From: Fragilariopsis cylindrus CCMP1102
Lineage: Eukaryota > Bacillariophyta > Bacillariophyceae > Bacillariales > Bacillariaceae
DNA: 64,000 bases
Assembly (NCBI GenBank): GCA_900095095.1
Contig: FMBT01000313.1
Location: 1-64,000 of the forward strand
Direction of reading: 5' to 3'
The translations under genes and the position numbers were made by a program. Every line of letters begins with the position of its first letter. Position 1 is the first letter of the stretch. Positions 1-64,000 of this stretch are shown in pieces. The notes below the pieces were generated by a model, which had not been told where the DNA came from, made no database searches, and saw only the letters and a program-made list of their open reading frames with translations.

Positions 1-327
1 GACTGAATATTATGAACTGGTAAGATTCAATTCAACCAGTTCACTCAATGTAACCAGTATGAACTGAAACCGGTGAAGCTACTAGTTACTGTACAAGTCT
101 ACATGTATCACTTGTCATACAACACGGCGTTGCATGTGATTAGTACAGAACAGAGCAATCAATAAATCAATAGTTTAAACTCACAAAATAAAACAATACA
201 ATTACAAAACACAAACCATTTACCAATTCAGTTGATATAGATATATTAATATATAATTATATACGAACTGTTTGTTACTTTTACCATGGACTATGTGTTG
301 CAACTTCTTCCACTGATATTGCTACAG

Positions 328-1797
328 TGTCATCGCATTCGTGCAGATTAAACATTTGTTTAGGTGGTGGTGGCTTTAATTGCATTGCATTTTATTCTGG
401 CTCTTCATTTGTCTTCAATCTTGAACCGCAGCTAGGGTTGTTACTTTTGAATGGCGATTTTTTGGACAAAGCTGCACCTTCTCTTCCACCACCCTTTCCT
501 GCCACAATTATTGGAGGTACAGGAAGGTATGTACAGTTCAAAGTGTAATCATCTGATGGAAAATGAATTTTATCATACCATTTCACTAATATAAGATGTT
601 GCTTTTCAATTCTATTTTATTTCATTCCATTTTCCATATTAAAGCTTTGAAGGGATAGAAGGAACTGTGGATATTGCAACAATCTGTGGTACAACTGGTC
701 CAATTATTTCTATTCCGGCGGGTACTGGTGCACCACCGACTGATACACCGACTCGTTCACCAAGTGGTACACCAAGTAATACACCAAGTAATACACCAAG
801 TAATACACCAAGTGGTACACCAAGTGGTACACCAAGTGGTACACCAAGTGGTACACCAAGTGGTACACCAAGCAGCACACCAAGCAGTACACCAAGCAGT
901 ACACCAAGCGGTACACCAAGTGGTACACCAAGTGGTACACCAAGTGGTACACCAAGTGGTACACCAAGCAGCACACCAAGTGGTACACCAAGTGGTACAC
1001 CAAGCGATACACCAAGCGATACACCAAGCAATACACCAAGTGGTATACCAAGCAGTACACCAAGTGGTACACCAACTGCTACACCAACTGCTAAACCAAC
1101 TGCTCCATCAACTCGTGCACCATTTGCTCCATCACCTCCTACACCAACTCAAACACCAAGTAATACACCAAGTGGTACACCAACTGGTACACCAAGTGGT
1201 ACACCAAGTGGTACATCAACTGGTACACCAAGCAGCACACCAAGCAGCACACCAAGCAGCACACCAAGTGGTGCACCAAGCAGCATACCAAGCAGCACAC
1301 CAAGCAGCATACCAAGCAGCACACCAAGTATTACACCAAGTGGTACACCAAGTGGTACACCAAGTAATACACCAAGTAATACACCAAGTAATACACCAAG
1401 TGGTACACCAAGTGGTACACCAAGTGGTACACCAAGCAGCACACCAACTGCTGCACCAACTGTTACACCAAGCAGCATACCAAGCAGCACACCAAGCAGC
1501 ACATCAAGTAGCACACCAACTGCTACACCAAGTCGTTCACCACAACCAACTCGTACACCAACTGCTACACCAACTCGTAAACCAACTGCTACACCAACTC
1601 GTAGTCCGACTGCTACACCAACTCGTAGTCCGACTGCTAAACCAACTGCTACACCGACTGCTATACCGACTGCTACACCAACTGTTACACCAACTACTGC
1701 ACGTTCACAAGTGGAAACAGTCAGCGATATCAAGCTTGGTTTGATCGTCCAAACTATCTCCATCAATTCAAACATGCCTCTACCTGTTGCACCTTAA
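328..1797 (+). CDS. Secreted dirigent-like barrel + Thr-Pro-Ser repeat protein (5' end unresolved)
   Basis: Two exons can be joined: about 328-526 and 645-1797, with a 118-bp intron (527-644, donor GTATGT, acceptor AAAG). Joining them gives ATIIGGTGSFEGIEGTV, which closely resembles the GGTG-(F/Y)-x-G-x-x-G core of dirigent/allene-oxide-cyclase-type barrels. Upstream lies a Cys/Phe-rich strand-like stretch (FNCIAF...SFVFNLEPQLG). The C-terminal two thirds is a long run of T-P-S-G/S/N tetrapeptides turning into T-P-T-A/R, then a short tail without a membrane anchor. This suits an extended, heavily glycosylated wall or mucilage protein. There is no in-frame ATG in the open frame before 328. A likely acceptor (CTACAG, ending at 327) implies an upstream exon I could not identify, so signal peptide and start are unknown. 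The barrel assignment rests on a short motif. Confidence 0.6.
745..1700 (+). repeat. 12-bp coding minisatellite (ACACCAAGTGGT units)
   Basis: Dozens of 12-bp units encode TPSG, TPSS, TPSN or TPSD, grading into TPTA/TPTR units near the 3' end. Synonymous variation (AGT/AGC, GGT/GAT/AAT) marks blocks of units that look duplicated together. All six frames stay open over long stretches because of the periodicity, so the antisense open frames here are shadows. Confidence 0.95.
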
Positions 1798-2194
1798 AAG
1801 TAGAACAAGAGAATAACACTTGCTGATCAATACTACCAACCCAAATTTAAAATCATAGAAACAAAAAAACAAAAAAAGACAACCGCAAAATCCAACTATA
1901 AGTAATAACTAGTAATGAAGTGAAAGTATCAATTATATAATAATATAATAATCAATTAATTAACGAGTAACAACATTCAAAGCACACAGAAACAATCAAG
2001 TATATTATAGTATACGTATTTTATAGTACACGAACGTATTTAATAGAAGCTACAAGGTATGAAAGTTTCATAAGTAATCTAGAGATAAATAGAAAAATAT
2101 CTCTTAATTTTATCAATTGATTTTAATATTTTAGCTTTTTTTGTTTTTGTATTATTTTACTTTATATTTTTTATATTGTTATTATAATTTTATA
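1798..2194. other. Convergent intergenic 3' flanks
   Basis: This very AT-rich spacer separates two convergent genes and would hold both 3' UTRs and polyadenylation sites. I see no gene or repeat family in it. Confidence 0.6.
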
Positions 2195-3613
2195 CTATAA
2201 ATATAATACAGCATCCATTGATTCTATACCAGTTCTGAACATTGTTAATTTTTTTAATGGTTTATTTTCATTACAATACATTGGACCACCATATCTACAT
2301 GATTTATCTGGTGCATTCTTTTTATTTTTACCACCGACAATACCACCATAATTGATTTTTTTGGATGTTGATACAACTGAAACATTATTTATTTGTTGTA
2401 TAATACTATCAGTACTTTCACATACTTTCCCAATTACAATGTAATTATCTAAAAAGTCTTGATTATTCATTAAATTTTCAGTCGGAAATACAGTAAAACC
2501 AAATCCACTATCATTCCCACGTCGTACAGCCATTAAATAGTGTATAGTTGGTTGTGATGTATATTCGGTTATTTTTTTTGCAGTATTAGCAAAACCATCA
2601 CTTTCGCCATTACCACCTGTATTATTATCTTCATTTTCATTATCATTTTTATTTTCATTTTCATTCCATGTTGGGAATTCACGTGATATAAATTTACCAC
2701 TCACACTCCCAAAATCAATTCGATCATTTTGAATGATTCTCCATATTTGTGAATATAAATAATTGACATTATTATTACTTTCAACACCTTCGACACAACT
2801 TCGGTATACTTTATTTGCCTCTAATTGTTCACGTTGGATTAAAAAATCTTTTTTTAATCGTTTACATTCCGCTGGTAATCCAACTTTACTATTAAATAAT
2901 TGTTTGATTTTATTCACTGAATTTGGTGAATCATTACCAAATAATCCAAATACTATACGTTGTGTTTTACTTATTTCAGCGGATGATTCAATTTCAGATT
3001 GTATCCCCAATCCTGCAATATCAACATATACCTTATCAGTAACAACACCAATCTTAGTATTACTATTAGTATTACGAGTAGAAGTATTACGAGTAGTAGT
3101 AGTAGTAGTAGTAGAGTCTTCTTTTTCTTCTTCAACACTACTACCGTATACAGCTTTCGTTGATGATGGTAGTGCAACTACTACTGTGAGAGCAGCAACA
3201 GTTGTTGCAAATTTTTGTTGTGTCTGATACATCCATCTTCTTCGAGATGATGAATAATCAATAATGCTGTCTTTGTCTTTGTCGTCGCTGTCGTTGTTGC
3301 TGATGTCGTCATTTTTAGACGACGACAACGACAAGGAATCATCATCTTCTTCTATTAATCGTACTGATGCTGATGCCCTGACTGATGCCCTTACAAACGA
3401 TGATGCTGATGATGATGATACTGCTGCTGCTGCTGCTGCTGCTGCTGTTGATCGTTTCTGTGATTGCTGCTTCTGCTGCTGCTGAATATTATTATTAGCA
3501 AATGCATCAATAGGAACAACACTAAAATTGATGAAGAGTAGTAGTAGTTGTAGTAATAATGATAATAATTGTGGAAAGCGCAGGTGCAATATCATTGTTG
3601 AAGATTTTGTCAT
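2195..3613 (-). CDS. Thylakoid-lumen cyclophilin-like protein (472 aa)
   Basis: The frame opens further upstream but with TTG; the first ATG is at 3613. That start places a hydrophobic signal peptide (residues 7-35) at the N-terminus, ending in I-D-A-F-A, which fits the Ala-Phe plastid-import motif of diatoms. A low-complexity transit region follows, then R-R-R-W (about 124-127), a hydrophobic stretch (135-148) and a possible A-V-Y cleavage site near 154. This resembles a twin-arginine lumen signal, giving tripartite targeting. The C-terminal part resembles a cyclophilin-type peptidyl-prolyl isomerase fold: VYVDIAG, IVFGLFGNDSPNSVNKIKQLF, GFGFTVFP, DNYIVIGKVCES. The usual FHR...QGGD catalytic region is poorly kept (KVYRSCVEG), so activity is doubtful. 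Family placement is fairly secure; lumen targeting is inference. Confidence 0.72.
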   Translation of the reverse strand: MTKSSTMILHLRFPQLLSLLLQLLLLFINFSVVPIDAFANNNIQQQQKQQSQKRSTAAAAAAAAVSSSSASSFVRASVRASASVRLIEEDDDSLSLSSSKNDDISNNDSDDKDKDSIIDYSSSRRRWMYQTQQKFATTVAALTVVVALPSSTKAVYGSSVEEEKEDSTTTTTTTRNTSTRNTNSNTKIGVVTDKVYVDIAGLGIQSEIESSAEISKTQRIVFGLFGNDSPNSVNKIKQLFNSKVGLPAECKRLKKDFLIQREQLEANKVYRSCVEGVESNNNVNYLYSQIWRIIQNDRIDFGSVSGKFISREFPTWNENENKNDNENEDNNTGGNGESDGFANTAKKITEYTSQPTIHYLMAVRRGNDSGFGFTVFPTENLMNNQDFLDNYIVIGKVCESTDSIIQQINNVSVVSTSKKINYGGIVGGKNKKNAPDKSCRYGGPMYCNENKPLKKLTMFRTGIESMDAVLYL

Positions 3614-5553
3614 TTTTTTCTGTTGTTGTTGTTGTTGTTGTTCGTATATCGGATGGATATTTCGATCAGATCGTAGTCGTTTCAAAAAAGAAAGTGTCGA
3701 GTCAAGTCAAGTAGTCGAGTACTGTAGTCAAGTCAAGTCAAGTCAAGTCGAGTCGAGTTGCTCGTCGTTTGTGTCTGTGTCTATGTCTTTAACAGAGCAG
3801 TACGCTGTAGCGATGATTTTATCAAATGCTTGTTGTCTGTACACTGAACACTGAACACTGCCTTTGACTCACATCATCACTTGATCATGTCTTTTTCGTT
3901 TTCAGAAAAAATATTGTTTTTTTAAATCTTTATTTTAAAAAAAAAATCTAGAACTTCTTTGAAGGACGACGTCCGATCGACGTCTGTCTGTCTGTCTCAC
4001 TGGGCTGTCCACTATCCACGTGGCGTGTCGTGTCGTGGTTGAACAAAGAATATTTCTTTATCATTTATTTAGATCTCTTTTGTGAATGAGCGAGTCGAGG
4101 GAGTCGAGGGAGTCAGTCGAGACTGCCTTGCGGTAGGAGGGAGGATGAAGAGAGAAGATAGAGGGGGAAGGAAGAAAATAATTCATGAAAGGAAATTCGC
4201 GCGGATTTCTAATTGATTCATGAGATTTAAAGACTTCGCTCCGGAGGTTCGCAGATCTTGTGGTTGCTTACAGTAGATTAAACACGTGCCAAATTTCAAC
4301 AAGTAGGATATGACACGTTCCTGTGTGCTGTATCGCGTTGTCATAGTTGTGCGCCAATACAACGGAATGCAATAAATAAAACTCTCCCCAACTACGATCA
4401 GTTTTATTATTTAATAATACCATAATAATATTAATAATGTGTACTGTATCGCGTTGTCATAGTTGTGCGCCTATACAATGGATTGCAATAAATATAACTC
4501 TCCCCAACTAATCGCGAGGATGGTGACGCGTACATTGAGCATTTTTATAATAACGACGCTAAAGTCTTAAAATTCTGTTCTTCGTCTCATTTTCGTTAAT
4601 GTAGAGTGCACGACACCTGGAAATTTTACTTATTCAACTCATCTTATTTGCTGTTGTCATAGCGATGCGACGGCTATTAACGATCAGATGAACTATTGTC
4701 ACAATTACGACGCAAAAAAATACGGAAAGTACAGAGACGATAGTGAACGCCTTTAAACAATCATTGGCTTGTATTGTGTGGCTAGCAAAACGGTTGAGTG
4801 CATGGCGCTAAGAGAGTGACATTTTTGATACCCAATAGCAAGAAACTATCAAGAAACAGCCGTCGTTTTACTTCAACCAGAAGGTAAGTAATTCTGACGC
4901 ACTTTCAACCTCTCTGCTTATTTTTGTCGACTTGATTTGATCTACAAAACACGTGTATGTTTTCTTCGTCGCGTGCGTTTACACACATATATCGAAGCTT
5001 AATGGAGCGATTATTAGATAAAAAAGGAGCGTCCAATTTTTATTTTGTGCGATAAAGTACAGTAGCGCGTTGAATTCAAATCATTCGTGGCTGTATTCGT
5101 CGTCGTCAGATAAAAATATTTGTGGGTCGTTTAATCGCTCCTCTACAGTGTTTAGACATACAACCTTACGCTATTACGACGTACTACGTAGGTCACTATA
5201 AGAAGCGTAAGCGTAAGGAATGCAATTGTATGATCGTACGATGATAAAATACTGTATAACCGTGACCGTTTTCCAGATAATACAACTAAGACTTACATAT
5301 TGTACATAAGTCTTACTAGTACATCGATTGTTACAAACAGATAGAAGCAGCCTGCTCACAAAATTCCAAATTTGATTGTTTTTTTCTCGTTGTGTCTATT
5401 ATTTACGTACTAGCTCGCTAATATTGCTAGCAGAAGAGATATAGTAATATAAGTAGTAATAGATTTTAATTATTCTGGGATCCATTGTATCTATCTTCAT
5501 CTCGTCGTTAATCCGTTAATGCTAGCGTCAACAGAAGGGAAATATTAATAGAA
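3614..5553. promoter_or_regulatory. Divergent intergenic region between cyclophilin-like and bZIP genes
   Basis: About 1.9 kb between divergent genes. It contains AGTCA/AGTCG pentanucleotide runs (3698-3757 and 4090-4125), a 73-bp direct repeat (4322/4438) and a consensus splice donor GTAAGT at 4884 after CCAGAAG. A candidate acceptor (CAACAG) near 5534 lies just before the bZIP ATG, so 4884-5534 could be a 5'-UTR intron of the bZIP gene; this is inference. I see no protein-coding frame. Confidence 0.45.
4322..4510. repeat. 73-bp direct repeat, two copies 116 bp apart
   Basis: Copies at 4322-4394 and 4438-4510 differ at about five positions. Each carries CTGTATCGCGTTGTCATAG and ends in CTCTCCCCAACTA. 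The 43-bp spacer is AT-rich. They lie upstream of the bZIP gene. Confidence 0.9.
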
Positions 5554-7158
5554 ATGGCGTCTAAGCTTAAGAGAGAAGAAGACGATGAAGAGGGAAGTAT
5601 ATATTCTTCTGACGGCGAGTCTGTTGATGAGGAAGATATGGATGATATGGATATGATGAACGGCGAGGACGAGGAGAATGCGGCGGCTGCATCAGCTACT
5701 TCAGCTTCAGCGTCCTTACCGATGAATCGCTCTGCGAATCTGAATAGGGCAATGAACCATCATCATCGTCAGAACGGCAGCGACAGTGCAAATTCCACAG
5801 AAGAAATGATTGCTACTAATACAGCTGCAGCAGCTGCTGAAGCATTCATTTCCGCTGCCTCAGCGTCTGGCATCGTCCAAGGTGTTAATGATCCAAACGC
5901 CTTATCGTCGACTAAGAGATTGTCGTCGTCCTCCTCCTCAAGCTTAACCAAGACAGATTCAGTTGCCGCATCTATTTCTGGTGGTGGTTTTGGTAAATTG
6001 AAAGGTGCAATGCGTGAAAGACGATTATCAATGAATCGTTCATCTGCTAAAGCAAGAAGGAGTCATAAGAAATGGTTGATAGAATCCTTATTGGCACAAG
6101 TTTCTGATTTAAAAGGAAAATTAAAACGATCACAGTTGACAACTACTGAATTAAAAAGATGTATAACTCAACTTGAACTACAATTACAGTTGCAACGATC
6201 AGCAGGAGGCGCTGCAATAACGCCAATGCCTGCTGGAATAACACCGGCGTTGGCGGCAGGGGTGCCGGCTCAAACTCAACAGCAAGCATTACTTGCATTA
6301 CAAATGCAGCAGCAACAACAACAACAGGTACAGTTGCAACAACTTCTACAGGCGCAACAACAATCTCAATGGCAGCAGCAACAACAAGCTGCTGCTGCTG
6401 CAGCTGCTGCAACTACTATGTCATCATCGTTCACGGATCCCTCGTCGGCGTCGATTGCATCTGCTTCGGTGTCATCTTCATCACAACAGCAGCAACAACA
6501 ACAACAACTGCTCCGACAGCTCATGATGAATCAAGGTCAACAGCAGTCGTCGTCGCAGCAACAACAACAGCAAGAAAATAGCAGTAGCAGCAATAACACC
6601 AGCCTTTCGGAGTTATTGCGTCAGCAGCAACAACAACAGCAGCAACAGTGGCCTAATCAGCAGAGCTTCAACCCTACGCCATTGCGTGCTTCGCAACAAC
6701 AGCAGCAACTCCAAAATCAATTATTAGCATCCGGGGGTGGAGGAGGGGCAGCAGGGGCAGGAATGTTAGCTTCATCTACATCATCCGCTGCTGCTCAACT
6801 GCAACAGCAAAACCAGCAGCAACCGATGTCTTCATCGTTATTATCATCGCTGGCATCAATTGTTAATAACAGCAATGGTAGCGGTGGTGCTGGTGGTGGG
6901 AGTAACAATAATAACAGTAATCAACTACAAGTGACACAGCAACTGCAGCAAGGACAAGCACAAGGACAAGCATCACAAACACGTCAACAGCAGCCCCAAG
7001 ACATTAGTTTCGTGAATAATATTAATATGCTTCTTCAAGATCAGATACTGAACGTGACACAACGTACTCAACAGCAACAGCAGCAGCAGCAGCAAAACCA
7101 GTCAGGACGACAACCAGGGCAAAACAACAATAATAACCAACAGCAGCAACAGGGATAA
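5554..7158 (+). CDS. Gln-rich bZIP transcription factor (534 aa)
   Basis: Single exon with an ATG start. The N-terminus is acidic (E/D-rich, residues 8-42). Residues 153-174 form a basic region: NRSSAKARRSHKK fits the N-x-(S/A)-(S/A)-A-x-x-x-R bZIP DNA-contact pattern. A leucine zipper follows, with d-position Leu at 179, 186, 200 and 207 (193 is Ser) and hydrophobic a positions I176, V183, L190, I204, L211. The remaining 300 residues are Gln, Ser, Ala and Asn runs typical of activation domains in repeat-rich genomes. It should dimerise and bind promoter DNA in the nucleus; its targets are unknown. The 5' UTR may contain an intron. The bZIP call is solid; the subfamily is not assigned. Confidence 0.85.
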   Translation: MASKLKREEDDEEGSIYSSDGESVDEEDMDDMDMMNGEDEENAAAASATSASASLPMNRSANLNRAMNHHHRQNGSDSANSTEEMIATNTAAAAAEAFISAASASGIVQGVNDPNALSSTKRLSSSSSSSLTKTDSVAASISGGGFGKLKGAMRERRLSMNRSSAKARRSHKKWLIESLLAQVSDLKGKLKRSQLTTTELKRCITQLELQLQLQRSAGGAAITPMPAGITPALAAGVPAQTQQQALLALQMQQQQQQQVQLQQLLQAQQQSQWQQQQQAAAAAAAATTMSSSFTDPSSASIASASVSSSSQQQQQQQQLLRQLMMNQGQQQSSSQQQQQQENSSSSNNTSLSELLRQQQQQQQQQWPNQQSFNPTPLRASQQQQQLQNQLLASGGGGGAAGAGMLASSTSSAAAQLQQQNQQQPMSSSLLSSLASIVNNSNGSGGAGGGSNNNNSNQLQVTQQLQQGQAQGQASQTRQQQPQDISFVNNINMLLQDQILNVTQRTQQQQQQQQQNQSGRQPGQNNNNNQQQQQG

Positions 7159-8386
7159 ACATTTCATTACTTTTCTTTTCATAAGGTAGTAAAGACACTT
7201 CAGTACTACGGGAATGAGTAATTGTTTTTGATCAAAACACAGATAATTTTTCAGCTTTTTTCGATACATATTATTTGGCGCACAAAGAAAGAGCAAGCTA
7301 GCTGAGAACAGCACACATCCAAACAGAATACCAGTAAAAGAAGAACACACACAAAAGACGTTTTTCTATATCAATGCATAACTGCATTTTTCTATTTAAC
7401 TATGTATTCAATTTTTTCTTTCTTTATCTACTGTAATCTTTATCTACTGTAATTTTTCCCTGGTAATCAAAATAGAATAAACAAAGATGGAATGGACGAC
7501 GTCGACGACGACGCGGCATTATTTACCTGCAGATCGAGCGAAATTTCCAATTCATCATCATTATCGTACAATAAAGCGAACTACGCGTACTGTTGGAACA
7601 TAATTCTAGTATGCGCTCTACCATAACAAGCAACATCTTACGGATCGAGCGTGTGATATGATATGATATGGTATGGACATACAGTACATTTCGAAATGGC
7701 TACAAACAAGTGAGGTGAACGATGAAAATCGTCACGATTCGAGCTTAAATATACAAACAAACTTCGCATCAATATTAAATAAATCAGCTATGTTCGTTCC
7801 TACAAATAGAGATAAAAACTACTTTTATTGCACAACCATTCCCGCAGGTGATAGATGCAGTAAGATTGTTACAGTGTATCAATATATATCGTGTTTACCA
7901 GTACCGTATTTTGATGTGTGTGTGTGTAACAGTGTGTGTGTCATGTTCCTCTTTTATGAGTGGGCTGTATGTAATGATGATGATGATGATGATGGACTAC
8001 AAATTGTACCAACAATGGAAAGAAGACCAATGAATTTTGCAATCAAGAATTCGATCGTGTTGTTGTTGATAACGACGAAGCGCTTTGTGGAATTCTTGCT
8101 TGTTGTGTATGACAAGCTTTCTCAAAATGTACGTTTACAACAAGAAGCGAGTAGTTCCGGCATCCCCAGATGAAGTTCGTTGCGATTTGATCGCCGATGT
8201 CCTTGGCGCTTTCTCACTTACACAAGAAGAAGACCTTGCGACCCACATAACGCGACTACCAGTCCAAAAGACGAAAAAAGAAGTGGTGCATTGGAAATTT
8301 AGCGCGAGCTTTTGCGCGATAGAAATTTCAACAAAAGAACGACAAAAAGTGAGCATCAACGAAGAATGACGTACTAGTCTAGGGAC

Positions 8387-9000
8387 CATGGTGGCGGCTA
8401 CCTCCAATACAAACGAAACTAAAATATTCATTCGAACAAGCAAAACATCAACCATTAGTACTGCTCACCTTTTCCGGTTCAAAATCTCTTTCTACAACCC
8501 ACACGGTCAGTTTTGTCACTCAACTCGGACTGTTGGTGAAAAATCCACCAACAATTTCTTCAAATCGACTGAAATAGAGAAGGAAAAAGCTTCTATTGAT
8601 CTATAATCCATGTCGAGGTACTTATCTATCCCTTACGAAACATATGACACCAAGATGTAAGCTCTATTCTGGTTTCTTTGGCTGGTATTCGGTCCGGAGA
8701 GTGTGAAAAAATAACAAACACCAACACGATGATTCGATTCGACTTCCCAGACCAGCTCTCCAAGCCTCAACCAACTTGACCATGGTGGCTCAAATTTGAA
8801 CCACTTATGCTAAACCAATACGAACGAAACAATATTTCATTCGAACAGGCATGTATTGTACTGCTCGCCTTTTTCCGGTTCGAAAGTCCTCATTTTGTAG
8901 CCATAATACGGTCTACTCTTCACTCAAATGGGACTTTTGTTGGTGGCAAAATCTATCATAAATTTCTTCAAATTGGCCGTAGAAGGACCTTCCATTACCA
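8387..9000. repeat. Diverged ~220-bp direct duplication
   Basis: Both copies (8387-8607 and 8778-9000) begin GACCATGGTGGC and share AATACAAACGAAAC/AATACGAACGAAAC, TTCATTCGAACA, GTACTGCTC and CCTTTTTCCGGTTC blocks, then a TTTCTTCAAAT block. The divergence is substantial and neither copy is clearly coding. Confidence 0.7.
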
Positions 9001-9686
9001 AACTCAAGTTCGGAACAACCTATCTGTTCTCATCGTTATTACTTACGGAAGATAAGTTACCAGGCGGGAGTCCCTAATTCGGTTTTTTAGTTGAGGTTCG
9101 ATCGAAAGAGTGGAACAAGTATTGCTTCTTTTGACTTCAAAAAACAACAACAACAACAACTCGACATGACACCCTAACACAAAGCTGAACTCGATGATGA
9201 ATTTGATAAGATCTGGAATGAAAATGACCAGCAGCAGGAGACACAAGAAGTCTGATCTATAATTTAGCAATAGATCAATTTCAAATATATCGATCGAACA
9301 TTACAATCACAATAGGAACGACGAATCGCGTAACGATGTGATGTTATTATGCCACAGTATCGATGCATTCATTATTAATACTTGAAGTACATAAAGGCGA
9401 GGATCAATCAGAATAATAATCGATAATTTAGGAACTACCGGGTGAATGAATAAAATCGAAATGATCGCATCGCATCGCATCGAACAGACAGGGTACCTGG
9501 TACAGTAGTATAGGCTCGATCGCGCGAAATCGATTTGCTGTTTTCTCACACACAACTAGAAAGTTTGATATCAATATCGTTTTAATACCATTATCATCAC
9601 CACAAAACTGCGAATCAATCATCATCTATCGGATTCATTCGTTGCCGAACAATAATATTGTTGGTGATAGTTGTAGGGAGGGGTGA

Positions 9687-9705
9687 GGGGGGGGGGGGGG
9701 GGGGG
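9687..9705 (+). repeat. Poly-G tract (19 G)
   Basis: An uninterrupted run of 19 G preceded by GGGAGGGGTGA. It could fold as a G-quadruplex on the + strand. The length may be unstable or affected by sequencing. Confidence 0.85.
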
Positions 9706-9890
9706 TTGAGTGAGTTCTGTCGGCGCTGTCGTCACGAATGGTGATGTACTAGTAGTAGTAGCAGTGCTAGACTTTGGGGAGTTGCTATATATTTTTTCAT
9801 CCTTTCATTCTAGTCGGTGCAATTGTACAAATGTTTAATTGCGTGCAGATAGGTAGTGATGTAATCGTAAAAGTAGAGAAATAAGCTAGC

Positions 9891-10058
9891 AACGAAATAA
9901 TTGAAGCATCGCATGCTATCATGACATATCATCGGACGTATGTACATACTACAGCAGCGGTATGCATGCTATTCAACGAAATAATGGAAGCGTCGCATAC
10001 TATCATGCCATACCATCGAACGTATGTACGTACTACGGCAGCGATACATGCCATGTAC
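9891..10058. repeat. 84-bp tandem duplication
   Basis: Copy 1 (9891-9974) and copy 2 (9975-10058) share AACGAAATAAT, GAAGC, TCGCAT, CTATCATG and CGTATGTAC. There are roughly ten or more substitutions between them. No coding frame is evident. Confidence 0.85.
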
Positions 10059-10925
10059 AGTAGAAGATAATAATAATAATAATAATAATAATACTGAGTA
10101 CCACAGTAGACAAAAGCAAAGAATTAGCATATTATTATTTATTGGTATTCTTACTTTTTGCTCCGATAATGGTTAGTTTGTACCAATCAATCAGTAGCTA
10201 ACTCCCTACCTAGATTGTGATACTGATGTGGAGCCTCTCTATTAGCAGTGTAGTATAGTAGAATCAAGAATTTTGTACAGTGCAGTAGCCTATTGTGCTT
10301 CATTATTGGTTGTAGTGATTCTTTGTCGTGACGGGCGGTCGGGCGGCGACGAAGACACAAACAACTTGTGTTGTTGTTCCCGACATCAACAATGAACGAA
10401 GTAAAGTATAAGCAACAGCAAAACAGCACGACGATGTGACAATTCTTTTTTTGTCATTGTGGTTGGGATTTTTGGAGGAGGTGGTCATACTGTGTTATCG
10501 TACTCCTGGCATCATCATCGTATTCAATTCTATTCTAATACAATGTGACTACTAGTAGTAGAAAACGAATTTCTTTTTGCAATCATACCATACAGTGCTT
10601 AAATACATACCGATCTACGATCTACAATAATAAGTATTCGTTAGACGCAGTAAGCACACGCATACATGTAAAATGAACGATTCGATGATTCGTATTCATT
10701 CATTCGTTTAATATAAAAGATATATAGAGCTTTCTTCCGTGTCATCAAATCCACAAAACTAGAATAATATTATATTGGTTACTATTATTTGTTCTACATT
10801 GATATAATATGTTATAATATTATGTTTTTCCTTTCTCGTGTTCCTTCATGTTCCTTGTTCGTTTTCATTCTATCGTCTAGGTATTCCTTTCAAGAGAAAA
10901 TATGTAAATATGTAATATCTTATAT

Positions 10926-11715
10926 TTATTTCTTCATGTGATATTTAGACCAATATTCTGAATTCGAACGAGATTCTTCAGATTGACTCATAAATGCATA
11001 AAAGTATAATGCACTCATAACACTGTGTTTGTGTGAAATGAAAATGAAAATGATTTGATTATATTATATTTATTTCGTTAGGTACCACCGCGTATTTTTT
11101 TAATACGTATATGAAAAGATTGATGTGAAAGGGAATGAATGAATAAAAAGGAAAGAAGAAAGAATAAGAACAACAACAACGAGTGTGAGAAAAAGAGATT
11201 TTTTTGATCGAAAATGGATGTGCACATAAATTATTTTTTTCTCATATCTCTCCCCTCCCCCAATTTCAAAACAGGATTTTTCAAATAAAATATGCACATA
11301 AATTCTAGTTAAAAAATTGATCCCCCAAATAATATCGCATGTGAAAAGGGGGTACTGTAGATCTCATCCCCAACGAAATGATAACGGTAGTTCACCTCCT
11401 TTTTTTTAATACGATGACGATGACGATGACGATGACGACAAACGATTTCACTATAATATATATGAAAACTTACCCCATACCAATAACAAATGGTTTATTA
11501 CCAGGATGATTCATTTCATGTGCCATTAATTGGAAACCTTTCATTTGACGCCATGTTTTATGTGTTGTTGCTCGAGCTGCAACACGTTTCGCAAGTGCTG
11601 CTTCACCACGGGATGACCATTCACTCTTTCTCCATTCTAAATATTTTTTATGTGATTCAAATACACTATTAGCACGTGTACTGGTAAATTCACCAATATT
11701 AGAAGAAGAGGACAT
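10926..11715 (-). CDS. Small single-pass membrane protein, two exons (112 aa)
   Basis: Exon 1 is 11715-11474 (ATG start) and ends at a GTAAGT donor. The 451-bp intron ends in a pyrimidine-rich tract and CACAG; exon 2 is 11022-10926. The frame is continuous through the join (GMG-VMSALYFYAF) and closes with TAA. The protein has a basic, amphipathic N-terminal two thirds (WRKSEWSSRGEAALAKRVAARATTHKTWRQ), a conserved-looking MAHEMNHPGNKP stretch, one TM helix formed across the splice junction (about residues 74-92) and a short polar tail. Size and layout resemble small mitochondrial inner-membrane accessory subunits, but I do not recognise the family. The splice model is well supported by phase and signals. 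Confidence 0.7.
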
Positions 11716-12365
11716 CTTGGATCTAGTTAGTAATTAATTATTTGGAAAACGAACGAGTTAGAAATTAACTTGTTGTACCGGTAGTAGTTGGACAAGGATT
11801 AAAAAAAGACTTGCGTTGTTTGTTGCTGTCGGCGAAGGAGCTGTTGCGTGTTGTTGAGGATATTTAATTTTGCTGTTTTTTGTGTGCGTATTTTCATTTT
11901 CATTTGCATTGTAAAAAACACACACGCGTAACGCAACGTTTTGACATTAGCGAACAACGAATATATTTCGAAGGGATGAAAATCTATTAAAAACATTATG
12001 TTCAATACGTAATTGTACATCCTTTTGAAAAAATAAATTATTCTGACTTCTGTCTGTACTATGTCAGCTAATACAGTATAAATTATTTCGATTTTATTAG
12101 ACTAACTTAGTACTTCCTCCAGCGAACGCACTTTGTCCACGGGGTTAAGCGCGATAATATTTAACGCGCGTAATAACACTTTCAACGGTCAATCCCATCA
12201 AAACTCAACTGAAGCTTTTTTCCTTTTTTTCTTCCGTAAACTTTATTATTATTATTATTATTATTATTTTCCTTTTAAATCGTAGACATCGTTATTGTCA
12301 ACGTCAACTACTATATTCTTATTGCTGTAGGAACGGTATAGTTCCATACTAATAATAATAATAAT
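11716..12365. promoter_or_regulatory. Divergent promoter region
   Basis: This 650-bp spacer separates the small membrane-protein gene (-) and the sulfotransferase-like gene (+), so it should hold both promoters. It contains a (TTA)n run near 12242-12268 and TAATAATAATAATA just before the + strand ATG. I see no further structure. Confidence 0.5.
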
Positions 12366-13433
12366 ATGATGGGAATAGAAACAACAACATCCAAGTCATT
12401 CCTTGTGGTTGTAATAATAGTACTTGTCAGTACTGTAGTACTTATTGCTCAGGGAATGCTACCAAATTACTACCAGCTAAAGCCGATTACATCATCAACT
12501 ACTACGCATTCAACGACAACGACAATGCAGCAATCAACAACCACGAAATCATCATCATTATTATTAGATTCAGAAACAAACTCAAATAATATAATTTACG
12601 GTCATTTGCATTTTCCTAAAACTGGTGGAAGTAACTTAAATGGAAGGATGGCAGCAACCTATGACAATGTCTGTGGTAATAAAGGATATTCCTATGATGC
12701 GTATCAATTTAATAGTCGTGGCCGTCATAATAATATCACAATACCTGGACATAACATAGATGTTATATCAGAAGTATCAAAAAATAATAAAGAATATAAT
12801 AATAATAATAATAACAATGGGAAAGGAAAATATGATCGTGGTAAAGTTCCTAAAGGAATTATGAATGAAATTGGTTATGAAGATTGTAATTATATATCAC
12901 AAGAAAAAGAATGGGAATTTTGGCCAGAATTAATAAATAATTTAAATCAAAAAAATGAAGATAATAATAATAACAATTCAACATTAACATTAGAATTACA
13001 TGTACCATGTCGTGAACCAATACAACATTTAATGAGTATGGCCTCTCATTTCAATAAAAAATATGAATGTGATGAAAACGAAAGTAAAATAACTATTCAA
13101 AAAGCAATAGATAAGGTCTATATGAAGCGATTAGGTGATGGGAGATTTAGTAATAAATTTACTAATACTAATATTGAATTAAAATGTTTTACTCCATTCC
13201 CATTAGAAAATTATATTCATTATATGAAAGATAAATTACATTCACGTCGATTTCCAGTACCCTATTATCAACCACGTACCACAAATAAAAAACATGACAA
13301 ATCAAAAGAATGTATATGGGATTCGACTAGTGATGAATATAAACAAAAAGTGATACAATTATTAATTGAGAAACATCCATATATGAAATTTTGTTCTGAG
13401 TGTATTGGATCTAGTAATGAATTGCAACTATAA
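12366..13433 (+). CDS. Sulfotransferase-like type II membrane protein (355 aa)
   Basis: ATG start, then a TM/signal anchor (about residues 12-31) and a Ser/Thr-rich stem, as in Golgi type II enzymes. HFPKTGGSNLNG (82-93) matches the 5'-phosphosulfate-binding loop (PKTGGT/S) of PAPS-dependent sulfotransferases. HVPCREPIQHLMSMASHF (212-229) matches the 3'-phosphate-binding (C/V)REPxxRxxS region, although the second Arg is His here. Asn runs interrupt the core. The expected role is sulfation of glycans or glycoproteins in the secretory pathway. An alternative 3' end exists: a 37-nt GT-AG segment (13414-13450) would remove the stop and add an acidic Asp/Asn tail ending at 13611. That intron is unusually short, so I keep the unspliced end. 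Confidence 0.72.
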   Translation: MMGIETTTSKSFLVVVIIVLVSTVVLIAQGMLPNYYQLKPITSSTTTHSTTTTMQQSTTTKSSSLLLDSETNSNNIIYGHLHFPKTGGSNLNGRMAATYDNVCGNKGYSYDAYQFNSRGRHNNITIPGHNIDVISEVSKNNKEYNNNNNNNGKGKYDRGKVPKGIMNEIGYEDCNYISQEKEWEFWPELINNLNQKNEDNNNNNSTLTLELHVPCREPIQHLMSMASHFNKKYECDENESKITIQKAIDKVYMKRLGDGRFSNKFTNTNIELKCFTPFPLENYIHYMKDKLHSRRFPVPYYQPRTTNKKHDKSKECIWDSTSDEYKQKVIQLLIEKHPYMKFCSECIGSSNELQL

Positions 13434-14533
13434 TTAGAATTATAATTTAGGAACAAAAATTACATTATCAACAACAACAACAACGGCAGCAGCAGCAGAT
13501 AATGATGATATTGACAATACCGATATAATAAATGATGATAATGATGATGACGACGATGTTGATGAGGACGACAATGACGACGACGGCGACGTTGAAGCTT
13601 TATGCGTATGATCGTGTAAAAATTGTTTAATTTTTAAATTTCCTTATGTAGAGCTCATTTTTATAAAGTACCAGTCTTGTTACGCGTTTTTAGCTCGGTA
13701 CCATACTACGTAGCGCGAGTGATTCTAGTTACTTTCATGGTACAGTCAGCTCGCGTTAACAAATACATACCGTGTGAACCGGTCTTCTGTATTAAATTTT
13801 GTTAACGAGATGTATTTGTTTTATGATTATTGGTAGAGTACGAATATAATAACTGAATCATGCCCTAATATGCCTGTATAAACACTAAGTCATGCCCAAT
13901 TATGCTTATATAAAAACTAAATCATGCCCAAATTTTACTAGTATTTGTTAGTCTAGTATATAATAACTACTTTAGCATCAAATATATACACTTGACCTAT
14001 TGAATGGACAACTATTGCATTCCTTAGTCTTGTAAGCCTACTGGTATGTCGCAATGTAGGCTCACACACAGCACACATTTTAGGGATTTAAAATGTAGGT
14101 GTACACACAACAAAATATCTCATTTGAAAGTGTTCCAGAGGACAACACCTTCTGAGTCCTGTGCACTGTCATCCGCAAAGTGTACTAGAGCATTGTAGTT
14201 GCCTTCTACCATTTTTTTTTGTTCCTGTGGTTGTTGAATAAATTAAAATCTGCTGTTGTGGAAGGCACACAAACAACAAGATTTTTGACCAGAAATGAAC
14301 AACAATATATATCTCATTTGAAAATGTTGCAGAGGACAACACCTTCTGGGTCGTGTACACTAGCATTCTTATAGTATACTAGAGCATTGTAGTTACCTCC
14401 TACCACTTTTTTATTTCTGTGGTTGTTGAATAAATTATAATCCGCTGTTGTGGAAGGCACACAACAAACAAAAATAATTACTGACCAGAAATCATCACGC
14501 ACACAAAATCACAAACAACAACACACGCAGCAG

Positions 14534-14564
<31 letters not shown>

Positions 14565-14840
14565 AATAACAAGTTGAATTAGTAATAATAATAGCATACA
14601 TGATCCCAACTAGAATATCATCAACAACACGCATGAATACGTGATAATATTTTAATCTGCTGCATCCGCGTGGCTCTCTGTACTGTACATACCATTTAGT
14701 CTTTCTGTAGTAGTAGTTCAAAGCTAAATGTCTTAGAGAGAGAGATCAGTATTGTGGCACGTGAGTGAGTAAGGGAAACAGCATAGAATAAGTGCTGATG
14801 CCAATGATAATTGATATTGGATGCTCTCTTTACCAATGGA
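13434..14840. other. Non-coding region with tandem repeats
   Basis: 13451-13611 could be the acidic last exon of the preceding gene. Next come three imperfect ~35-bp units around ATCATGCCC (about 13855-13935), then a ~190-bp tandem duplication (14117-14495) and a (CAA)n run near 14530-14562. I see no independent gene. Confidence 0.55.
14117..14495. repeat. ~190-bp tandem duplication
   Basis: Two adjacent copies (starting at 14117 and 14311) share ATCTCATTTGAAA, CAGAGGACAACACCTTCTG, TACTAGAGCATTGTAGTT and GTGGTTGTTGAATAAATT blocks. They differ by scattered substitutions and small indels. Confidence 0.85.
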
Positions 14841-15990
14841 TTAACAGGATTCAGGTTATGGCTCTCAGCTGAGAGCCACTTTTTGGGGTCAATTTTTTGT
14901 GGGGGTGTATTTCCCTCAAAAAATGGACCTACAGCCCCCTATTGAGACACAGCGCGTCTCCGAATCAGGGCACGTGTCTTTTTATATACTCAATAGAAGT
15001 CTCGTTTGCTTTGTATGGGCCGCACCTACAGCATAATATCGAGCAATAATAATAAATCGGAAGAGCCATAGTAGGAAAATTCGCGGTGACCGTTGGGGAT
15101 CAAATCCGGCACGTGTAATAGTGCGAGGAATATTCTAAGTGATTTTCTGCGCGATTTTTTTATAATTCAAATACTCAAAATATTTATGAAGGCTTACGAA
15201 TCAACGTAACTATTGATGTGGTTGCGTTGGCAATACAGCACCGAGAGTGAAAATACGAACGTTGGTTCGATTCTTCCATGCGTCAAATTTGTACAATTTT
15301 GCACCAGTATTTTTATTATTATCAGCTTCCAAAGATTTTCATCTTATTTTTGAAAATTTCTTTTCTTCAAATTAACGCGTGTTATTAACACGCGTAAAAT
15401 ACTGCAAAATTCCTTATAACAGGAATCCTGTTAACAGGATTCCTGTTATAAGGATTTTTTTGCGATTTTGCGCGTGTTAATAACACGCGTTAATTTGCAG
15501 AAGAAATTTCAAAAAAAAGATGAAAATCTTTGGAGGTGCGAATACATGTGAAGAGAATGACAAAATAAATTAAGAATTGACGCATTAGCAACTCTAACTA
15601 AGTGCTGTTCATCCATATCAATGGATTTTTTTCAACTCAACCACAAGGGCAGTTATTCGATTCATACTGACCCACACACATTTTGGGTATTTAAACAAAA
15701 ATAAATAATCGCGCAGGCATACTGAACTTGATACTTAGCGCAAACCGCAAATTTTCCCACAAGGGCTCTTCCGATTTATTATTATTGCCTCGTATAAACG
15801 CTGTAGGTGCGTCCAATACAAAGAAATTTCGCGTATTTTCACTTAATAAGAAAGCACACGACGTTGAACGGAGACGCGCTGTGTCTCAATAGGGGGGTGT
15901 AAGTCCATTTTTTGAGGGAAATATGCCCCTACAAAAAAAACACCCCAAAAAGTGGCGCCCCGCGGGGCGCCATAACCTGAATCCTGTTAA
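14841..15990. mobile_element. TTAA-flanked tail-to-tail dimer of a tRNA-module TIR element
   Basis: Two related units, 14841-15434 and 15431-15990, face each other in inverted orientation and share a central TTAA (15431-15434). TTAA also sits at both outer ends. The outer 15-nt inverted repeats (CAGGATTCAGGTTAT) match perfectly, and each is followed at the same offset by an 18-nt perfect palindrome (14860-14877 and 15954-15971) whose sequence differs between the two ends. The inner ends read CAGGATTCCTGTTATAAGG. Inside each arm are GAGACACAGCGCGTCTCC, a region with antisense and sense tRNA-like boxes (GGTTCGATTC at 15264-15273 in the left arm), and GCGTGTTATTAACACGC. No transposase is present, so it is non-autonomous. 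TTAA sites are typical of piggyBac-type transposition, but the terminal bases are not the usual CCC, so the family is unassigned. Confidence 0.85.
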
Positions 15991-17662
15991 AAGAGGTTGA
16001 TGGGACGGGATGATTGTTGAGGTTGATTCGGCTGCACATGTGCACTATAGGCTTACTTACACTTGTGCAGTATTTCATGTTGCAGTTCTTGATCACTATG
16101 CACCACAGCTATGTATCCTACAATTGTCCTTGCATTTGGCATGCCTGTTAGTAAAATTGCTAGCAAGAGATAATAGAGATTTCTTGGGAGATCCGGATGA
16201 ATGTATATTTCTGGGGAGATTCAGGCAAAAGCACTATCTGCTAGCTGAGTGCTGATAATAATATCTATATTAGTAGGGATGAGAGATGTTGTGGTATGAG
16301 CCACCTCGAAGATGATTATTTACATTGTACAAAATTTTATCAGACGGACCTGCACAAGGATAGATAATGCACCTCCGCAAAATGACACCATTACAAGAAA
16401 CACCACACACACACAGTAGTTTATATGAGCAAAAAAACACAAAGAATACCATCAGCAAAATTTTGAGCAGGCTAGGCGTGCTCTCAAAATTTAGTAACTC
16501 ACATGAATCCAGTATTATTATTGCTTTTTGTATGCTTACTACTTCATTATATATGTACATGTTGCTAGAGAACAGACCTACCAGCTACTGAAATTATTTT
16601 GTACAAGCAGACACTCACAATATTTTTACAGAGAAAAGTAATTTTATAAGGAGATGCTTATTGTTGTAAACTTCCTCTCACTAGCTGTGTAGATGTTTGG
16701 TTATCTCTCTTTTTTCAGCATATTATATTATCCTTTCATCAGCACCTTTGGTCTGAGTGAGCAGTTATAGTACACAGGCAGTAGTGCAATGGAAACATGT
16801 GTGAGCAACAAATGTGTTAGAAGGAAGCTACAGCATATGGAAAGACCCAAGTGTGACACTTACACGAACTTGCTGATCTATAGTCTCCTCTCTTCTTATG
16901 CACCTCTAATAATGTTGATCGCTTGGAATTATTGTGCTATGATGTATCCGTTATTTTTAAACTCCACATAAAATCCCCCACAACAACCAATTGAACCATG
17001 TGGTTTGATTTGGTTGCACACAAAATTCCTCTTCTTGTTCTTCCTTTTTAGTCACTACTACATTATATTGATCCCCCCTCATGTTGTAGTAGTAGCTATT
17101 TGCCCGATATTTTAGTCAGTTTACTTCCGCCTTGAAATGGATGGCATCATGCATTTTCAACCACAGTACAGCATGCATGCCTTTGTATGGTGTGTGTGTG
17201 TCTGTGTGTTATGCATCATATCTTTGCTGAACAGAGACAGATAATGTTTAAGCCTACAACAACATATGACGAAAGATGACCCATCTAACACTTAATTTGC
17301 TGGTAATAAGCTTTCAAACAGACAGGCAGCATTCATTCTTTACATCCTCAAACACACACAGCTTATGAAGCCTATCAACTGCTAAATATAATAGGTAATA
17401 ATGTTACTCATAGTCACAGATCAAAGAGATTCATATGACAGGGTCTAATCCTAGGTAGGAACATTCACAATGACATTTTTGATTGCGCAATACCTTGTGT
17501 TATGAAAATTATATCATGTGCATTAGAATTAATTAAAGAAATCACATTCATATCATCATGACAATGGAAATGTAACTAATCGAATCTCTCAATGAATATC
17601 AATATATTTAATACAAACTTATTAGACAAAATTGAATACATATATGTGTACTATGTGTACGC
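15991..17662. other. Non-coding spacer between element copies
   Basis: AT-rich DNA with no gene, domain or repeat family that I can recognise. Short open frames (for example 16010-16255) lack start context and motifs. Confidence 0.5.
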
Positions 17663-18255
17663 TTAACAGCTTTCAAGCTATTGCCCCATATATGGGGCAT
17701 GAAAAAGGGGTCCTTTTTTCAAGGGGGTGCTTCTCCCTCAAAAATGGGACTAAAACAGTTCTATTGAGACACAGTACGTCTCCGTTCAACGGCGCGTGTC
17801 TTTTTATATACTCAATAGAAGTCCCGTTTGCTTTGTATGGGCCGCACCTACGCTGTAATAAGCCCGAAAAAATTAATTAGTGACCAGAACCTATTGAGTA
17901 TTCGCGGTTGACCGTTGGGGATTGAACCCGGCGCGTGCAAAAGCCAGTGGAAATATTCTCAGTTGTTTTCTGCGCGATTTTTTTAAAATATAAACACTTA
18001 AAATATTTACACATCTGTACGAATCAACGCATCTTCGCTTGTGGCTGAGTTGGTCACATACCGTCTCATAATAATGTATAGACGCCGGTTCGATCCTCAC
18101 TTGCGTCAAATCTGTACTGTTTTGCACCTTTACTTTTATTATTATCAGCTTCCAAAGATTTTCATATTATTTTGGAAAATTTCTTCTCCAAATTATCGCG
18201 TATTTTTAACACGCGTAAAATACCACCAAATTCCTTATAGCTTGAAAGCTGTTAA
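17663..18255 (+). mobile_element. TTAA-flanked TIR element with tRNA-like modules (monomer)
   Basis: A 593-bp element bounded by TTAA at 17663-17666 and 18252-18255. The 15-nt terminal inverted repeats (CAGCTTTCAAGCTAT) match perfectly with each other but differ from those of the 14.8-kb dimer. After the 5' TIR, at the same offset as in the dimer, lies an 18-nt perfect palindrome, TGCCCCATATATGGGGCA (17682-17699). Internally it matches the dimer arms: CTATTGAGACACAG, TTTTTATATACTCAATAGAAGTC, GCTTTGTATGGGCCGCACCTAC, CTGCGCGATTTTTTT, TTATTATTATCAGCTTCCAAAG, AACACGCGTAAAATAC and CCTTATA before the 3' TIR. A tRNA-Met-like module on + and a B-box-like sequence on - lie in the middle. It encodes no protein. 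Confidence 0.87.
18036..18105 (+). other. tRNA-Met(CAU)-like module inside the TIR element
   Basis: GTGGCTGAGTTGGT (A-box), TCTCATAAT with CAT in the anticodon position (18067-18069) and GGTTCGATCC (B-box, 18087-18096) are spaced as in an elongator tRNA-Met. The anticodon and acceptor stems are degenerate, so this is a tRNA-derived promoter module and not a working tRNA. On the opposite strand, about 120 bp upstream, GGGTTCAATCCCC (17918-17930) looks like a second B-box. Confidence 0.65.
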
Positions 18256-20257
18256 GAGAGTGGAAGAGATGCAGTTGGATTTGGTCAATGGAGGAATATT
18301 CTATGAGGTTGTATGGGAATGGTAGTAGGCAAATTTAAATTGCCACAAGAGATGCATAAGAGAGGAGGATTGCAGATTGGATAGTAGAGTATGAGCTAAA
18401 TTTTGATTTATTACTAGAGCCTTTAAAGAGGACCTATATTATCAAAGGGTATGTTTGACGACGTGTTTTTTGGAAGATAAAGATATCATGTTTGTGTTGT
18501 ACAATCAACTCCTACTAGATAAATAACAGCTGCACCTCTATGCCCCTGGGTGGACCCTCATCTTCATTATCTTTCTTCCTGCATTATTACACAATTAAAG
18601 TGTGCGCTTTTTTTTTTTGATGCGACATCTTGGAGAGTATTCTTCTATGCAAGCAGGCAAGCTTCAACACGGTATTGTTAGTGTTCCAGAGATTTGCATT
18701 GCGGATACATCCCTACAAAGAGTAATATCCATCCTCTTATGGGTACGAGGAGCTACTACGGATAACGACAGAGCATTGTCAAAAAAATAGAACAACCAGT
18801 GAGGCAATTTTGGAGCAGACAGACTACAACAGCAGGAGGATATTTCACACTAAACCAAATAGATCAAAACTTAAGTAGGTGGTGCCTACCCAGGTGCTGC
18901 ACCTTTGTGCGTTTGTTTGTGGCCATAGCAGTCCATCAAACCGGAAGGTTACTTTAAGTTAAATATACATATTATTACTATTGTTATTATTATTGTTAGT
19001 GTTCTGGTACCTGTGGTTTCTTTGCTCCTTTGCTCTCACAATAGCTAGTGCTTTGATTTTTCAAAATGTACCACAAGTTACCCAGGACTGGACCACGTCA
19101 TATACTATCCTATTGTGCAAGGAAGAGTGAGCTCACATCATGATTTTCCTAGGCAATGTTAACAGGCAAACCACAGATACTTCCAAATTCTTTTTGAATC
19201 TCCCACCTAAAATGTATCTGGTGAGTAAAAAGAATGAAAATACTCACATTTACGTCAATTAATGATGAGTGTTGTTTGTTGGCTCAGACAAGGTAGCATG
19301 TACTACCTACCTAACTCTAATTTACATCAGTTTACCCCCTAGTGGCATGTGCTGCTGCTGCTGCTTCTTCATCTGAGTGGACATCACAAAATATGTTGTG
19401 TGTGTGTTTGTGTGTTGGTTGGTTGGTTTTATGCTGTCAGTAGTAGTTTGTAGCAGGAGGTCTGGTTAATAATAATTTGCTAGGTCTTCCTTGCTCAACT
19501 ATGAGGCATAACTAACTGATTTGTGAATAAAGTATGAAGTGCTACTCTACCCCTCTCTACCTCTGTTTCTCTCTCTCTCCCTCTCTCTCCCTCTCTCTCT
19601 CTCTTTCACACACACACACATCCACACACATAGATAAATATGTGGACATGGTAGGCTAGCAGCACATGGATAGAGTATAGATAATTTGCTCCATCTTAAA
19701 AGAATAGGATTATCATCATCATTTTTTCATGAGAGATAAGCTAACCCAACTAACAACATACACTACAAACATCAATCAAAAATATCTTCAAAACTAATAA
19801 GTTTTCCAAAATACTATTCCTATTATCAGAATAGGAGAGTGTGATATATATGCATTTGTAGTGGAGCAAAAGAGAGACAAAATAATGAAACACATACATT
19901 CCTTAATTTTTCCCACTTTAAGTGTGGCAGGTGAAAAGAATAATAGAATAGAAGTATATTATATATCTTATTAGGGTGATGTTCAGTTATCACATACATA
20001 CACTATTTTACTTCCTATTTTGCTGCATGCAGGATTCCTAGTGTTTACCCCCTACCTACCTTTGTTACACACCACAATTTGTTTCATCTCATTTGAAGTG
20101 AGCACGTTAGTGTGTTAGTAGTTCTGTCTGTTGATTTTATTCCAAAGTTTGGTGCTCTGCCCTCTTTTCCTACAACTTTCTTACAAGGACCGACCCCTAA
20201 GCATCCATAATATAATCATTTTAGGGATTGATAAAAAGAAAAAAAAGGAATCCAGAT
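18256..20257. other. Non-coding region with CT/CA microsatellite
   Basis: AT-rich DNA without a convincing gene. A compound (CT)n-(CA)n microsatellite lies near 19567-19631. Nothing else is recognised. Confidence 0.5.
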
Positions 20258-20329
20258 AGCTACTGCGCAGGATTGAACTGCGGACCTTTTGATTACAAGT
20301 CAAATGCACTACCACTGTGCTACAGTAGC
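20258..20329 (-). tRNA. tRNA-Thr (anticodon UGU)
   Basis: Read on the minus strand from 20329, a full cloverleaf forms: acceptor GCTACTG/CAGTAGC (7 bp, perfect), D-arm GCAC-AGTGGTA-GTGC, anticodon arm TTTGA-CTTGTAA-TCAAA with TGT in the middle, variable AGGTC, T-arm CGCAG-TTCAATC-CTGCG, and discriminator T. It has no intron. Downstream on the minus strand a run of eight T (20244-20251 region) serves as a Pol III terminator. It looks fully functional. Confidence 0.93.
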
Positions 20330-20487
20330 CGTTATTCCGATGTCACATCAGGCGAAAGTTAGAATAACTTAATTAATTTAATCATGCATCCTTTGTGAAT
20401 TTTATAAAAAATTACCGTTGGATACGAAAGGCGCATACCCATCATCATCATCATTATCATTATCTAAGAAGAAAGAAAAAAATAAGA

Positions 20488-21756
20488 ATGCCATTAATTC
20501 AAGATGAATTGGCGGAGGATGAAACAAAGAAGGGAATTATTGAGAAATGTTGGCAGGGCACTACTATGAAGAAGATGACAGAAATGAATATCATTGATTC
20601 CGATGAAGGGTATAGTTATCAGTTAGATAAATTACAAGTCACGATTCAAATGTATCACACAATATTTCTTGATTATTTAGACTATGATGAATTGATTATT
20701 GTGGGCGCCTATCGACGATATTCTGATTGGTTGCCCAGTACCTATAAAGAAAGAATGAAAAAAGCAAAAAAAATAACTGATAATCAACCAATGTGGCCCT
20801 TTCTGTGGGATCACTTTATTCAACGTCCCAATTGGTACAATACAGGAATTTATACAAATATACATCAAACACTACAACTTGCACGAAATATATTACCTGG
20901 ATTGGACGAATCGTCATCATCATCATCATCATCCAATTTATCGTCAACATCAATAAATCCAAATACAACAACAACAACAAAAACTCTTACTGCTAATAGT
21001 GCTTCTAAAGTTGAAATATTGAATTACTTTCAATTACCGAATGAGAATTATTATAATAGTATATCAACCGAATTGTATTGTAAGGTACTTGGTATGGATC
21101 GGACACCAAATACATGTGCATATTCACACCAAAAAGGTGCCGATATTAGTGTACATCACAAGGGAAAGGTAGATGATATACCCTATAAGTTAATTATGAA
21201 AGAAGTATATCAACGGGGATGGGTGTCTGCCTATCCATCTACACACAAAAAATATGATGCAACAATGTCATATTCAAATTCAAGAATACAAACATGGACA
21301 GATCTACAAGAATATCATACACAACTACTACTAAAAACACATAATAATAATACTGGTGATGGTGATGGTGATGGTGAAAAAGTAACAAAGAAGGACACTT
21401 TGAATGAGAATGTGAATACAACAACAACAACAACAACAACAATGATATTTCCATTGCTCTGTCCAACGAACCTTCAATTAGAAACATTTCTAGTAAAATC
21501 ATTACAGTTTGAACAATTGGTAATGCCAGAATTTTATAACACCAATCTTGGTAAAGTAGAACACAACAAATCATTTTGGAAAATGGCGGGTGGAAATAAT
21601 AAAAATGGTGCTGATGATGAGGATGATGCACAACAGCAAAGTAGTACAGAGAATAATCCTTTTTGTTGGATTGATATTGAGACATTATTTGGCAAAGCAT
21701 CATCATGGGAAGAAGTATTAAATGAACGTATGACAATTTTCGATAATTCGTGGTAA
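20488..21756 (+). CDS. Sulfotransferase-like family protein lacking the P-loop (422 aa)
   Basis: The frame is open upstream but starts with GTG; the first ATG is at 20488. The protein contains LIIVGAYRRYSDWLPSTYKER, which resembles the 3'-phosphate region (YRR-x-x-x-W-x-x-S) of a diatom family of sulfotransferase-like P-loop proteins. It also has GYSYQLDKLQ, NYFQLPNENYYNSISTELYCKVL and a C-terminal FCWIDIETLF. The expected N-terminal GxPKTGTT-type loop is absent. Either an upstream exon is missing from this model or the gene is N-terminally truncated; about 7 kb of element-bearing DNA lies upstream. Asn, Thr and Ser runs interrupt the core. No signal peptide is visible from this start. Assignment is moderate. 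Confidence 0.6.
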   Translation: MPLIQDELAEDETKKGIIEKCWQGTTMKKMTEMNIIDSDEGYSYQLDKLQVTIQMYHTIFLDYLDYDELIIVGAYRRYSDWLPSTYKERMKKAKKITDNQPMWPFLWDHFIQRPNWYNTGIYTNIHQTLQLARNILPGLDESSSSSSSSNLSSTSINPNTTTTTKTLTANSASKVEILNYFQLPNENYYNSISTELYCKVLGMDRTPNTCAYSHQKGADISVHHKGKVDDIPYKLIMKEVYQRGWVSAYPSTHKKYDATMSYSNSRIQTWTDLQEYHTQLLLKTHNNNTGDGDGDGEKVTKKDTLNENVNTTTTTTTTMIFPLLCPTNLQLETFLVKSLQFEQLVMPEFYNTNLGKVEHNKSFWKMAGGNNKNGADDEDDAQQQSSTENNPFCWIDIETLFGKASSWEEVLNERMTIFDNSW

Positions 21757-22800
21757 TCAATGTGTTATTATTGATATTTTTTTTTGAAATCGAACCATTC
21801 GTTATCTGTACTACTGTACTGTGCTGTCTGACTAATAATTTAATAGCACTATTATCATCAAGACGAATTACTCAGTTGCAGCAGTAGCAGCAGTAAGGGT
21901 CGCCGGGTCGTTGTCGGTCATATTCTTCGTTCTTGATTCATGCATTCATGCATCATCGGCTACTGTATACCAAAAGAAAGTTTCAAAAAGCAATCATTAT
22001 CATTACCATGCATCAGAACAGACCAGAATAATGAATAATTACTACCACCATACATTATACATACATACATACATACATACATACATCCATAGTTGGGTTA
22101 GATTGATGGTTCTGTTACGGAAGGGTTTTTGTTCACTTATTTGGGTTTTTCATTCGTTCCATATTCACCAACGATATCATTTCTTTCTGTTTTGCTGCTG
22201 AGACGTCCGCGATTAAGCGTCCTTGTCTCTGTAGCCAACCAAGCATGATCCCGTCCTGTATCAAGAACTGTGGCCCGTATCTTTTCTGCCCATGCATCTG
22301 TTTGATTTTCCGTTCTTCATCGTTTGATTAGTCGCGTCGTTGTATCAAAAAAGTATATAATCAATAATCATATGTAGTATATATTACAGTAAGTTACTGT
22401 AATGGAAAAAAAAGAACGGCGCATGATTGTGGTAGGTATAATATTATAGTATATGATCATATACATAAAGGTATGGTTATACCATACAATCGATCAATTT
22501 TCTAACTGTTTTTAAATCACGCGATAAGCATGTGATCCTTTGATTTGTCGCGTCGTTGTAGCGCCGAGATCATACTAAGTAGGAAAAAACTGGAATGGAA
22601 AAGAACAACACGGAAAGGAAGCTATCTCTTACCGCGTTACACGTCGACTCCGACATCCGCCGTGGTAGTCGCGTCATTCTCTTCCTGCGTTACACGTCGA
22701 CTCCGACATCCGCCGCGACGGAAAAGCGTTTGTAAATAGCGGACACGTATGCGGTCTAACATAATTCTCTTTCATACAATTTTACTCTCTAATTGTATGC
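21757..22800. other. Intergenic region, microsatellite and 29-bp direct repeat
   Basis: An (ATAC)n run lies near 22056-22087. A 29-bp sequence beginning GCGTTACACGTCGACTCCG occurs twice (22634-22662 and 22687-22715). I see no coding region. Confidence 0.6.
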
Positions 22801-22820
22801 ATAGAGAAGAATGCAATTAT

Positions 22821-23159
22821 ACTACTCAAGCTGATTCTACAGTAGATGACGGGTTTGGACTTCACGACTACTACATATCGGCCTGAGCTATATATATATA
22901 TGCAACTATTACCACCCCCAAGCAAGGCTGATTACAAATCTAAACGTCGGCTGGAATTAATCTCGAAGTATTTGTTTTCTAAGAATAATAAAAATATCGA
23001 GGGAGGCTTAGGAGTTTAACATAAAATGCAAGAGGAAGTTAACACTGCTCAAGCTGATACTAGAACTTCACGACTACTGGTACATCGGCCTGAGCTGTAA
23101 AGACGCACTCAATACTACTCAAGCCAATTCATTGTTTTCGGCTAAATTGGCCCGAGCTA
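22821..23159 (+). promoter_or_regulatory. Promoter motif cluster upstream of ice-binding gene 1
   Basis: Three paired motifs: ACTACTCAAGCTGAT (22821) with ATCGGCCTGAGCT (22877); CTGCTCAAGCTGAT (23045) with ATCGGCCTGAGCT (23084); and TACTACTCAAGCC (23113) with AAATTGGCCCGAGCTA (23144). CTTCACGACTACT also recurs at 22860 and 23067. The second ice-binding gene has the same motif types, so they are candidate shared regulatory sites. Confidence 0.6.
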
Positions 23160-23365
23160 ATGTGAACACGATCGATTTCAAAGAAGATCGACTTTCTGCA
23201 GATGACGGCGACGCCGACGGCGACGCCGTTTTTTAAGAACAAAAACATTAACCAAAATACGACGTAAATACAAAGCTCACAAAACTAAAACGAACCACTT
23301 CCAAAACAGAAGTGTCAGACAAAAACAACACACTATCTCTCCTTATTAACCGCAACTGTATCATC

Positions 23366-24844
23366 ATGACTTCGGCAAGTGAAAAGAAAGCGATGTCTCG
23401 CGCAAGTATTGTGTGGGATCAAGCTGAAAAGGGATATTTGTCAGAAGCAGAACGTACTGCAAAGAACTTGGACGTAGAAGGAAAGGGACATTTAACAAGA
23501 GAACAAGCTGTATCGTTGGGTTCACAGTATCAAACTTTGAAGGAAGATAATAAAACAATCAAGAATCAACTATACGGACTAGCAGTCCTCTGTGTTTTAT
23601 TATTCATTGGAACTGTTGCTGGTACTGTGATGGCTGTCAAGAATAGTAAGGATACTGTTGTTGATATGAAAACTGGTGTAATGAAGGTCAAGGATGGTAG
23701 CGGTGGTGTTGACATCGTGACTGTACAGGCTCAAGGAACAACATTTCAAACAACTGGAAGTGTTTTGATGCACGAAGAAACAACAACAGATGGAGAAACT
23801 TTCAAGAAAGTTAATGTTGGACATTGTGTTTCAAGTGAAGATATTGCTAGCATGTGGGTAGCAAATGAAAAAGGATCTGATGCGCGTTTAGTTATTGCTG
23901 ATACTGATACTGTTAGTAGTATCGAACCTGTCACCACTGGCCGTGCTTCATGGAATGACGACCATATTGTGATGGGTGGTATGACCTTCGTTCCAAATCA
24001 ACAATGTACCGATAGCAATCGTCGTAAATTACATGATACGCCATCATTTGATTCTATCTCAATCCATCGTGCATTGAAAGAACGTGTCGATTTTCTTGGC
24101 GGTCGTCGCCTTATTGATAGAGTGTTAGAAGATGGCGGATCGTATGCCACCAATCAATTGATTAACAATCCCAACAAGGTCAACCTCGGAACTGCCGGCA
24201 ACTATGTCATCCTCGGAAAAACTGGCATCACCGGAGGGGCGGGCTCAGATGTTAATGGCGATATGGGCGTCTCGCCCATCACTTCGGCCGCTGTTACTGG
24301 CTTTGGCTTGATCAAGCAAGTCGCAGATGGGTTTTCGACGTCTTCTGTGGTTAATGGAAAGATCTACGCAGCGGACTACAACACCGAAGCCACTCCTGCT
24401 AAATTGACCACCGCGATTGGTAACATGCAGGCTGCATACACTGACTCTCAATCACGTTTGGCATCTAATGGCGCCTACAATAATATCGGTGGAGGCGAAA
24501 TTGGTGGCTTGGATTTGGGACGTGGTGTCTACACTTTCAACACACCAGTTAGCATCACAAGCTCTATGACATTTACCGGAGGTCCTGATGATGTATTTAT
24601 TATCAAGACATCGAAGGGTCTTAAACAAGCTGCGGCTACCAAGGTGATTCTCGCTGGCGGTGCGAAGGCAGAGAACATCTTCTGGTCGGTTGCAGGAACA
24701 GTTTATGTTGGCGCAACTGCACATATGGAGGGTATCATCTTGGTCGCGACATCTGCTACATTCATTACTGGTTCAAGTTTGAACGGCCGTATCTTGTCAC
24801 AGACGGCGGTTAACCTACAGAGCAATGCAATCACTGAAGCATAA
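23366..24844 (+). CDS. Membrane-anchored DUF3494 ice-binding protein, copy 1 (492 aa)
   Basis: The ATG at 23366 is chosen because it aligns with the start of the tandem paralog and shares its CATCATGACTTCG context; an upstream in-frame codon is not ATG. The architecture is a charged cytosolic N-terminus with a degenerate EF-hand-like loop (DVEGKGHLTREQ, about 37-48), one TM helix (70-91) and a unique ectodomain (about 92-265) with QAQGTTFQTTGSV. A C-terminal DUF3494 ice-binding domain (272-490) follows: VNLGTAGNYVILGKTGIT, DMGVSPI, TGFGL, NIGGGEIGGLDLGRGVYTF, KAENIFWSVAGTV, HMEGIILVATSATF, GSSLNGRILSQTAV. Known members adsorb to ice or inhibit recrystallisation. Most are secreted; a type II membrane anchor is unusual. 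Codons become visibly GC-richer in the DUF3494 part. Confidence 0.9.
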   Translation: MTSASEKKAMSRASIVWDQAEKGYLSEAERTAKNLDVEGKGHLTREQAVSLGSQYQTLKEDNKTIKNQLYGLAVLCVLLFIGTVAGTVMAVKNSKDTVVDMKTGVMKVKDGSGGVDIVTVQAQGTTFQTTGSVLMHEETTTDGETFKKVNVGHCVSSEDIASMWVANEKGSDARLVIADTDTVSSIEPVTTGRASWNDDHIVMGGMTFVPNQQCTDSNRRKLHDTPSFDSISIHRALKERVDFLGGRRLIDRVLEDGGSYATNQLINNPNKVNLGTAGNYVILGKTGITGGAGSDVNGDMGVSPITSAAVTGFGLIKQVADGFSTSSVVNGKIYAADYNTEATPAKLTTAIGNMQAAYTDSQSRLASNGAYNNIGGGEIGGLDLGRGVYTFNTPVSITSSMTFTGGPDDVFIIKTSKGLKQAAATKVILAGGAKAENIFWSVAGTVYVGATAHMEGIILVATSATFITGSSLNGRILSQTAVNLQSNAITEA

Positions 24845-26025
24845 TCAATGCCATGAAAATGCGAGGCGAAATCGACGACAACGATCCAGGCAATAATAAC
24901 AAAGTACAAGAAAAGAAATAAATTAAGTGCCGTTCCTATTCATAGTAAAAAGATATTTCTCTAATATTACAACTACTATACTTTACTGTTGTTTGACCCT
25001 CTAATGTTTCTATTTTTTTTGGAAAGAATCGATCGATTTTGTTTTGCCATCGTTGTCGTTGTGAGGTGTTACTGTGTGCCTTATTAATTTAATTGAAGCT
25101 TGATTTTAAGCTCGTTTCGATGCAAAGAAGCATACGTATCATGCCATGTTCTAACATACGTACCTAGTACGACGTAGATCAACTAAGTTACAAGTACACG
25201 AAACATACTCTCCGATCGATCACATTCAAGTACATTAATGATTTTATTTTATTTTTTTACATCATCATTGCGATTAGGTACATTTGACGCATTTTCAAAA
25301 GCAGACGTGAAATTGTTACTTAACGTTCTTTCTGCCTTTACTGTACATAGTCGTCGCGCTATTCACATATGAGTCGACTCGTCGACACTCCTATAGAAAA
25401 TACGGCATTACTCAATAACCGTATTTTCAGCTTCAATATAGCATAATAAAAAGTGTACAGGAAAATTTGTTCTCCAAGGGCATATGCATGCAGTTGGGGA
25501 TGGAAAAGAACCAGCGCGTCGTCGTATTCGAAAATATATATTATCATTCTATGTCTTTTAAAAAAAGCTCATCATCGTTTGTTTAAATCTTTTTGGATTT
25601 CATCGGCCCGTGCTACAGTGCTGTATTGATGAACTGCTTGATACTACCCGGAAGGTAAAGTCTGCTCTTACCGTAATTGTATACGGTTACTCAATATTAC
25701 GCACATCATTCTTCGCTCCTTAAGTCGTTTTAAAAATGTACGTAATTGGCCCGAGCGATATAAAAAGTACCTAATACTACTCAAGCTAAATTGAATCGTT
25801 TTCGACTCCGTTGAAAACTACTCAAGCTGTTGTCAAAATGATTGAGATGATAATGTCCATTCCCAATCTGATAGTCCTCTCTACAAAGACTACGATCAAC
25901 TTTTCAAAACCAAGATCATTTACCAACACAAATTCAAACCTCACAAAACACAACGGAACCTCTTCCCAACCGAGAAGTTCTGGAAACAAAAACAACACCT
26001 TATCTCTCCCTAATCATCAATCATC
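24845..26025. promoter_or_regulatory. Spacer between ice-binding genes; promoter of copy 2
   Basis: The first 110 bp is the 3' flank of copy 1; GGCAATAATAACAAAGTA and AGTGCCGTTCCTA recur after copy 2. Promoter-type motifs sit at 25601 (CATCGGCCCGTGCTA), 25744 (AATTGGCCCGAGCGAT), 25774 (ATACTACTCAAGCTAAA) and 25816 (AACTACTCAAGCTGTTGT). The last 80 bp matches the leader of copy 1 (CTCACAAAAC, ACAAAAACAACAC, TATCTCTCC). There is no gene. Confidence 0.6.
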
Positions 26026-27579
26026 ATGACTTCGACAACTAAAAAATCACCATTGCCCGTTGAGCAAACGGAGGAGAGTATCAAATGGGATCAAGCCGAG
26101 AAGGGATATTTAACCGACGCTGAACGTATTGCAAAGAACATGGACGTTGATGGGAAAGGACACTTATCAAGAGAACAATCTGTTTCACTAGGTGCACAGT
26201 TTCAAAGCTTGAAAGAAGATAACAAACAAATCAAGAAGAATTTATATGGACTTGCTGTCCTTTGTGTTCTCTTATTCATTGGAACTGTTGTTGGTACTGT
26301 GGTGGCTGTCAGGAACAGTAAGGATACCATTGTTGATATGGAAACCGGTGTAATGAAGGTCAAGGACGGTAGTGATGAGATTGTTACAGTACAGGCACAA
26401 GGAACAACATTCCAAACAACTGGAAGTGTTATGATGAATGAAGAAACAACCACTGATGGAGAAACTTTTACAAAAATTATGGCTGGTAATTGTGTCGCTA
26501 GTGATGATATTGCTAGCATGTGGTTAGCGAATGAAAAAGGAACTGATGCACGTTTAGTTATCACTGATGATACTGATAATGTTAGTAGTATTGAACCTGT
26601 TACCACCGGTCGTGCTTCATGGAACAAAGACCATATTGTTATGGGGGGCATGACCTTCATTCCGAATGAAGAATGTACCAGTAGTAATCGCCGTAAATTA
26701 TTAGAAAGTAAAGACATTGAAGATAATGATATGCCATCATTTGATTCTATTTCAATCCATCGTGCATTGAAAGAACGTGTCGGTTTTCTTAGTGGACGTC
26801 GTCTTCAAGACACCACCAGCGACGCCACATCTACAAGTTATGCTGTTAAGGATCGTACAGCAGCGACCGACCCCGACCCGGTCAATCTGGGAGATGCTGG
26901 TAACTTCGCCATCCTCTCAAAGGCTGGTATCACCAACCTGGTCACCTCAACAATTACCGGTGATATCGCCGTCTCGCCTATCGCTGCGACTGCCATGACT
27001 GGTTTTGGTTTGACCGCAGATGGTACTAATGAATTTTCGACATCTACGGAGGTCGTAGGAAAGGTCTACGCGTCGGACTACGCCGTTCCTACTCCTACTA
27101 AATTGTCCACCGCGGTTTCTAACATGGAAACTGCATATGTCGACACTCAAGGACGTACTCAACCGGATGAATTTTACAACAATATCAACAAAGGCGAAAT
27201 TGGTGGCTTGGAGTTAACAAAGGGTGTCTACATTTTCTCCACAGGTGTTACCATCGGAAAATCTATCAAGTTCAGTGGCAGCGCAACGGACATCTTCATC
27301 ATTAAAACATCCAACGACCTGACACAAACTGCAAACACTAAAGTGCTTCTTGCTGGTGGTGTACTAGCAAAGAACATCTTCTGGTCGGTGGCAGGAAAGG
27401 TTGTGGTGCAAGCAGGTGCGCATATGGAGGGAACCCTCTTGGTCAAGACATCTGCTACATTCATTACTGGTTCCTCTTTGAATGGCCGTGTCTTGTCGCA
27501 GACGGCAGTTGCTCTTGATCAGAATACCATCACTGCTCCGAGTAGTGCGAGTGTGATGAGTGCGGGCACGGCTGCCTAG
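26026..27579 (+). CDS. Membrane-anchored DUF3494 ice-binding protein, copy 2 (517 aa)
   Basis: Tandem paralog of the upstream gene, with the same domain order. It has WDQAEKGYLTDAERIAKNMDV, a degenerate EF-hand-like loop (residues 40-51, DVDGKGHLSREQ, with Gln for the usual Glu at position 12), a TM helix (73-95), the linker ectodomain (96-280) and DUF3494 (about 285-505). Key DUF3494 blocks are NLGDAGNFAILSKAGIT, TGDIAVSPIAATAMTGFGL, NNINKGEIGGLELTKGVYIF, NIFWSVAGKVVVQAGAHMEG and TGSSLNGRVLSQTAV. The N-terminal half is more alike between the copies than the ice-binding half. The protein likely displays the ice-binding domain outside the cell or in a secretory compartment. The copy also duplicated its leader and 3' flank. 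Confidence 0.9.
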   Translation: MTSTTKKSPLPVEQTEESIKWDQAEKGYLTDAERIAKNMDVDGKGHLSREQSVSLGAQFQSLKEDNKQIKKNLYGLAVLCVLLFIGTVVGTVVAVRNSKDTIVDMETGVMKVKDGSDEIVTVQAQGTTFQTTGSVMMNEETTTDGETFTKIMAGNCVASDDIASMWLANEKGTDARLVITDDTDNVSSIEPVTTGRASWNKDHIVMGGMTFIPNEECTSSNRRKLLESKDIEDNDMPSFDSISIHRALKERVGFLSGRRLQDTTSDATSTSYAVKDRTAATDPDPVNLGDAGNFAILSKAGITNLVTSTITGDIAVSPIAATAMTGFGLTADGTNEFSTSTEVVGKVYASDYAVPTPTKLSTAVSNMETAYVDTQGRTQPDEFYNNINKGEIGGLELTKGVYIFSTGVTIGKSIKFSGSATDIFIIKTSNDLTQTANTKVLLAGGVLAKNIFWSVAGKVVVQAGAHMEGTLLVKTSATFITGSSLNGRVLSQTAVALDQNTITAPSSASVMSAGTAA

Positions 27580-28770
27580 TGCAAGTTAAAATGAAGATCA
27601 AAGATTTAGTGAAATTAATCCCTTGACAAATGCATGCATGCGAAACGAAAAAGAGTTAGTATTATTATATAATATGGTCTACTGTGCTGTCTGGAAGATT
27701 AAAGTATCGTATATTGTGATGGTAGTATTAGTAGCAGCGGCGGCAAGGACGACTACGAGTACGACAATGATAATGATCTAGGCAATAATAATAAAGTATA
27801 GGACACACAAATAAATGATGTAGTGCCGTTCCTACATTTATATTCATAATAACAAATAAATTAAAATTACATGTCAAAAAAAGAAAGAGATCCTTCCTAT
27901 AGATTTAATATATCATTATACATTAATACATATCTCTTTGGTGTATAATAATATGGTGTACAGTATAATCGATTGATCTTTATATCATCATCATCATCAT
28001 CATCATCGTCGTCGCCATTTGTCGGTTGTGTTTCTTTTTTTAACTGAACAAAATAATTCAATTGTAGTTGAGTTACGGTATTTTACATTCTTGTGATCTA
28101 ATATGATTGATTCCTTCATTCGAATTCCTTTCATTTATTTATTCGATCTGACATACAATATTCATATTATATGCGACTACATTTATTTCTTTATCTATTA
28201 CTTAATTAATTAATGTATGTAATCGTAATTTTGTGTTGAAAATCAAATAATTATAGTAAGCAACTTAAAAATCAAATCAAATCAAATCTTAAGATTGATA
28301 TACTGACCGTACTTCCTTGCCCCATAGTACTGTAGGCAGTACCAGTACTTGAAGTACTGTAGGCAGTAATCGCCTGTGCAGCCTAGCTACCTCATTACTG
28401 CCTTTCGTTCTGTTTGAGATTTTTCGATTCGATTCTATTTTTTGAAAAGATTGTTCAATCAAAACGAAGAAAACATACGACAACCATGATATCTCAGTCG
28501 TGCATGGGGGCTGTTTTCAATCACGCCACTAACGTTAGTACTTTCATTAGTGTATGCATTCAATTCATTCATAAAATCAAGCAAAACGACGAAGAGTGAC
28601 ATCAGCACGACTACCGGTAATCACAATCATAAATGCATAACAGCATAACATTATCACTGCTGCAACATCAAACAACCAAAATAAATGCGATCATAGCTAA
28701 TCAATGTTTACAAAGTTGAAAGTAGTACTGTAAGGCATTCATCCATAGATAGATAGATAAACGAGTCACA
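27580..28770. other. Intergenic region after ice-binding gene 2
   Basis: 27750-27850 repeats 3'-flank sequence of copy 1. AGTACTGTAGGCAGTA occurs twice (28327 and 28351), and AGGCAGTAAT/ATTACTGCCT (28361/28393) can form a stem. A (CAT)n run lies near 27984-28006. There is no gene. Confidence 0.5.
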
Positions 28771-28811
28771 CATAACAAACAAACAAACAAACAAACAAAC
28801 AAACAAACAAA
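28771..28811 (+). repeat. (CAAA)n leader directly before an ATG
   Basis: About ten CAAA units end immediately at the start codon of the downstream oxygenase gene. An unstructured A/C-rich leader would favour scanning ribosomes; that role is inference. Confidence 0.85.
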
Positions 28812-30661
28812 ATGTTAATGAGACGACGAACAGCAGTATTAACTTGTTATAGTGCAAGAAGGCTAATATTAGCAGCAACAGCAGCAGCAGGTAATAATAA
28901 TGGCTGTAATAGGATAGTAGCAGCAGAATATGGTAGTAGTAGTAATAGTAGTAGAAGTATAATCAGGACTACTACTACTACGACGAGAATAAGAATGATG
29001 AGCAGTAGTAGTAATAGCGGTCGTAGTAGCATAACAGCGGATGGGACACGGATGTTTTTTGATTGGCTGGAAAGAAATTATGGTGCAAGATATGGTGGTA
29101 AACCATTACCAATGATTTCAATGAACACGAAGACAACAAATTCAATGAAGTCAGATAACACGAATACAAATGCACAGGAAGAAGAAGAAGATAGTGGTGA
29201 AATTAGTGGTGATGATGAAATGGTCGTCACCAGAAATTCATTAGAATTACAGGATATTGAAAAATTATTTTCACATGAAATAATAGCATTAAAAATAAAG
29301 AATTTTTATCCATCGAATTATGCTAGTGAATTAGGAAATGAATTAGCCAATGAAGGAACAAATAATACTAATTCAAATTCAAATACAAGTAATACAAATA
29401 TGAAAAATTGGAAAATATCCACATCGAAAGGATTAGAATCCTCCGATGTCTTTACTTTAGGTAGACATTCACCATATAATATTGCTATTGCAGCAAATAA
29501 TAATGGAGGTGAAGAGGACTATTTTAATGAAGTACGGAATGAATTACGTGATCGACGTGGATTATTATTGCTGGATGATAATAATAATAATAATAATAAT
29601 AATAACGATGATGATAATCACGATAGAAATGACCTACAACAACAACAGCAACAGAATCAACCAAGATTATGGCCATTAGATTTATTACGATTAGAATTAG
29701 ATGAAATATGGCCATACGGTGCAGGATTAGCACGACGACGACGACGTACAGAAAGTGGGATCAACAAGAACAGCGATGATAAAAATAAAAGTAGAAATAA
29801 AAATAATAGACAATGTATGGGGGGTGGTTTACCACGATTAATGATTGGTCCAACACGTTGGAAAAAAGGATTAGTACATGTCGATGAATTAGCACCACTA
29901 TCAATCCATAAAGGTTGTTTTAGTGCAAATATATATTTACAATTGCCATATCATAAAGCAAAAGCAAAAATAAAACCAATAAAAGATGAAGAAAATACAG
30001 AAATAAAAGAACAAGAACAAGAACAAGAGCAACCGGTAATGGAAATATGGCCATTACAAATAAAATCAAAATGGGATTGGTTTAGGGTACGTCTTTTTCC
30101 TTTTTTGCGTCTGCGTCTGTGTTTGTGTTTGCGTCTGATTCTCTTCTAAAGTAGCTAAGAATGGAAAAACACACTTCGAAGATAATCTCTGACAAAACGA
30201 AAACGAAATCTTCTCTTTCTCTCTCTCTTCCGATTTTTTTTTCTTTCTTTTCAATTCTCCATCCATCCAACCATTCATACATTCATACATACATACATAC
30301 TATTTAGAATGCAACAACATTATCACATTTAACATCACAAGATCCAGAAGGACAAGTTATATTACGTAAAGTTCTTAATGGTGATGGTGGTGGTGGTGAT
30401 AATAGTAAGAATAATAATAAATATACAATTAATGTTCATCCTGGTGATTTAATATTACTTTGTGTACAACGTCCACATTGTGCTATTGGATTTGGACATA
30501 ATAATAATAATCAAAATAACAATAACAATCATGGTGGCGGTAGCGATAGCAATACTACAAATAATGTGAATACGAATGATGCTGTTATACAAACAAGAGT
30601 ATCATTACAATGTTTCTTACAATATAATGGTAGTAAAGAACGACTAACGATTGATAGCTAG
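28812..30661 (+). CDS. 2OG-Fe(II) oxygenase-like protein, two exons (542 aa)
   Basis: Exon 1 is 28812-30086, with donor GTACGT after WDWFR. The intron 30087-30307 ends TATTTAG, and exon 2 is 30308-30661 in phase 0. The N-terminus is Ser/Arg-rich and mitochondrion- or ER-like, but unassigned. The core shows [21 protein letters not shown] and [17 protein letters not shown] double-stranded beta-helix signature follows: H356-x-D358 ([10 protein letters not shown]), NIYLQLP, a Gly-Asp turn ([11 protein letters not shown]), distal H482 (RPHCAIGFG) and R522 with S524 ([10 protein letters not shown]). This H-x-D...H...R-x-S pattern binds Fe(II) and 2-oxoglutarate in prolyl-hydroxylase-type enzymes. 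Substrate unknown. Asn-rich insertions separate the motifs. Confidence 0.78.
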
Positions 30662-31389
30662 ACTACGCTGTAAAAGTTAAATGCACTAATTGTAATAAAG
30701 ACAAAGATAGATATGATATAAGAGTGATACACTAGCCTACTCTAAGCAGTTATAATAACTACTTAGCCCGAGTTGTTGTAGACATCATTCATTGCGCAAT
30801 GATCTTTTTATGAACACAAGGAGGATGGTATGGTCCTATACTATCATTATATGCTACTTTACTATAGATGATACTAGTGTACTTCTAGAAAGAGAGGAGG
30901 GTTGATTTTTTGACAGGCCAGTGATGGAAACTCGTGACTAAAATTTTCCTATTTTTGTACGGTTTGTTACTGTACTTCTTTAAACTTATTGGCACTTTGT
31001 AATAATAAGATTAACATAAAAACAAAGGCTTGATAAATAATGTAGGTTCTTTTAGCAATATTCTTTATCCGGGACTGAACAGAACTTGAACGTGTAACTA
31101 CTGATACACTGATAAAGCAAAAATTCTGTTCTTTGGATCTTCTCTTTTCAATTGCTTCACTTTTGAAAAATACTAGTATCACTCGATAATGACGTACGGT
31201 GAATGCATGATGCTGTTAATACCGGTTGTGAAGTGTAGTAATAATAAGAAACTCAAACGACACAAAATCACTTCTTGACAGAACTCTTTTTCAGTACTGA
31301 CATATACGTTTAAGAAGATACACTTAATAGCACTTACTCGTAGTCATCAATCATATATCATCAATCATTCATCATCATTCATCATCATC
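30662..31389. other. Intergenic region
   Basis: Non-coding and AT-rich. GCCTACTCTAAGC and TTAGCCCGAGTT near 30735-30772 recall the motif pair seen upstream of the ice-binding genes. TCATCATTCATCATCATC repeats precede the next ATG. Confidence 0.5.
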
Positions 31390-32588
31390 ATGTCACTCGC
31401 TCAAGCTATGGCTACTACTTTCGGCACCTATTGTGTTGCTGATTTTTTGTCGAATTTTCTTCAGGTGAGTTTTGCTTTTTTTGGGGGGGAATTACAGTAC
31501 TTTTTTTTTGTTGATTCTTAGTAGTGTATTGTATTGTATTGTATTGTAGTGTGACATATGACTAATTCCTGAGCATATGATTCTGTATTCTATGCAGTTG
31601 AAAAGTCATTCAGTCGTTTATATGATCAATCGCTTCATTCTATCTTAACAGCTCGTCCCGACGCATAAATAGTAGATTCATTCATTCCTGTTCTCACGCA
31701 TCGCAATTAAAACAACACATATCACAAAACAAAACAGAACAACGCTAACACTTATATTAATGTATGATATTTATATTATGCTGCATTTATACGGTTAGCA
31801 TCCGACACAAAAAATGGATTATGGATTGACGATCAATAAATTATTGGGAAGGACGAATGATGTTACTAGTGGTAGTGAAAACTTTTGGGGAACAAGAACA
31901 GAACATATTTTGGGTGTTGCTGGATGTTTAGCAATCACCGATCATACAAGTCAAAGTCTATTTAAAAGTATCTATAAAAAAGAATTATGTTTTGCAAAAT
32001 CACCAACAGCATTTGTAGCACATACATTTTTCTTTATATTTACTGGTGTGACAATCTATGTTGCGGGTGATGCCTACTTCAGTCCTCTCCATCCAGAGGA
32101 GAAACGATTTCAAGAATTTAAAGACGGCACGTATGCAAGTTATGTTGGTAGTAATACTGCATGGTTTGAACCATTCGTAGTAAGTTAATATATATTTTGT
32201 TTCTTTCTTGAAATAATTGACTTACATAACAAGACGGAAAATCTCGAGTCATACTGTACTATCATCCGTCCATGATGCTGCAACATGCTATAACTCGTCG
32301 TATTTGTTTCATTCATCTCATATATACTCCCCACCCCGTTTGTTTCAACTTTAATCTAAAATTCGATCACAAAAGCCTGTGGTTGTTGCAAAATTTGCTG
32401 GACCAGTGGCAGGTGCGTCATGGTTAGGTTCCTCATTATTACCAGCAACATTAGCCTATGCTACCGTAAAGGGTGTGGGATGGAATGATTGGGGTAATTT
32501 TGGTTTAAATGAAACAGAATTGAAAATGAATGGTTTATATGAAGAAAAGAAAATTGTCAAAAATCAACCCTCTGTAATTCTGGGTTAA
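31390..32588 (+). CDS. Conserved-looking multi-pass membrane protein, three exons (222 aa)
   Basis: Exons are 31390-31464 (25 codons, donor GTGAGT), 31799-32179 (acceptor GGTTAG, donor GTAAGT) and 32376-32588 (acceptor CAAAAG), all in phase 0. Junctions read NFLQ-HPTQKMDYG and EPFV-PVVVAKFAG. Three or four hydrophobic segments are visible: the N-terminal MATTFGTYCVADFL, HILGVAGCLAI, AFVAHTFFFIFTGVTIYVAG, and VVVAKFAGPVAGASWLGSSLLPATLAYA. The tail is charged. I do not recognise a named family, so no function is given. The first exon is too short to be found as an independent frame, but phase and signals agree at both junctions. Confidence 0.75.
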
Positions 32589-33328
32589 ATGAAACAGAAA
32601 TGGAAATGAATGAATAGGTTTATATGAGAAGAAATAAAATAGTAAAAAAATGAAGAGGATTAATTTATAATCATAAAGACAATCAATAGTAACAGTTAAA
32701 GAATACTACAGTACAACCGACCCACACTCGCGCAACAAAATCATGAAGGATTACAGTCGCTATAATGATAGTACTGTAACTTAAAGGAATATACCCAATA
32801 TACCATATACCATACTGTAGTAGTTAAAAAGAAAGAGTGCCATCCTGAACTGTAAATAGATACAATGCAAAATCATAAATAATAATAGTAATAGTAATTC
32901 TATAGTGTACATTTTTCTTTCTTCTTCTATACTATAATATATTACAGTAACAGAAATACAACCCACTGATGGCGCAATATACAGCACAGCTATTTAACGA
33001 AAGTTTGAAGGAAAAACTCGTACTGTTACCGTACCGTACTGTACCATAATGCAATGACAATGACAGCATGACTAATGACAATTGGATAAACGCTTCTTTC
33101 TACACAAGGATGTTATTTATTTATCTCTATCTTTTTTTCTTTTTTTTTCTTTCTTTTTTTTCGTGTGGTTATTTCAAAATTTCTTCTACTGCAGGATCAC
33201 ACCATAGCTCAGCACAGCACAACGAAGCAATTGAATTGAATTTTGTTGTGTTGTTAGTCAGGTATTTTTTTATTCGTATTTGTATTCAATATTTGTATTT
33301 GTATTTGTATTTGTTTTTGTATTCATAT
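32589..33328. other. Convergent intergenic region with one copy of a ~245-bp repeat
   Basis: 3' flanks of two convergent genes. 32994-33240 is the first copy of a dispersed duplicate whose second copy is at 35155-35400. Confidence 0.6.
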
Positions 33329-35405
33329 TTAATTAATATTATCTTGATACTGCATCCACATATCATATATCATTTGATCAGTTGTTGTTGGTTTGCGTTG
33401 ATATACACATAAAGTATCAGTAGTAGTGTCAATCTGATCTAAAATAGAATTTAGTAGTTTATAATGACTACGTCCTTTGTAGCCTTTTGCTGTCTTTGTT
33501 GAATTTTGGACCAAACAATCATGTAATAACATTATTGGACCAGCATAATGTGTAGTAGTACTTGAAAGACTACTACTACGACTACTACTTGAGGTTAATA
33601 ATGCACTTGAAGGTGAACTTGAACTTGACATTCCACTTGATGCAGCATGTAGTAAACTAATTAACACACATGGCAATCTATACCGGCCATCAATCATATA
33701 TACATCAAATGGTTTATTTTTTTCGGATAGTAATGATGATACCTGATAATTAAATTTATTTTTTAGTAATTTTTTATTTGTTGGATGCCCCCAATCTTGT
33801 GTTGGACCAATATCTGCAAAGTAGAAACGAAAATAATCGGGTGCTAATGTTCTTGCCTGAGACACATAGTGTGGATCAGAATCCACACCGGAATATCTTG
33901 GTACACCAACATAGGCAGCAATTGATGTTGATTCACCTAATCCATATTCAAATATAGAATTTGCTGTACCATAAATTTTACCTAATGCTATACGATCATT
34001 ATCTGATAATCCACCAGCTGTTGTAAGCTTCATTGCTTTCCATTCCTTAACATCTGTTGGAAATTCTTTTCTTTTATCTGTATCAGTATTGGTTGTTGAC
34101 GATGTTGCAATTTCAAATAGATGTTGTGCTGCCTCATCAAATAATGACGATGATGATGATGATGATGATGTTGAAAATGATGATGTCACAACATTGTCGT
34201 CGTCGATTGTTGCACTTGTACAGCTCGATGATAATAACAATTTAAAGTTTGTAAGTAATAAAAAAGATATATTACATACCAGTAATAACTTATTGAATGG
34301 TGATATGTGACAGGTATTACTACTATTACTATTGTTGTTGCTTTTGCTTTTGTCGCCACTAGGAGAAAGTTCCGGCATCATCAATAGAATGATGTATGGT
34401 CTTTTATTATATTTGCTTGCGTAGTTTGATACAGTACGGCCGTATGTAAGATTGTATTTCAAGCCACAAATGTAGTTAGCTAACCGTTTTGTCGTTGCTG
34501 TTGTCGTTGCTGTTGTCGTTGCCGTTGTCGTTGTTTGTTGATTGTTAATCGTTGTTGTGGTTTTTTGAAATCTATATTATAAGACAGGAGAAATTGTATT
34601 AACTGGATTGATTCTATTCGATTCTATTCTATTCTGTTCGATCCGACTTCTTGTTATGCTAAAATGTTTCACCGATTTGATTTACTTTACAAGTGAATGC
34701 AACTAATGTCGTAATAAATACGTACAAGAATAATAAACAAAACACAGAGAGGATTGATAATAGTTGTGATCTATCAAAAATCATTCATCGCTCCAGCGAA
34801 AGGCAAGGAACAAACTGTTTCAACTTACTACGTACCAGTATAATATAACAGCGGGCCGTGCATATAACATAGGGAACATCTCCTTTCCTTGAGTGGATGG
34901 CTATGGTGCGCCTTTCATATATCCAACGGTAATTTGCTCTATCTTTTATACGGTAGAGAGAATTATTACTTAACTGAATCAACAGAAAGAACGGCATTTT
35001 TGGTCTAAAAACAAGAATAAAAGCGAAACGCGATCAAAGCGCTAAAAACAAGAGAGAACAGTGGATCACACCTCTTAAAACGGTCAGTTGTGTTGGATGA
35101 GATTCGATTGATTCATTCATTCGATGCTTCGTTTGGGGGGTAGTCGCTGAGACGTTAACGAAAGTTTGAAAGAAAAAATCTCGTGCCGTACTGTACTATA
35201 CTATAATGCAACGACAATATGACAATTATAATATATAGGATAGGACCTAGACGCTTCTTTCTATACTATGATGTTATTTATTTATTTCTATCTTATTTTT
35301 TTCTTTCGTGTGGTTATTTCAAAATTTCTTCTTATCACAACACATCAGATTACATCACACCACATCAGATCACAAAGAAGCAATTGAAATGCAATGCAAT
35401 GCAAT
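32994..35405. repeat. ~245-bp dispersed duplicate (copies 32994-33240 and 35155-35405)
   Basis: Shared blocks in the same order are TTAACGAAAGTTTGAA, CGTACTGTAC-type, ATAATGCAA, ACGCTTCTTTCTA, GATGTTATTTATTTAT, TCGTGTGGTTATTTCAAAA and GAAGCAATTGAA. Each copy lies just 3' of a minus-strand gene (ending at 33329 and 35620). It does not encode protein. Confidence 0.8.
33329..34381 (-). CDS. SAM-methyltransferase-like signal-anchored protein (350 aa)
   Basis: The upstream in-frame codon is TTG; the first ATG is at 34381. A hydrophobic segment (about residues 31-50) would act as a signal anchor. A Ser-rich linker is followed by a Rossmann-like methyltransferase pattern: IFEYGLGESTSIAAYVG (about 143-159, motif I E/D-x-G-x-G), YSGVDSDPHYV with acidic D167 ending strand 2, RFYFADIG, KPFDVYMIDGRYRLPC (motif IV) and GPIMLLHD. 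The family, common in algae and some bacteria, is poorly characterised and its acceptor is unknown. Topology suggests the catalytic domain faces the secretory lumen. Confidence is good for the fold and low for the reaction. Confidence 0.68.
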   Translation of the reverse strand: MMPELSPSGDKSKSNNNSNSSNTCHISPFNKLLLVCNISFLLLTNFKLLLSSSCTSATIDDDNVVTSSFSTSSSSSSSSLFDEAAQHLFEIATSSTTNTDTDKRKEFPTDVKEWKAMKLTTAGGLSDNDRIALGKIYGTANSIFEYGLGESTSIAAYVGVPRYSGVDSDPHYVSQARTLAPDYFRFYFADIGPTQDWGHPTNKKLLKNKFNYQVSSLLSEKNKPFDVYMIDGRYRLPCVLISLLHAASSGMSSSSSPSSALLTSSSSRSSSLSSTTTHYAGPIMLLHDCLVQNSTKTAKGYKGRSHYKLLNSILDQIDTTTDTLCVYQRKPTTTDQMIYDMWMQYQDNIN

Positions 35406-35619
35406 TCAATTCATCTGTATCGTAATTTTTCATCTACAGTATTGCATTGCGTTGCATTGCATTGCATTGCATTGAGTTTTGGTGTTGGTGATAATACGTG
35501 ATAATACGGGGTGGTGGTGGATAGTAGTGGACGTCTTTGTTGTAGAGGAAGTGGATGATAATGGCAATACGATTTCGTTGATGATTTCGTTGATGTCAAT
35601 GTCAACGATGTTAATATAT
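34382..35619. other. Intergenic region
   Basis: It holds GTCGTTGCTGTT hexamer-type repeats (34491-34535), a GATTCTATTC pentamer-type run (34604-34642), the second copy of the dispersed ~245-bp repeat, and complementary ATGCA arrays (35388-35411 and 35440-35474). I see no gene. Confidence 0.6.
35388..35474. repeat. Complementary pentanucleotide arrays (ATGCA)n / (TGCAT)n
   Basis: AATGCAATGCAATGCAATTC is followed about 30 bp later by ATTGCATTGCGTTGCATTGC and further units. The arrays can pair as a hairpin. Confidence 0.85.
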
Positions 35620-37656
35620 TCAGTATTTTAATAAGTGGTGAATAGATTGTGGTGGAGGAGGAGGTAATGGTGGTGGTGGTGGTGGAGGAACACGTTGTCG
35701 TGCTTGTTGTTGTTTTATTGGTGGTGGTGGTGGTATAGGTGATGTTGTTGCTGATCTTGATGTTGTATGTACTACTTGTACTTGCGTATTATGATTATTA
35801 TTTGTAGTAGTACTATTAAAAGCATGTGCTGGTGGTGATACTATTACTTTATTATTATTATTACGTTTGTTACCATTTGAATTTGTAATTGTTTTATTAG
35901 TATTAGTATTTTTAATATGTTTTCCATATGTAAAAATCATGAAACTAATAAAAGATATTGTTATACCAATCATGGATTGGATTGTTATTGGTATCTGAAA
36001 GATGATACTAGTAGATAGAATAGCAAATATACGTCTAGTACAATTTAATGCGGCATGATGGATCACCGAAATTCTGGTTAATAAATAAGTTGAGGCTAAA
36101 TTATATGCAGAAAATGATAAACCATTTAGTATCGACCAACTAACAAATTTAAATATTACGATTATAAATTGTTTCGTCGTTAATGTATATAGTAAAGATA
36201 TTATATGATGAAATATATCATATCCATTTAGAAGGAAACATGGTATAATTAATATACAGACACCAATTTGTTGCATCCGGAATTGTAAATTTAAATCATC
36301 TATACTAATATTTGATTGAATTTTAGACGACGAATCATTACTATTATTTCCATTCGATACCATTAATGATTTTGTATTATTATTATTAGTAGTATCGTCT
36401 TGTTTTCTTTTCGATTCGACGGATCGACGAAATAATTTTTGATATAAACCACGTAATGAAAAACATAAATTGGAGGATACTACGATGCAGGTTGCATATA
36501 GTAAGGATGGATTGGAGGACAAATCATCTTCGAAGGTCGATACAGATACTACCATTGATGCAGTATGATTCGTACCTTGACAACTAATTAAGACACCAGA
36601 TATGATACCACAAATACCGAGTATTTCTAATAAAGTTAATTTTTCAATTCCCCAACATACTGCAAAGATTGCTGAGGAGATCGGTTCAGCTGCTTTTAAT
36701 GTTTCGACATACGTGGGACTAGCTATACCAAATGCCATATTAGTGGTTAAAAAACCAAAACAAAAATATCCTCCTGTACAGATTAATTTATTTAATATAG
36801 TAAAATCTTGAAAATTACTATTCACGTTATTACTAACCTTTTTTGAATTACCATTATTTGTATTAGTATTATTACTTTCTTGATCAATAATATCGTTAAC
36901 GTTAACGTTATTAGTAGTATTAGTACTAGTACATTGAAATGACTCTAATAATAGTTGAATTGGTATTACACCATTGGTTAATTTTAATAAACGTATTTTA
37001 ATTGCTAATCGTAAAAATGTCGAACCTAATAATAATTGTTGGAATGTTAAATATAATGGTGATAACCCACCCACATGTTGTTCATAATAATAATTATTGG
37101 TATACGAATTTTCGTCGGTATCTTGATCTTGATCATGATCTTGTTCATGATCGACGTAGGGTGTTAATAATACTTTACTGGAGGATATACTCACAACACC
37201 TAATGAATACCATAATAGTACAGCAATAATTAATGGTACTAACGATGAATTCGAATTAGAACTGGATGCACTGGAATAAGAACTGGAGGATGAATTTGAA
37301 TTATTATTTGAATTCTTAGAATTATTATTTGAATTCGTATAATTATTTTTCGTATTGCCCACGGAATAATCACTATTACTATCACTACTATTCTTACGTC
37401 GTCGAATTGTTTTAAATGATGTTAGACTATTGTTGTTATTATTATTATTATTATTCTTATTATTATGACGACGACGACGTCTTGTGCTTTTATCTGGTAC
37501 TGCAAATTTTGATACCACGACTTCTACTACTGCTCCTTCTACTTGTACTTGTACTCCAGTTCCACCGTTTTTGTTACCATTACTGTTACCGTTACGACCG
37601 TCATCACCATTACCATTATAGGAGTCATTATAAGAGTCATTCTTACTGTTCAACAT
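35620..37656 (-). CDS. Triose-phosphate/nucleotide-sugar transporter-like protein, TPT family (678 aa)
   Basis: ATG start. After about 130 low-complexity residues (Asn, Ser, Lys), the ten-helix DMT/TPT core begins: LVPLIIAVLLWYSLGVVSISSSKVLL, LSPLYLTFQQLLLGSTFLRL, then GGYFCFGFLTTNMAFGIASPTYVETLKAAEPISSAIFAV. ETLKAAEP is the family signature (K-A-x-E-P). KLTLLEILGICGIISGVLIS, LLYATCIVVSSNLCFSLRGLYQKLF and SFSAYNLASTYLLTRISVIHHAALNCTRRIFAI follow; the last helix ends IFTYG. Asn-rich loops are inserted between helices. A Pro-rich tail (PPPPPP) closes the protein. Members exchange phosphorylated C3-C6 sugars or nucleotide sugars across plastid or Golgi membranes. No plastid presequence is visible, which favours an endomembrane location. 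Confidence 0.85.
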   Translation of the reverse strand: MLNSKNDSYNDSYNGNGDDGRNGNSNGNKNGGTGVQVQVEGAVVEVVVSKFAVPDKSTRRRRRHNNKNNNNNNNNNSLTSFKTIRRRKNSSDSNSDYSVGNTKNNYTNSNNNSKNSNNNSNSSSSSYSSASSSNSNSSLVPLIIAVLLWYSLGVVSISSSKVLLTPYVDHEQDHDQDQDTDENSYTNNYYYEQHVGGLSPLYLTFQQLLLGSTFLRLAIKIRLLKLTNGVIPIQLLLESFQCTSTNTTNNVNVNDIIDQESNNTNTNNGNSKKVSNNVNSNFQDFTILNKLICTGGYFCFGFLTTNMAFGIASPTYVETLKAAEPISSAIFAVCWGIEKLTLLEILGICGIISGVLISCQGTNHTASMVVSVSTFEDDLSSNPSLLYATCIVVSSNLCFSLRGLYQKLFRRSVESKRKQDDTTNNNNTKSLMVSNGNNSNDSSSKIQSNISIDDLNLQFRMQQIGVCILIIPCFLLNGYDIFHHIISLLYTLTTKQFIIVIFKFVSWSILNGLSFSAYNLASTYLLTRISVIHHAALNCTRRIFAILSTSIIFQIPITIQSMIGITISFISFMIFTYGKHIKNTNTNKTITNSNGNKRNNNNKVIVSPPAHAFNSTTTNNNHNTQVQVVHTTSRSATTSPIPPPPPIKQQQARQRVPPPPPPPLPPPPPQSIHHLLKY

Positions 37657-39410
37657 TATTGTTGGTGCAGTTGTAGTTGTTGTCGTCGTTATAGAAAGAC
37701 CTAAAGCTATAATAATAATGATATAATTATTAGTGAAATAGAGAATGAATGAGTGAATCGAATCTAGAATCTAGAATCTAGAATCATAATATTCTCTTAT
37801 GGTTGTGTTGGTTTCTTGTCGTTGTCAGTTTGTTTGTTTGTTTTTATTATTGCGCCTTTTTTTCGATTGGCCATTTCATTTTTATTATTTATTATTTGTT
37901 CTCATTTTTTTTTTTCAAATATCTTAATTATTGCATTCTTCGATTTCGAAGGACTTGTCAGTCTCCAGTCAGCATCTACTATACTGTACTGCGTTTGAAA
38001 TGACCTCTTAGTAGATAAAACACTAAATCAGCTCCAAGGTTTAAATCAGTTACATATAATATCTATGTGTATGTATAGGCCACAGAAGTTATATCCATAA
38101 TGATTTTTTTTAACTTGCATATTTGAGATTCTTTCTTTTTTCCAAATTGAAGCATTTTTTGAATAATCTAGTACAAACTTTGTGTAGGGGTTAGGTAGTT
38201 ATTGTGCATGAAATTTCATTTATCATGCGGTTTTTTTCATTTCTGTCCACAACGGACAAAAAGAAGAATCAATTGACAATGGCATAGTATCTCCTCCAAG
38301 GTCTACTCAAAATTTTTTGAGGGTCATGCCAGCCAATGCTAATGGGAAGAGAAATGGTGCTCAAAACAAATGAAATGGAGAATAGTTCCATTTTTTCAAT
38401 ATGCCTACAACCAAAACTGGACATTGTAAAGACTTCAAAACTCCGACATCTTGACCTATGCCATCCAGTACTACAACATGAACACAAACTAAATCCCTTC
38501 TGTAGTGGATATGGCAAAGCAATTAATAATAATATAGATATCTAGTTTAAATCCTTCCAAAATTCTCAGCCCTTGGCTTGGTATACCGTTCTTACGAAGG
38601 CGCAGCACTGCCGTAGCAGCTATACCACTACTATCTCCAATGAGACAGTACCTATAACTAATTTGAGGGTATCCCGTTAGAGATATCCTTGCTCCCAAGG
38701 AGCACATTTTCCTTTAGGTAGGACTTTACTGCACAGAGCAGTTGAATGAAATATGAATTCAAGTAGATAGAACTACTTAATTTCTAGTCCCACCACCTGT
38801 CATAGAGAGATATCAAACACCTAATCTGTATGTCTATTTGAGTCATTCATGCTCAATAGGGTGGGCTGTACCAGCAACATACAAAGCCTAATCCATAAGG
38901 TCACAGGTAACCAGGTAATAAACAACTTATCGAATCAATAAAGAAACGGTTGTAAATTCTGAGTGGGGGGCATTGTTGTGAATGATGATACTCTATAGTG
39001 TTGAATAAAACCGGTGGACTTGGCAAAAGTACGTATGTCAGTCCCTTAAAAACCATTTAAACACCTCCACGTGGAAAATTCTTGACTCAACCATCATCTA
39101 ATCTTGGCACCAGCCTTACTTAACAGGTGTCAACTCACACACCATAATTAACTTTGAAGAAAATTCTTCCCACTTCAAAATGTACAGAGTGACGCACCTT
39201 TGGTATTGATATTTTGATATGCCCCTTATTATACTTATGCTGAGGACATTCCTCACGCCCTCTAATTAGAGAGAAAACACAGCTAAGGCATGCTCTGTAT
39301 ATATATATAATAAAGGGCGTACAAAATACCAAAAAAGATGTGAAACAAGCAAACTTCCATCCCATGGTCAACAGCTTGACCCGACCTCCCTTTGCATTCT
39401 CTGCTAAGCT
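37657..39410. other. Gene-poor region
   Basis: A GAATCTA heptamer run lies near 37757-37786. Short open frames on both strands between 38269 and 39467 have no recognisable domain; degraded element remnants are possible given the neighbours. Confidence 0.45.
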
Positions 39411-39690
39411 GTTTGTAATATGATTGCCACAACGGTGACGTACCCTAGATATATAGTAGCCGTCCACCCTGAAATGTCAGAACCGTACCGCACAAGAATT
39501 ATAGCAGGAAGAGACAAGATTGACTATGATGGGAATGTAACAATGCACACAGCACCAATAAAAACAATTAGGATGCATTGGAACTCTGTTATATTAACAC
39601 CAGGAGCAAAATACTGTACAGCCAATATTTTACCTGACTCTGATATTACTGGACGTTACAGTAACAAAAGAAACACAATGGAATCAATTT
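39411..39690 (+). mobile_element. Ty1/copia-type reverse-transcriptase fragment (fossil)
   Basis: The translated stretch resembles the segment just before the catalytic region of diatom copia-type (CoDi) reverse transcriptases (RTRIIAGRDKIDYDGNV...HWNSVILTPGAKY). It is a short isolated fragment without visible LTRs and is old and non-functional. Confidence 0.7.
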
Positions 39691-40038
39691 TAATATCATT
39701 TTATCAAAATATTTTGACTTTTTTCATATTTCAAATTTGATGAAAAAGTCCCCCCCGTGACTTTTTTTAAACTATTGTAGGGCTCGTGAGTCACTAAAGG
39801 ATACAGTAAGTCACTCAAGGGTATTGGCTGGCGCGATAGAAAGTTCTTCCAATCGCGTAGATCTCATGTTAAAAAAATTCAAAACGAAAAATTGTTTATC
39901 AACATTTAAATTCCTTCGTTAGTTGGCCGATAGAAAGTTCTTCGAATCACGTTAATCGAGTGATAATGCTCAAAACGAAAAGTTGTTTTCAACGTGCATA
40001 CTGACCGATGCATTCTTTCTCTGTCTTTGTCTATTGTG
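39691..40038 (+). promoter_or_regulatory. Upstream region of the two-TM gene with a ~68-bp direct repeat
   Basis: CGATAGAAAGTTCTTC...CAAAACGAAAA-TTGTTT-TCAAC occurs at 39834-39903 and 39928-39993. The copies are about 94 bp apart and end shortly before the ATG at 40039. A promoter or leader role is inference. Confidence 0.6.
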
Positions 40039-41109
40039 ATGGCATATTATTGTATCACACATATCACTTTAAAATCACATAAAAGTAATAAATCATTTAA
40101 AACATCCGAATCGGAACTACTACCTACTCCCACCATGGAAACATCCGAATCGGAACGATCCGAATCGGATCTACTACCTCCTCTCAACGTTGGTATCTCC
40201 ACTAGCAATATTACTAGTCGCGGTACCACCCGACTAAGAGGACATTCCATTACAGAGTTATGTAAACAATGTCAATCCCAGATCTATCGTCATCAGCTAA
40301 CCAATGAACATTTGTCTTTTTTACAGTTCTGGTTGTTTACCGTTCCGATGGCATTCTTCGTCATGATATCCGGAATTCTATCCTTTTATAATTCGACAGA
40401 CCTAACTGCTGGTGATACAGAGGTGCACGTTGGTATCACTATCGGGTGTATCTCGGTAGTTGTGGTATTTTTCGGTACACTCCAAAGTTATTATAACTTT
40501 GATGTTCGTTCTGCAATGCATTATAACGTTGTAACGGATTTGGACAAGATGCGTGCAGAGTTACAAGTAATGCGTATTAAAATGGGCGATTGTTGCAATC
40601 GCAACAACCAGGATGGAAGTTACGTCAGCAATAGCAATATCGTGGTTACCAACACCAACCATGATGCTGTAAAAATAGAGGATGATACCGTTGTTATTAG
40701 TCAGGGTGAAAGTTTTGAATCGATCCAAGCCCGATACCAGCAATGTTTAGCCTCGTGTAAATCACCAGTTCCACTAAAGATTGAACAGGCATATCGGATG
40801 ATTGATTCGCAAATGGAATTATCGAAGAACGAAGCGGCGGATAAATACTTTGAATCTGTTGGGATGGAGGATTGGCAATTGAAATTATGGTTCGCAGCGT
40901 ATGATCGATTAACGGAACAATTTACCAGTACCCAATTATGGCCGATGCGGTTACCGGATTCGTCCACGATGGTTCATAAGGCACTGTACAAGCTCAAAAG
41001 AGTTGTTCAGAATGGTAAGAATTTTTGGGACGAGGACGTTGAGTATGATTACGAAAGTGGTACGTTGCGACCTTCCGCCGAGCGACCAATCGCGAAATTA
41101 TATCCGTAA
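40039..41109 (+). CDS. Two-TM protein, SLATT-like (356 aa)
   Basis: The open frame extends upstream only with GTG; the ATG is at 40039. The N-terminus is Ser/Glu-rich with a repeated ETSESE motif. Residues about 94-116 (FLQFWLFTVPMAFFVMISGILSF) and 130-149 (VGITIGCISVVVVFFGTLQSYY) form two TM helices. NFDVRSAMHYNVVTDLDKMRAELQ follows. This fits the two-TM plus alanine/histidine helix layout of SLATT domains, which in prokaryotes act as membrane effectors. The C-terminal 150 residues are helical and charged (CKSPVPLKIEQAYRMIDSQMEL, DKYFESVGMEDWQLKLWF) and unrecognised. The gene is intact although flanked by retroelement debris. The SLATT label is tentative. Confidence 0.7.
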   Translation: MAYYCITHITLKSHKSNKSFKTSESELLPTPTMETSESERSESDLLPPLNVGISTSNITSRGTTRLRGHSITELCKQCQSQIYRHQLTNEHLSFLQFWLFTVPMAFFVMISGILSFYNSTDLTAGDTEVHVGITIGCISVVVVFFGTLQSYYNFDVRSAMHYNVVTDLDKMRAELQVMRIKMGDCCNRNNQDGSYVSNSNIVVTNTNHDAVKIEDDTVVISQGESFESIQARYQQCLASCKSPVPLKIEQAYRMIDSQMELSKNEAADKYFESVGMEDWQLKLWFAAYDRLTEQFTSTQLWPMRLPDSSTMVHKALYKLKRVVQNGKNFWDEDVEYDYESGTLRPSAERPIAKLYP

Positions 41110-41656
41110 ACGTATTATAACCAGAAGTCACGAGTTCGAAGAAAATGAGTCCGAAGAATTGTAGACAGGCCACGGTATCACAACCACACCGCTTGTATCT
41201 TATCTTCGAAAATTGATACCATAGTAATAGATAAAAAAAAACTTATAATAAAATAATCAAATAATTAACGTAACTTTTTTAGCCTTTTTATTTAGTATAA
41301 TTAAATCGAACAATAACCATGCCATTCATGTACTAGCTAGTTTCTTGCACCGAAATATACATCCTATAGTTGAATTCAATTCTCCATAACTACGTATTAC
41401 GATACAGCACATAGCTTTTTCTTGGTACGACGCACTATTATATTCTACTAGCTAGAAAAATATTGTGTTTTTACTCACTTTGATTTTTACGGTACCAGTA
41501 TTGATATTGGAAATCAATCCTTATGAGACTACACCGTAACATTCTATTATGGTTAGTTTGTGGTGTAACATAACACCACAAACACGATCAATGATTTCGG
41601 ATATTTTTTATTGTCTTATCATCTACGACTTCATCGTTTTTTCCTTCTTACTATAA
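41110..41656. other. Intergenic region
   Basis: AT-rich 3' flank of the two-TM gene up to the end of the copia fossil. I see nothing else. Confidence 0.5.
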
Positions 41657-44600
41657 TTACTTTAATCTTTTCCTCCACGTGTATTTCCTCTTATAGATCG
41701 AAATATAGTTAGTAGTAGTAGTAGTAGTAGTATCATTAGTATCACTGATACGGATAGTAGGACCACGCAAACTACCGCCACCATCACTACTAGAAGCAGT
41801 ATTAGTATTAGCATGAATTCGTGTCGCACAGTCGTGAGTACGGGTAGTATTTATAGCATTTGTGTTTGAATATATCATGTCAGTTACATCAGCTTCATCT
41901 CGGCGTTTGAGGTTTGCAGAAGGATTAGGTGACTTGAACATCTTGTGCAGATATGTAGCTGGTGGCAGTCTCATATTTTGTGTTGTATGCTTAAAGGTTT
42001 GCTTGACAACTTCAGATGTGCAAAGTATTTTCTCTTGGACTCGTAGTCAATCGGTGTAGGTACTGAATATCTTGGCTTGAGGGGTGTCATTACAGTAGCA
42101 ATATCATTAGCATTGATGTCATTTTGTTCACAATAATCAAATATGCCTTGATAGATAAGACGTTGATTTACATCGTCTAATAAAAAGTCTTCCCAGTACT
42201 CGTTTTCCGTATATCTAACTTGTAAACCAGGCATAGTGCCAACACTGTCATCGTCATCATGTTCAATTTCTACGTTACTATTTTTCCTTCTGTATAAATA
42301 TTCGTAGTTGATCTTTCCTGTTTCAACATAGAAATTATTGATAGTATCTTGAGGAATTGGAGGAAAGTTCTTAATCATTTCTTCTGATGTACGATGATCA
42401 TCGTTAAGATTAGGATTCCATTCAGCAGGTGAAGTAAATTGTACATGTGGAAGTTTCATGTCATCTTTGGTGGGATACGTTTGTCAAATGTATGGTAATC
42501 CTGCTCAAATAGTTAGGGGTAGTTGGTATCCATCTGTTGTATCGATGCGTTGAAGACCATTTCGAGTGGATTGATCATTTTTGTTCAGGTACATGAGCAT
42601 ATTGATGAAATATAGCTAAGACACGTCCAAAGCGAGTCTCCATCACAGAACAGAATGTACTGAGTTTCTTGCCCGTCATCTGATGATCACCTGCAATGCC
42701 TATGTTAACACATCGTCCGTCCGAGTTGTATGGCAATATTCTCATATCACTACCTGCGATTCCACCATTAGCGCCTCCGTCCATTAATGCAAGTGGTTCA
42801 TCAAACAATTAAGTTGCATGAACAGAGACGGCATGGTTGTCCTTGATGGAAATTGGCTGCAAAGAGTTGAGTTGATCAAATCGATGATTGAGCACTGCCA
42901 TGTTAGCTGTTTATGTGAGATGACCGGTGACTTTACCATCTTTTCCAGTTAATGGTGTAGCATTGTATCCGTAAGTGTGCTCTGAAAATGCAGATGCATC
43001 TGACTCATACCCTTCAGTTTGACCCATGTAAACAGCTAAATCACTATTCTTCTTAGAACCTAGCTTAGGAGGTTGATTATTTTGTTTATGAATCTGTTTC
43101 TTAATATCATTGGGTTCTCTGCTCCAAGTCATACAAAGTTCTCTTGTTAGTTTTCCATAGAGTGGTTGATTTATTTCAGAGGCTGGATCCCTAGGACGAG
43201 GTGGACCTCGATTTCGTTGGAAAGCAGCATAGGGCATGCAGCGTTTGTTCATTGCTCATAGTTTCATCAGATATGGACATATGTGCAATAAAATCCTCAA
43301 GACCAGTATGATCTTCTTCAATAACACCGTCACGATTCAGAGTTTGCTTGATGTGCATGACGAGTTGGTTGTTTGAACGGAGTTTTTAAATCGTGTACCT
43401 TTGATTGTTGCATTAGGAATTTTAGGTATTCCGTGAATGCAGGTGTGTTGGCTCTTTTAGCCCTTTGAAGAAGCATCATCTTAAACGAATCATCAAGAGG
43501 TTTACCTGCAATTTTATAGTCCCTGTTTGTAACTTCTTGAAACGCGGTAAATAAAGAGCACCTTGTCGGAAACTTAGAAATTGTTAAGGTCATTAACTTA
43601 TCAATTAAGCTATGTGTACCTTGCAGAGCTGAGTCTGACGACGTCTGATGTTCTTCATGCTTTGCTCATACATAAAGTGAATCTTCTGGATGTGTGTTTC
43701 TTAAACCTTTTCCTTTGGGGTTTAGAAGAACTGCAAATAGGATCTGTTTGAAGAAGTTGAGTTGAAGCAATCCTAACTCTTCGTCTGATCCTGGATCACA
43801 GTTAGAAGCAATTGTCCATCCACCTTTTGTTATCAGATATAACATATCAGCTTTCAATTGGCTTTTCATTTTCAGAGACCAGTCCTGGTAGCCTTTGACT
43901 TTCTTGAGGATTGGATATTTAGAGATATCTCTTGGTCTTCTATTCCAGCTAACTAATAATGCGTCCTGGTCCTTCTGCGCTTGGGTTGCAGATACGGCTA
44001 TACCACCAGGATGTGCAGTAGAAGCTGATACCACTTTAGAGTTGACCAAGGTAATCCGAAGATTGTAACCGTTTCTACACCATGTTGAGTAGAGTTTGGG
44101 GTCCCACTGCATTGGATCATGACTATTAACATCTGTAGTATCATTCCCAAGCCACGAAAGGCGCAGTAAGCTACAGCACGCATGGATTTCTTTTTATCTA
44201 CCGTCGTACATTCTTGTTGTACAATTTGAGGAGAATGACCCGCTGTTGTTGAGAATGTAAGACCGTTCGTATCGTCTTTATCCAGCACACAGAAATTGTC
44301 GAATGTGCGGCATCCTATGTAGTCGATTACTAACGCCAGATGATCTGTAAGTTTGACCAACATGATATTGACCACGAGGTGTTCAAGATCAGTTTCAAAG
44401 TTTGCAGACTTCTTGGAAGTTGGAGAAGGAGGAGGAGGAGGAACAACCATGGTAGGAGTAGGCTGAATGTCAGGTGGATCAGATGGATCTAATGGATCAG
44501 GCGGATCTGGTGGATCTGGTTCTCTATCTTTATTGTTGTCTCCTTTGTTGTTATCTTCTGGTTTGTTGTGACTTACTTCTTCCAAGACAATAGATTCTTC

Positions 44601-44950
44601 TGTATCTTCTGCTGAGTATAATGCCAAGCCAGGTATAGGAGAATCAGTTGAATTGCCGGAACTAGAGCCGCTTTGAGCACTGTTGATATGTTCTAGTTGT
44701 ACTTCAGGTGCTATTTCTCTTCTTAATGGGGGTAGAAATCTGCTACGTCTCTTAGCAGGCTTCACAAACCTTGTAGTACTGCTACGCAAACGTGTCAGTA
44801 GACTTTGTTCTTCTCCCGGAGGAGTAGAGCTATCAGATGACGCTTGCTTCGAGTATTGGCACTAAGCTAGCTGCTGTAGCTGCTAAGATGAACTATTACT
44901 ACTATTGCTTCCTGTGTTAGGTAGTGGACTATTAGTTGTTCCTTCTTCTT
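41657..44950 (-). mobile_element. Ty1/copia-type retrotransposon fossil (diatom CoDi-like), truncated
   Basis: On the minus strand, in order: a Gag-like part with a Pro/Asp-rich segment and a central helical region; a protease-like part with an aspartic motif in a D-G-G-A-N-G setting and FHQYAH; and a pre-integrase part (PHVQFTSPAEWNP, RRRDEADVTD-like). Integrase core, reverse transcriptase and RNase H are missing here. The frame is broken about six times. I could not define LTRs. It is an old, inactive copy. Confidence 0.75.
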
Positions 44951-45450
44951 CTTCTTCTTCTTGACTCATTCACAGTTGAATGACTTCTCTGGTTGCTTAT
45001 TTGGTAAGACTTGAGGTATGAGTACATTGTAATTAGACTTCTTTTGAGATCGTTAATTCAATGATATAAATTAAATGTAATTGGATCTCCGGCCCTTTTG
45101 TTGTTCGAATGAACTAGAAAGGATGTTGATCAGCACGTTTATAGGATAAACAGTGCAACTGTTAATGTGACAAGTTTCACAAACAATCGATGATTGTTGA
45201 AACAGGATTCGGTATCAAATAGGATTTGATATTCAGACAATCTAACTCTTTGGACCTGTAAGATTCTATTAAGACAATAGGGTTTGTTACTCGCGTTCCC
45301 TATAGACTGCAGCGGTTGTTTAAAAGTCCAAAGACTATCCAATGGTGTGTTGAATTATTAGCGTTAGTTGACTCCTTTGACTAGCTATCCAAATGTGACT
45401 CAAACTGAGGTAAGTGTAAGGTTCGGTTAAAGTACAGTTATGATATTTGA
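44951..45450. other. Spacer between two retroelement remnants
   Basis: No gene recognised. It may include leader or terminal sequence of the copia fossil, but I cannot identify terminal repeats. Confidence 0.4.
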
Positions 45451-47720
45451 CTCAACGGACTTACAACACCCATTGTACAAGACCCAATGGATCGTCCACT
45501 CCATGAATCGCCCAAATGATGGATGGAGATAACTTTGTACGGAAGTAACACCAAAACATGAGATAGGAACACAGGATATAAACAACATACTGTGCTCACT
45601 TCAATCCCTAACAGCATTGTAACTCTAGTAACTAATAGAATGTCAACAAACACTGTATGTATTGTATTTACTTCTAATATGTGCATTCTTCTATCACTCA
45701 AGACCACAACTCCCACGTTCTTTTATTTGGACATGTTTGTTTTGGTGTTGTAAGTGTGATCATAATGTACATTTATTTTTAAGTTTTCCTGGAAGTATTC
45801 CGTGTCATAGAGGGTCTCCTTCGATGTTGCAAATTTCACTGATATACATTACACCAAGGAACGTGTGGACGCAGTTGATTCTCATCATCTGTATTGGGCG
45901 TGTTCCGGCTCAAGGTGGTTCGCACTACTGTGTTACAAAATATTACAAAATCCAGTGCAAGGACCTACAACACATCATGTCCGATATTCCTGTTGACAAT
46001 GGGTCCTCTCTTAACGTATTCATAACAGTGAAAATTACCGCATTAACTAATAGAACACCTTTAGTGACTTCTGTACTAGTACTTTTTCTATTATTTTTTT
46101 TGATTTTTGATTTTCCTCTCTTATGCACCTCTTGTGGCGATTCAAAAATTGGGCTGCCACCCATATAATTTTCCCCAGATGACCAAATTTCCCTTGTTAA
46201 GAGTACAAATATCTATATTCTGTCTCATAAGCTTTTGTGAGATAAATGGATACCCATGGAGGTTTAATTTAATACATTCCCATTGTCATGATGATGGGAT
46301 AATTTTCTAATTCAAAAAATATTGAATAGCATTTTCCTTGTCGCGAGGTATTGCGCATTGAAAACCCGGTTGAGCTGGAATGCGCCATTGGTGTAAATTC
46401 CATATTTATTGCTTTATCCATAATACATACATCATCTATCCGTAGAGTTGGTCTGATGTATTTTGTGTCTAGTACAATTGTCCAGTCAGTATCTGCAAGC
46501 TATTTACGGGTTGCTGGGATAACTTTACCTTTGATGTAATTTAATTCTATCTGTGGCTCTTCCAATAAAGGAAATGAAACTCCTGCCTGAAAATCTGACC
46601 AAGCATATGTGATTCGCAAATGAACGCCTCCAACCAGTTTAATTGGTCCAGATAATACTGCATCCCTGTTAAATCCAAATTTAGCATTCAGTTTAGGCAT
46701 ACTAGCCTTTTTCTATTGTATTGAGTTGTTTTTCTGTCAAAAATGACTCGTCGAGAGGGTATCTGAATGATGGTTTCCACACGGTTTGATAGAGCATCCT
46801 TATTTCTGTTCGGCCATTGACTCTCTGTCTTTCTAAGACCTAGAGGAATGAAGCGGCAGCTTTCAAATAATAAGTTATATGTATGTTCTAGAACACTCGC
46901 ACTTTACAATGGCGTCTGATGTGCTTATGGTTGTTTTCCTTGATCTTTTCAGTTGCATTATTCCTGTACTTTTTGGGCATTTGGCGTGCCCCAGGTTGAT
47001 TCTTGTCTGGTAGATGTTCTTTGACTCTATTTTTACCTTGTTGCCTATTTCATTGTTGAGAGTAATCGGATCACTTGGGCTGTGGCTCATCTCGGGAATG
47101 CAGCTGTCTTTGAAATCAAAGTGGTTTAAGTGGTATCCGCACTTTTGTAGTTCAAGTTTCCCACCTGAACACCAAAGTAGATTGTTTCATAGCTGTGCAT
47201 CTGCTTTCATCTTCTGTATTAGTTCTTGTAGGGTGACCTCTTTGTTGCCGTCCGTAATACATGTTGAATCATCGACAAAGCCTACCATGTTGAATCGCAC
47301 ATGCATACCATGTGCTTTTGTTATTTGGCTATGAAATAATACGCTCGATATAAAACATTAGATGATTGGTGAAATGGTTGACCCTTGTCCTGTACTATGT
47401 ATTGGAAATTTGATGCAGTGTTTATAGGTGGTAGCTGATATCTTGGTTGACATTTTCAGTTTGAATAATTCTGCCTCTTCCAAAGTTTGTGCATGGATGG
47501 AGATTATATCTTTGTGGATGCCATATATTCTTCCTGCCAGACTTGCTACGGTGCATAGTATCCTGTGGTAACATGATGTGGTATTGTTATCAGAATATTA
47601 TTCTGCAAGGTACATGAGAGATATACAGTTGTGTCCTTGGAGTGTCTGTCGCGAACTGCTTATATATATGTATTAGTCAAAGTGATGTTAGGAATAACGT
47701 TGTGTACGAAGTTACTGCTT
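45451..47720 (-). mobile_element. LINE-like (non-LTR type) reverse-transcriptase remnant
   Basis: Minus-strand translation in several frames shows RT blocks in the correct order. There is HAQTLEEAELFKLKM, then FPIHSTGQGS-x-x-SP-x-I-x-CFISS (the template-binding Q-G-S block). Next comes VGFVDDSTCITDG with catalytic F-V-D-D, LLWCSGGKLELQKCGYHL, and LNAKFGFNRDAVLSGPIKLVGG with a following SFPLLEEP stretch. This arrangement matches a reverse-transcriptase family frequent in diatoms and oomycetes. Stops and frame changes are numerous, so it is a pseudogene; the N-terminal endonuclease and the 3' tail were not identified. The non-LTR label rests on the RT block style. Confidence 0.65.
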
Positions 47721-48466
47721 ACCAAAAGACAAGAAGAAGACCCAGCTTTTACTGTTGATGAATTGTAGTAACCATAGACTAAATAAACAAGTGTGTTCAT
47801 CGCAACCTTTTGCATTTGAACAACCGTTGTATTGCAATAGCAACATCAATTGAGATATCTACAGGAAGAATAACCACCATCTGAAAAGAAGGTCGGTATC
47901 CAAGAAGGGTGAATAGCCTGGTAGAACAACCGCAGCAGTCTTTCATGGGAAGTGAATAGCAACCCTCACCATATTAATAGGAAGATTAATAGCATCTATT
48001 TCACTAATTGTTTGTGAAATGTAATAGTTCTTAACTGTCAAGCTTTGGGTAGATTACAAGTTTCTTCTTGTCCTATCCCAAACTCAAGTCTCATTCTTCC
48101 TCCAGATTTTTGTTGTTGCATATGCATCATTATTTCTATTGATACTAGGGTATTAAGATAAAGGACTTTTGATTGTGACTTAATCATCTATATTACAGTG
48201 AAAATATTGAAAATTTGAGTGATTACTTTATTATTTTTCTTTTCTTGTTTTACTTAACGTCACAGTGGACGGGCTGGGCGACGCAGCCAATGTATCTTTT
48301 TGGTCCCTTACGTAAAATGCATGTTTATTGTATATCAATATATAATTTAAATTGAGTGGTATTGTAGTTTATTGAATGTGGATGCAAGTGTTGATGTATT
48401 TATGTCTTTAGTGTGTGTGTGTGTGTGTGCGTGTGAATTTGTGTGCTAATTTTGATGTTATACATC
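47721..48466. other. Intergenic region
   Basis: 3' flank of the large surface-protein gene, with a short (GT)n run at 48411-48430. No gene. Confidence 0.5.
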
Positions 48467-51400
48467 TTACAAAGTCTTGCATTTCCTCTTGCATGTAGCA
48501 GGACAGAAGAATCTTACTTTCTTTAATTTACCAGTAACTTTATCATTTGTACCTTCGACATCCTTTTTACATCTCTTGACGGGTTTTAAAGCAACGTATA
48601 GATCACATGAAAATTTCCAATTGCCTTGAAATCTGAATGTAAGTAAATTTTCACACTCACTGCGTGGCTTCTTGCATTTCTTCTTACATGTACCAGGACA
48701 AAATTTTCGAACTTTCTTTCCACCAGATTTAGGTTGTATCTTTTTACATCTCTTTACGGGTTTGTAGGCAACGTATGAATCACATGTTCTGGACAGATCA
48801 CCTTCGAATTTAAAGTCAAGATCATTTGAACAGTCAATGGTGGGTACAGGACTAGGCATTGAACTTGAACCAGTACTAGGTTCAGAACTAGATACCAAAC
48901 TTGGAACAGTACTTGGATTGCTACTTGGATCCACACTAGGAGCAGAACTTAGTACAACATTTTGTGATTGACTAGGCCTAAAGCTTGGACCAGAACTTCG
49001 ACCAACACTAGGAACACCACTGCGCAAAGAACTTGGTTCAACACTTGGGACGGTACTCGGTTTGCTACTTGGATCGAGACTAGGAGCAGAACTAGGTACA
49101 TTACTTCGTGATTGACTAGGCTTAAAGCTTGGTACAGCACTAGGAACACCACTGGGCAAAGAACTTGGTTCAAAACTTGGGACAGTACTCGGTGTACTAC
49201 TTGGATCAGCACTAGGAGCAAAACTAGGTACATCACTTGGTGCTTGACTTGGCTTAAAGCTGGGACCAGAACTTGGACCAGCACTCGGTAATGAACTTGG
49301 TGCAAAACTTGGTTGAACACTAGGAATAGAACTAGGTACATCACTTGGTGATTGACTAGGCTTTAAGCTTGGACCAGCAGTAGGATCACCACTAGGCAAA
49401 GGACTTGGTTCAAAAGTTGGGACAGTACTCTGTATACTACTTGGATCCAGACTAGGAGCAGAACTAGGTACAGCACTTGGTGCTTGACTTGGCTTAAAGC
49501 TGGGATCAGCATTAGGATCACCACTAGGACCAGAACTTGGACCAGCACTAGGTAATGAACTTGGTGCAAAACTTGGTTGAACACTAGGAATAGAACTAGG
49601 TACATCACTTGGTGATTGACTAGGCTTTAAGCTTGGACCAGCAGTAGGATCACCACTAGGACCAGAACTTGGACCAGCACTAGGTAATGAACTTGGTGCA
49701 AAACTTGGTTGATCACTAGGAATAGAACTAGGTACATCACTTGGTGATTGACTGGGCTTTAAGCTTGGACCAGCAGTAGGATCACCACTAGGCAAAGGAC
49801 TTGGTTCAAAAGTTGGGACAGTACTTGGTATACTACTTGGATCCAGACTAGGAGCAGAACTAGGTACAGCACTTGGTGCTTGACTTGGCTTAAAGCTGGG
49901 ATCAGAACTTGGACCAGCACTAGGTGATGAACTTGGTGCAAAACTTGGAACAGTACTTGGTTTGTGACTTGGTTCAGCACTAGGAGTAGAACTAGGTACA
50001 CTACTTGGACCAGCACTAGGTGATGAACTTGGTACCAAACTTGGGACAGTACTGGATCTGTTACTTGGATCAGCACTAGGAGTAGAAGTAGGTACATTAC
50101 TTGGATCAGCACTAGGAACAGAACTAGGTACATCACTTGGTGAAAGACTTGGCTTCTGGCTTGGACTAGAACTTGGAGCAGCACTAGGTGATGAACTAGG
50201 TGGTGAACTTGGTACCAAACTTGGGACAGTACTTGATATGTTACTCGGATCAGCAGTAGGAGCAGAGCTACCTACAACACTAGGAGCAGAACTAGGCTCA
50301 AATCCAGGATTAAAGCAGGCTGTTTCATAATTTTGGCACCAAGGACCTACGTTTGGAACCGGGTCATCCACTTGTTCTGGACAACCAGATGAGTAGAACA
50401 TACCAGTGGTAACAACATTTCCAGAAGTCTTTCCAGCCCATGTGGAAAGACATTGATTAAAAGAAGATGCACCACTAAACATCTCTTTCATGCTCCCTGC
50501 ACTGGATATGTTCCAATCATCAATAGGTTGGTTGAAAGCAGAATTTAGAAACATATATGTCATATCCACTACACTTGACGTGTCCCATTTAGCAATAGGC
50601 TGGTTGAAAGGAGCCTTATGAAACATCAGAAACATATTCAGTACACTTGACGTGTTCCAATCACCAATAGGGTGGTTAAAATTTGTATTACGAAACATAC
50701 TCGTCATTTCCGTTACACTTGACGTGTCCCAATCACCAATAGGCTGGTTGAAAGGAGCATCAACAAACATTCGTAACATATCCAGTACACTTGACGTGTT
50801 CCAATCACCAATAGGTTGGTTGAAATTTGTACTACGAAACATAGTATACATTGATGTTACAGCCGATGTATCCCAATCACCAATAGGCTGGTTGAAAGGA
50901 GCATCATAAAACATTAGTCTCATATCTAGTACACTTGACGTGTTCCAATCACCAATAGGTTGGTTGAAGTTTGTAGCTGTACGAAACATATTAGACATTT
51001 CCTTTACACTTGACGTGTCCCATCTACCAATGGGCTGGTTGAAAGGAGCATCATAAAACATTAGTCCCATATCCAGTACACTTGACGTGTTCCAATCACC
51101 AATAGGTTGGTTGAAATTTGCAGCTTTACTAAACATATTAGAAATTTTCTTTACACTTGACATGTCCCATCTACCAATGGGTTGATTGAAAGAAGCCTCA
51201 GAAAACATAAATCCCATATCCAGTACACTTGACGTGTTCCAATCACCAATAGGTTGGTTGAAATTTGTAGCTTTACAAAACAAATCAGACATTTCCTTCA
51301 CTCTTGACGTGTCCCATCTACCAATGGGCTGATTGAAAGGAGCATCATAAAACATAAGTCCCATATCCAGTACACTTGACGTGTTCCAATCACCAATAGG

Positions 51401-52267
51401 TTGGTTGAAATTTGCAGCTGAACGAAACATATTAGACATTTTCTTTACACTTGACATGTTCCAATCACCAATAGGTTGGTTGAAATTTGCAGCTTTACGA
51501 AACATATTCGTCATTGATGTTACGTTCGAGGTATCCCAACACTCCAATGGGCCATTAAATGCATCCTGCCTGTTGAAAGCTTCACTCATATCAGTAACTT
51601 TACTTGTATTCCAGCAATTGAGATCTAACCAAACAACAATGGGGTCGCCTGGACAAGCTGAAGTATCATCACCAATACATTTATCAACCAAATTTTTGAA
51701 GACTCCTCTATACTGGGAAACATCAGGATGAAAATCATACTCACAATACTGTGAGCAAGCAGATGCTTGAAGGCTACGTTCATCACGTGCAACAGTATTA
51801 GTAACAGCATCCTCCCAGTAAGAAGCTGGAATGTCAGATGAAGCACTGGGATCGCTGGTGTCCCAATACAAAATTGGGACATCAATGATGTCGGTACAAA
51901 CTCCAGAATCCTTTTCAATAGATGAAGACAATTTCTTCATATTGTTGTTGATGCAAATCTGCTGCCTTGAGGAGGAGCATGAGGACAATGGAAGTCTACC
52001 AGCATCAATCTTGTTGGTTGTGCTAAGTGTAACAGGAGGGGAACATGCTTCCTTACCACCACCAGAACTAGAATAGGCAGACTCAGCAGTAGGATGGGAT
52101 GGTGTTGCTGCTTCATCTTTCTTGTTGTAATCCTCAACGTCGTTACCATCCACGTTGTGAATTCTGGTTGATTCAGAACCGGCCTCAAGACGGTTAGCAC
52201 CCGCTAACTTAGCAGTAACAAGGACGGGAGCAAGTAAGGTGCTGATGCAGGCAGGAGAAAACTTCAT
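48467..52267 (-). CDS. Secreted BspA-like repeat / Pro-Ser-rich / ShKT-like surface protein (1266 aa)
   Basis: The upstream in-frame codon is TTG; the first ATG at 52267 starts a clear signal peptide ([24 protein letters not shown]). After a ~200-residue head, about 226-596 carries roughly fifteen 23-25-residue BspA/DUF285 units of the form W-(D/N)-T-S-S-V-x-x-M-x-x-MF-x-x-A-x-FNQPIG. They are arranged as alternating pairs, NTSSVLDM then DTSSVKEM. About 650-1140 is a Pro-Ser repeat region (PSSxPSAxPS). The C-terminus has two Cys modules, each with CKK and FCP-x-TCK-x-KC, resembling ShKT-type folds. This suits a large extracellular adhesion or recognition protein, with a repeat head displayed on a rigid stalk. 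No TM anchor is visible. Confidence 0.85.
48850..51600 (-). repeat. Coding repeats: Pro-Ser array and DUF285 array
   Basis: 48850-50320 holds 12-bp P-S-x-x units in larger near-identical blocks of 150-250 bp (for example around 49360 and 49620). 50480-51600 holds ~70-bp DUF285 units in pairs of about 145 bp. Both point to recent unequal crossing-over. Confidence 0.9.
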
Positions 52268-55200
52268 TATGACAAATAATGATTTATTTGCTGTGAGTTG
52301 TATTGTAAAAAAAAAGAAACAAGAAAATTGAAAAAGGAGAAGGATTGAATTTAACAATAATGTGAGAAAAATTATAGCACTGGTTCATAATGGTGCCTGA
52401 TTGATATCTAGTTGCATGTATGATACATTGCACATGGAACAATGGAGACATTGACGGTGACGACATAAAGGCATGTAAATAATGATAAACGAGGATGACA
52501 CTATAAGATATTTTGCTGTTGTTGTTGTTGTTGTTGTTGATGTTCTTCTTCTCACTTTGGTGAGGGTAGTGGCGGTATTAGACTGTATGTGTAAAGGTTT
52601 TTGCAACCATCACTGTGCACTTCACAGGATAAATGATAATTTTTTTTAATATACTGGCCCTTGGAGTGACGGATTTCGTTGATAAAGTCGCGTTTGTTAA
52701 GTAACCACGACAGATGGCAAGTTGACGTCGTGGCCACGCGTCGTGTTTGTTGCGCCTGTGCATGCGCCAAAACGTTGTGATGCGGTGCTGTTAATTAAAT
52801 TGTGATCGTTGGTAAGTACACGCGCCAAAATGTCCCTCCTTCAACCAAAAATGACGTCACAAAGACGTCCGTCACAAAAACGTCCCTTTACAACCAAAAA
52901 ATGACGCTCCAAAAACCATGGTGTATTACAGTACCATATCATGCCGCAATTTCCAGCAATTATCATTCATCCTTATAATAAATTTGTTGGTGATTATACC
53001 TATCGGATGCATTTAATTTGGACGACAAATTTCGAAGCCAATCTTGGAATCTAATTACAAGCTAAAATTTGTTCACGACGTTCAAGTGAGGTGAACTATT
53101 AATACGTACACATCATGCCTAGTCGATTACGTATGCTCATGCCGTCAAGTTGAGGTATGATAATACCGAAGCATGCGAAGGAATGGAGTTCAAGCCATAC
53201 CTGTGTGGTGGTTGCCTGCTACTGCTGCTGCTTCGTGTGTAGTAGTGTGTATGTACTCTTCATCTGAAGGCAGTACATCATATTCTAACACGATGGTGTC
53301 TTTTCTTGTGAGTCGATTTGAATTCGTTTCTCTCTTTTGTTCTCGTTCTCGCTCTCTATCTCTTCATTTGTTCGTTGTTTTTCTTCTACGCAACGTAGAG
53401 TGATGATTTGCGATAATAAATGTCCGCAGTCGATCAGATGCTCTTTGTTTGCTAAAGTATTATATTTATTTATTTTTATTGAAAGCACACATATACCGTT
53501 GATCATTACTTTTTTACCATAATTTATTGTACATTGACATCACCGTTTTCGACGACAACAGCAGGACACGCAACACACTACAATACAAAAGTACTTACGT
53601 TTGTTAGTATATCAATATGTGAGAATAATTCTTGATAAGGTCCCTTCTTTTTGGTACTTGAATTATTTGTTCTTCACTTGTCTTCCACAATCTCCCTTAT
53701 AATTCAAGATCGTGAGAGATGTATAGATTGTAGTAGTTTATAATATATGATGATGATGATAATCGATGTTCGATGTTCGATGTTCGGCTAGAATATGTGG
53801 AAAGAATGAATCAGTATCAGGATTAATCATCATAGTCATTATTATTCTTGTTCTCCGTCATTAAATTAACTTAAAGAATTGCGTTTCGGAAGGATTAAAA
53901 TTATCATGGTCATTATTCTTCTTGTTCTCTGTACATACTGTAATTATACTATTATAGTATAATATACTGCATATGCAGGTTGGATTGCTGTATTTACATC
54001 GCCTGCATCGCTTTGGACTTGGGAACTTTTTTTCGGGACTTTTCCGCGTCTAACACAGTAGTCACTCGCGACTATATTTCGACCTCATTTCACGCGCGCG
54101 CCAACAACACTTAATACACTGTACTACATTATTTGATTTTTTAAAACGTGAGAGTCGACCTCGACTCATGTCACATGTATTTTGCAGTCTCGTCGACTCG
54201 AAGAATCAATCGAATCAATCGATCATACGAATTGCTGCAAGCAGCGAGTAAGCAAACAATCTGCTGAGCAATAAATGTTGATAATAATATTATTATTATG
54301 TACTCTACATGAAAACAATGATACTAAGTGGCGGTACTGTAGAGCGTTTGTGACAGCGTAAATAATAACCCCGTACTTTTTACACGGTAAACGAGCGAAG
54401 CAAAGGGCAGTTTGTTTGGTGTCAAGAATGTTACACAGAACAAGAGCAATCTAGCAATCGATCGATCAATCAATCATCAATTGGGAATTAGAATGAATGA
54501 ATGATATCAACAACAACAACAACAGAAAACAGTACAGAGTACAGTACAGTACAGTACAGTACAGTACAAGATAGTACACAAGGCGCCATACATGGACGTG
54601 TGCGGTACTAATGGATACGACACGACCACCATGTATGACATTAAGAAGCAAAATGAAGGGATTAAATAAATGATAACAACAACAGCAACAACAAAAAGCA
54701 CACCAATATGAATTAATTTATTTAGTTACAGTACCATGCTGATCCAGTGCAAACAAGAAGACAGGCATATAATTCATTATCAATATGAGTATCCATATAC
54801 GAATGAACATCGAATTTGCTTAATACTTCAACAACCTAAGCAAGGCAATACTAGTAGACGAGTATGAAGCAAGCAATAACTAATTAATGTATCTCTCTTG
54901 CGGCGGGGGTGTATGCACTTCTTCTTTCGTTGGTTCATCCTTTACAAAATTTGTATTGATTTGAGATTCAAGTACAAAATGTAATGTAATTCATTCTTTT
55001 CAAGAATAAACAACAACAACAACATGCACATTTGACTTTTTAAAACGTGAGAGTCGATTCATATCATGTCATTGCAGTCGAGTCGAGTCGAATCGAATCG
55101 AGTCTTAAGAGTCCAAGCAAGCAAGCGATCTGCATTAACTTATTTTGTGGTTTCATACTATATAATATTATGCTACTTTAAAATAAAAATAAATTTATCT

Positions 55201-55462
55201 TATAAGTCGTTTTATTAATTAGCAATTAATTTTAATATGATTCGTCAGTTTTTTTTCATCGTTCTTCTTCTGAAGTCTATCTATTTCTCTCTTTCTCTCG
55301 TATTTTTTGGTCAAGTCAAAAACAAAACAAAAAGACGTATAATCCATCGGTCGCCGACGCCGACACTGATGCACTACTGTGCTACTATAGTGCGTTGTTT
55401 ATTGTTTATTATAATGTATATTGTAAGACTACTGTATTAACCTGTATAGTCGATTTCTTTTC
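52268..55462. other. Gene-poor region
   Basis: No convincing gene. Features are a (TTG)n run near 52514-52540, TCGATGTTCGATGTTCGATG near 53762, an (ACAGT)n run near 54533-54568 and AGTCG/AATCG pentamers at 55076-55105. The 3' flank of the LRR-oxygenase gene lies at the right end. Confidence 0.5.
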
Positions 55463-57544
55463 CTATAATTGATTTCTATTTTCTTTTGGTATAGAAAATA
55501 CAGCTGGTCCTGGTTTCATAAAATTATTACCAGTTTCATAATATATTAATGAATACCTTTCAACTTCGGGTAGTCCAGCAGCAGCAGCAGCATCCATATC
55601 AGTACTAGTATCACTGGTAGAATTAGTAGTAGTGTCAGTTGTATTTGTATTTGTATTATTTGTAGTTGTAGTTGTATCCCATTCATCCACCCAATGTACA
55701 TACCGACCATCAATTTTAGCTAATTTATTATGTGTATTAATATTAATACATGTACGTGCCGATGATTCTACTATAATTCCACCACCACCACCACCACTAC
55801 CATTACCATTACCAAATGTACCCATACATAAACCATAAAATGGACCACAATTCTGTTTATCAATATGTGGACTACCTTTAAATCCATATGTCACCGCAAT
55901 TTCTGTACAATGTTTATCTGCGTAATTTGGATCAATATCAGATAGTATATTAATTGCTAAATCCCATATATTTCTATATCGATCTTGTTTTTTTGCTTTA
56001 CGTATTGCTCTACGACTTTTATTTGAATATTTATTCTTATTGTCATTATTGTCACTATTGTCAATTGTTATTATTGGTTTCCGTAATATCATATAATTTT
56101 GAGCCTTAATGGATGGTCTTTCACGATTTTTATTGATCAGACCTGTTTGGGTGGTCCATTTCCGTAATGCAATCATAATTTCATCAATTTTCATTTGTGA
56201 TACAGGTGTACCTTCTAAATATAATGACTTACGATTCGATACTAATGAATCATAATCTATACTACTATCATCATTCTCATTATTATCATTGTCGTTCTTC
56301 TTTTCATCATCATCATCATCATCATTATTATTTGGTGGCTGTGGTGTTGGTGTTGGTAATAATGCTAATTGTTCCTTATAATATTCTTTCAATAATAATG
56401 TCATGACATGTGAACGATTGACTTTACTTGGATCACTTGGTAATTTATTAAAATCACAGACTAATCGTCGTCGTAATGCCACTGTTCCCAATGGTTCTAA
56501 TTGACTACGTAATAATGTCGATGTACGACAGGATGCATTATTACCTATATATGTACCAGGTATATTACCAATTTCTTCCCATAATGTCATTAGAATTTGT
56601 ATCTTTGGTCTACTACTACTTGCACTACGCCTACTACCAGGACTACCAGGACTACCAGTATTATTATTAGTAGTAGTATTAGTAGTAGTAGTATTCAATA
56701 TATCATTAATACGTTCACGATGAACTATTCGTCCACATTTTTGATTATATTGTAAATCCAGTATCTTCAGATGAACTAAATTTGAATTTATTCCTTGTAG
56801 TAGTAAGGATTCTTGATTTGGTTTGAAAAAATTACGTGAGGCAATTATCGTATGAATTTTGGTACATTGTAGTATTTCAATTGGTAATGTATTAAACCAA
56901 TTTCGATTTAAATTGATGGTGTGTAAATTTTTCATCTGACCAAGTCCAGGTAAATGTGTAATTTCATTATTACTGATATCTAAAATTTGTAGTATATTAA
57001 AATTAAATTTTGTTGTTATTATGTTGTCTGATATAAGTAAAGTTGGAATCATTGTCGGAAACATTTGTTGATTAATTTCAATAGATCCTTTCAAATTAAG
57101 ACGTCGTATTGATGCTTCCGTCAAATCTTGTGATATTTTTGCAACAATACCATCATTTTCTTCTTCTTCTTTTTTTACTTTCATTTCGTCTTTGATGGAA
57201 TCTTGATTATTCTGTTTATCGTTAACTTGAATATTATCGTGTTCTTCTTTTTCTTTTTCTTTTTTATCTTTTTGAGCATTATCTTTAATATCATCGACTT
57301 CTAATGGTGCAGCACGTTCGATTAATGTTGGATGATATTTTATACGTAGGGATGTTTCAATTTCATTTAATGCAATCACAACATGATTATATTTTTCGTT
57401 TAATGATAATGATAATAAAGGAACATTAACAGTAGTTGTACTAGTATTTGTACTAGAAGTATTTGTACTAGCACTAATACTAGTACTAGTTGTAGTACTA
57501 GTACTAGTTGGATGATGAATCTCGGTCGTATTCATTTTATTCAT
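55463..57544 (-). CDS. Leucine-rich repeat + 2OG-Fe(II) oxygenase-like fusion (693 aa)
   Basis: The open frame begins with TTG; the first ATG is at 57544. A Ser/Thr-rich head is followed by Glu/Lys-rich sequence, then LRRs: LQILDISNNEITHLPGLGQ, MKNLHTINLNRNWFNTLP, LVHLKILDLQYN. A middle region has GNIPGTYIGN and LRRRLVCDFNKLPSDPSKVNRSHVMTLL. The C-terminal domain shows VTYGFKGSPHIDKQNCGPFYGLCMG with H560-x-D562, GGIIVE, DGRYVHWV with H617, and ERYSLIYYET with R663. This is the iron- and 2-oxoglutarate-binding pattern of double-stranded beta-helix dioxygenases, with an Asn/Thr-rich insertion before the Arg. The LRRs may present a protein substrate. No signal peptide, so probably cytosolic or nuclear. 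Substrate unknown. Confidence 0.78.
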   Translation of the reverse strand: MNKMNTTEIHHPTSTSTTTSTSISASTNTSSTNTSTTTVNVPLLSLSLNEKYNHVVIALNEIETSLRIKYHPTLIERAAPLEVDDIKDNAQKDKKEKEKEEHDNIQVNDKQNNQDSIKDEMKVKKEEEENDGIVAKISQDLTEASIRRLNLKGSIEINQQMFPTMIPTLLISDNIITTKFNFNILQILDISNNEITHLPGLGQMKNLHTINLNRNWFNTLPIEILQCTKIHTIIASRNFFKPNQESLLLQGINSNLVHLKILDLQYNQKCGRIVHRERINDILNTTTTNTTTNNNTGSPGSPGSRRSASSSRPKIQILMTLWEEIGNIPGTYIGNNASCRTSTLLRSQLEPLGTVALRRRLVCDFNKLPSDPSKVNRSHVMTLLLKEYYKEQLALLPTPTPQPPNNNDDDDDDEKKNDNDNNENDDSSIDYDSLVSNRKSLYLEGTPVSQMKIDEIMIALRKWTTQTGLINKNRERPSIKAQNYMILRKPIITIDNSDNNDNKNKYSNKSRRAIRKAKKQDRYRNIWDLAINILSDIDPNYADKHCTEIAVTYGFKGSPHIDKQNCGPFYGLCMGTFGNGNGSGGGGGGIIVESSARTCININTHNKLAKIDGRYVHWVDEWDTTTTTNNTNTNTTDTTTNSTSDTSTDMDAAAAAGLPEVERYSLIYYETGNNFMKPGPAVFSIPKENRNQL

Positions 57545-57665
57545 CGCAAAAGTTTTGGGTTCAAAGATTAGATTAGCCAATACGGTTGTGGATCTTTTGG
57601 CTTACAGTACTGAATATTGATGATGGCATGAAGACCATACAGCCAAAAAAAGGGTAATGTATGTT

Positions 57666-57696
<31 letters not shown>

Positions 57697-58552
57697 GTTT
57701 GTGTTTTTTGTTAAGAGTTTGAATTTTTGTGATGATGTTTTTTGTTTTTGATGCATGGTTGTGAAGCGGACACTGAGTGAGTAAGGAGTGAGTCGAGTCA
57801 TGAAGGAAATCGAATCGAATCGAATCGAACTAGTCCAGTCGAGTCAATAAATCAATCATACAGTAGGAAGGAAGCAGCTAAATAAGTTAATGTACAGTTA
57901 GTCACGTATTCATTGCTCGATTTAGTCGAATGATGAATGAATCTATCGAAAGAATGAATAAACTCTATGATTTCATGGTACATTTCCACATCAGAAATAC
58001 CGTAATCACATTTCATTCCCAGATCATGTATGTAAGTTAACGTAGCATATATTATTTCATTAATACGCGACTACTTTATTGGCTATCATGCGCGCGCAAG
58101 TCTAACTACAGTAACGACTTTTTTTAATCGTTACTTGTTTTTTCTGCGATATTTTTAAAGAATGCGCAACTAATGTCACACACGCACCAGCCAGATGATA
58201 TCGAAATGTAAATGAATCAATAATCGCTCATAACATCAATCTCCTCGCCAAACATACCGTATCCTTTTGTTTTCCTCCTCTTCTAACAAAAAGTCTTCGC
58301 GGAAATTTTCTTGGAAGAAATCGCCACTTTCTTTTGAAACATATCATTCGTATCATTTTTAACAAAAAGAAGTAACATTGATGGTAAAGATAAACTTTGT
58401 TCATTTATATTCATCTCAATAAATAAATAAATACCTTACCTGTTGCTTCGATAACAACAAGTTGTTTGTTTTCTCTATTTGAGAAAAGAAGAAAAAAAAA
58501 GACAAAAAGACAAATAATAGAGCTATAGAAGAGAGGTAGAATTAGATCCACA
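57545..58552. promoter_or_regulatory. Divergent region between LRR-oxygenase and fasciclin genes
   Basis: It contains a (TCG)n run at 57666-57697 and GAATC/AGTCG pentamer runs at 57805-57845. It should hold both promoters. There is no gene. Confidence 0.55.
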
Positions 58553-61234
58553 ATGATTGTCGCTATCGCTTCTGTTAAGAAATTGGCTGTAATTGGTGTT
58601 GTCGTTCTTATTGCATCATTTGGCGATGTGACCATGGCGGCTACGGAGGAGGAGGCTTCTACTAACAAAAAGGATGGCACTAGAAGAACTCAAGGGTATT
58701 ATTATCCTGTACCATCCCCTACGTATCATTATTACAAAGCAACACCGTATCCTACGCATAGACCACCAACACCATGGCCGACTGGAAAGGCACCAACACC
58801 AAAACCATCGCCATATCCAACTCCATCACCTACGAGTCGTCCTACGCCGTACCTAACACAACCAAAAGCATACGTTAAGGATCCGTACTATGAAGATCCG
58901 TACCATGCGGATTCGTATTATAAATACGGGTCTCCATATCCGACTCCACGTCCAACTTCTAATCCTACACGAAGTCCAACAATGAACCCAACGTTGAATC
59001 CAACACCTCAAGTAACAACGCCGATGCCAACACCTAAACCATCGCCGAAGCCATCGTTTAGGCCAACACCGAATCCAACCCCGCAACCAACTTTTGCACC
59101 AACTAAGGCACCATCGTCTGCACCTTCTCCTGCACCTTCTCCTGCACCATCGTCTGACCCTACTTCTGCACCAACTGCTGAAGCATCGGCAGCACCTTCT
59201 CCTGTACCATCTGAATCACCATCTGATCATCCAAGTGATGGACCATCCGAAGGTCCTACAAATTCGGAAGCACCATCGGATGAACCATCCGAAAATCCTA
59301 CACAATCAGAAGAACCATCTGAAAATCCTACAATGAGTGAGGAACCATCCAATAATCCTACACAGAGTGAAGAACCATCCAATAATCCAACACAAAGTGA
59401 AGAACCATCTGATAATCCAACACAAAGTGAAGAACCATCTGAATTTCCAACACAAAGTGAAGAGCCATCTTTCAGTCCTACAATAACTGAAAAACCAACT
59501 GATGATGATATTATTGATCCTGATTTTGTAACGCTTCGTAAGTAATATGAGATAATACATAACATTGTGTGTACATGATATGCATGCAAACGCAATGCAT
59601 GACATGACATGACATGACATGATATGATATGATATGACATGACACGAACGAACGAACGAACGATCGATCGATCATCATATTCCATTATTCATTCATCTCA
59701 TCTATATAATATATACATTTACAATTTTCTTTTCATTGCAATTGTTTTCCTTTTAATTCCTACCTTTACCATTATAATTATCAACAACAACAATAATAAT
59801 AATAATAATAATAATACAGTTGGAATCATTTGCTTCCCGGCAAACGCTGATCAACTCGGAACTTTCTGTGATGCAATAATTCGTACTGGTCTCGCTCCAG
59901 TATTGAACAACGGGGCTAGACGAGAACTAAAAGAAGGGGAACAAGAACAGGAACGAGAACGAGAACTCAAGACAATTGGTCCTGCCGGTACGGCAATTAG
60001 TATTAGTAATCGTGTTCCAGCAATTGCCGTTATAGATGACGTCCAGTACACTGTATTCGGTCCTACCAATGCAGCATTCAATAAATTGTCTCAGGCTACT
60101 AGGGACTTCCTTTTTAGTGATAAAGGGAATGATACATTAAGAGACATTGTAAGATACCATCTAGTCGAAGATCGTCGTATTAATTACCAAGACTTAGTTT
60201 GTGATAGGAGTTATTTAATGACAAATGGTGAAAACACTCGAACGAAATGTGGTAGTGATAAATTTACAAAATTCCAAGTCGGACAGGGTAACACAATACG
60301 CCCACAAATTAGTCTTCGAAATATTCCTGCTAGCAATGGTGTATTACATGTTGTTAATGAAGTTATTCTTCCTGAAAAGTCTACTCCGTCGACTAAGAGC
60401 CCAAGTACGGCGCGCCCAAGTAAGGCGCCGACTCCGTCGACTAAGAGCCCAAGTACGGCGCGCCCAAGTAAGGCGCCGACTAAGAGCCCAAGTGAAGCGC
60501 CGACTCAGAGCCCTACTTTCAACCAATGTTGTCCCACGCAAGCCGACGACGCACAAACATGTGTCGATTCAATGGAATTCGTTTACACTAATTCCTCATG
60601 CTCTGAAGGTGCACCAGATGATGATGCAAATAATGCTGTTCCAGGTTATTGCGTGGACACCGGAACAATTGAAGTAAATCCACCGGTTACTATTCAATTA
60701 TTCCTCTGTGGAAATAACCTTGGTGGAACCCCTCTTTATGAAATCTCACCTGTTACAGATGGCGACAACATCTCTATTAGATCTATCGACTTGGGAGCGG
60801 TTCAATGCCTTCCTAAATGTGTCCAGGTTAAAATTGAGCAGACTGATGGTACTATTACACAAACTTTTAACATCAACACAAGTTGTGCCAATAATAATGG
60901 ATGCGGATATTCGGTACCATCGATCGGATGTCCAGCGAATTGTCCATTTTATGCTGGATTCCCGGGATCAGGAGCAGGAGCAACTTGTGGAGTACCGGGA
61001 ACAGCAGCAGGATGTCCAGCTTCAGTACCCGATGGTCTCTGTGCTCCATGGGATGGCTTCGGTGAACTTGGCACGCCAGGTTTCAATGCCGGTTCCTTAC
61101 AATTCGTTGATTACAAATGCCCGGCACAGGGATTTCATGGACTTACTCCGGGATGTGGAATATCACCACTGGGAGGTACTTGTCCAGATGTATGTCCGCA
61201 AGAGAATCTGGCTGTATCTATTTGTAGTTTTTAA
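58553..61234 (+). CDS. Secreted fasciclin (FAS1) adhesin with Pro-Thr-rich stalk, two exons (799 aa)
   Basis: Exon 1 is 58553-59537, with donor GTAAGT. The intron 59538-59819 ends AATACAG, and exon 2 is 59820-61234, phase 1. The join reads DFVTL-LGIICFPANADQ. A signal peptide spans residues 1-29. Pro/Thr/Tyr-rich sequence and SEEPSxNPTQ repeats (about 45-320) follow. A FAS1 domain (about 329-515) shows FCDAIIRTGLAPVLN, YTVFGPTNAAFNKL, LRDIVRYHLVEDRRI and NGVLHVVNEVILP. Next is a second Ser/Pro linker (STKSPSTARPSKAPT, duplicated) and a Cys-rich C-terminal domain (about 561-799) with an even spread of about 24 Cys. FAS1 proteins mediate cell adhesion or mucilage attachment. Out-of-frame open frames in exon 2 are shadows. 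Confidence 0.85.
59590..59670 (+). repeat. Pentamer/tetramer microsatellite in the fasciclin-gene intron
   Basis: GACAT and GATAT units followed by CGAA and CGAT units. It lies wholly inside the intron. Confidence 0.85.
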
Positions 61235-62058
61235 TTGAAAGTTGATTTCCGTACAATGGAAAGAAAAACAGGGTAATAATACAGTAATAGACGACAAAAA
61301 CAACATATGCAAATAATTATACTATATGAATCAATAAATGAAGCAAGCGAGTGACGAAGCATATAATAATAATGATAATAATAATAAGAACAAGAACAAG
61401 AACATGACAACAATATAACACGAATCGAGCAACAGTGTCGTCGTCTTCCGGCAATGATTACTATGACAGGAATACAACACGCAGCATGCATATCATAACA
61501 TAACATATAATAATATTACGGTGTGAGCAAAGGGAGCTCACGCAGGGGTGGGTGTGCATTGCATGCATCATCATCAACTACAACGTGTGCTTGTTTTGTG
61601 TTTTGTTGTTCTTTTCACACCACCACTCAACCTAATTCGTAAACATATCACCATATCTGTCATACAATAACCACTACCACCATATTTCGCTCTACAAATT
61701 AATAACTACTTCGTGCTTCGTATAAAATATAACCTGTAATAATAATATAAAATGATACTTATTTATTTAAATTAGATGCTCTGCTAGCTCTACCTACCTA
61801 CGCACTAGCTGACTACTTAAAATAGTAGATTTTTTTAGATAAGAACCTTGAGATATTATCTACTTTTTGGAATTATTGACTTATATGTAGCACCTTAAGC
61901 ATATTATAAAGCATTCCTAGCTTATTTTTAGGATATGTGTGTGTGTGTATATACATAAAATATACTAGGACTAAGGAATGTTCTAGATATGCAATCGTTG
62001 TTTGAAATAAGAAAGTTCACAACATATGGAAAAATAGGTTTTAATAGACTTTGTTATG
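61235..62058. other. Convergent intergenic region
   Basis: 3' flanks of the fasciclin (+) and VWA-kinase (-) genes. AT-rich, with (AAT)n and (AAGAAC)n runs near 61366-61402. No gene seen. Confidence 0.55.
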
Positions 62059-64000
62059 TCATTGTCTTCGTCTTCCATTACCTCGACTTCTGTATTTCTT
62101 GTCGTCGAGTTTCTTGTACTCCTTCTGAGCTGGTTTGATATAGTTAATGAGATTAGAAGCAGGAGTTCTTAGTGGCAGACCCATCTTCTTACAAAGCGAG
62201 GAACACACGTGTGTTTCAAAGAAATTCTTGATACCGACAAGCCCCTTATCGGTAGCACCATTAATGTAACGTTGTTCACCCACTTGATGAACTACCGGAT
62301 CGGTAAGAAGATATCCATCGTCGGCATTCCATACTCCTTGTAGGTCACAAACTAATTGCCGACCTGCCGAATGCTCGTACGAAAAATGTGAAAAAGCTTG
62401 TGGGATATCATCAAGCTCTATTGGAATTCTTTCTTCTTCTTCTTCGCCGTCGCTGTCTTCCTCGTCATCCTCGTCAGATTCCTCAAAGGCAGGCAATGTT
62501 CCAGGTAATGTTCCCATTACCGTTTCGAAGTTACTATTGTCGTTACTGGTTGGACGTACAGTAGCTGTACTACGACGCACTAGACCTGCATTGTTGTTCC
62601 ATTTTAGGAATTTGCCATCGAGCTCCGGTTCGACTAGGACCCAGGCCTGATAATTTTCATAGGTCAAATCAACACACCCATAGATGGTTGTCTTAATGAA
62701 CGTGACTGTCCATTCTCTCCGGTAGGGATTTGGGAGACGTTTCGTGAATGCTTTCGCAAGTGTTGCTGCAATCAACTGCGTTCGTGCAAATTTTTCATGC
62801 CATTTTCGGCCTTGATGGTGATTTTCAACATCCTTCGCTTCTTTTGCCACCAAACGCAATCCGCAACGTTGTGCCGTATTTGACATAGAGCCATCTGGTG
62901 GGCGATAACCGATTGGTGCCGAAATTTCTGTGCAACGATAGACAAATCTCTCGGCTCCTTCTTCATATGGAGTCTCATAAAAAGCAAACCCATTTGCTCC
63001 AGGCGAAAGACTACTTTTCACCAATTTTTTACCTGTAGCTCGTATTTGATAACTTTGTGGCTCGTCATCATCTGGAAATTGAAACTTCCCAAGAAAGTCA
63101 TCAAATGCATAAATATACCATCCATCTTTTTCTCCGAGGTTTCTTAAAGTAGGGTCAACTTTTTGGTTCTTATCGACCACCTTATCGGATCTACGCGTGA
63201 GGGAAGCATGATGTCCACCCTCGGTTCGGAGTGTCAAAAGAGAACTGCTGACAGATGAAAATGCAGTCTTGAGATTTGCGGCATTGAGGCCAAGTTTTTG
63301 GAATTCTCCACGAGGTAATACTCCTGCCATCTGTTCGAGGAGTCTAAAGTCTTCTTTAATTGGTCCAAATGCAAGGGTGCGAAAGATCACCTTATCACGA
63401 CCAAATACTTGACCGATGCGCTTCACTCTATTGCAACAATCTTTTTCCAATTTTTCCATTATACGTTTTCTACAATTCCACGCCGATCCTTTTGATGTAT
63501 GCTGCATCTTTGGATCCACTTTACGATCTATATCGAAAATTTGAATACCGTGTTCACATTTCATACATGATTGATCGCTCGGGGCTCCATCTGAGAAAAA
63601 GAGTAACAAAACACTAGATCGATTCGGAGCATCGGCTGTCATCACCTCCAATGCCTTATCAAGTGCTGGAATGTAATTCCCGTGAGATTTTGGTCTTCTT
63701 TTTGATATTCGTTCAATGTTTTTGATAAATGATTCATCCAATGGTTTTGTGTCTATCAGCACACTTGCGTCGTTGCTCATCGAAATTAGGGTAACAACTA
63801 CATCATCGGCTGCTCCACTTTTCAATTGTTCCTTCGCAAAATCATTTCTCAAACATTGGTACACAGCCTTGGCTCTCGTTTCGTACCCTGGAACATCTGA
63901 TGCACGCATGGATGCACTATTATCAACAATCAAAACGGCATGACAACCCTTACCAGCTAGTTCAACCTCTGCAGGTGCTATTTCTTCCACCTCTTCATCC
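62059..64000 (-). CDS. VWA + alpha-kinase protein, 5' end beyond window
   Basis: The frame is still open at the window edge (codons before the first candidate are GAT GAA GAG GTG), so the N-terminus lies outside. The VWA domain has the MIDAS pattern VDNSASM (D-x-S-x-S), a middle region SHGNYIPALDKAL and FFSDGAPSD. The C-terminal half is an alpha-kinase: GFAFYETPYEEGAERFVYR (the glycine-rich F-x-x-G-x-x-R element), LRLVAKEA with a likely ATP-binding Lys, FSHFSYEHSAGRQLVCDLQGVW, LLTDPVVH, and the metal-binding C-terminal G-x-x-G-I-x-x-FF-x-x-H-x-C-x-x-x-C. An acidic linker interrupts the kinase. This domain pair matches the VwkA class of Dictyostelium, a Ser/Thr kinase tied to contractile-vacuole and myosin regulation. 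The role here is inference. Confidence 0.87.
   Translation of the reverse strand, partial: DEEVEEIAPAEVELAGKGCHAVLIVDNSASMRASDVPGYETRAKAVYQCLRNDFAKEQLKSGAADDVVVTLISMSNDASVLIDTKPLDESFIKNIERISKRRPKSHGNYIPALDKALEVMTADAPNRSSVLLLFFSDGAPSDQSCMKCEHGIQIFDIDRKVDPKMQHTSKGSAWNCRKRIMEKLEKDCCNRVKRIGQVFGRDKVIFRTLAFGPIKEDFRLLEQMAGVLPRGEFQKLGLNAANLKTAFSSVSSSLLTLRTEGGHHASLTRRSDKVVDKNQKVDPTLRNLGEKDGWYIYAFDDFLGKFQFPDDDEPQSYQIRATGKKLVKSSLSPGANGFAFYETPYEEGAERFVYRCTEISAPIGYRPPDGSMSNTAQRCGLRLVAKEAKDVENHHQGRKWHEKFARTQLIAATLAKAFTKRLPNPYRREWTVTFIKTTIYGCVDLTYENYQAWVLVEPELDGKFLKWNNNAGLVRRSTATVRPTSNDNSNFETVMGTLPGTLPAFEESDEDDEEDSDGEEEEERIPIELDDIPQAFSHFSYEHSAGRQLVCDLQGVWNADDGYLLTDPVVHQVGEQRYINGATDKGLVGIKNFFETHVCSSLCKKMGLPLRTPASNLINYIKPAQKEYKKLDDKKYRSRGNGRRRQ

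Follow-up and report, generated by a model that had tools for sequence, protein, structure and literature searches.

Non-autonomous elements in the window

The window analysed here, which consists of the first 64,000 nucleotides of contig FMBT01000313.1 of Fragilariopsis cylindrus CCMP1102 (GCA_900095095.1), contains three elements that, judged on their sequence, are non-autonomous piggyBac-type elements, short and non-coding (MITE-type). Their features are as follows.

14841..15434, plus strand: element 1, a MITE running from TTAA to TTAA, non-autonomous piggyBac-type
14845..14859, plus strand: 5' TIR of element 1, CAGGATTCAGGTTAT
14860..14877, no strand: palindrome of element 1, GGCTCTCAGCTGAGAGCC, proposed CRD-dimer site
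15375..15395, no strand: 3' subterminal palindrome of element 1, ACGCGTGTTATTAACACGCGT, a motif that many 3' ends share
15416..15430, minus strand: 3' TIR of element 1, CAGGATTCCTGTTAT on the minus strand, 13/15 match to its own 5' TIR
15431..15434, no strand: TTAA at which elements 1 and 2 meet with their 3' ends, common to both
15431..15990, minus strand: element 2, in inverse orientation, non-autonomous piggyBac-type
15435..15449, plus strand: 3' TIR of element 2, CAGGATTCCTGTTAT
15954..15971, no strand: palindrome of element 2, GGCGCCCCGCGGGGCGCC, proposed CRD-dimer site
15972..15986, minus strand: 5' TIR of element 2, CAGGATTCAGGTTAT on the minus strand
17663..18255, plus strand: element 3, CAGCTT sub-group, non-autonomous piggyBac-type
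17667..17681, plus strand: 5' TIR of element 3, CAGCTTTCAAGCTAT, 15/15 match to its own 3' TIR
17682..17699, no strand: palindrome of element 3, TGCCCCATATATGGGGCA, TGC class, proposed CRD-dimer site
18237..18251, minus strand: 3' TIR of element 3

The three 5'-type ends named in the preliminary description, at 14841 (+), 15990 (-) and 17663 (+), were all verified, and each of them does consist of TTAA, a 15-nt TIR of the form CAG...TAT, and an 18-nt perfect palindrome beginning exactly 19 nt from the first T. The interiors also align as had been described (77% for elements 1 and 3, 71% for elements 1 and 2). Positions 14841-15990, which had been taken for a single element, are in fact two elements whose 3' ends abut on one common TTAA, as indicated by the overlapping matches to the TIR pattern at 15416-15434 (-) and 15431-15449 (+); the two TIRs that had been compared are thus both 5' ends. 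Similarly, the perfect match of TIRs within each element that had been claimed was found for 17663-18255 (15/15) and not for elements 1 and 2, where CAGGATTCAGGTTAT and CAGGATTCCTGTTAT agree at 13/15 positions. A tRNA or other RNA gene in the MITE interior, suggested by eye from a B-box-like GGTTCGAT and an A-box-like stretch, was rejected: ARAGORN found no tRNA there, and the six Rfam matches all lay within 15371-15561, none of them at its gathering score.

The family in the genome and its transposase

With up to two mismatches allowed, the TIR pattern was matched six times in the window, all six exactly; 100 shuffles gave 1.1 matches on average and never as many as six. In the genome, the exact pattern, in a search that did require TTAA, was found 273 times, and not once when read backwards; TTAA was also present at most of the ends that were aligned without requiring it. 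In the viral contigs, a set that may omit records near this genome, there was no match to one 5' pattern. The same ends (TTAA and the TIR pattern) bracket no fewer than 28 longer elements (3.36-3.55 kb) and, where a comparison was made, the first ~150 nt also match the window elements. Among six long elements compared, L081 and L084 were nearest to elements 1 and 2, and their palindromes are identical to those of the window elements: element 1 shows 89% identity to the L081 5' end over its first 145 nt and 97% over its last 29 nt, and the 5' 157 nt of element 2 show 91% identity to L084. Element 3 was closest to L078 among those compared (80% over the first 163 nt, 96% over the last 28 nt), whose palindrome is related without being the same (TGCTCC where element 3 has TGCCCC), and the TGCCCCATATATGGGGCA palindrome is also present on a 3.5-kb element at C195. 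The genome-wide co-variation of TIR pairs, proposed as a check in the preliminary description, was borne out, as the class of the two TIRs agrees in 43/50 short and 27/28 long elements (shuffled means of 16.6 and 9.8, respectively).

At 5' ends, the palindrome occupies bp 16-33 from the tip. A perfect 7-bp dyad was present at the exact 19-nt offset in 46 of 67 five-prime ends from fetched loci, and was imperfect in the other 21, in some through indels. The 67 ends were those with 320 nt of sequence or more and without a 3'-type start; an earlier five-prime list counted 74, some of which were 3' ends by eye. Strongly degraded ends (L021, L023, L042 and L046, for example) were left out of the counts. 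Among the 3' ends listed, aligned with no palindrome required, none had a palindrome adjoining the TIR.

All four elements scanned, L077 (7e-12), L078 (3.1e-12), L084 (1e-11) and L080 (8.3e-12), match PF13843 (DDE_Tnp_1_7), which the available text of PMC8086355 calls characteristic of piggyBac-like elements, scoring 45.2-46.9 bits where the curated cut-off is 22.4; in L077, L078 and L080 the match spans profile positions 149/150-349 of 349. Taken at the level of sequence, the family belongs to the piggyBac superfamily. Of the six frames scanned for Pfam families, three had no match and the other three matched PF13843 alone; no HUH family was found in any of the six. In the four elements the PF13843 domain is followed by a Cys/His-rich C-terminus, the putative CRD. 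Five CRDs agree at all of nine H/C positions (in order, one H, six C and two H), and most of the CRD starts read repeat the Cys frame. In the CRDs scanned with Pfam no zinc-ribbon was above cut-off, a single sub-threshold zinc-ribbon match being seen in L080. Searching solved structures by sequence returned nothing for the L077 protein and weak RPA70 matches for two profiles, with no piggyBac structure, and the AlphaFold models were unusable (mean pLDDT of 32.9 for the transposase and 38.9 for the CRD).

Change in the palindrome and in the CRD

Our comparison of palindromes was based on 30 selected 18-nt variants; variants that were truncated or of a different length (L006/L012, L088, L027, L052, L054, C614, C303) were left out, as were L034/L036, which are without a palindrome, and L076. 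In this set, 92.9% of arm cells are paired, compared to 70.6% when shuffled, and covariation between the arms is 0.504 compared to 0.123, with 0/500 shuffles as high in both cases and values of at most 0.115 in slid versions; with L076 added (31 palindromes), 93.1% are paired vs 70.7% shuffled. The two weaker of the five measures, pairs changed on both sides and pair types, were reached by 22/500 and 27/500 shuffles. The genome-wide test proposed for symmetry kept through sequence change was hence favourable, with 30 distinct palindromes and strong compensatory change, but variation is not free, as had been suggested along with it: positions 2, 3 and 5 are fixed or almost fixed, like the positions they pair with, and most of the change falls in pairs 4-15, 6-13 and 7-12 and in the centre. 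Several palindrome types recur many times in the genome. Among the 67 five-prime ends, 39 pairs are less than 2% different in the ~203 nt that follow (mean 1.0%); in these, the palindromes differ on average by 24.8% and the TIRs by 5.1%, the palindrome being identical in 14/39; C205 and C44, for example, have the same TIR, 1/203 differences downstream, 10/18 differences in the palindrome, and different CRDs. The palindrome therefore changes far faster than its flanks, and its arms change in pairs.

Such a pattern could be produced with no selection at all if template switching during replication, the process known as quasi-palindrome correction, copied one arm onto the other and flipped the centre. 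Paired changes between close copies (C44 vs C52, 2/18, both in one pair) and asymmetric centres present in both orientations (GGCTCGGGGTGCCGAGCC / GGCTCGGCACCCCGAGCC; GGCTCGCGGTGGCGAGCC / GGCTCGCCACCGCGAGCC) would be expected from this process, which however leaves unexplained the nearly fixed positions 2, 3 and 5, the 19-nt offset and the link to a CRD residue described below; furthermore, imperfect copies do exist (the 21/67 at the exact offset). Imperfect palindromes were not clearly in more diverged copies (median divergence of 0.093 vs 0.059 for perfect ones, p = 0.18; Spearman 0.21, p = 0.09), and with p = 0.18 this decay test is neutral toward such upkeep by mutation, which we regard overall as very unlikely to be the explanation. 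It is highly improbable, in our opinion, that the fold itself is recognised in single-stranded DNA or RNA, as happens at IS200/IS605 and Helitron ends. A 7-bp stem with a variable 4-nt centre would indeed give a stem and a 4-nt loop, but only 4/210 pair cells are G-T wobbles, unlike the usual drift of RNA, specific outer bases are kept, and PF13843 was the sole family detected in the frames scanned. The hairpin-recognised transposition put forward in the preliminary description is also unnecessary, since a dimer on double-stranded DNA demands equal symmetry. The template-based end-repair cycle given there as the other option is hypothetical; template switching may nonetheless be what changes both arms together.

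A second set of data links the palindrome to the transposase. Residue x of the CRD motif [AP]YxSKY fits the palindrome class in 19/21 GGC-type elements, a figure that is a fit to elements already read, while TIR type does not. The classes are GGCTCG for M (5/5), GGCGCCA for P (5/5), GGCGCCC for R (7/8, the class of GGCGCCCCGCGGGGCGCC in element 2) and GGCTCTC for K (2/3, the class of GGCTCTCAGCTGAGAGCC in element 1). The exceptions are C266/L088, with R and GGCTCG and a broken frame, and C303, with K and a truncated GGCGCCC. Shuffles reached the observed value in 0/20,000 cases for the CRD and 2,516/20,000 for the TIR and, on 14 non-redundant rows, in 5/20,000 vs 11,596/20,000; because the elements are related, these tests overstate the evidence. 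The table behind them holds 25 elements, 21 of GGC type, and leaves out C788, C603 and C599:16092 (CRD unread), C558 and C579 (palindrome read, CRD unread), C195 (stop codon in the CRD), and palindrome-bearing ends with no located CRD, such as C297:75749 and C581. Several palindrome types, GGCTCCC...GGG[AC]GCC for instance, have no partner among the CRDs read. The one-residue rule was fixed only after a blind test of a two-residue rule derived from 14 elements. For nine places predicted with that former rule five CRDs were read, of which 4 were exact and 1 partial, but palindromes predicted blind from CRDs were right in 3/6 (C420, C299 and C504; wrong for C476, C723 and C303), upon which it was dropped and replaced.

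Alternatively, palindrome and CRD might simply have been inherited together in sub-families shuffled by recombination, in which case the residue match would be functionally meaningless. The elements are few and related, the blind test reached just 3/6, and ends and CRD region have apparently been exchanged as blocks between two groups: in 200-nt windows, L084 matches four CAGGATT-group elements at 83-96% over positions 1-600 and 78-97% in the CRD region, with 58-82% in the core, a core comparison restricted by the number of whole sequences, which is two (L084 and L088) for the 7 tabulated members of the CAGCATT group. Such co-inheritance, however, would not account for a palindrome tied to the CRD ~2.8 kb away (0/20,000) and not to the adjoining TIR (2,516/20,000), nor for C205 and C44, with 1/203 nt different beside the palindrome and 10/18 inside. 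Moreover, the M and R associations are present in both TIR groups, C89, C299, C476 and C723 (R) and C420 and C504 (M) of the CAGCATT group repeating those of the CAGGATT group. We thus consider this alternative unlikely.

A probable switch of specificity and its known relatives

By analogy, the variable palindrome is most likely the landing pad of the transposase tail, and our preferred explanation, which we believe to be probably correct, is that CRD and palindrome switch specificity together within one genome in a piggyBac-type transposon, where we infer that the one binds the other. No report of a CRD and its site switching specificity together within one genome was found in the literature searched. 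According to this model, bp 16-33 would be the dimerisation site of two CRDs, one per transposase protomer, on one end. As such a dimer reads one half-site twice, both arms must change together, and the TIR, read by other domains, would be exempt from this rule; a CRD-dimer site would therefore account for the palindrome being symmetric, for its constant offset and for its occurrence at a single end. CRD and palindrome would form a lock-and-key module with repeated switches of specificity, and the family would fall into sets, with a separate CRD type mobilising each. The window elements would be MITE-type passengers of this piggyBac family, each carrying a different key. For the second arm to follow the first, possible routes are mutation in two steps under selection, conversion of a short stretch, and template switching within the palindrome.

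It is possible, albeit doubtful, that template switching or inversion in the palindrome alters both half-sites at once and that one or two CRD residues then re-key the transposase, so that, with both half-sites altered in a single event, the site could jump recognition class in one step. If this were the case, the family would repeatedly escape its own MITEs, and M, P, K and R would make up a small recognition code, of natural origin, for a piggyBac CRD. Because site and reader co-vary in about two dozen relatives of one genome, such a code would be testable with short duplexes and small CRD proteins. These elements also provide a concrete picture of an arms race between autonomous elements and MITEs, as well as natural variation usable for designing independent piggyBac tools.

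Kolobok and Sola3 transposons also target TTAA and use other transposases, whereas the elements scanned here match PF13843. MITEs derived from piggyBac are short, with the ends of autonomous piggyBac and an unrelated interior; unlike these in general, several sets here carry different palindromes beside otherwise very similar ends. As far as the sources describe it, piggyBac of Trichoplusia ni has in common with the present elements TTAA, a short TIR and asymmetric ends, and the C-terminal CRD of its transposase has a putative counterpart in them. In the available text of PMC7351741, a palindrome at bp 17-33 of the piggyBac left end is gripped by two CRDs, and a 19-bp repeat lies on both ends, unlike in the elements here; conversely, these have a variety of palindromes, placed next to the TIR of a single end (bp 16-33), that differ among near-identical copies. 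In piggyBat of Myotis lucifugus, an imperfect palindrome just inside the tip of the left end only is bound by two CRDs and, unlike here, there are three left-end palindromes with a GCGGGA motif; rapid change of the palindrome within the family is not reported in the portions of these sources at hand (PMC11707139, PMC13405395). The earlier statement that no family with such a rule had been described consequently fails in kind, as the elements are piggyBac-type, and piggyBac and piggyBat both have a CRD-bound left-end palindrome. According to the same partial texts, the palindromes of these two transposons, each bound by a CRD dimer, are unrelated in sequence (PMC7351741, PMC11707139).

Window elements and their long relatives

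The preliminary description had pointed to three 5'-type ends, and all are present, each with TTAA, a 15-nt terminal inverted repeat (TIR) and a perfect 18-nt palindrome at a fixed offset of 19 nt. It had also treated 14841-15990 as a single element, which is in fact two, with the TTAA at 15431-15434 common to both 3' ends:

14841-15434, + strand: element 1, 3' TTAA held in common with element 2
15431-15990, - strand: element 2, 3' TTAA held in common with element 1
17663-18255, + strand: element 3, 5' and 3' TIRs identical at 15/15 positions

The TIRs compared across 14841-15990 were therefore two 5' TIRs, and perfect matching within each element holds for element 3 but not for elements 1 and 2, whose true pairs agree at 13/15. 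A 3' to 3' overlap in one TTAA recurs on other contigs (C449:12680-12713, C567:10287-10320 and C809:73663-73696), at sites that resemble copies of one segment. Such sharing suggests that the TTAA flanking one copy serves another copy as target.

Among six long elements compared with those of the window, the closest to the first 145 nt of element 1 was L081 (89% identity), to the 5' 157 nt of element 2 L084 (91%), and to the first 163 nt of element 3 L078 (80%); the terminal ~28-39 nt likewise resemble the long elements, and the interiors had no match in these six. The palindromes of elements 1 and 2 are identical to those on L081 and L084, respectively, while that of L078, TGCTCCAATAATGGCGCC, is akin but not identical to that of element 3, TGCCCCATATATGGGGCA, which is found on a long element at contig C195. 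Judged by sequence likeness, the window elements are most probably passengers of long piggyBac-type elements. Look-alikes of tRNA promoter boxes were seen by eye in the interiors at 18043-18100 and 15215-15280 (TGGCTGAGTTGG, GGTTCGATC), where ARAGORN found no tRNA and Rfam gave no match at gathering score.

The genome searched comprised 67.9 Mb in 818 contigs, C297 being the one that contains the window. With element 3 as query (best 40 of 197 candidates scored), at least 48 matches were listed, many of which start only at query position 45, behind the palindrome. The TIR pattern TTAACAGNNTTCNNGNTAT occurs at 273 places and, read backwards, at none. Pairing of 268 listed ends in opposite orientation gave at least 50 short (≤600 nt) and at least 28 long elements (3.36-3.55 kb), counts that are lower bounds with one TIR class incomplete, besides further pairs of odd length. 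Both ends belonged to the same TIR class in 43/50 short and 27/28 long pairs listed, against shuffled means of 16.6 and 9.8.

Frames of the long elements L077, L078, L084 and L080 matched PF13843, given in PMC8086355 as the characteristic domain of piggyBac-like transposases, and in five sequences the C-terminal domain has one H, six C and two H invariant. Reading frames are broken in several copies; the transposase frames of L077 and L080 carry a mid-protein, in-frame low-complexity stretch of V runs followed by S runs, possibly an unspliced intron. Elsewhere in the window lie two adjacent ice-binding protein genes (23312-24844 and 26026-27579; PF11999, E 6.6e-53 and 4.6e-55) and a long reading frame (48467-52357) that includes a PT repeat as well as five stretches of DUF285. 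The ice-binding and DUF285 proteins would point to a polar alga, perhaps a diatom.

Change and pairing in the palindrome

In a set of 30 different variants of 18 nt, pairing was seen in 92.9% of arm cells, against 70.6% when shuffled (reached in 0/500 shuffles; 93.1% with one left-out variant added), and the covariation score was 0.504 against 0.123 (0/500), slid versions giving at most 0.115. Five of seven arm pairs changed on both sides, which was equalled in 22/500 shuffles, and wobble pairs made up 4 of 210 cells. In 39 end pairs less than 2% apart downstream, the mean difference was 24.8% in palindromes and 5.1% in TIRs, with an identical palindrome in 14; the elements on C44 and C52 agree at 98.3% of 3,534 positions, and a single swapped pair distinguishes their palindromes. 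Asymmetric centres are present in either orientation (e.g. C44, C52 and C582 vs C192, C184 and others). A test of whether imperfect palindromes sit in more decayed copies was not significant. The palindrome-end pattern is real and beyond chance, and is explained in kind by piggyBac biology.

CRD residues and palindrome class

Residues of the cysteine-rich C-terminal domain (CRD) track the palindrome in 14 long elements. From these we drew a two-residue rule and set down predictions for nine places; at the five where CRDs were read, four were exact and one partial. When six palindromes were predicted blind from CRDs before fetching, three were right (contigs C420, C299 and C504) and the rule failed at C476, C723 and C303. 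Residue x of [AP]YxSKY alone, a post hoc rule, fits the palindrome class in 19/21 GGC-type elements.

Palindrome class by residue x of [AP]YxSKY
x Class Fit
M GGCTCG 5/5
P GGCGCCA 5/5
R GGCGCCC 7/8
K GGCTCTC 2/3

In shuffles that ignore relatedness among elements, this fit was reached in 0/20,000, as was that of the CKYxx residues by themselves, against 2,516/20,000 for TIR type; with 14 non-redundant rows the shuffle counts were 5 for YxSKY, 79 for CKYxx and 11,596 for TIR. In the open-licence literature searched, in the portions accessible, no account turned up of a single family whose CRD and palindrome switch jointly. This joint change of putative site and reader is an unusual, testable pattern.

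In 200-nt windows, the identity of L084 to L077, L086, L080 and L081 was 0.83-0.96 at 1-600, 0.58-0.82 at 601-2800 and 0.78-0.97 at 2801-3200, suggesting that the ends and CRD region are younger than the core or have undergone more exchange. Their higher likeness between groups may be a sign of block exchange and fits their working as a set, and selection on the CRD could be an added cause in that region.

Comparison with known CRD sites

In piggyBat, two reports describe an imperfect palindrome that is bound by two CRDs, lies at the left end only and shares no sequence relationship with its piggyBac counterpart (PMC11707139, PMC13405395). The palindrome described here lies at bp 16-33 of one end. 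Given the known CRD-dimer palindromes of piggyBac and piggyBat and this position, a rule of structure rather than sequence fits a CRD-dimer site, putative here, of which symmetry kept while sequence changes is the expected behaviour.
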